Of a stretch of DNA of 32,034 bases, positions 1 through 32,034 are shown in pieces. The translations under genes were made by a program, and so were the position numbers. This DNA is from Bryobacterales bacterium. GTDB lineage: Bacteria > Acidobacteriota > Terriglobia > Bryobacterales > Bryobacteraceae. The stretch lies in assembly GCA_947467395.1 (NCBI GenBank), contig CANIIC010000025.1, forward strand, positions 1 to 32,034. The letters run 5' to 3'. A model generated the notes under the pieces. That model was not told the origin of the DNA, ran no database searches, and was given only the letters and a program-made list of their open reading frames with translations. Each line of letters opens with the position of its first letter. Within the stretch, counting starts at the first letter, position 1.

Positions 1-1146
1 CTGAGCGACATCTCAGCCAAACGGGCTCTGGCGGCCAGTAGTTCCAAGCCGGATGTTGTGACCGTGGCAAACACCGGGGCGACGACTGCCGCCAGCTACA
101 CAATTGATTCGGTTACCTCCATCGCCAAGCCGGCGTCGGAACGGACAATCATCGGATACACGGATTCGGCGGCAACGCCGGTGAGTTCGACCGGGGATCT
201 GCGTCTGGTGGTGGGTACCCAGCAGTACAATTTTTCGCTCGCCAACAACACGTTGGTCGGCTTGCGCGACAAGATCAATGGGTTGGGAGCGGGAGTAACA
301 GCGTCGATCCTGACCACCTCCGGGGGAAACTACTTGTCCCTTTCGGCGAGTGCGAGCGGCGAGCAGGCACTGCAACTTCGCGACGACCCGCAGGGCGCCA
401 ACACAAATCTTCTGACATCCTCCAACCAGGGCTCCGATCTGGTGTTCCATTTGAACGGGATTGAGGTGCGCCAGTCGCGGAATCTGGTAAACAGCGTAAT
501 TCCCGGGCTGACGTTCACGGTGCAGCAGGAGTCGGCGGATCCGGTGGAACTCCAACTTTTGAGCGATCGCTCGCAGTTGGCTGCGGGGTTGGCGAGTTTC
601 GCGCAGGGCTTCAATGCGCTGCGCCAGCAAGTCAGCGGACAGACCGGCAGTGCCGCCGGGTTGCTCTCGGGCAATTCTCTGGTGGGACAACTGGGTGACC
701 GGCTGCGGCAGATCGCGTCGCAGCGGCTAGGATCGGGCTCGGTGAAGAGCCTCGCGGATCTTGGCCTGACGTTCGATTCCAAGGGAATGATGCAGGTAGA
801 TTCAAAGGTGCTGGATGGATTCACCAGCGACCAGTTGAGCGACGCGTTCACGTTCCTGGACAATTCTTCGCAGGGCCTGGGACACTTTGCCGCAGGGTTG
901 CGGCAATTTAGCGACCCGATCAACGGGCTGATCAAGCTGGAGCAGGACGGTCTGGATCGAGTGGATCGGTCGATTCAGGTGCAGGTCGCGAAGCTGGCGG
1001 AGCGAATGACGGTGATGCAAAAGGGTCTAAGTTTGCGGCTGCAACAGGCCGATTCGTTGCTCGCGACATTGGAGAGTCAGCAAAATACGGTGAAGGCCAG
1101 CTTGCAGGGCTTGAATGTGGTGCTGTACGGAAAGCAGCAAGGCTAG
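1..1146 (+). CDS. fliD: Flagellar hook-associated protein 2 (filament cap FliD), 5' truncated by window edge
   Basis: Frame 1 is open from base 1 (LSDISAKRALAASSSKPDVVTVANTG...). It contains an IN-type motif (TGDLRLVVGTQQYNFSLANNTLVGLRDKINGLGAGVTASILTTSGGNYLSLSAS) and a FliD_C-like end (GLSLRLQQADSLLATLESQQNTVKASLQGLNVVLYGKQ). It sits next to flagellin. Confidence 0.85.
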   Translation: MSDISAKRALAASSSKPDVVTVANTGATTAASYTIDSVTSIAKPASERTIIGYTDSAATPVSSTGDLRLVVGTQQYNFSLANNTLVGLRDKINGLGAGVTASILTTSGGNYLSLSASASGEQALQLRDDPQGANTNLLTSSNQGSDLVFHLNGIEVRQSRNLVNSVIPGLTFTVQQESADPVELQLLSDRSQLAAGLASFAQGFNALRQQVSGQTGSAAGLLSGNSLVGQLGDRLRQIASQRLGSGSVKSLADLGLTFDSKGMMQVDSKVLDGFTSDQLSDAFTFLDNSSQGLGHFAAGLRQFSDPINGLIKLEQDGLDRVDRSIQVQVAKLAERMTVMQKGLSLRLQQADSLLATLESQQNTVKASLQGLNVVLYGKQQG

Positions 1147-1147
1147 C

Positions 1148-1414
1148 GTGGGACTCCTCAACGCTTCGAGGGCAGCCTTGGACGCAGCGCGTTCCGGGGA
1201 TTTGGATGCGGTAGCTCAGGCTCTGGAAGCTCGCGCACTGGCGATCGAAAGAGGGGAACTCCCGAACGATGCGGTGCTCGACCTGGGAGAGCAGGTGGCT
1301 TCGTTGCTGCGGGAGCTTCGGGCGTCTTTGCGAACTGAAGACGCCCGGCTAAAGCAACTGGAACAGTGCTTCTGCCATTCAGTTCAGGATCCTTCGTTGG
1401 ACGTACGTGGTTAG
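1148..1414 (+). CDS. Small helical protein, possible FliT-like flagellar chaperone
   Basis: GTG start 1 nt after the fliD stop; about 88 aa, predicted helical, in the usual position of fliT after fliD. Same frame as ORF 1115..1414, whose upstream start lies inside fliD. No strong sequence match is claimed. Confidence 0.5.
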   Translation: MGLLNASRAALDAARSGDLDAVAQALEARALAIERGELPNDAVLDLGEQVASLLRELRASLRTEDARLKQLEQCFCHSVQDPSLDVRG

Positions 1415-1426
1415 TCGAAAATGAAT

Positions 1427-1470
1427 CGGGCCACAGCAGCGAATCCGAAAGGAATCGCCGCTGTGGCCCG
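1427..1470. terminator. Hairpin between convergent fliD-fliT-like and flagellin genes, probable bidirectional terminator
   Basis: Perfect 11-bp arms CGGGCCACAGC...GCTGTGGCCCG, with near-complementary inner arms GCGAATCC / GGAATCGC around a GAAA loop. Lies in the 76-bp gap between convergent stop codons. T-tracts are weak. Confidence 0.65.
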
Positions 1471-1490
1471 AAGTGTTTCTAGGCTAAGGT

Positions 1491-4400
1491 TTAACCTCTG
1501 AGCAAGGACAGCACCTGCTGCGGAGCAGAGTTGGCCTGAGCCAGAGCTGCGATACCGGCCTGCAGTAGAATCTGCGACTTGGTTAAGTTGGCGGATTCGG
1601 CCGCAAGATCCGCGTCACGGATGCGGGATTCGGCAGCCGCTAGGTTGGTCAGCTGCGATTGCGCCAGGTTGATGGCGAACGCAAACTGGTTTTGACCGCG
1701 ACCGACGACGGCTTGGGCTTTGCCCAGCAAGCTAACCGCATCGGCAAGGGCCGAGACGGCGGACTGAGCGCTACTGACGTCGCTGATATCGGCGTTCGAG
1801 CCGGTGCCGACCGTGGCCGCCGTACTCTGGTTGCCGGTGGGCGGCGTAATACCAGTCCCGTTCGGGCCCGAGCTAACCGTGACCTGGAATCCGCGGACGG
1901 TGCTGAGGAATTTGATCGACTGCACGCCGCCCGATTCCTCCTTCACTGCCACGATCTTGTTCAGAGTCGCGTCGTTGGACTGCTGCAGCGCGCTGTTGAT
2001 GCTCGTAAGCGCCTGATCGATAGACTGGCTACGCGCCGTTCCGTCGTTCTGTAGATTGACGGAGAGAGCGTGCTTGGCGCCATTCGCATCATTGGCCGAG
2101 ATGGACACGGTCTGGTCATCGCTGCCATAGAGGCGGTCGGTGTAGGCGAGCGACGCGGTAGCATCAGCGCCCTGCGAATCGAAGTACGGTGACGTGGTCG
2201 GTGCCGCACCCTGCGTATTACCGGCGAAGCTGGCCCCGTTCTTGGTGAAACCCGCGTTACCGGTGCCGTAGGCGTCCAAACGGAAGTAGGTGCCGTTGCT
2301 CGATGAGATCACCACCTTCCCGCCGCTCGAAGAGGCGCCGATGCCAGCCTTCACCAGCTCAGAATCCGTGGCAATGGAATCGTTCAACTGTTGCACGACG
2401 TTCGCCAGACTAGCATTGGATCCGTTGGTGACGTTTCCGGACGTCAGACCGAGTTTAGTCAGCACGGCCGCTTCTGAGGTGGAGTCGATTTCGACGCTAC
2501 TCGAAGAACCCTTGCTGCCTGAGGTCAGCACGATGTTGCCGGAGCCGTCCAACGAGGCCAAGGTGCCGCTGTAGCCGGCCGTCGTGTAGGCGGTGTTGAT
2601 CGTGGTCAGGATGCTGCCAACCGTCGTGGTGGCGCTGGTACCCAGAGCGGCTGTAAAGGACGCTCCGCCGTCGACACGCAACACTAGGTTGCCGGCCGTG
2701 CCGGCGCTCAAGTCGACGCGGCCCGACGCGTACGTCACCGTACCGGTCTGCGTCGCGGCTGTCGCGTCGCCGCCAGAGAGATTGGCGGAGAAAGTGTTGG
2801 TGCTAGACGCCCCGCCGTTTAACGACAACTCAAACGACGCGGTGCCATTGGAAGCACTGGTCGAATACGAGCTACCCGCCGTAATTGTCGTGTAGTCTAC
2901 GGCGCTGTTGGCACCCGACAGGAAGCTACCCAGACCCAGCAGGTTCTCGCTATCTCCGGTGGAGGTCACCTGGAACTGCTCACCCTTGCTCGAAGTGAAC
3001 ACCAGGTTATTGCCGACTGCGGATGTGGTCAGGGAGATCCCCGCACCCGTCAACTCGCTGGAATTCGAGATCTTCGTCTGCAAGTCTGCCAACACATCCG
3101 CCGATGTCGTAGTGCCGGCCGTGAAGGTGTTCAGGCTGATGTCAACAGGGCTGGTCAGACCACTACCCGTGAAGCGCAGCGTCACGGCATCGGAAGCAAC
3201 CGCTTTGTGCGTGCTCGATGACGTACCCGCCGTGAAGCCCAGCGCAGTGTAAGCGTTGTTGGCCACGGTGTCCACGCTGAAAGTGACCCCCTGCTTCGCC
3301 GTTTCAAACACGACCTGATTGCCGACCTGCTTCGCCGTCACCTTGCCGGCCAGTGTGCCCGCCGCGACCTGCGTGTTGATGTCCTGAACAATCTGCTTCT
3401 TGGTTAAGGAGGTCCCCGAGGTCAACGTCAAGGTCGCTGTCGTCCCGCCAACGGTCAGCGTGACCTTGTTGGTCGTGCCGGTTACGTTCGCAGTGGCACC
3501 GGTGTCGGTACCGATGATATTGGCCTTGGCCGTCAACGTACCGCCACCCTGATTCTGCACTTGGAGCGCCGCGCCGGTTGACGCGGCAGCGGCCGTCGTG
3601 GTGCCCGCCGTCAAGCCGAGCGCGGTGTTCAAGGCCGTGGTCACTACTTCCACAGAAGAGGTGGAGCTGTTGCCCTTGCTCTTGATCACCAGCTGATTTC
3701 CATCCAGCGAAGCCGTCGCCGCAGCGGCAAACGTCGCGTCCGCATTCAGTTCCTTGACGATCTGCCCCTTGCTTGTGCCGGCCGCCTGCGTCGTCAACGT
3801 GACGTTGATCTGCGAGCCACCGTCCACCTTGAACGACAACGTATTATTCGAGGAAGTGTCGACATACGCCGCCGTGTCGCTGCCCGTGACAGCGGCATTC
3901 TGTTCGAAGTTTCCGAGCAGTGCGTTCGCCAAGCGATCACCAGCCTGGACCTGGAACGCGGTGGTGGAGCTCTTGAAAACCAGCTGTTGCTTGCCGTTCG
4001 AATCCGTGCTGATCGAAGCCAGCACGTTCGCGTTCTTAAGCGCTGTGGCCTGTTGCGTGCCGCCGTTGGCAGCCGCGGAAATCGCCGCGTTCACCTTGGC
4101 AGCCAAATCGCTGGTGCCACCGAGGTTCGCGGTGTTCACCGCGAGTTTCACGCCGTTGCCGTCGAAGCCCGGTCCTTTGATGACAAAGGTCGTGAAGCCG
4201 GGGGTCGCCACCGAACCAGCGTTGGTGCTGTTCGTCAGAATGGAAGATAAGCTAGTGTTTGCCGAACCCGCGCCGATGTCGGTGCCCGCTACGCCAGTCG
4301 CCTGCACACCCTTGAGACCCAAGCTGGCCGAGTCAACCGTCGAGCGGCTCAAGTCCAACGATACAGAACCGTTGGTGGTAGCGCTGATGCCGTTCGAAGA

Positions 4401-4847
4401 CTGGCCGCCGCCGATGAATACGCTGAGCGCCTTCGCGAACTGACCGCCCGTGTTGAGACCCACCGCCTGGGCCTGCCGATCGATTTCGCCGATCACACTC
4501 TGGAATTCCGAATTCAGCACGCTTCGGTCGCCAGTAAACGCGCCGGATGCGGATTGCGTCGCCAAGGTGCGCGCGCGATCCAGCAGCTGAGAAATGTTGT
4601 TAATGCCGCCATCGGCCGTCTGCAACTGACTGAGGCCGTCGTTGGCGTTGCGAACGCCCTGCGCCAGCACGGCGCCGTCTGAACGGTAGGTGTTGGCGAT
4701 CGCCAACCCGGCCGCGTCATCGCCCGATGCGACGATGCGCAAACCCGACGTCACTCGATTGATCGTCTTCGACTGCAAGTCGCCGGTCACACGCAAGCTG
4801 TTCTGGGCCTGCAGGGATGCGACGTTCGTATTAATCGCGAATGCCAT
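1491..4847 (-). CDS. fliC: Giant flagellin (1118 aa) with long modular central region
   Basis: Canonical flagellin N-terminus (MAFAINTNVASLQAQNSLRVTGDLQSKTINRVTSGLRIVASGDDAAGLAIAN) and C-terminus (AAAESRIRDADLAAESANLTKSQILLQAGIAALAQANSAPQQVLSLLRG) flank roughly 880 aa of Thr/Ser/Ala/Gly-rich sequence. Confidence 0.95.
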   Translation of the reverse strand: MAFAINTNVASLQAQNSLRVTGDLQSKTINRVTSGLRIVASGDDAAGLAIANTYRSDGAVLAQGVRNANDGLSQLQTADGGINNISQLLDRARTLATQSASGAFTGDRSVLNSEFQSVIGEIDRQAQAVGLNTGGQFAKALSVFIGGGQSSNGISATTNGSVSLDLSRSTVDSASLGLKGVQATGVAGTDIGAGSANTSLSSILTNSTNAGSVATPGFTTFVIKGPGFDGNGVKLAVNTANLGGTSDLAAKVNAAISAAANGGTQQATALKNANVLASISTDSNGKQQLVFKSSTTAFQVQAGDRLANALLGNFEQNAAVTGSDTAAYVDTSSNNTLSFKVDGGSQINVTLTTQAAGTSKGQIVKELNADATFAAAATASLDGNQLVIKSKGNSSTSSVEVVTTALNTALGLTAGTTTAAAASTGAALQVQNQGGGTLTAKANIIGTDTGATANVTGTTNKVTLTVGGTTATLTLTSGTSLTKKQIVQDINTQVAAGTLAGKVTAKQVGNQVVFETAKQGVTFSVDTVANNAYTALGFTAGTSSSTHKAVASDAVTLRFTGSGLTSPVDISLNTFTAGTTTSADVLADLQTKISNSSELTGAGISLTTSAVGNNLVFTSSKGEQFQVTSTGDSENLLGLGSFLSGANSAVDYTTITAGSSYSTSASNGTASFELSLNGGASSTNTFSANLSGGDATAATQTGTVTYASGRVDLSAGTAGNLVLRVDGGASFTAALGTSATTTVGSILTTINTAYTTAGYSGTLASLDGSGNIVLTSGSKGSSSSVEIDSTSEAAVLTKLGLTSGNVTNGSNASLANVVQQLNDSIATDSELVKAGIGASSSGGKVVISSSNGTYFRLDAYGTGNAGFTKNGASFAGNTQGAAPTTSPYFDSQGADATASLAYTDRLYGSDDQTVSISANDANGAKHALSVNLQNDGTARSQSIDQALTSINSALQQSNDATLNKIVAVKEESGGVQSIKFLSTVRGFQVTVSSGPNGTGITPPTGNQSTAATVGTGSNADISDVSSAQSAVSALADAVSLLGKAQAVVGRGQNQFAFAINLAQSQLTNLAAAESRIRDADLAAESANLTKSQILLQAGIAALAQANSAPQQVLSLLRG

Positions 4848-4857
4848 GTGTCTTCTC

Positions 4858-4903
4858 TCCTTAGAATGTTCTGCCCCGTACTGGGGTCTGCCGGGCGTCC
4901 TTA
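4858..4903 (-). promoter_or_regulatory. Putative CsrA-binding leader of flagellin mRNA (two TAAGGA motifs)
   Basis: Minus strand TAAGGA at 4858..4863 (overlaps the Shine-Dalgarno AGGAG) and at 4898..4903, the latter in the loop of CCGG-TAAGGACGC-CCGG. The motifs are exactly 40 nt apart, downstream of the putative sigma-28 promoter. Confidence 0.55.
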
Positions 4904-4921
4904 CCGGGCGTTACAGGGGGC

Positions 4922-4948
4922 TTATCGGTGTGGGTGGTTAGGGCTTGA
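4922..4948 (-). promoter_or_regulatory. Putative sigma-28 (FliA) promoter for flagellin
   Basis: Minus strand reads TCAA-N15-ACCGATAA, against the sigma-28 consensus TAAA-N15-GCCGATAA (11 of 12 core... one mismatch in each box: 3/4 and 7/8). Overlaps the csrA stop codon, upstream of flagellin. Confidence 0.65.
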
Positions 4949-5165
4949 ATGTTTTGAGAAGTTTTTCCAGCCCCGGTGCCGCAATGGGACGCGAAGCGGC
5001 TTGGTTCTGCTCGCCCACGGTCTTGATCTCCTTGCGCACCACCCCGATCGTCTTCGGCGCGCGAATGCCCAGCTTCACCTGCGATCCCGCCGTCTCCAAC
5101 ACCTGCACTTCGATGTCGTCACCAATCAACAACGACTCCCCCGACCGTCTACGGATCACTAACAT
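4938..5165 (-). CDS. csrA: Carbon storage regulator CsrA
   Basis: [47 protein letters not shown] matches the CsrA/RsmA family. Confidence 0.95.
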
Positions 5166-5587
5166 GCGCGCGCCTCCCCCAACGGGTGCTGGTGCGAATA
5201 CCGCGTGTCGGCCCGCACGGACTGCACGGCTACCCGCGTCGGCAAATCGATGACGATCGGCGCCAACAAATTGGCACTGATCTGACCATCCGTTGTCGCC
5301 GACAACAGCGCCAGTTCCAGCACCGAATCGGTTGCCCGAATCAGTTCCTGGTCCTCTGGATTCAGCCGCAGGTCGTACTGCGGCTCGAGCTGGCGAATGG
5401 GTGCCGCAAGAAAGCAGAGGCTCGCGTTTTCTAAACTTTGCAGGTGAACCAACGGCGCGTGTTGGGGCTGTTCAATCAGCACGAAACGGCGCGCATGCTC
5501 GAAGCCAGGCAGGCCTCGCGGAAACAACAGAAGCGACTCTTCCGTGTATTCCAGGTCACCGAATTGTTCGGAGTGTGCGGTGGGCAT
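5159..5587 (-). CDS. fliW: Flagellar assembly factor FliW
   Basis: [43 protein letters not shown]...; overlaps the csrA start by 7 nt, the usual fliW-csrA arrangement. Confidence 0.9.
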
Positions 5588-5614
5588 CGCCGTAGGGAGT
5601 GCACGCGCCGGGCC

Positions 5615-5893
5615 ATGTTTTTCGGAGCTCTTGACTCGGTGTGGGAGACTGAATACGTGGCTGAGTCGCGGGAAGAAACCTTACGAGCATTGATTGAAAA
5701 AGTGGCCGGGAAGCCGGCTCCTGAGGACGCCGATGAGTCCTTATTTGAAAGCGGGTTGCTGGACTCGTTTGCGCTGCCGGACTTGGTCAGCGCCATCGAG
5801 CACGCCTTCTCAATCAAGGTCCCGGACGCAGATCTGAATCCGCGCAAGTTTGACTCCATCGCTCGTATCGACGCCTACCTCTCCTCGAAATGA
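5615..5893 (+). CDS. Acyl carrier protein
   Basis: ESREETLRALIEKVAGKPAPEDADESLFESGLLDSFALPDLVSAIEHAFSIKVPDADLNPRKFDSIARIDAYL is ACP-like, with Ser in LLDSF as the candidate phosphopantetheine site. Start chosen at ATG 5615; GTG 5658 is an alternative. ORF 5438 would run antisense through fliW. Confidence 0.8.
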   Translation: MFFGALDSVWETEYVAESREETLRALIEKVAGKPAPEDADESLFESGLLDSFALPDLVSAIEHAFSIKVPDADLNPRKFDSIARIDAYLSSK

Positions 5894-6798
5894 GCGCCTA
5901 CCTCCGTGCCTTCGGGCGCTATGTTCCCGAACGCGTCGTCGCGAATGCGGAGCTGGCTGCTCGGCTGGACCGCACGGCGGAGTGGATCGAGAACGCATCG
6001 GGCATTCGTGAGCGGCGTTATGCTGCTGCCGACGAAGACGTGGTGTCGATGGCGGTTCGCGCGGGACTCGATTGCCTGCAGCGCGCCGGGGTCGAACCCG
6101 GCAGCGTGGGACTTTTGATCGTCGCGAGCGGCAGTGGCACATCCGGATTTCCCGGACCGGCGGTAAGCGTGGCGCATGCGCTGGGGCTGGGCTCCACACC
6201 CGCACTCGATGTTCCGGTGGCCAGCGCGGGCAGCGTCTTCGCATTGGCTCTCGCGATGCGATTGACCGAAGCTCACGGAAAGGTGTTGGTGATCGCGTCG
6301 GAGAAGATGTCGGTGTTGATCGGAGACGATCCGAACACGGCGATGTTGTTCGGCGATGGTGCGGGCGCGGTGCTGGTCTCCACCGAACCGGGCGGCTTGC
6401 GCCTGGTGGACGCGGTGCTCCATAGCGACGGCGCCTATCGCGATGACCTGGCCTTCGATGGATCACTGCGCATGAACGGCCTCAACGTGATTCTGCACGC
6501 ATCGCGCAAGATGCCGGCGGTGATCGACGAAGTGCTGCAACGGAGTCAAATGACGGCCGCACAGGTCGGCACATTCCTGCTGCATCAGGCGAACTTGAAC
6601 CTACTGACGCGCGTGGCGAAGTCGCTGAATGTCGATCGCGAGCGAGTGTTCACCAACATTGAGCGCTACGGAAACACTTCATCAGCATCCATGCTGATTG
6701 CCGCGTCCGAGTGGGCAGAAACAAACCCGGTGGATGGACCAGTGGTCTTCTGCGCATTCGGCGCAGGCTTCCACTGGGGAGCAGTCCTTGCTGTTTAG
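5890..6798 (+). CDS. 3-oxoacyl-ACP synthase III (KAS III/FabH)-like protein with Cys-to-Ser at active site
   Basis: KAS III-like fold motifs: DRTAEWIENASGIRERR, LFGDGAGAVLV, LLHQANLNLL, ERYGNTSSAS. The nucleophile-elbow region reads DVPVASAGSVFAL, with Ser112 where FabH has Cys. Overlaps the ACP stop by 4 nt. Confidence 0.85.
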   Translation: MSAYLRAFGRYVPERVVANAELAARLDRTAEWIENASGIRERRYAAADEDVVSMAVRAGLDCLQRAGVEPGSVGLLIVASGSGTSGFPGPAVSVAHALGLGSTPALDVPVASAGSVFALALAMRLTEAHGKVLVIASEKMSVLIGDDPNTAMLFGDGAGAVLVSTEPGGLRLVDAVLHSDGAYRDDLAFDGSLRMNGLNVILHASRKMPAVIDEVLQRSQMTAAQVGTFLLHQANLNLLTRVAKSLNVDRERVFTNIERYGNTSSASMLIAASEWAETNPVDGPVVFCAFGAGFHWGAVLAV

Positions 6799-8270
6799 TG
6801 ACGTTCCCGGTTCGACATCAATTCCTGGATATTGATGAGTTCCGTCGGATAGTTGCCCGTGTAACAGGCGTAGCAGTAGTGATGATCACGATCATCGGCC
6901 ACGGACTGACTGAGCGCACCCAGCGACAGGTAACCCAGCGAATCAGCCTCAATGAAGCGGCGGATCTCTTCGAGCGTACTGTTTGCGGCGATGAGTTCGC
7001 CCACGCTCGGCGTATCCACGCCATAGAAGCACGGGGAAACTGTCGGCGGGCAGGAGATGCGAACGTGGACTTCTTTCGCGCCGGCGTTGCGCACCATGCG
7101 AACGATCTTGCGCGACGTGGTTCCGCGGACAATCGAGTCATCCACCAGCACGACGCGCTTGCCTTCGAGCAAGTGGCGAACCGGGTTCAGCTTCAGCTTC
7201 ACGCCGAAGTCGCGGATGGCCTGCGAAGGCTCAATGAACGTGCGACCCACGTAGTGATTGCGGATCAGAGCTTGTTTGAACGGCAGCCCGGATTCTGAGG
7301 CGTAGCCCAGCGCAGCGGGAACACCGGAATCCGGCAGAGGCACCACGATATCGGCATCGGCCGGACATTCGCGAGCTAGCATGCGGCCCTGCATTTCGCG
7401 CGATTCCTGGACGCTGCGACCAAAGACGATGGAGTCAGGCCGTGAGAAATAGACGTGTTCGAAGACGCAGTGCGCGTGGTCGCGCTTCGGAGCGTAACGC
7501 TCGCGCGTGACGCCTTCCGGTCCCACGATCACCATCTCGCCCGGCTCGACGTCACCCAGATAGACCGCGCCAATCAGATCGAAGGCGCAAGTTTCGGACG
7601 CGAACACGGTCGAGACCTTGCGGCCCGAAACTTCCAACTGACCCATGGCCAGCGGACGGAACCCGTTGGGGTCGCGCGCGATCAGGATGCGGTCCCCGGC
7701 TAGGAACACCAGCGAAAATGCACCTTCCAATTGCAGCAGCGCTTCGCGCAGGGCACCGGCCAGCGTCCGTTCGCGGGAACGGGCGACCAGATGCAGAATC
7801 ACTTCGGTGTCGCTGGAGGTCTGGAAAATCGAGCCGTCATATTCCAACTCGCGACGAATTTCAGCGGCGTTGGTGATGTTGCCGTTATGCGCGACGGAGA
7901 TGCGACCCTTGTTGCACTCTACCGACAGCGGCTGCGCATTCAGAACTTGAGAATCGCCGGCTGTGGAGTAACGCGTGTGACCGATGGCGTGATCGCCGGG
8001 CAGTCGGCCCAGCACTTCGGGCGTGAACAGGTCCGCAACGTGACCCATGCCGCGATGCAGGTAAGTGGCTCGACCGTCACTGGACGCAATGCCGGCGCTT
8101 TCCTGGCCGCGATGCTGCAGGGCGTAGAGGCCCAGGTAGGCCAGGTTCGCAGCTTCGGGATGCCCGTAGACCGCAAAAACCCCGCACTCTTCATGAAGCT
8201 TGTCGAAGACGTCTAGCTTGTCGTCTTCCAGTTGGTCGTGTTGGTCGAGTTGGTCAGACATGTTGTTCAA
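6795..8270 (-). CDS. purF: Amidophosphoribosyltransferase
   Basis: [37 protein letters not shown] (class II glutamine amidotransferase) and [37 protein letters not shown] (PRPP binding). Confidence 0.97.
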
Positions 8271-10462
8271 ACATGGACGGGATGTAACAACCCTTCAAGC
8301 CCTAGCTCCCACACTTCGCGCAATTGCTTCACCGGAACATCGATGAGCGTCTTGGAACTGTCATCGATTCGCAACTGCTCCTTCATTGTAACGCCCAGCC
8401 GCACACATTCGATGTTGTGCGCCTTCGCAATCTTTTCGACCGCTTCCGGCGAAGTCGTAGAAACCAGCACGCGCGACGGACCTTCGTGGAACAGCGCCAG
8501 TTCCGGCCGCAGAGTCGACTTCACTTCCAGTGCCGCGCCGATTCCGTTCGCGCAACATTCCGCCAACGCGACAGCCAAGCCGCCCGCGCCCACATCGTGG
8601 GAGGATTCGGCTAGACCCGCGCGAACTACTTCACGAGTCGCTGTCTGCACGCGCTTTTCGTAGTCCATGTCGAGCGCCGGAGGGAGGCCCCAGATCGTCT
8701 TCAACACGTTCTTCGCATACTGCGTGCCGCCCATGCGGGTCTCATCGCTGGAGCCAACGCCGCCCAGCAACATCACCGTGCGACCTTCGTTCTTAAACGG
8801 GATAGTGACCGGCAGGCCGGTCTTCATCAAGCCGACGATGCCCATGACCGGGGTCGGCCAGATCGCCTCACCCAAAGTTTCGTTGTACAGGCTGACGTTG
8901 CCGCCCGTGATCGGAGTGTCGAAGAAGCGGCAGGCTTCGCCGATGCCCTGGATCGATTCCACTAACTGCGCCATGATCTCCGGACGTTCCGGATTGCCGA
9001 AGTTGAGGTTGTTTGTCGCGGCCACAGGCTCCGCACCGACGGCGGACAGGTTGCGGCAGCACTCCGCGATCAGCAGCTTCGTGCCTTCACGCGGGTCGAG
9101 GTAGCAGTAGCGACCGTTGCCGTCGAGCGACATCGCGATGCTGGTGTCGGTTTCCTTGATGCGAATAATCGCCGCATCGCCACCGGGCCCCGCCAGCGTA
9201 TTCGTGCGCACCGTGTAGTCGTACTGTTGCCAGATCCAGCGTTTCGAGCACAAATCGCCCGACGCGAGCATGGTCAGCAGGTCGGCTTTCAGATCCTTCG
9301 ACTCGAACTTCGGTGCTTCCATCGGAGCCGTGCGATACGGCTTCACGTTGTGCGGCCGGTCGTACAGCGGAGCTTCATCGGCCAGCTCACGATTCGGAAT
9401 GTCCGCCACGATTTCGCCGTGATCGCGCACGATCAACTTGTTCGTATCCGTGACCACGCCAACCGTCGCTGCGTCCAGACCCCATTTACGGAACACCGCG
9501 AACACTTCTTCTTCGCGACCCTTTTCAGCGACCAGCAGCATGCGCTCCTGCGATTCGCTAAGCATGATCTCGTACGGAGTCATGCCGGTCTCACGCTGCG
9601 GGACGTACTTCAGATCGATTTCAATGCCGGTTTCCGCGCGGCTGCCCATTTCGCACGTGGAGCAGGTCAAACCCGCCGCGCCCATGTCCTGGATGCCGAC
9701 GATCGCGCCGGTGTGCATGGCTTCGAGGCACGCCTCGAGCAGCAGCTTTTCCATGAACGGATCGCCCACCTGCACGTTCGGGCGCTTGCTCGCCGAGTTT
9801 TCGCTGAACTCTTCCGAAGCCATCGCCGCGCCTTGAATGCCGTCACGTCCAGTCTTCGCGCCCACATAAATCACGGGGTTGCCGACGCCAGTCGCTTTGC
9901 CGAAGAAAATCTCGTCGTGCTTGAACACACCCAGGGCGAATACGTTCACCAGGGGGTTGCCGTTGTAGCAGGCTTCAAACTGCGTTTCACCACCCACCGT
10001 CGGCACGCCGAAGCAGTTGCCGTAGTGTGCGATGCCCTCGACCACACCCGTCAAAATGCGGCGATTGCGCTCGCCATTCTGCGGATCGTCCAGCGGCCCG
10101 AAGCGGATCGCATCCATCACCGCGATCGGTCGCGCGCCCATCGTGAAGATGTCGCGCAAGATGCCGCCAACGCCAGTCGCGGCGCCTTGGAACGGCTCAA
10201 TAAAGCTGGGGTGATTGTGCGACTCGATCTTGAACGCGATCGCGATGTTGTCGCCGATGTCGATGATGCCGGCGTTTTCACCCGGCCCCACCAGCACGCG
10301 CGGATTCTCAGTCGGGAGCGTCTTCAGATGGATCTTGCTGCTCTTATACGAGCAGTGCTCGCTCCACATCACGTTGAAGATGCCGAGTTCGGTCTCGGTC
10401 GGCTCGCGCTGCAGAATCGCGCGAACCTTCGCCATCTCGTCAGGAGGCAGTTGACTCGCCAT
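8267..10462 (-). CDS. purL: Phosphoribosylformylglycinamidine synthase subunit PurL (small type)
   Basis: [83 protein letters not shown]; 731 aa, overlaps purF by 4 nt. Confidence 0.97.
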
Positions 10463-10465
10463 TTC

Positions 10466-11143
10466 TTACTTACCCGCCTTGGTTACAAGAGACGCGACCA
10501 TGGATTCCAGAATGACCCGACCCTCGGTTGAGCCCAGCAGTTCGTCCGCGGCGCGCTCCGGATGCGGCATCATGCCCATCACGTTGCGTTGTTCGTTGCA
10601 GATGCCCGCGATGTCACGGAGGCTGCCGTTCGGATTGTCCATGTAGCGGACGATCACGCGATCTTCGGCTTCTAGTTGATCGAGGATTTTGTCGTCCGCG
10701 AAATAGCAGCCTTCGCCGTGAGCCACGGGGACGCGAATCAGCTGGCCCTTGGTCGCCGCGCAGGTGAAGGGAGAGTTCGTCGTCTCGATGCGCAACGTGA
10801 CGTCGCGGCAAACAAACCGCAGGTCACGATTGCGAATCAGGGCTCCCGGCAGGAAGCCACACTCCACCAAAATCTGGAACCCGTTGCAGATGCCCAGCAC
10901 CAGCCCGCCCTGATCGGCAAACTTGCGCACAGCACCCATGACAGGGGAGAACTTCGCGATTGCACCGCAACGCAGGTAGTCGCCGTAGGAGAACCCTCCC
11001 GGCAGAATCACCGCATCGACATCGCCGACGGAGTGGGAATCATGCCAGATAAATTCGGCCGAATGGCCAAGGTTCTGCGAGAACGCGTACCACGCGTCGT
11101 GGTCACAATTGCTGCCCGGAAACACGACTACGCCAAATCGCAT
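10466..11143 (-). CDS. purQ: Phosphoribosylformylglycinamidine synthase subunit PurQ
   Basis: [21 protein letters not shown]...[21 protein letters not shown]...[23 protein letters not shown]; class I glutamine amidotransferase. Confidence 0.97.
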
Positions 11144-11183
11144 GGGAAGACCTCAAGTGTAGCATCGGACCGGTCGAGCCGGA

Positions 11184-11501
11184 TCAATCAAGTTCCCGGT
11201 CCAGCCAGGAAAGATACGACTCGGAACCGTCAACTACTGGCAAAGCAAGAACTTCCGGCACTTCATAAGAATGCACGGCGGCGATGGCTTCCTTCAGCTT
11301 CGGGAACAGATCCCTACGGCTCTTGATCACCAACTGCCACTCCTGCGCATCCTCGAACTTGCCCCGCCATTGGTAGACACTGCGAACGCCCGGCAAGATG
11401 TTCACGCACGCGGCGACCTTCTGTTCCACCAGGGCACGCGCCAGTTCGACGGCTTCTTCTTCGGAATCGCAGGTGGTCAGGACAACGATCTTGTCCGTCA
11501 T
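11184..11501 (-). CDS. cutA: Divalent-cation tolerance protein CutA
   Basis: VLTTCDSEEEAVELARALVEQKVAACVNILPGVRSVYQWRGKFEDAQEWQLVIKSRRDLFPKLKEAIAAVHSYEVPEVLALPV matches the CutA1 family. Confidence 0.92.
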   Translation of the reverse strand: MTDKIVVLTTCDSEEEAVELARALVEQKVAACVNILPGVRSVYQWRGKFEDAQEWQLVIKSRRDLFPKLKEAIAAVHSYEVPEVLALPVVDGSESYLSWLDRELD

Positions 11502-12019
11502 TTCAGTATTACGATGCCCTTGCCACGAGCGGTGCCGCGAATCGCCTCGGCTTCCTTCTTGGCGTCTTCGATCGACACAGGGCCCCCGGCAGCCTTCGGG
11601 CCTGCCGCGCTCTTCGGATACTTCTCGATGCGCTTCTGCACCTCGGCGGCCTTCTTCTTGTCGTCCACCATCGCGACGTACTTCTGGAACGCCTCGCGAG
11701 CCGCGCCGTAGTCTTTCAAGTGTTCGCTGGCATCGCCCAGCTTGAAGAACGCGGTCGCGTTGCCGTCATCCCACTGCGTCGCCTCGCGATAGCGGTAGGC
11801 CGCCCCCTTGTAGTTGCCGCGCTTGACGTTGAAGTCGCCGACCTCGATCTCTTTCTTCGCCTGCAAAGGATTGAACGTGTAGACCTTAGGCGTCGCTACG
11901 CCAGCGTCTTCTTCGGGCGGTTCTTCGTACTTGGGGGGATTCGGATCGGGCGGAGGCGGGGGGAACTGGGCACACACGGTCCCGGCCAACATCAAAGCGA
12001 CAAGAAGCCCGCGTGCCAC
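11498..12019 (-). CDS. Secreted tetratricopeptide-repeat-like protein
   Basis: GTG start; signal peptide-like ARGLLVALMLAGTVCAQ; proline-rich linker; TPR-like EVGDFNVKRGNYKGAAYRYREATQWDDGNATAFFKLGDASEHLKDYGAAREAFQKYV. Overlaps cutA by 4 nt. Confidence 0.7.
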   Translation of the reverse strand: MARGLLVALMLAGTVCAQFPPPPPDPNPPKYEEPPEEDAGVATPKVYTFNPLQAKKEIEVGDFNVKRGNYKGAAYRYREATQWDDGNATAFFKLGDASEHLKDYGAAREAFQKYVAMVDDKKKAAEVQKRIEKYPKSAAGPKAAGGPVSIEDAKKEAEAIRGTARGKGIVILK

Positions 12020-12028
12020 AATTCAAGT

Positions 12029-13843
12029 ATAGGCACCCCATTTCAAGACCTGCGCAAGCGTGCGTCCGAACTTCCGGAACTCCCGGGAGTGTATCTGTAC
12101 AAGGACGCGCACGGCACTGTGCTCTACGTAGGGAAGGCCAAGAACCTCCGCAGCCGCGTTCGCAGCTACTTCAACGAAGACCGTCTCGCCGATTCGAAAA
12201 CCGGCACACTGATTCACCAAGCCAGCCAGATCGACTACATCCACGTCGACAACAACAAAGAAGCGCTGGCGCTTGAGAACAACCTCATCAAGCAGTACAA
12301 GCCGCGCTTCAACATTCTGCTGCGCGACGACAAGACGTTCCCGTACATCAAGCTGACCGGCGAAAAGTACCCGCGCGTATACGTGACGCGCCGCCTCCGC
12401 AAGGACGGCTCGACATACTTCGGTCCCTATTTTCCGGGGAATTTAGCGTACCGGCTGGTGCACTTCATTCATCGCCACTTCAAGGTGCCGTCCTGCAAGA
12501 TCGACTTCAACCGGAAGCATTCACATCCGTGCCTGGAGTATCACATTCATCGCTGCCACGGACCTTGTGTGCAGGGCCTGGTGACCGATGAGCGCTACGC
12601 CGAAGCGGTGCGCGACGTGCGCATGTTCCTCGATGGCCGCCACAAGGATCTGACGTCTGACTTGCAGCAACGCATCCAGGTCGCCAGCGATGCCATGCGT
12701 TATGAAGAGGCCGCGGGCTTGGTGGAACTGCTCCGCACCGTGGAAGAGATGGGCGAGAAGCAGAAAATGGCGTCTACGGATCGCGACGATACGGACATCC
12801 TCGCCTACTACGCAGAGCCGCCGCTGGTCGCGGTCAACTTGTTCCACTTACGCGGCGGACACATCGTGGATCGACGCGAGTTCTTCTGGGAAGATCAGGC
12901 CGAGTTCGATCCGTCCGAATTCTTCACCTCCGTGCTGATGCAGGTCTACCTCAACGAGCCCTACATCCCCGGCATCATCCATGTGCCCGTCGATTTCGAA
13001 GATCGCGAAGTCTTCGAGGAACTGCTCAGCGAACGCCGCGGCAAGAAGGTGGAAATCCACACACCGCAGCGCGGAACCAAGAAGGCGATGCTGGCGCTGG
13101 TCGAATCCAACGCGAAACACAGCTTCGAGCAGCGCTTCCGCGTGATGAAGCCATCGTCCGAATCGATCAAGCAGGCGCTGGCCGATGCCCTCAATCTGGA
13201 AAACGCGCCGAATCGCATCGAATGTTTCGACATCTCGCACATCCAGGGCACCGACAAGGTCGCGAGCATGGTGGTGTGGGAGGACGGCAAGATGAAGAAG
13301 GCGGACTACCGCAAGTTCATCATCAAGACCGTCGAAGGCAACAACGATTTCGCCAGCATGGCGGAAGTGATCACGCGCCGCTATGGACGCTTGAAAGAAG
13401 AAGGCGCGAAGTTCCCCGGTTTGGTGTTGGTGGACGGCGGACTGGGTCAGCTGCATGCCGCGGCTGCGGCGCTCGAGGAGATCGGCATCACCGATCAACC
13501 ACTGGCGTCGATCGCGAAACGTGAAGAGTGGATCTACGTCTACGGGCAGGAAGATGAACCGGTGATCCTCGACAAGTTCTCACCGGTGCTGCATCTGGTG
13601 CAGCAGGTCCGCGACGAAGCACATCGCTTCGCAGTGACCTTCCACCGCACACGGCGCAATCAGTCTAGATTGAAAGGGGAGTTGGCGCTCATCCCCGGGA
13701 TCGGCGACAAGACGTCAACGAAATTGTTGCGGGAATTTGGAAGTTTTGAACGGGTGAAAGAGGCGACAGAAGACGATCTCGCCGCACACATCGGCCGAGC
13801 CGCGGCTCGCAAACTGCGCGCCGCGCTCGACGGGACAGTCTAG
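12029..13843 (+). CDS. uvrC: Excinuclease ABC subunit C
   Basis: LPELPGVYLYKDAHGTVLYVGKAKNLRSRVRSYF (GIY-YIG), NRIECFDISHIQGTDKVASMVVWEDGKMKKADYRKF, C-terminal HhH. No canonical start codon near the expected N-terminus; placed at ATA 12029. CTG 12050 is an alternative. Confidence 0.92.
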   Translation: MGTPFQDLRKRASELPELPGVYLYKDAHGTVLYVGKAKNLRSRVRSYFNEDRLADSKTGTLIHQASQIDYIHVDNNKEALALENNLIKQYKPRFNILLRDDKTFPYIKLTGEKYPRVYVTRRLRKDGSTYFGPYFPGNLAYRLVHFIHRHFKVPSCKIDFNRKHSHPCLEYHIHRCHGPCVQGLVTDERYAEAVRDVRMFLDGRHKDLTSDLQQRIQVASDAMRYEEAAGLVELLRTVEEMGEKQKMASTDRDDTDILAYYAEPPLVAVNLFHLRGGHIVDRREFFWEDQAEFDPSEFFTSVLMQVYLNEPYIPGIIHVPVDFEDREVFEELLSERRGKKVEIHTPQRGTKKAMLALVESNAKHSFEQRFRVMKPSSESIKQALADALNLENAPNRIECFDISHIQGTDKVASMVVWEDGKMKKADYRKFIIKTVEGNNDFASMAEVITRRYGRLKEEGAKFPGLVLVDGGLGQLHAAAAALEEIGITDQPLASIAKREEWIYVYGQEDEPVILDKFSPVLHLVQQVRDEAHRFAVTFHRTRRNQSRLKGELALIPGIGDKTSTKLLREFGSFERVKEATEDDLAAHIGRAAARKLRAALDGTV

Positions 13844-14205
13844 AACAGTTCGCCGATTTCCTTCGCCGTCTGACGGGCTTCCAGGTGAATCAAACCCGCG
13901 TTGGCACCTTGCGGTGTCACGACCGCCAAAATCGCCTTGCTGCCTGCGGAGTAGACGAACAGCGCGCCCTCGGCAGACTGCACCGTAATTTCGCCCAGCG
14001 CGCCGGCGCTGAGGTTCTCTGAGATCTTGCGGCCCAGATTCGACGCCGCGGCGGCCAGTGCGGCCACGCGGTTCGGATCGGTGCCGTTGGTGAAGGAATG
14101 CGCGATCGGCAAGCCTTCGTTCGACGCGAGCAAAACACCCTTCAGTTCCGGAATGGCGCCCTTCAGCGTCTCCAACTGGCTCTTCAACAATTCAACCTTG
14201 GCCAT
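13840..14205 (-). CDS. Roadblock/LC7-domain protein
   Basis: MAKVELLKSQLETLKGAIPELKGVLLASNEGLPIAHSF...RVAALAAAASNLGRKISENLSAGALGEITVQSAEGALFVYSAGSKAILAVVTPQGANAGLIHLEARQTAKEIGELF. GGAGG SD precedes the ATG at 14205. Confidence 0.75.
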   Translation of the reverse strand: MAKVELLKSQLETLKGAIPELKGVLLASNEGLPIAHSFTNGTDPNRVAALAAAASNLGRKISENLSAGALGEITVQSAEGALFVYSAGSKAILAVVTPQGANAGLIHLEARQTAKEIGELF

Positions 14206-14416
14206 GACCGATCCTCCAGAGATTGGTTCCGTACACTCTACGCGGGAAACCTGAGGAACCATCGTCGTCATAGTGCTGGAGCTTTAGGGTCTTGCGGACG
14301 GACCCGCGCCACAGGCGTAGGCAACACACCTTAGATCAGGCTCGGGCCTTATTTAGTCCGAAGAAAGTTGTACGGGTGGTCTTTAGGATTTGTGGGCTAA
14401 GGCCGATAGTACTCAC

Positions 14417-16522
14417 ATGCGGTGTCTCTATTGTGGAAAGGAGTTGGCACTCCTCAAGCGTCTTACGGGCGGCGCCGAGTTCTGTTCCGACGCCCACCGC
14501 AAGAGTTACCAGTCTGAATACAACGACTTAGCGCTCAGCCGGCTCCTGCAAGCCAAGCAGCCCGCCGCGCCGCCGGAGCAACGCTCCGCCAAAACCGAAC
14601 GCGCAGCCGCTCCCGCGGCAGTCGAAGCCCCCTCCGCCGTCGCCGTGGCAGACATCGAAACTCTGCCCGCTCCGCCCGAGCCACAGCCGGCTGAAATCAT
14701 CGCGGCCATGTGGGGACCCGTAATCGAGCAGCCCGTGGCGGCCGTTCCCGAACCCGCGCCGATCACCGGTACCGAGCCGCAGATGGAATCGCTTCTCGCG
14801 CCGGAGTTGCCCACGCGCAACGTAGACATTCAGAAACTGGCACACGAATACGGACTGCTGTGGGCAAACCCGGCCACCTGGACCCCACCGGTCCAGTCAG
14901 GGGCGAAGTCGCTCCAGCCGAAGCAGCACACGCTCGAAATGCGTGAATTCAGCCGGGGCAACGTCAGCCCGGTTCCACCCACGCGGCGCACCCAGGACGC
15001 CGCCCAGCACGAGTTTTCAAATTCTGTCGGAGACGCCATGGAAATTTCGAACCAGCCCCGTCCGCCCGCCGCTCCGCCCCAGATCTGGCAGGCCGCACCT
15101 CAGGCTCATCCCGCCATCGAGATCGCGATGGGTGCGCTCGGCGTCGCGGACTTCTCCGCGATGGGCTTTGATCGCGAAGCGAAACAGCAAGACGCCACGG
15201 TGGACGCTCCGCGCGTGCAGGCTCCGCCTAAGCCGCGCTCCGTTGAGCCGGTCGCAGTGACTCCCGTGCAGACCCCTGTGGTCGAAGTCAGCGCCCCGCG
15301 CGTGTCTGCTCCCACCGAACCTGTGAAGCAACCGCTGCCGGTGACTCTGCATGGCATCGGGGCATCTGCTCCGGCCGCGCCCGCAGTGACCGCCCCTGCC
15401 ATCGCCACATCCTTCGAGCCCAAGACGCCGACATCCAATGCACTGCCGCTGCGCCCGATGATGGTCCTGGGACCCGCCGCGCCGCAGACGGCTGCTCCGA
15501 AACCGGAACCAGTCGCGCCGAAGGTGGTGGAGACTCCGGTCCCGGCTGTGCGCGTGCTGCGGCCCGCTGGAAAGAAACGGAACGACGTACGTGTGATTCC
15601 TGCCTCCTCTCCGAAACCCGTGGAGGTTGCACCGGCACCCGTAGCCGCGGCGACGCCCCCGCCACCTCCGGCACCCGTCCAAGTCGAGCCGAAGCCGGTG
15701 GCTGAACCCGTCGCCGTCGCACCACCTGCCGTCATCGAAGAACCCGCTCCGCTGGCCGTCCCGCCGCCGACCTCGAGGGGAGCCAGTTCCAAACGCTCTA
15801 CGCTCGTTCCCGCTGATCCTCTGCCCGCCCGTGAGCCGGAAGTGGACCTGAAACTTCCGGAGCTGCACCTACAGGAAATGCAGCAGGGCATGTGGGCTCG
15901 GATGCCGGCCGTAGTGAAGATTGCCGCCGCCGCGGTGATCGTGCTCTCCATGGTTGGTTTCGCGTACTTCGCATTCAACTCCAACACGGCTTCGGCAACC
16001 ACGGTCTCCAAGGCTCCTGCTTACAAGCTGGGCCAGCAGATCAACTCTGGTGGCTGGATCGAAGACTGGGCTCCGGCCGATCCACTGCGCCGCGTGACCT
16101 TGCTGCGTGGTTCGCAGCCGTTTAGCGACTACCGCATCGAGCTGTCCGCGCAGATCCAGAAGAAGGCGATCGGCTGGATGTATCGCGGCATCAATCCGAA
16201 AAACTACTACGTGGCCAAACTAGAGAAGCTGACGAGCGGCATCGAACCCGTAGTGGCGCTGGTGCGCTACGCCGTGATCGACGGCAAAAACGAAGGCCGT
16301 GTGGAAACAGTTCTACCCATGAAGGTCCGCGTGGACACCATGTATAAGGTTCGTTTCGATGCCGTGGGTCCGAACTTCACGGTGTGGGTCCAGGGTCAAC
16401 AGGTGGCACAGTGGCGCGATACGCGGCTGGGCTCCGGTGGTTTGGGCCTCTATGCGGAAGGCGACGAAGCCGCCTTGATTCAAGGCAACGTGGATGTGTT
16501 TGAGCTGACCTCAGGGAAATAA
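14417..16522 (+). CDS. Membrane-anchored protein: N-terminal zinc-finger-like segment, long Pro/Ala-rich region, one TM helix, C-terminal LamG/DUF1080-like domain
   Basis: MRCLYCGKELALLKRLTGGAEFCSDAHRKSYQSEY (CxxC...CxxxH); Pro/Ala/Val-rich middle; TM VVKIAAAAVIVLSMVGFAYFAF; C-terminal SGGWIEDWAPADPLRRVTLLRGSQPFSDYRIELSAQIQKKAIGWMYRGINPKNYYVAKL...VWVQGQQVAQWRDTRLGSGGLGLYAEGDEAALIQGNVDVFEL. Confidence 0.7.
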   Translation: MRCLYCGKELALLKRLTGGAEFCSDAHRKSYQSEYNDLALSRLLQAKQPAAPPEQRSAKTERAAAPAAVEAPSAVAVADIETLPAPPEPQPAEIIAAMWGPVIEQPVAAVPEPAPITGTEPQMESLLAPELPTRNVDIQKLAHEYGLLWANPATWTPPVQSGAKSLQPKQHTLEMREFSRGNVSPVPPTRRTQDAAQHEFSNSVGDAMEISNQPRPPAAPPQIWQAAPQAHPAIEIAMGALGVADFSAMGFDREAKQQDATVDAPRVQAPPKPRSVEPVAVTPVQTPVVEVSAPRVSAPTEPVKQPLPVTLHGIGASAPAAPAVTAPAIATSFEPKTPTSNALPLRPMMVLGPAAPQTAAPKPEPVAPKVVETPVPAVRVLRPAGKKRNDVRVIPASSPKPVEVAPAPVAAATPPPPPAPVQVEPKPVAEPVAVAPPAVIEEPAPLAVPPPTSRGASSKRSTLVPADPLPAREPEVDLKLPELHLQEMQQGMWARMPAVVKIAAAAVIVLSMVGFAYFAFNSNTASATTVSKAPAYKLGQQINSGGWIEDWAPADPLRRVTLLRGSQPFSDYRIELSAQIQKKAIGWMYRGINPKNYYVAKLEKLTSGIEPVVALVRYAVIDGKNEGRVETVLPMKVRVDTMYKVRFDAVGPNFTVWVQGQQVAQWRDTRLGSGGLGLYAEGDEAALIQGNVDVFELTSGK

Positions 16523-16532
16523 GGAACCTCAC

Positions 16533-18182
16533 ATGGCGAACGATCAACAGACATTCTTCGTAGACGACGAACTGGTTGAGCGGCTGCTGCGCGGCGACGC
16601 GCCGATCGCAGGCAAAGCGACCCGTCCGGCTACATCTAGCGCCGTCACAGAGGCCATCCAACTCGCTACCGCCGGGCGTCTGGACGAAGCGGCTCAGGCC
16701 CTGGAAAGTGCCGCGAGCCGTGGCGAGGATCTGGCCGACGTGTACTCGGCCCTAGGCCAGATTCGCTTTGAACAGCAGCGTTGGCAGGATGCCGCGTCGG
16801 CGTATGGCCAGGTGGCGGCACAGGATCCGAAGCATGCCACCGCGCGCTACAACCTCGGCCTGTCTCTGGAGCGCCAAGGCAAGTTCGCTGTGGCTGCGGC
16901 GGAGTTCGAGGCAGCCGCCAAGAACAATCCCAAATTGTGGCAAGCCCATGCCGCACGCGGCTTGTGCCTGCTGCAGACCAACCAACCGGAAGACGCCCTG
17001 CGCAGCTTCGACGAAGCACTGCATGGGCAGCCGGCGCATGAACGGGCAATGTTCGGCAAGGCCGTCGCGCTGCATCGCTTGGGTCGCCTGGATGAAGCCG
17101 CCGACCTGTATCGCAAACTGCTGCCCGGCAATGCCACTTCCGAAGAGCTCCTCAACAATCTGATCGCGATCTCGGGCGCCCGGCACGACGACGCCAAGGC
17201 GCGCGAGTATGCGGAGCGCTTGCTGAAAGTCTTCCCGCAGAACCGCGTCGCACTGGAAACCTTGGCCTCACTGGCTTTGGCCAAAGGCGACTATGCGTTG
17301 GCTGCACAGCAGTATTCGCAGGTGGTGAAGTTGGCCCCGAACTCCTATGAATCCTGGTTCAATCTGGGCGTGGCGCAGCAGCGTGCAGGTCGCCTGGATC
17401 AGGCCGGACTGGCCTACGGGGAGGCTGGACGGATTCGTCCGAATGCGCCCGAGGCGTTCGTGAACCTGGGCGCGGCGTTGCAACAACGCGGCGAAGTGAT
17501 GGATGCCGTGCGTGCCTATCAGAAGGCGCTCGAAAATTTCCCGGAGATGCCGGGCGTGTTGTGGAACCTCGCGTTGGTGGCCGAACAAACCGGCCAGAAC
17601 GGAGACGCCGAAAAATACCTGGAGCGCTTGGTCAAAGTAGCTCCGAATTTCGAAGACGCGGCCTTCCGCCTCGGTTTCGCGCAACTGCAGCGTGGCGATT
17701 TTGCGGCAGCCGTAGACAGCTTCGAACTGTGCGTCAAGCATCGGCCGGACTGGCTGGATGCGCTGCTGAACCTGGGCTTGGCGTGCTGGAAGTTTGAGGA
17801 TCTCGAAACCGCCCACGCTACGTTCGAACATGTGCTGAAGCTGCAACCAAGCAATGTTGATGCACTTCGGGCGCTATTGACCGTGGCGCTGGAACGCAAG
17901 GAACACGCCACAGCCTGGGCCCTGTTCCAGCAACTGGAAGCGACCGGCCAAGCGACCTCCGAGTTTGCGTTCAACGTGGGCCTCCTGCTGCAACAGGCGG
18001 GCCAGCATGAGGAGTCGGCGCACTGCTACAACACCGCGCACTCGATTAAGCCGGACTTCGCGCCCGCGCTACTGAACCTCGGCCATGCATTGAAGGCCCT
18101 GGGTAAAGAGGAAGAAGCCCGGCAGGCTTGGGGTCGCGCGATTACGGTCGACCCGACACTCGCCACGGGTTACTTCAAGTAG
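16533..18182 (+). CDS. Tetratricopeptide-repeat protein
   Basis: Many consecutive TPR units, for example YSALGQIRFEQQRWQDAASAYGQVAAQDPKHATARYNLGLSLERQGKFAVAAAEFEAAAKNNP and ALLNLGHALKALGKEEEARQAWGRAITVDP. Confidence 0.9.
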   Translation: MANDQQTFFVDDELVERLLRGDAPIAGKATRPATSSAVTEAIQLATAGRLDEAAQALESAASRGEDLADVYSALGQIRFEQQRWQDAASAYGQVAAQDPKHATARYNLGLSLERQGKFAVAAAEFEAAAKNNPKLWQAHAARGLCLLQTNQPEDALRSFDEALHGQPAHERAMFGKAVALHRLGRLDEAADLYRKLLPGNATSEELLNNLIAISGARHDDAKAREYAERLLKVFPQNRVALETLASLALAKGDYALAAQQYSQVVKLAPNSYESWFNLGVAQQRAGRLDQAGLAYGEAGRIRPNAPEAFVNLGAALQQRGEVMDAVRAYQKALENFPEMPGVLWNLALVAEQTGQNGDAEKYLERLVKVAPNFEDAAFRLGFAQLQRGDFAAAVDSFELCVKHRPDWLDALLNLGLACWKFEDLETAHATFEHVLKLQPSNVDALRALLTVALERKEHATAWALFQQLEATGQATSEFAFNVGLLLQQAGQHEESAHCYNTAHSIKPDFAPALLNLGHALKALGKEEEARQAWGRAITVDPTLATGYFK

Positions 18183-18213
18183 ACCCGGCTAGCAGTAACC
18201 CGGCAAAATCCTG

Positions 18214-18276
18214 ACGCCAGTCGCGTCGATGAGCCTCCGATCAAGAGATTGGATGGTAGATCGAAGCGACTGGCGT
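18214..18276. repeat. Long imperfect inverted repeat spanning the start region of the sigma-54 activator gene
   Basis: Left arm 18214..18230 ACGCCAGTCGCGTCGAT; right arm 18260..18276 ATCGAAGCGACTGGCGT; 16 of 17 positions complementary; 29-nt loop containing a further CCGATC/GATTGG pairing. Confidence 0.75.
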
Positions 18277-19233
18277 GATCTTTTAGTGGGCGACTCCCCG
18301 GCGATGCTGCGCACTGCGGAGGTGATTGAGCGCGTGGCGGCGCGACGCGCCACCGTGCTGATCACCGGCGAAACCGGCTCAGGCAAAGAGATGGTCGCGC
18401 GCGCGCTGCATCAGGCCAGCCCGCGCGCTGCGTATGGCATGGTGGTAGTCAATGCGGCCGCGCTACCGGAGCACTTGATCGAAGCCGAGTTGTTCGGGCA
18501 CATTAAGGGCGCTTTCACCGGGGCCGTGCAGCATCGCCTGGGCCGGTTTGAGCAGGCGCATCGCTCGACGCTATTCCTGGACGAAATCGGCGATCTGCCG
18601 CTCGACATGCAGACCAAGCTGCTGCGCTTCCTGCAAGAACGCGAGTTCCAGCGCGTCGGCAGTTCCGATACATTACGCGTGGATGTGCGCTTGATCGCGG
18701 CGACGAATGTGGATCTGATGAAGCGCGTGGAGGAAGGGAAGTTCCGCGAGGACCTGTACTACCGCTTGAACGTGGTGCCGATCGTCACGCCCCCGTTGCG
18801 CGAACGCGTCGAAGACATCCCGTTGCTGGCGCGGCATTTTGTGCGGAAGGTCTGCGCGCTAGAACAGATCCCGTTGCGGCAGCTCACGCCGGAAGCCATC
18901 GCGCGGCTGCAGGAGCTCGCGTGGCCGGGCAACGTGCGCCAACTGGAAAACGCGATTGAGATGGCGGTCGCCCTGAGTGGGGATCGCGAAGAATTAACCG
19001 CGGCCGATTTCGGCCTGCCCGTCCAGGCTCGGTCCTTGCCGGGTCCCGTTCGGGAAGCTCCCAGTCCGGAGACGGGGTTGGATTTCGAGCAAACGGTCAG
19101 TCACCTGGAACGGCAACTGCTGGAGGACGCCTTGCGGCAAACTCACGGCAACAAGAGCGCCGCGGCGGAATTGTTAGGACTGAAGCGAACTACACTCACC
19201 GCAAAACTGCGGGCACTGGGAGCCGCCGCCTAA
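18229..19233 (+). CDS. Sigma-54-dependent transcriptional activator (AAA+ and Fis HTH, no N-terminal sensor domain)
   Basis: GETGSGKEMVARALH (Walker A), ELFGHIKGAFTGAVQHRLGRFEQAHRSTLFLDEIGDLPLDMQTKLLRFLQ (GAFTGA), WPGNVRQLENAIEMAV, HTH NKSAAAELLGLKRTTLTAKLR. ATG 18253 in the same frame is an alternative start. Confidence 0.93.
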   Translation: MSLRSRDWMVDRSDWRDLLVGDSPAMLRTAEVIERVAARRATVLITGETGSGKEMVARALHQASPRAAYGMVVVNAAALPEHLIEAELFGHIKGAFTGAVQHRLGRFEQAHRSTLFLDEIGDLPLDMQTKLLRFLQEREFQRVGSSDTLRVDVRLIAATNVDLMKRVEEGKFREDLYYRLNVVPIVTPPLRERVEDIPLLARHFVRKVCALEQIPLRQLTPEAIARLQELAWPGNVRQLENAIEMAVALSGDREELTAADFGLPVQARSLPGPVREAPSPETGLDFEQTVSHLERQLLEDALRQTHGNKSAAAELLGLKRTTLTAKLRALGAAA

Positions 19234-19234
19234 A

Positions 19235-19837
19235 TTAAATGAGGTGACCCATCTTCTCGCGCTTGGTGCGCAAGTAGCCCTCGGTGGAATCGACGGCGTC
19301 GACCACTGCAGGTACACGCTCGGCGACCGTGATTCCAGCCTTTTCCAGAGCTTCCAGTTTCTGCGGGTTGTTCGACATGAACCGCACCGACTTCAACCCC
19401 AGAAACTGCAGGATCTCCACCGGCATCCGGTAGCCCCGCAAATCCGCTGCAAACCCGAGCTGTTCGTTGGCCTCGACCGTGTCCAGTCCGCGATCCTGTA
19501 ACTCGTAGGCACGCAACTTGTTCAGCAGTCCGATCCCGCGACCTTCCTGGTGTTCGTAGACCACCACGCCCCGGCCTTCGCGGCTGATGGTTTCGAGAGC
19601 CAGTTCCAACTGCGCGCGGCAATCGCACCGCAGGCTGTGAAACACGTCGCCCGTTAGGCACTCAGAGTGGATGCGAACCAGCGGTGGAGGACCCTGGGTA
19701 ATGTCGCCCATCACCAGAACCACGGCCTCCTCGACTACTTCGCCGGCCCGCCATTCGAAGCCTAGAATCCGGAATCGTCCGTAACGGCTTGGAAAATCGG
19801 CCTCAGCGACCTTGCGCAGATGGGTTGTCGGGGTCAA
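19235..19837 (-). CDS. ribA: GTP cyclohydrolase II (stand-alone RibA)
   Basis: VRIHSECLTGDVFHSLRCDCRAQLELALETISREGRGVVVYEHQEGRGIGLLNKLRAYELQDRGLDTVEANEQLGFAADLRGY is the GCHII signature with its Zn Cys residues. TTG start. Confidence 0.95.
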   Translation of the reverse strand: MTPTTHLRKVAEADFPSRYGRFRILGFEWRAGEVVEEAVVLVMGDITQGPPPLVRIHSECLTGDVFHSLRCDCRAQLELALETISREGRGVVVYEHQEGRGIGLLNKLRAYELQDRGLDTVEANEQLGFAADLRGYRMPVEILQFLGLKSVRFMSNNPQKLEALEKAGITVAERVPAVVDAVDSTEGYLRTKREKMGHLI

Positions 19838-19872
19838 CCTTCAGTATAATTGGACGCGAGGACTCCCGACGA

Positions 19873-21231
19873 GTGCCCCCACAGACCGCACAGCAACTAG
19901 TTCTGCTTTGGGTGAAGCTCGCGGTCGCGGCATCGCTGGCCAGCATCCTCACCCGTTCCGCCGCATTCCAGCGAATGTTGCTCCGCGAGGAGCGCACGTT
20001 GGCCCAGCGCGTCAAAATGGCGCTGGTCTGCGCCGGTATCTTTGGTACGGGCGTGCTGACCCGCGTTCTAACCAGCGCGTTCCCTGCTCCCGACGCCTAT
20101 CAGGCGCTCGACCTTGGCCTCGAAGGCAGCCTGGTGATGGGGATGCTAGGCGGCTATGTTACCGGCATGCTGGCCGGGATCCTGATTTCGCTGCCCGCCA
20201 TGTTTCTGGGCGGCGAACTCATGTCCATGCCGTTGCTCGCTGCTGCCGGGGTCATGGGCGGCCTGCTCCGCGACCTTGCTCCGGACAAGGAATACATCTG
20301 GAAGATCACCCCGTTTCCTGAGCTGAACCTATACCGCCTCCTCCGCAAACCCGACTTCCGGCTCCCACTGTTCGGCGTGACTTCCGTGGGCGTGATCCTG
20401 CTGGCCGAGCTGTTGCGCTCCACCATCGCCCAGCGCGTCCCCAATCAGGGCGTCTTCGCGTTGCAGAAGACCTGGGGCGCCATGACCGGGTGGATGGTGG
20501 TCGCCCAATACGCGACTACAGTCTTCGCCACGATCCTGCCGATCAAGATCTGGCACTCCAGCCGCTACGAGAAATTGCTGGAGCAACAGCAGATGCGGCT
20601 CAATGAGGCGCGGTTGGCCGCTTTGTCGAGCCAGATCAACCCCCACTTCCTGTTCAATACGTTGAACTCCGTGGCCTCACTGATCCGGCAGGACCCGGAG
20701 CAGGCTCGGCAGGTGGTCTACAAACTGTCGAAGATTCTGCGCAGGCTGCTGCGGAAGCAGGACAATCTGGTCACGTTGCGCGAAGAACTGAGCTTCATTG
20801 ACGACTATTTGGCGATTGAGATGGTGCGCTTCGGCGACAAGCTCCATTTCGTGAAGGACGTGGAGCCGGATTGCCTGGACATGCTGGTGCCCAGCATGCT
20901 GCTGCAGCCCCTGGTGGAAAACAGCATTCGTCACGGGCTGGCCAGCAAAGTTGCCGGCGGCACGATTCGCGTGCGCGGCACCAAAGCCGACAAACGACTG
21001 CAAATCACCGTGGAAGACGACGGTGTGGGTATCCCGGAAGCCAAGCTGGCGCGCCTGTTTGAGAACGGAATCGGCGTAAATAACGTGAATGAGCGGCTGA
21101 AAGTGCTGTACGGCGACAATTACAAGATGTGGATCGACAGCCGTCCCAGCGAAGGAACCAGCACGGGGGTTGAAATCCCAGAGCAAGTCAGTGGTAACGT
21201 AGTGGAAGTCGAAATGGCAGGGAAGAGATAG
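19873..21231 (+). CDS. LytS/YehU-type sensor histidine kinase
   Basis: Multi-TM N-terminus, then LSSQINPHFLFNTLNSVASLIRQDPEQARQVVYKLSKILRRLLR (His_kinase family) and VEDDGVGIPEAKLARLFENGIGVNNVNERLKVLYG (HATPase). GTG 19873 preferred over the ORF-track start at 19789, which lies inside divergent ribA. Confidence 0.88.
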   Translation: MPPQTAQQLVLLWVKLAVAASLASILTRSAAFQRMLLREERTLAQRVKMALVCAGIFGTGVLTRVLTSAFPAPDAYQALDLGLEGSLVMGMLGGYVTGMLAGILISLPAMFLGGELMSMPLLAAAGVMGGLLRDLAPDKEYIWKITPFPELNLYRLLRKPDFRLPLFGVTSVGVILLAELLRSTIAQRVPNQGVFALQKTWGAMTGWMVVAQYATTVFATILPIKIWHSSRYEKLLEQQQMRLNEARLAALSSQINPHFLFNTLNSVASLIRQDPEQARQVVYKLSKILRRLLRKQDNLVTLREELSFIDDYLAIEMVRFGDKLHFVKDVEPDCLDMLVPSMLLQPLVENSIRHGLASKVAGGTIRVRGTKADKRLQITVEDDGVGIPEAKLARLFENGIGVNNVNERLKVLYGDNYKMWIDSRPSEGTSTGVEIPEQVSGNVVEVEMAGKR

Positions 21232-21255
21232 TCACCCATACATGCGGAGCCGCGA

Positions 21256-22014
21256 TTGAGCGATCTTAATTTCTCACTCACCCTGCCGGGCGAGAAGGAC
21301 CCGCTTCCGCAGACCATCGCGGCGCGAACACGGCGCGTGTACGACGCCCTTGCGACGGTGTACCCTGTCGCAACCTATTTTTTCCACACCAAGGCGCACT
21401 CCTACGTACTGAAGCACTCCGGCATTCAGAACGGAGATCGCGTTCTGGAGATCGCCAGCGGAAGTGGAGAGATGCTGCGCCATCTGGCCAACATCAACCC
21501 CGACGGCGTCACCATTGGCCTGGATCTTTCACCGAAGATGGCCGCCGGAGCACAGAAACGAGTTCGTGAGGAGCACCCCGGAACCTCAGCCCATTGCGGC
21601 GCCGTGGATGTCCGATCCTTGCCCTTCGCCGATGCCAGTTTTGATGCGGTGGTCTGCTGCTACCTGATTGAGCTTCTGGGCCGTGAAGACATTTACCGCA
21701 CCCTGCAGGAAGTTCGTCGCGTGCTGCGTCCGGGTGGGCGCTTCAGCTTGGTTGTCATCGGCCAAAATCGCACGCTGTTCCGCCATGCGTATCGAGTGGG
21801 CGCATCCATCGTTCGCGCATACTGGGGTCGCCTAGTGGAATCTGAAACTCCGGAAATGTTGCAGGATTGCGGACTTACGGTCGTGGGCGACCAGTATCTG
21901 CTGCAAGGCTTCTATCCGTCCCGCGTCTTGATCTCGCAACCCACCGCGGAAGCCGGTTTGGCCCAAGCCAAGGCCCAAAGCTCCGGCGATTCATCGTATT
22001 TTCACGCAACATAG
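21256..22014 (+). CDS. Class I SAM-dependent methyltransferase (UbiE-like)
   Basis: GDRVLEIASGSGEMLRHLANINPDGVTIGLDLSPKMAAGAQKR...DVRSLPFADASFDAVVCCYLIELLGREDIYRTLQEVRRVLRPGGRFSLVVIG. TTG start. Confidence 0.88.
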   Translation: MSDLNFSLTLPGEKDPLPQTIAARTRRVYDALATVYPVATYFFHTKAHSYVLKHSGIQNGDRVLEIASGSGEMLRHLANINPDGVTIGLDLSPKMAAGAQKRVREEHPGTSAHCGAVDVRSLPFADASFDAVVCCYLIELLGREDIYRTLQEVRRVLRPGGRFSLVVIGQNRTLFRHAYRVGASIVRAYWGRLVESETPEMLQDCGLTVVGDQYLLQGFYPSRVLISQPTAEAGLAQAKAQSSGDSSYFHAT

Positions 22015-22091
22015 TTGCGGCTCCACTCCCCATCCGTCATAGTTAGAATAGGCCGCGCAAGCGTGCCTACACTTATGGGCTTTGGCCACTT

Positions 22092-23336
22092 ATGGCGGAT
22101 GAGATTCTGTTCCTCACCGAACTTGTGGGCCTGCGGGTCTTCGACCTGCGTGGCCGCAGGATCGGTGTGGTCAAAGACGCCGCGCTGGTGCCCCTCGTCC
22201 ATCCCGTCCGCATCGATCGCTTCCTGATCGGCGGCGATTCCGCGTGGTTCACCATCCGGCACGACCAAGTCCGGACCATCGATCTCACCGGGATTCATCT
22301 TCGCGATGAGACCCTAACTCCTTATCATTCAGACGAATACATGTTGCGCCTGTCGCGCGACCTGCTCGACCAACAGATCATCGATTCCGAAGGCCGCAAA
22401 GTGGTCCGGGTTACCGATCTGACCTTTGTGGTTAAGGAAGAGGGTGGCGGGCAAGTGTTGCTCATCGACGACGTGGATATCGGGCTGCGGAGTATTTTCC
22501 GGCGCTTGGTGCAGGGTGTGCTCCCGCGCCCGTGGATCCGCAAACTGCAAGGACCGATCCCGCCGAATTCGATCCGCTGGACGGTCTGCAACATCCTGGA
22601 GCACGACCCGCAGCGCCGCCTGCGCCTGAACATCTCCAACAAGCTGCTGGAGCAGATGCATCCGGCTGACTTGGCCGACATCGTGGAAGAATTGGGCCCT
22701 GAAGATCGTCAATCGATTTTCGAAAACATGGATCGCGAGGCCGCCGCCGAAGCGTTGGCCGAAGTGGATCCCGACATTCAGGCCAGCATCCTCGAGTCCC
22801 TCGAAGCCGAGATGGCAGCCGAGATCGTCGAAGAGATGTCTCCCGACCAAGCCGCCGACGCCCTATCGGAACTCGACGAACGCGCCAGCGAAGAGATCCT
22901 CGAGGAGATGGAGCACGAGGGTCAGGAAGAAGTGCGCGAGCTGCTGGAATTTGAAGAAGACTCCGCCGGCGGCATGATGAACACCGAATACGTGGCACTG
23001 CAACGCACCGCGACCGTCGCTGATGCGGTCGAGGCGCTGCGTTCCCTGGAGGAGGATGTTGCTGACTCCATCAACACCATCTTCGTCGTCGATGCCGAGG
23101 ATCATCTGGAAGCGGCCATCCCCGTGGGCCGTCTGTTCCTGCATGACCCGCAGGCTCCGCTGGAAAAACTGATCTCTGAAAATAAGCGTTCTGTGCCCGT
23201 CGATGAATCGCAAGACCGCGTGGTCGAAATGTTCGACAAGTACAACTTGCTGTCGCTGGCCGTCCTCGACAAGGACAAGAAACTAGCCGGCGTGATTCAT
23301 GTGGACGACATCGTCACAGTGTTGAGGCAACGGTGA
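22092..23336 (+). CDS. Cytosolic regulator: PRC-barrel-like N-terminus, MgtE N-domain and CBS domains, no membrane domain
   Basis: PRC-barrel-like ELVGLRVFDLRGRRIGVVKDAAL and LLDQQIIDSEGRKVVRVTDLTF; MgtE_N-like HPADLADIVEELGPEDRQSIFENMDREAAAEALAEVDPDIQASILESL; MgtE linker/CBS EFEEDSAGGMMNTEYVALQRTATVADAVEALRS. No hydrophobic TM segments. Confidence 0.85.
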   Translation: MADEILFLTELVGLRVFDLRGRRIGVVKDAALVPLVHPVRIDRFLIGGDSAWFTIRHDQVRTIDLTGIHLRDETLTPYHSDEYMLRLSRDLLDQQIIDSEGRKVVRVTDLTFVVKEEGGGQVLLIDDVDIGLRSIFRRLVQGVLPRPWIRKLQGPIPPNSIRWTVCNILEHDPQRRLRLNISNKLLEQMHPADLADIVEELGPEDRQSIFENMDREAAAEALAEVDPDIQASILESLEAEMAAEIVEEMSPDQAADALSELDERASEEILEEMEHEGQEEVRELLEFEEDSAGGMMNTEYVALQRTATVADAVEALRSLEEDVADSINTIFVVDAEDHLEAAIPVGRLFLHDPQAPLEKLISENKRSVPVDESQDRVVEMFDKYNLLSLAVLDKDKKLAGVIHVDDIVTVLRQR

Positions 23337-24580
23337 CGATCTTTAAACGATTCAAGTATCACTGGGCCGTCTTCTTCTCCGTCATCGGGCCGGGCTTCAT
23401 TACGGCCATGGTCGACAACGACGCGGGCGGCATCCTCACGTATTCGCAGGCTGGCGCGAAGTATGGCTACCTGCCGCTCTGGACTTTGCTCCCGATCACA
23501 ATCCTGCTGATCGTCACCCAGGAGATGTGCTCCCGCATGGGCGCGGTTACGGAAAAGGGTCTGTCCGATCTCATTCGTGAAGAGTTCGGCCTGCGCACTA
23601 CATTCGTCGTCATGGTGCTGCTGGTATTGGCGAACCTGACCAACGTCATGGCGAACTTCGCCGGCATTGCGACCTCGCTGGAGTTGTTCGGGATCTCGCG
23701 CTACATCACCGTTCCATTGGGCGCCGCCGCCGTGTGGTTCATGATCGTCAAAGGCACCTACGCTTCCGTGGAAAAACTGTTCCTGTGGGCGTGCGTCGTC
23801 TATATCGCCTACATCGTCTCCGGTGTACTGGTGGAGCCGAACTGGAAAGAAGCGGCCATATATAGCGTGAAGCCCGTGCTGCTGTTTGACCGCGGTTATC
23901 TGGCGATGTTGATCGGCATGGTCGGCACTTCCGTGGCCCCCTGGATGCAGTTCTATCTGCAAGCGGCTGTCGTGGAAAAGGGCGTCACCGCCAAGGAATA
24001 CAAAGAATCGCGCATCGAAGTCATCGTGGGCTGCATCGCGATGACCATCATCGCGTTCTTCATCATCGTGGCCTGCGCCGGGGCCATCTACAAAGTTCAG
24101 CCGCGCGAGATTCAGAGCGCGGAACAAGCCGCGTTGGGCCTCAAGCCCTTCGGACAATACGCGTACTTGCTGTTCGCCGCCGGCCTGTTCAACGCCTCGC
24201 TGTTCGCTGCCTGCATCCTGCCACTGTCCACGTCCTACTCGGTGTGCGAGGGCCTGGGCTTTGAATCGGGTGTGAACAAGAAGTTCCGCGAAGCCCCGAT
24301 CTTTTACTGGCTGTTCACGTTGCTGATTGTCGTGGGTGCGGGACTGGTGCTGATCCCGAACTTCCCCCTGGTGAAGATGATCCTGCTCTCGCAGGTGATC
24401 AACGGCATCCTGCTGCCGCTGATCCTGATCTTCATGCTGCTGTTGGTCAACAAAACCAAGCTGATGCACGAGTGGGTGAACTCGCACTTCTACAACGTGG
24501 TCGCCTGGATCGCGGTCGCCGTCATGATCGGATTGACCATGGCGCTGGTAGCCTTGTCGATCCAAGACATGTTGGCCTAG
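23333..24580 (+). CDS. NRAMP-family (SLC11-like) metal transporter with non-canonical metal-site motifs
   Basis: GPGFITAMVDNDAGGILTYSQAGAKYGY aligns with the NRAMP TM1 region ([25 protein letters not shown] in MntH); TM6 region GMVGTSVAPWMQFYLQAA; multi-pass hydrophobic protein. Overlaps the upstream regulator by 4 nt. Confidence 0.88.
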   Translation: MTIFKRFKYHWAVFFSVIGPGFITAMVDNDAGGILTYSQAGAKYGYLPLWTLLPITILLIVTQEMCSRMGAVTEKGLSDLIREEFGLRTTFVVMVLLVLANLTNVMANFAGIATSLELFGISRYITVPLGAAAVWFMIVKGTYASVEKLFLWACVVYIAYIVSGVLVEPNWKEAAIYSVKPVLLFDRGYLAMLIGMVGTSVAPWMQFYLQAAVVEKGVTAKEYKESRIEVIVGCIAMTIIAFFIIVACAGAIYKVQPREIQSAEQAALGLKPFGQYAYLLFAAGLFNASLFAACILPLSTSYSVCEGLGFESGVNKKFREAPIFYWLFTLLIVVGAGLVLIPNFPLVKMILLSQVINGILLPLILIFMLLLVNKTKLMHEWVNSHFYNVVAWIAVAVMIGLTMALVALSIQDMLA

Positions 24581-24586
24581 CCGCAG

Positions 24587-25333
24587 CTACGCTTTGCGCA
24601 CAAACTCATCAAAGCCCTTACGCGCATCGGGCGTCATGCGCGCGATCGCGTTCCCGTACATCCCCGCGTGCATGGCTGCTTCGAGCGTCATGCCGTCCAT
24701 GTGATACAGCAGGTCCTTCGTGAGCATCAGCGCGGTACCCGATTTCTTCGCCAGTTTCACCGCGTAGTCGCCCGACTTTGCCATGAACTCGCTCTCCGCG
24801 AACACGTGGTTTGCCAGCCCGAGTTCAACCGCCTTGGCGGCGGGGATCGAATCCCCCAGCCCCACGATTTCGAACGCCCGCTTCTCGCCCACGTTGCGCC
24901 GCAACATCGCCATGACGATCGCCGCGATGAAGCCCAGATTCACTTCGGGGTAGCGGAACTCCGCTGTATCGGTCGCCAGCACCAGATCGCTCGCCGTCGC
25001 GAGACCGCAACCGCCACCGATGGCGCGGCCATGCACAGCAGCGATGATCGGCTTCGGCGTGCGGCGCATCGTGAGATACAGATCGACCAACAAGCGCGCA
25101 GCCGCGAAGTGGTCCATCACTTGATCCGAGCTCGCCAACGCCTTCAGGTCGAGCCCCGAACAAAAGTCCTTGCCTTCCCCACGCAGCAGGATCACGCGCA
25201 CGGCTTCATCGTTTGCGGCCCGGTCCAGTGCGGCACGTAAGTCCGCGATCATTGCGGGGTTCAGTGCGTTGCGCTTGTCCGCGCGATTCAGCGTGATGTG
25301 CGCCACCGCGTCGCTTACCTGGAACTTAATCAA
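24587..25333 (-). CDS. Enoyl-CoA hydratase/isomerase family protein
   Basis: AHITLNRADKRNALNPAMIADL, LRGEGKDFCSGLDLKAL, PIIAAVHGRAIGGGCGLATASDLVLATDTAEFRYPEVNLGF. Confidence 0.93.
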   Translation of the reverse strand: MIKFQVSDAVAHITLNRADKRNALNPAMIADLRAALDRAANDEAVRVILLRGEGKDFCSGLDLKALASSDQVMDHFAAARLLVDLYLTMRRTPKPIIAAVHGRAIGGGCGLATASDLVLATDTAEFRYPEVNLGFIAAIVMAMLRRNVGEKRAFEIVGLGDSIPAAKAVELGLANHVFAESEFMAKSGDYAVKLAKKSGTALMLTKDLLYHMDGMTLEAAMHAGMYGNAIARMTPDARKGFDEFVRKA

Positions 25334-25643
25334 CGTCGATCTCCATGCGCAGTAGCGCGCTGCTGTAGGTCTTGCCCTGCGGATCGGCCTTCAGCGCCAT
25401 CGTGCCGCCGCCATCGAGAGCCTCGTGCAGCAGGAAGTTCATCGCATCCAGATTCGGCAGTTCAAAGCGCTCCACCCTGCCTTTGCACACGGCCGCGAAG
25501 TGTTCCTTCACGCGTTCTGCAGTAACCTCACGTACCAGCACCGGGTAGTCTTCCGGACGCTTCGCGATCAGGCCGATATTCACTCGATCGCCTTTGTCCC
25601 CCGACCGCGCATGCGCGAGTTCGATTAAGCGTCGCTTCGCCAT
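25326..25643 (-). CDS. AtuA-associated C-terminal domain protein (DUF1446 partner)
   Basis: [44 protein letters not shown]...[39 protein letters not shown]; overlaps the AtuA-like ORF. Confidence 0.75.
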
Positions 25644-26995
25644 ATCGCGACCTCCGGTTGTACTTCGCTCTTCGGGATCAGCGCCGGCCAGAACGCGATG
25701 ATCTCCTCCACCTGCGGCCGCCCGAGCCCAAGTCCCGATGCCACCGGCGGCCCACTCAGCGCCAGCGGCGCGATCTCGCGCGTGAAGCGCTCCACCATCT
25801 TGCGATCCTGTGACCGGACGCCGACGCGCAGCACCACCTCAGGCAAGTGAGGCTCGATCTCAGCCGACGGAATCGCGGCCTCGATGCCATGACAGGCGCC
25901 CGCACCCAGGAACTCGGTGCGAATCGCATCGAACTTCAGCCCCAATCGATCCAGACGCTCCCGCAAGATGCGATCAGCGGCGCGCGCTTTCTTCAACGCA
26001 TCGGGCCAGCCGTACGCCATCTGCCCCATCGCTTTAAACCCGGCGCTGTAGCTGATGGAGACTTTGTAGAAGTTGGTCGCGGGAAGCCCCTGGATCCCGC
26101 GGAAGCGCACACGATCCTCGCCATCCTGCTGCAAGTGGATGGTAGTGAAATCCGCGATCACATCCGGCGTAATATATGCCTTCGGATCACCGATCTCATA
26201 CAGCAATTGTTCTTTGACGCTCGCAACGGTCACGCGCCCACCAGTGCCGTGATGCTTGGTCGCGACGAAGCTCCCGTCGCGTTCGGCTTCAATGATTGGG
26301 TAGCCAACATCGGCCAGGTTCGGAATCGTCTCCCAATCCACCTGACAGTTTCCACCGGACCCTTGTGCACCACACTCCGCGACGTGACCCGCGATGATGC
26401 CCGCCGACAGTTTGTCCCAGTCGGTCTCGTTCCAACCGAATTCATGGATCATGGGGCCCATGACCAGCGCCGCATCGGCGATGCGCCCGCTCACCACGAT
26501 GTCCGCTCCGCGCTTCAACGCTTCGGCAACCGGGAACGCACCCAGGTAGACGTTCGCACGCTGCACGCGATCTCGGATGGACGCCAAGGGCGCATCGGTG
26601 TCCATGTTGCGCAACTCAATACCGCGACTCAGAATTCGATCCAACTGATCCGTGATGTCATCGCCCGTGACCGTACCCACGGTGATCGGGATCTTCTGTG
26701 ATCGCGCGACTTCCAACAACGCATCGCGGCAGCCCATTGGATTCACTCCGCCAGCGTTGGCGATGACGCGCACCCGGCGATCCCTCAGCTCAGGCAACAA
26801 GCGCGCGATGAGATCCACAAAGTCGCGAGCGTAGCCCGCTTTCGGATCGCGAGAACGCTGCTTTTCGAGAATCGACATCGTAACTTCAGCCAAGTAGTCG
26901 AGCGTCAGATAGTCGATAGGGCCGCGACGAACCTGCTGCACGGGCGCGTCGAGCGAATCGCCCCAAAATCCCTGCCCGTTTGCGATGCGGATCAT
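25625..26995 (-). CDS. AtuA-like (DUF1446) protein
   Basis: [43 protein letters not shown]...[18 protein letters not shown]...[25 protein letters not shown]. Start set at ATG 26995, not the longer ORF at 27118. Confidence 0.82.
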
Positions 26996-27003
26996 AGCGT
27001 CTT

Positions 27004-28635
27004 TCAGACAGTGTACTTGCCTGCGTCCAGCAGGCGTGCGGCGATGCGGTGTCGTGCTGCGGTTGTGTCCGTCGGCGGAGGCAACGTTAGGATGCCGCGT
27101 GGATCCTGAGCTTCGCACGCGCCCAGGATGAAGCGTGCCGATGCGTGGATCTGATTTTGTGCGAATTCCCCGAAGACGGCGGCCAAATCGCGCTGAAGCT
27201 CGCTCTTCGATTGTTGCGCGCGCAACTGCGCCGATTCCAACGCCAAGGTGTACATCATGACGTCCGTCAGCGCGGCCGAAACTTCCTGCTGCTGCTCGAT
27301 CGCTCCGCCGAACTTCTGATACGCAGCCCCGAAGAGGAACAAAGGCAGCGTCTTGCCTGCTCCCGAATCCAACTGCTTCACCGCATCGGCCAGCGCAACG
27401 CGACCCGCACGAGCGCGCTTCAGCAGCATCGTTGTGGCGATCAGGCGGTTGATTTCGTTGGTCCCTTCAAAGATGCGATAGATGCGAGCATCGCGATAGA
27501 TGCGTTCCACCGCGTAGTCCTGATGGTAGCCGTAACCGCCGTGGATCTGGACCGCTTCATCCGCCACGAAGCCCATCGTTTCGGAACCGAAAATCTTCAC
27601 CAGCGAACATTCGATCGCGAACTCTTCCACGGCCCCAGCCAGCGGCTTCGATGCCTGCTCATCCTGAATGTGGCCGGTGACGCGATACGCCATGGACTCA
27701 TTCGCGAACATGCGCGCCGCCATATCGGCCAGCTTCTGCTGAATCAACCCGAACTCGCCAATGGACTTACCGAACGCTCGACGTTCTCTCGCGTAACGCA
27801 GCGAGTGGGCCAAGGCTTCCTTACATTCGCCATGCCCAAACATCGCGAGCTTCAGCCGACCGAGGTTCAGGATGTTGAAGGCGATGATGTGCCCGCGCCC
27901 CACTTCGCCCAGCACGTTCTCCACTGGCACGTGCACGTTGTCAAAGAACACAGCAGTAGTGGAGGCTCCCTTGAGCCCCATCTTCTTCTCTTCTGCACCG
28001 ACGGAGACACCCGGCAATGTCCGCTCCACCAGGAAGCAGGTGAACTGCTCGGCATTCACCTTGGCGAATACAGTGAGCAGGTCCGCAAAACCACCGTTGG
28101 TGATCCACATCTTCTGGCCGTTCAGGATGTAGTGCTTCCCGTCCGGCGTAAGGTCTGCTCGTGTGCGGCAGTTCAGCGCATCGGAGCCGGCCTGCGGTTC
28201 GGTCAGACAGTAGGCTGCCACTAGTTCGGCCGAAACCACCCTCGGCAAATACCGCTTCTTCTGCTCCTCGGTCCCGAACCACGCGAGCGGCAACGCTCCA
28301 ATGCCGGCTTGCCCGCCATGGCACGACGCATACGACGCGTCACGAGCAACGCCCTCGGTGACGATGATGGCCGACGTCAGGTCCATGTCGAGCCCACCGT
28401 ATTCTTCGGGCACCAGCGTTGAGACTAACCCGACCTCCGCCGATTTCTGCAACACGCGCCGCAGCACGGCGAAGTCCTGGTGCAGAATGGCGTCGAGGTT
28501 GGGCTCAACCTCTTGATGGAAGAATTCTTCCGTCGCGCGGGCGATTTCCCTGTGCTCCGGCGTGAACTGTTCCGGGGCAAAAATGCGCTCTGGGGCGCTC
28601 AACAGAAACGAACCACCGAACACGGGCTTCTCCAT
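27004..28635 (-). CDS. Acyl-CoA dehydrogenase with C-terminal extension
   Basis: [41 protein letters not shown]...[41 protein letters not shown]...[38 protein letters not shown] 28635 or 28644. Confidence 0.94.
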
Positions 28636-28670
28636 AGTGTCCAATCCCCTCTAGTGTATGCTGAGGATGT

Positions 28671-29549
28671 ATGAAAAAACTGTTATTGCTGACGATTGTG
28701 TCCACCTTGGCGTGGGCTCAGGCCCCCGCCGCGGCCGACCCGGTCGTGCTGACTGTGGGCAGCGAGAAGATTACGAAGTCCGTATTTGAAGGCATCATCG
28801 CCGGCTTGAATGACCAGCAGCGCGCGGCCCTGGAACAACCGGAAGCTCGCCGCAGCCTGGCCGAACAGATCGCCGAACTGAAGATGATGGCGCAGGAAGC
28901 TCGCGCTCGCCGCCTCGATCAGCAATTGGCCGTACAAGCAAAGATCGTATTGCAGGCCGAACAGGTTCTGGCCAACGCGGTGTACCAAGAAATGTTGAAG
29001 GCGACGCCTTCGGACGCCGACATCCAGGCCTACTACAAAGAGCACGAAAAGGAATGGATGGAAGCCCATGGCCGCCACATCCTGATCCGCTTCCAGGGTT
29101 CGCGCGTTCCGGTTCGTGACGGCGGCAAGGATCTGACGGACGCCGAAGCGCTGGCGAAAGCGAACGACCTGCGCAACAAGATCATTGCGGGTGCAAAGTT
29201 CGCGGACCTGGCGAAGGCGGAATCGGATGATCAGGGCTCCGGCGAAAATGGCGGCGACCTAGGTTCCTTCGGCCCCGGCCAGATGGTGGAGCAGTTCGAC
29301 CGGATTGCGTTCACGATCACGCCGGGTGAAGTGAGCGAACCGGTCAAGACCGACTTCGGCTACCACCTGATTCTGATTGAATCGCGCGCCGCCAAGAAGT
29401 TGGACGAAGTCCGTGGCGATATCGAGACTGCCCTGAAGCCGCAGATCGGCCAGAAGGCGATCGAAGCGCTGAAGGCAAAGGGCACCGTGACGTACGACGA
29501 AGGCTACTTCGGCAAGGCGACCCCTGCAGCTCCCGCGGCGGCGAACTAA
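28671..29549 (+). CDS. Secreted parvulin-type peptidyl-prolyl cis-trans isomerase (PpiC/SurA-like)
   Basis: Signal peptide MKKLLLLTIVSTLAWAQ; AHGRHILIRFQGSRVPV...AGAKFADLAKAESDDQGSGENGGDLGSFGPGQMVEQFDRIAFTITPGEVSEPVKTDFGYHLILIE. Confidence 0.92.
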   Translation: MKKLLLLTIVSTLAWAQAPAAADPVVLTVGSEKITKSVFEGIIAGLNDQQRAALEQPEARRSLAEQIAELKMMAQEARARRLDQQLAVQAKIVLQAEQVLANAVYQEMLKATPSDADIQAYYKEHEKEWMEAHGRHILIRFQGSRVPVRDGGKDLTDAEALAKANDLRNKIIAGAKFADLAKAESDDQGSGENGGDLGSFGPGQMVEQFDRIAFTITPGEVSEPVKTDFGYHLILIESRAAKKLDEVRGDIETALKPQIGQKAIEALKAKGTVTYDEGYFGKATPAAPAAAN

Positions 29550-30571
29550 CGCCAGCGAAACAGCTTTAACGCAGCAAGAAACGAAACCAGCAGGCAGACG
29601 CTTAATGCGGCTGCCTGCTGTTTCATTTGCAGCATCGATTCTCCCCGCAACATGTTCGCGCGCAACGCAGCGTTCAACGCGGTCAACGGCAGGGCCTGGA
29701 TGAACGGCTGCGCGAAGGCGGGGAACCGGTCAGCGGAAAAGAACACACCGGAGACGATCCACATTGGCAGTTGCACCAGGTTCATGATCCCGGACGCCCC
29801 TTCGATGGTCTTTGCGCGCGACGCAATCAGCAAGCCGATCGATCCAAACGTGAACGCGCCCAGCAAGCACCACACCGCAAGTTCCAGCAGCGAGCCCCGC
29901 AGCGGCACGCCAAATACCAAGACTCCGAATCCCAACGGAATTCCCACTTCCAGCGGCAGCAGGATCAGGCGCCAGCACAGGAACGAGAGCAGGTAGTAGT
30001 GCCGCGGCATTGGCGTCGCGACGATCCGTTTTAGGAGCCTTCGCCGGCGCGTATCGACAATGGAAAACACCAGGCCCCACATCCCGCTATTCATCAGCCC
30101 CATGCCGATCATGCCGGGCACCAGAAAGTCGATGTAACGCGATCCAGGCTCGCGCACCAGAGCGTTCGTGGACACCACGGGATCCGTTTGACCCGCCGCC
30201 ACTTGTACAGCGCGGTCCACTAGCATCCGCGCCGCCCGAGCATCCGGATTCGTGTCGTCGTAACGATACACCACCTCGCCGCTTGGCCCGGGCTCGGCGA
30301 TCAGCGTCACTTTCCCCGCTCGAAGAGCCGCCAACGCTGCTTCTGCAGACAGTTCGTCGACAACCAGTTGCTTGTCCTGCCGCAAGCTCTGCGCCAATTG
30401 CGGCGTGACTACCGCAACGCGGGCAATGTCTGGAGGCTGTTCACGGAACGCGATCCCTAGGCCAGCCACCAGCAATAGCGGGAACGCGAAGTTCCAGAAC
30501 AGCGCCTCCGGCTCTCGAATGAACTCACGATAGCGCAGCAGGATCAGTTGGAACAGAGGGTGGCTACGCAT
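29546..30571 (-). CDS. ABC-2 type transporter permease
   Basis: Hydrophobic multi-TM ORF overlapping the ATPase gene; YIDFLVPGMIGMGLMNSGMWGLVFSIVDTRRRRLLKRIVATPM; typical ABC2 membrane domain layout. Confidence 0.88.
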   Translation of the reverse strand: MRSHPLFQLILLRYREFIREPEALFWNFAFPLLLVAGLGIAFREQPPDIARVAVVTPQLAQSLRQDKQLVVDELSAEAALAALRAGKVTLIAEPGPSGEVVYRYDDTNPDARAARMLVDRAVQVAAGQTDPVVSTNALVREPGSRYIDFLVPGMIGMGLMNSGMWGLVFSIVDTRRRRLLKRIVATPMPRHYYLLSFLCWRLILLPLEVGIPLGFGVLVFGVPLRGSLLELAVWCLLGAFTFGSIGLLIASRAKTIEGASGIMNLVQLPMWIVSGVFFSADRFPAFAQPFIQALPLTALNAALRANMLRGESMLQMKQQAAALSVCLLVSFLAALKLFRWR

Positions 30572-31490
30572 CGCGCAGGTGCCTCCCCGTCAGCGCGACG
30601 AACACATCTTCGAGCGTCGCAGAGTGTGTGCGCAACTCCGTCAGCGGCAAGTTCTGGTGAGTCAGTTCCGCCAGGATCGCCGGAACCGTACTGTGCAGTT
30701 CGGAAACCTGCAGTTGTGCGCCACCTTCGATGCGATCTACGGAACGCACACCCGGAAGCGAACGGAAGCGTTCGAGATCGACAGCACCGGAGCCGGTCGA
30801 AACCTCGATCACATGCTCCACGCCAATCGACGTAATCAGCTCGCGAGGAGTGCCGCGTGCGATCGCTTTGCCGTGATCCACAATCGCCACGCGCTCGCAC
30901 AATTGCTGGGCCTCATCCATGTAGTGCGTCGTCAGTAGGATGGTGCGGCCGTCTTTTTTGAACTGCGTGATCAGATCCCACAACTGGCGCCGGGCTTGGG
31001 GATCCAGACCTGTGGTCGGCTCATCCAGGAACAACAGGTCGGGATTCCCGACCAACGCGCAAGCTAGCGCCAAACGTTGCTTCTGCCCACCCGACAAATT
31101 GCCCACGCGCGCATCGCGCTTTTCCTGAAGCTGCACCAGACCCATCGCATCTTCGGCGCTGGGACCTTGACGGAAGAAACTGCGGAAAAGCTGGAGTGTT
31201 TCGAGGACCGTAATCTTGTCGGAAAGTTGCGTCTCTTGGAGCTGGATTCCCAGACGCTCACGGAGTTCCTTGGAATCGGTCTCCCAGCGGAGGCCTAGGA
31301 CTTCGACGATGCCGGAATCCGGTTCCGTGAGCCCTTCGCAGATTTCGATGGTGGTGGTTTTGCCTGCGCCGTTAGGACCGAGCAGCCCGAAACATTCGCC
31401 CGGGAACACCTCGAGGTCGAGGCCGTTCACCGCAACGACGTCTTTGTAGGTCTTCTTGAGGTTGCTCACCCGGAGGGCTGCCGGCGGCAT
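30564..31490 (-). CDS. ABC transporter ATP-binding protein (DrrA/CcmA-like)
   Basis: FGLLGPNGAGKTTTIEICEGLTEPDSG (Walker A), NLSGGQKQRLALACALVGNPDLLFLDEPTTGLDPQARRQLWDLI (signature, Walker B). Confidence 0.95.
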   Translation of the reverse strand: MPPAALRVSNLKKTYKDVVAVNGLDLEVFPGECFGLLGPNGAGKTTTIEICEGLTEPDSGIVEVLGLRWETDSKELRERLGIQLQETQLSDKITVLETLQLFRSFFRQGPSAEDAMGLVQLQEKRDARVGNLSGGQKQRLALACALVGNPDLLFLDEPTTGLDPQARRQLWDLITQFKKDGRTILLTTHYMDEAQQLCERVAIVDHGKAIARGTPRELITSIGVEHVIEVSTGSGAVDLERFRSLPGVRSVDRIEGGAQLQVSELHSTVPAILAELTHQNLPLTELRTHSATLEDVFVALTGRHLRDA

Positions 31491-31515
31491 CCCTCCAGTG
31501 TAGCGAGCGTTGGTT

Positions 31516-32034
31516 TTAGAGGCGGACGATGTTGTCGGACTGCACGCCCTTGAGCGCGTTGCGAGTGTCGACGATGACCTTAGCGTTCTTTACCAGGGCC
31601 GGATAGTCGAACTTCTTGTGATCGGTGATGATGACCACGCAGTCGGCTTCATTCACGCCCTTGGCTTCGTCAATGGCGTCCATAAAGATCGGTTCATGAT
31701 CAATCTTCGGAATCCATGGGTCGCTATAGGTGACATTGGCACCCAGCCCCTGCAGCAGGTGAATGACGTCCAGAGCCGGAGATTCGCGCACATCGTCGAT
31801 ATCGCGCTTATAGGCGACGCCTAAGACGTGGATCTTGGAACCCTTCACGGACTTACTCTGGTTGTTCAGCGCGTTCTGGATCTTGGAAACCACGAAGTGC
31901 GGCATGTCGCCGTTGATCGAGCCAGCCAGTTCAATGAAGCGCGCTTCAAAGCCAGCTTGCTTCGATTTCCACGATAGATAGAACGGATCGATCGGGATGC
32001 AATGACCACCCAGGCCGGGGCCGGGGTAAAACGC
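31516..32034 (-). CDS. UDP-glucose/GDP-mannose dehydrogenase family (nucleotide-sugar dehydrogenase), C-terminal part; continues past the window end
   Basis: Minus frame open to the window edge: AFYPGPGLGGHCIPIDPFYLSWKSKQAGFEARFIELAGSINGDMPHFVVSKI (catalytic Cys motif GGHCIPIDP), then GVAYKRDIDDVRESPALDVIHLL. Confidence 0.92.
   Translation of the reverse strand, partial: AFYPGPGLGGHCIPIDPFYLSWKSKQAGFEARFIELAGSINGDMPHFVVSKIQNALNNQSKSVKGSKIHVLGVAYKRDIDDVRESPALDVIHLLQGLGANVTYSDPWIPKIDHEPIFMDAIDEAKGVNEADCVVIITDHKKFDYPALVKNAKVIVDTRNALKGVQSDNIVRL

Follow-up and report, generated by a model that had tools for sequence, protein, structure and literature searches.

What is a relative of the cytosolic domain of the MgtE channel doing as a free-standing protein, encoded by a gene that runs directly into that of an NRAMP-family transporter? 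The question is raised by two genes in a 32,034-nucleotide stretch of DNA from a Bryobacterales bacterium (Acidobacteriota), the whole of which is here called the window. The soluble protein is referred to as P0001 and the transporter as P0002, and their features are collected in Table 1. Among named genomes, most of the closest relatives of the window are MAGs from the Bryobacterales, with identities of 73-78%. A preliminary description of the locus had assigned PRC, MgtE_N and CBS segments, and no transmembrane segments, to the first open reading frame, and had its stop codon overlapping the start of the NRAMP-family frame by 4 nt. Both observations are correct. All three domain types are matched by Pfam, the CBS match being in two stretches; no transmembrane segment is found in P0001, where no stretch of 19 residues rises above a Kyte-Doolittle value of 1.14; and the coordinates of the overlap are exact. 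Given this overlap, and the GAGG motif inside the P0001 gene, translational coupling of the two genes is plausible.

Table 1. Locations of the features discussed. Positions are those of the window unless a locus or contig is named.
Feature	Location	Strand	Description
P0001 gene	22092..23336	+	414 aa; soluble protein with PRC, second beta, MgtE_N and CBS-pair domains; putative Mg2+-sensing partner
PRC-barrel domain of P0001	22104..22340	+	residues about 5-83 (Pfam PRC 5-29); beta strands in the model; end approximate
Second beta-rich domain of P0001	22338..22595	+	residues about 83-168; motif DLLDxQIIDxxGRKVVRVNDV; beta strands also in the model; no Pfam match
MgtE_N domain of P0001	22656..22961	+	residues 189-290; Pfam E=1.2e-26; contains E220, D252, D256
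CBS pair of P0001	22962..23333	+	residues 291-414; contains D406; protein terminates here, no plug helix
Shine-Dalgarno-like motif for P0002	23324..23327	+	GAGG, within the P0001 gene, 5 nt before the GTG; by sequence reading
Overlap of P0001 stop and P0002 start	23333..23336	+	4 nt, GTGA: GTG 23333-23335, TGA 23334-23336
P0002 gene	23333..24580	+	415 aa; GTG start; NRMT/NrmT-clade SLC11 transporter
P0003	L001 1342-3225 (match G000:C8:31701-32762)		canonical NRAMP of the same genome
PF13524 glycosyltransferase genes	L118 4880-5977; L124 4786-5868; L132 4931-5995; L109 2816-4120		between sensor and transporter genes in several Terriglobales

P0002 is matched by the Pfam Nramp family (E=1e-88) and has 11 hydrophobic segments on the Kyte-Doolittle scale. 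The solved structure closest to it is that of the Mg2+ transporter EleNRMT (PDB 7qia), which aligns over the full length with E=4.2e-108, whereas MntH structures match at E=8e-19 or weaker. The metal site had been described as altered, and this is so: helix 1 carries D30-A-G-G33 and helix 6 carries T199-S-V-A202, with G33 and T199 invariant in the 23 aligned homologues. However, there is nothing new in the alteration, which is the published NRMT signature of DxxG-TxxA/T in place of DxxN and A/CxxM (Ramanadane et al., 2022, PMC8806188). Because the DxxG/TxxA motif is matched, the altered site can be recognized as the known signature of a Mg2+/Mn2+ carrier that works without proton coupling, and the transport of both Mn2+ and Mg2+ by EleNRMT itself is not proton-coupled (PMC8806188). 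All of the EleNRMT binding-site positions that were checked are kept, D30, G33, T199, A202 and Q354 corresponding to Asp55, the motif Gly, Thr224, the motif Ala and Gln379. With canonical MntH/NRAMP proteins such as DraNramp and EcoDMT, P0002 shares the SLC11 fold and the helix-1 aspartate, but it lacks the DPGN and MPH motifs and the helix-6b histidines, both of these proton-path positions being replaced (W204 and L209). In the tree, EleNRMT lies inside the NDAGG clade, apart from the group with a DDDPSG site. Judged by its sequence, P0002 is a member of the NRMT/NrmT clade. The idea that it is a new kind of NRAMP was rejected on the strength of the EleNRMT match, the signature and the site residues, which make it an ordinary NRMT. 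A difference from EleNRMT is found on helix 3 near the metal site, where P0002 has N108 instead of Glu133; Asn occupies this position also in the closest relative (L004) and in L068, and nearly all of the other aligned homologues have Glu.

The C-terminal ~230 residues of P0001 (183-412) resemble the cytosolic N and CBS domains of MgtE (2yvy, 2zy9) in fold, in sequence and in the residues of sites Mg4, Mg6 and Mg7. The P0001 structure predicted by AlphaFold2 has a mean pLDDT of 86 and a pTM of 0.51, so that the relative placement of its domains is unsure, and residues 183-412 match the Mg2+-bound cytosolic domain 2yvy with a Foldseek E=2.6e-19 and a TMt of 0.81. Using the functional sites described for TtMgtE (PMC5882242, PMC5529423), we find that three of the sensor sites are retained: E220 corresponds to E59 (Mg7), D252 and D406 to D91 and D247 (both Mg4), and D256 to D95 (Mg6). 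The Mg5 pair (D226/D250) is absent, these positions being N385 and T409, and the ATP-site residues Y170, R187, D188, N203 and F227 are replaced by T329, G346, R347, S362 and L386. The chain stops at residue 414, before the MgtE plug helix (E258, D259). The pattern is general in the main group (group 1): among 87 partner proteins the Mg6 position is D in 86/87, the two Mg4 positions are D in 67/87 (D91) and 73/87 (D247), and the Mg7 position is acidic in 73/87; at the two Mg5 positions N and S predominate, and most of the ATP site is occupied by other residues. By comparison, D91, D247 and D250 are conserved in 20 full MgtE proteins from the Acidobacteriota, where D95 is rare (4/20). D247 is also the general aspartate of CBS domains, and its conservation is therefore weak evidence. 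In its sequence, P0001 resembles a sensor in which the Mg2+ contacts between N and CBS domains have survived and the parts with which MgtE pushes on its pore have been shed. Lacking the plug helix, the Mg5 residues and the ATP-site residues, it could not copy the gating mechanism of MgtE whole.

P0001 also differs from MgtE in being encoded apart from any channel, in a genome without the channel domain, and in carrying PRC-type sequence at its N-terminus. The PRC domain is found by Pfam in 27/27 members of the P0001 family. The most invariant motif of the family is not in the sensor but in the second beta domain, consisting of DLLDxQIIDxxGRKVVRVNDV together with RR; in this domain D93, Q95, D98, V107, D109, R137, R138, I161 and W163 are invariant in the 27 sequences. 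The second beta domain may itself be PRC-like.

Evidence that the two proteins belong together comes from their inheritance. We surveyed 297 genomes from the phylum Acidobacteriota, in which strong homologues of P0002 (at least 352 bits) are separated from a weaker group (at most 244 bits), and the scores of P0001 homologues leave a gap from 166 to 136 bits, on the lower side of which most are full MgtE proteins that match only residues ~184-413. Strong P0002 homologues and P0001-type homologues occur in the identical 69 of the 297 genomes, from 36 genera, and in none of the 69 is one found without the other. The corresponding Fisher value is 2e-69, which is not a calibrated probability because the genomes are related. 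For 50 of the 70 transporter copies the partner gene is at most 8 kb away and has the same orientation, and for the other 20 it is on another contig or far away; linkage therefore does not account for the obligate co-inheritance. G141 and G189, which belong to a single genus, have MgtE and neither of the two genes.

When the neighborhoods of NRAMP homologues are surveyed for MgtE_N-CBS genes, as had been suggested, linkage is seen to be conserved across phyla. In an independent set of named genomes the partner is present at 61/80 loci, always on the same strand and 60 times upstream, and these loci include Geobacteraceae, Omnitrophota, Nitrospirota and Syntrophaceae. The order is reversed in another NDAGG clade, a distant one, where the partner follows directly downstream at 13/13 intact loci. 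NRAMP relatives with the DDDPSG site have a partner nearby in 0/9 cases. Taken together, these results support a functional link between P0001 and P0002. Partners in this second clade (L045-L055, L057, L064) keep the ATP-site residues Y170, R187 and F227 (as Y) and have lost D91, the reverse of the pattern in the group of the window. A natural fusion of partner and transporter would have pointed to direct contact, but none was seen at the loci that were examined; the long open frames at L068, L069, L070 and L111 were considered as fusions and rejected, being separate ORFs. In several Terriglobales the sensor and transporter genes are separated by a glycosyltransferase gene (PF13524) on the same strand.

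Further links with magnesium come from the rest of the genome and from relatives. The MgtE transmembrane domain (PF01769) is absent from P0001 and from its whole genome, and it is found in 11/69 genomes that have the pair as against 164/228 of the others, a difference that is phylogenetically confounded. A weak second MgtE_N match in the same genome (G000:C229) scores 24.5 bits. Under strict filters, a single M-box, the Mg2+ riboswitch, was found in the 297 genomes, and it stands 74 nt before the pair in G269, the NrmT of which shares 63% identity with P0002. In all, M-box riboswitches precede the operons of nine relatives, namely three from the Acidobacteriota (G269, L113 and L162) together with L145, L146, L148, L150, L151 and L155, and the M-box-bearing loci bracket the clade of the window in the tree, which does not include L113 and L162. 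No M-box is found in the window, in its own genome or at 11 related Bryobacterales loci, and a search for an M-box or other RNA element before the window operon gave nothing, the 77-nt intergenic gap being too short for an M-box. The genome also encodes a second NRAMP (P0003), which is canonical: its DPGN and MPH motifs are intact, it is extended at the C-terminus, and it is a natural candidate for Mn2+ transport. By sequence reading, the extension resembles a universal stress protein domain. The other Mg2+ route of this organism is possibly a divergent, 546-aa CorA-like protein (L185 298-1938, G000:C9), which has a GMNF motif but only a partial CorA match of 30.5 bits.

The preliminary description had presented the pair as a hybrid in which an MgtE sensor is recruited to an NRAMP transporter for Mg2+. 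The functional link stands, on co-occurrence in 69/69 genomes and linkage across phyla, and so does a connection with Mg2+, on the NRMT site, the M-boxes of relatives and the retained sensor residues. As a new idea it does not survive, because the pairing and the hypothesis of feedback are both to be found in Shin et al. (2014, PMC4072509). That paper names the NrmT clade, states that most members adjoin a gene for a homologue of the MgtE cytosolic domain, ties the operons to the M-box, includes an Acidobacteriota example (Acidobacterium capsulatum), and puts forward cytoplasmic feedback regulation as speculation. The window contains the same two genes, with a 4-nt overlap and without the M-box, which is in any case confined to a subset of members. 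What is added here is co-inheritance that is almost without exception, and this feature, the PRC and second beta domains and the scarcity of MgtE are unmentioned in the passages of the 2014 paper considered here. In the passages searched of the later literature on NrmT/NRMT, the partner is not taken up; the structural paper on EleNRMT treats the transporter alone, and its main text contains no match for CBS or operon (PMC8806188).

We consider it somewhat more likely than not that the two genes of the operon together make up a system for Mg2+ uptake, in which an NRMT transporter is under feedback in trans from a dedicated Mg2+-sensing partner. P0002 would admit Mg2+ (and Mn2+) down its gradient without proton coupling, and its putative role in Mg2+ transport is suggested by the metal site, by the M-boxes of relatives and by the distribution of MgtE. 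When cytosolic Mg2+ is sufficient, P0001 would bind it between the N and CBS domains. Its N-terminal PRC-type and beta domains probably dock on the transporter or the membrane, and contact between the two proteins would be expected. In MgtE, the cytosolic domain closes the channel. The most likely action of Mg2+-loaded P0001 would similarly be negative feedback, slowing or closing P0002 much as the cytosolic domain of MgtE acts on its channel, but without a plug helix. That the physiological substrate in this species is mainly Mg2+ is inferred, as are the contact between the proteins, direct gating and the sign of the regulation. The proposal has to accommodate results that count against it. 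According to Shin et al. (2014, PMC4072509), the A. capsulatum NrmT gave a mainly Mn2+ phenotype in B. subtilis, its MgtE-like partner when co-expressed there added nothing to Mg2+ rescue, and C. acetobutylicum NrmT proteins were functional without a partner. The co-expression experiment would have been blind to a negative regulator, because it asked only whether the partner improves rescue. The lack of an M-box at the window operon and at the 11 Bryobacterales loci, the loss of the plug helix, the Mg5 residues and the ATP-site residues of MgtE, and the presence of the divergent CorA-like gene also count against the proposal.

The same experiments could be taken to mean that P0002 and its relatives in the phylum are mainly importers of Mn2+ or of divalent metals in general, P0001 then sensing Mn2+ or divalent load, or modulating specificity. 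A. capsulatum is the sole member of the phylum to have been tested, and its NrmT fully restored a mutant defective in Mn2+ import, but one defective in Mg2+ import only when Mg2+ was in the low millimolar range (PMC4072509); EleNRMT carries Mn2+ as well as Mg2+, and the window and its genome have no M-box. We nevertheless regard this explanation as rather unlikely, since the genome has a separate canonical NRAMP (P0003) for Mn2+, since M-boxes stand before relatives' operons in clades that bracket that of the window, including the three Acidobacteriota loci, and since MgtE is missing from most genomes with the pair, which would follow if the pair serves to supply Mg2+.

Other explanations concern P0001 rather than the metal. 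Its MgtE fold might be a scaffold, the protein being a structural, assembly, membrane-anchoring or metal-handover subunit that does not gate in response to Mg2+. The loss of the plug helix, Mg5 and the ATP-site residues would fit, as would the position of the most invariant motif outside the sensor and the loss of D91 in the second clade, where the rest is kept. However, the acidic Mg4, Mg6 and Mg7 positions are kept in most of the main group, and the Mg6 aspartate is held more strictly in partners than in full MgtE proteins of the same phylum, which makes this reading improbable. It is very improbable indeed that P0001 and P0002 serve the same process and never touch, with linkage and co-inheritance reflecting a shared part in Mg2+ homeostasis and P0001 acting, for example, on another target. 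The 20 unlinked copies, the intervening glycosyltransferase gene in several Terriglobales and the one co-expression test without effect (PMC4072509) are compatible with such an arrangement. Against it stand the absence of any genome, among the 69, with one gene and not the other, the translational overlap, and the existence of two opposite gene orders, each of which is kept tight.

Returning to the two-protein Mg2+ system, we would extend it to a broader reading only tentatively, as possible rather than probable: that proteins of the P0001 type are obligate regulatory subunits of NRMT carriers, a detachable MgtE sensor having moved from its channel to an unrelated LeuT-fold carrier, which it gates by PRC-type docking without a plug helix, and that the pair has replaced MgtE as the regulated entry for Mg2+ in much of the Acidobacteriota. 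If true, this would illustrate clearly how a sensor domain can switch its transporter partner in evolution. As to how NRMT Mg2+ carriers are controlled, the co-expression test of the 2014 paper was negative, and the MgtE-like fragment was left there without an explanation (PMC4072509). The advance is better evidence that the partner is obligate, and the strict co-inheritance, the retained sensor residues and the riboswitches of relatives make the question of control directly testable. They also suggest that NRMT structures solved alone may lack a regulatory subunit.

It may be added that positions 18229-21231 of the window form an unusual regulatory neighborhood, a sigma-54 activator with no receiver domain by Pfam adjoining a His_kinase-type (PF06580) histidine kinase. 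A tandem of two NrmT genes is present in two genomes (G257:C4:120184-122801 and L152). An odd observation on one of the Acidobacteriota MAG contigs (L113 12211-12512) is a strong Rfam match, of 70 bits, to 5_ureB_sRNA, a family known from Helicobacter.
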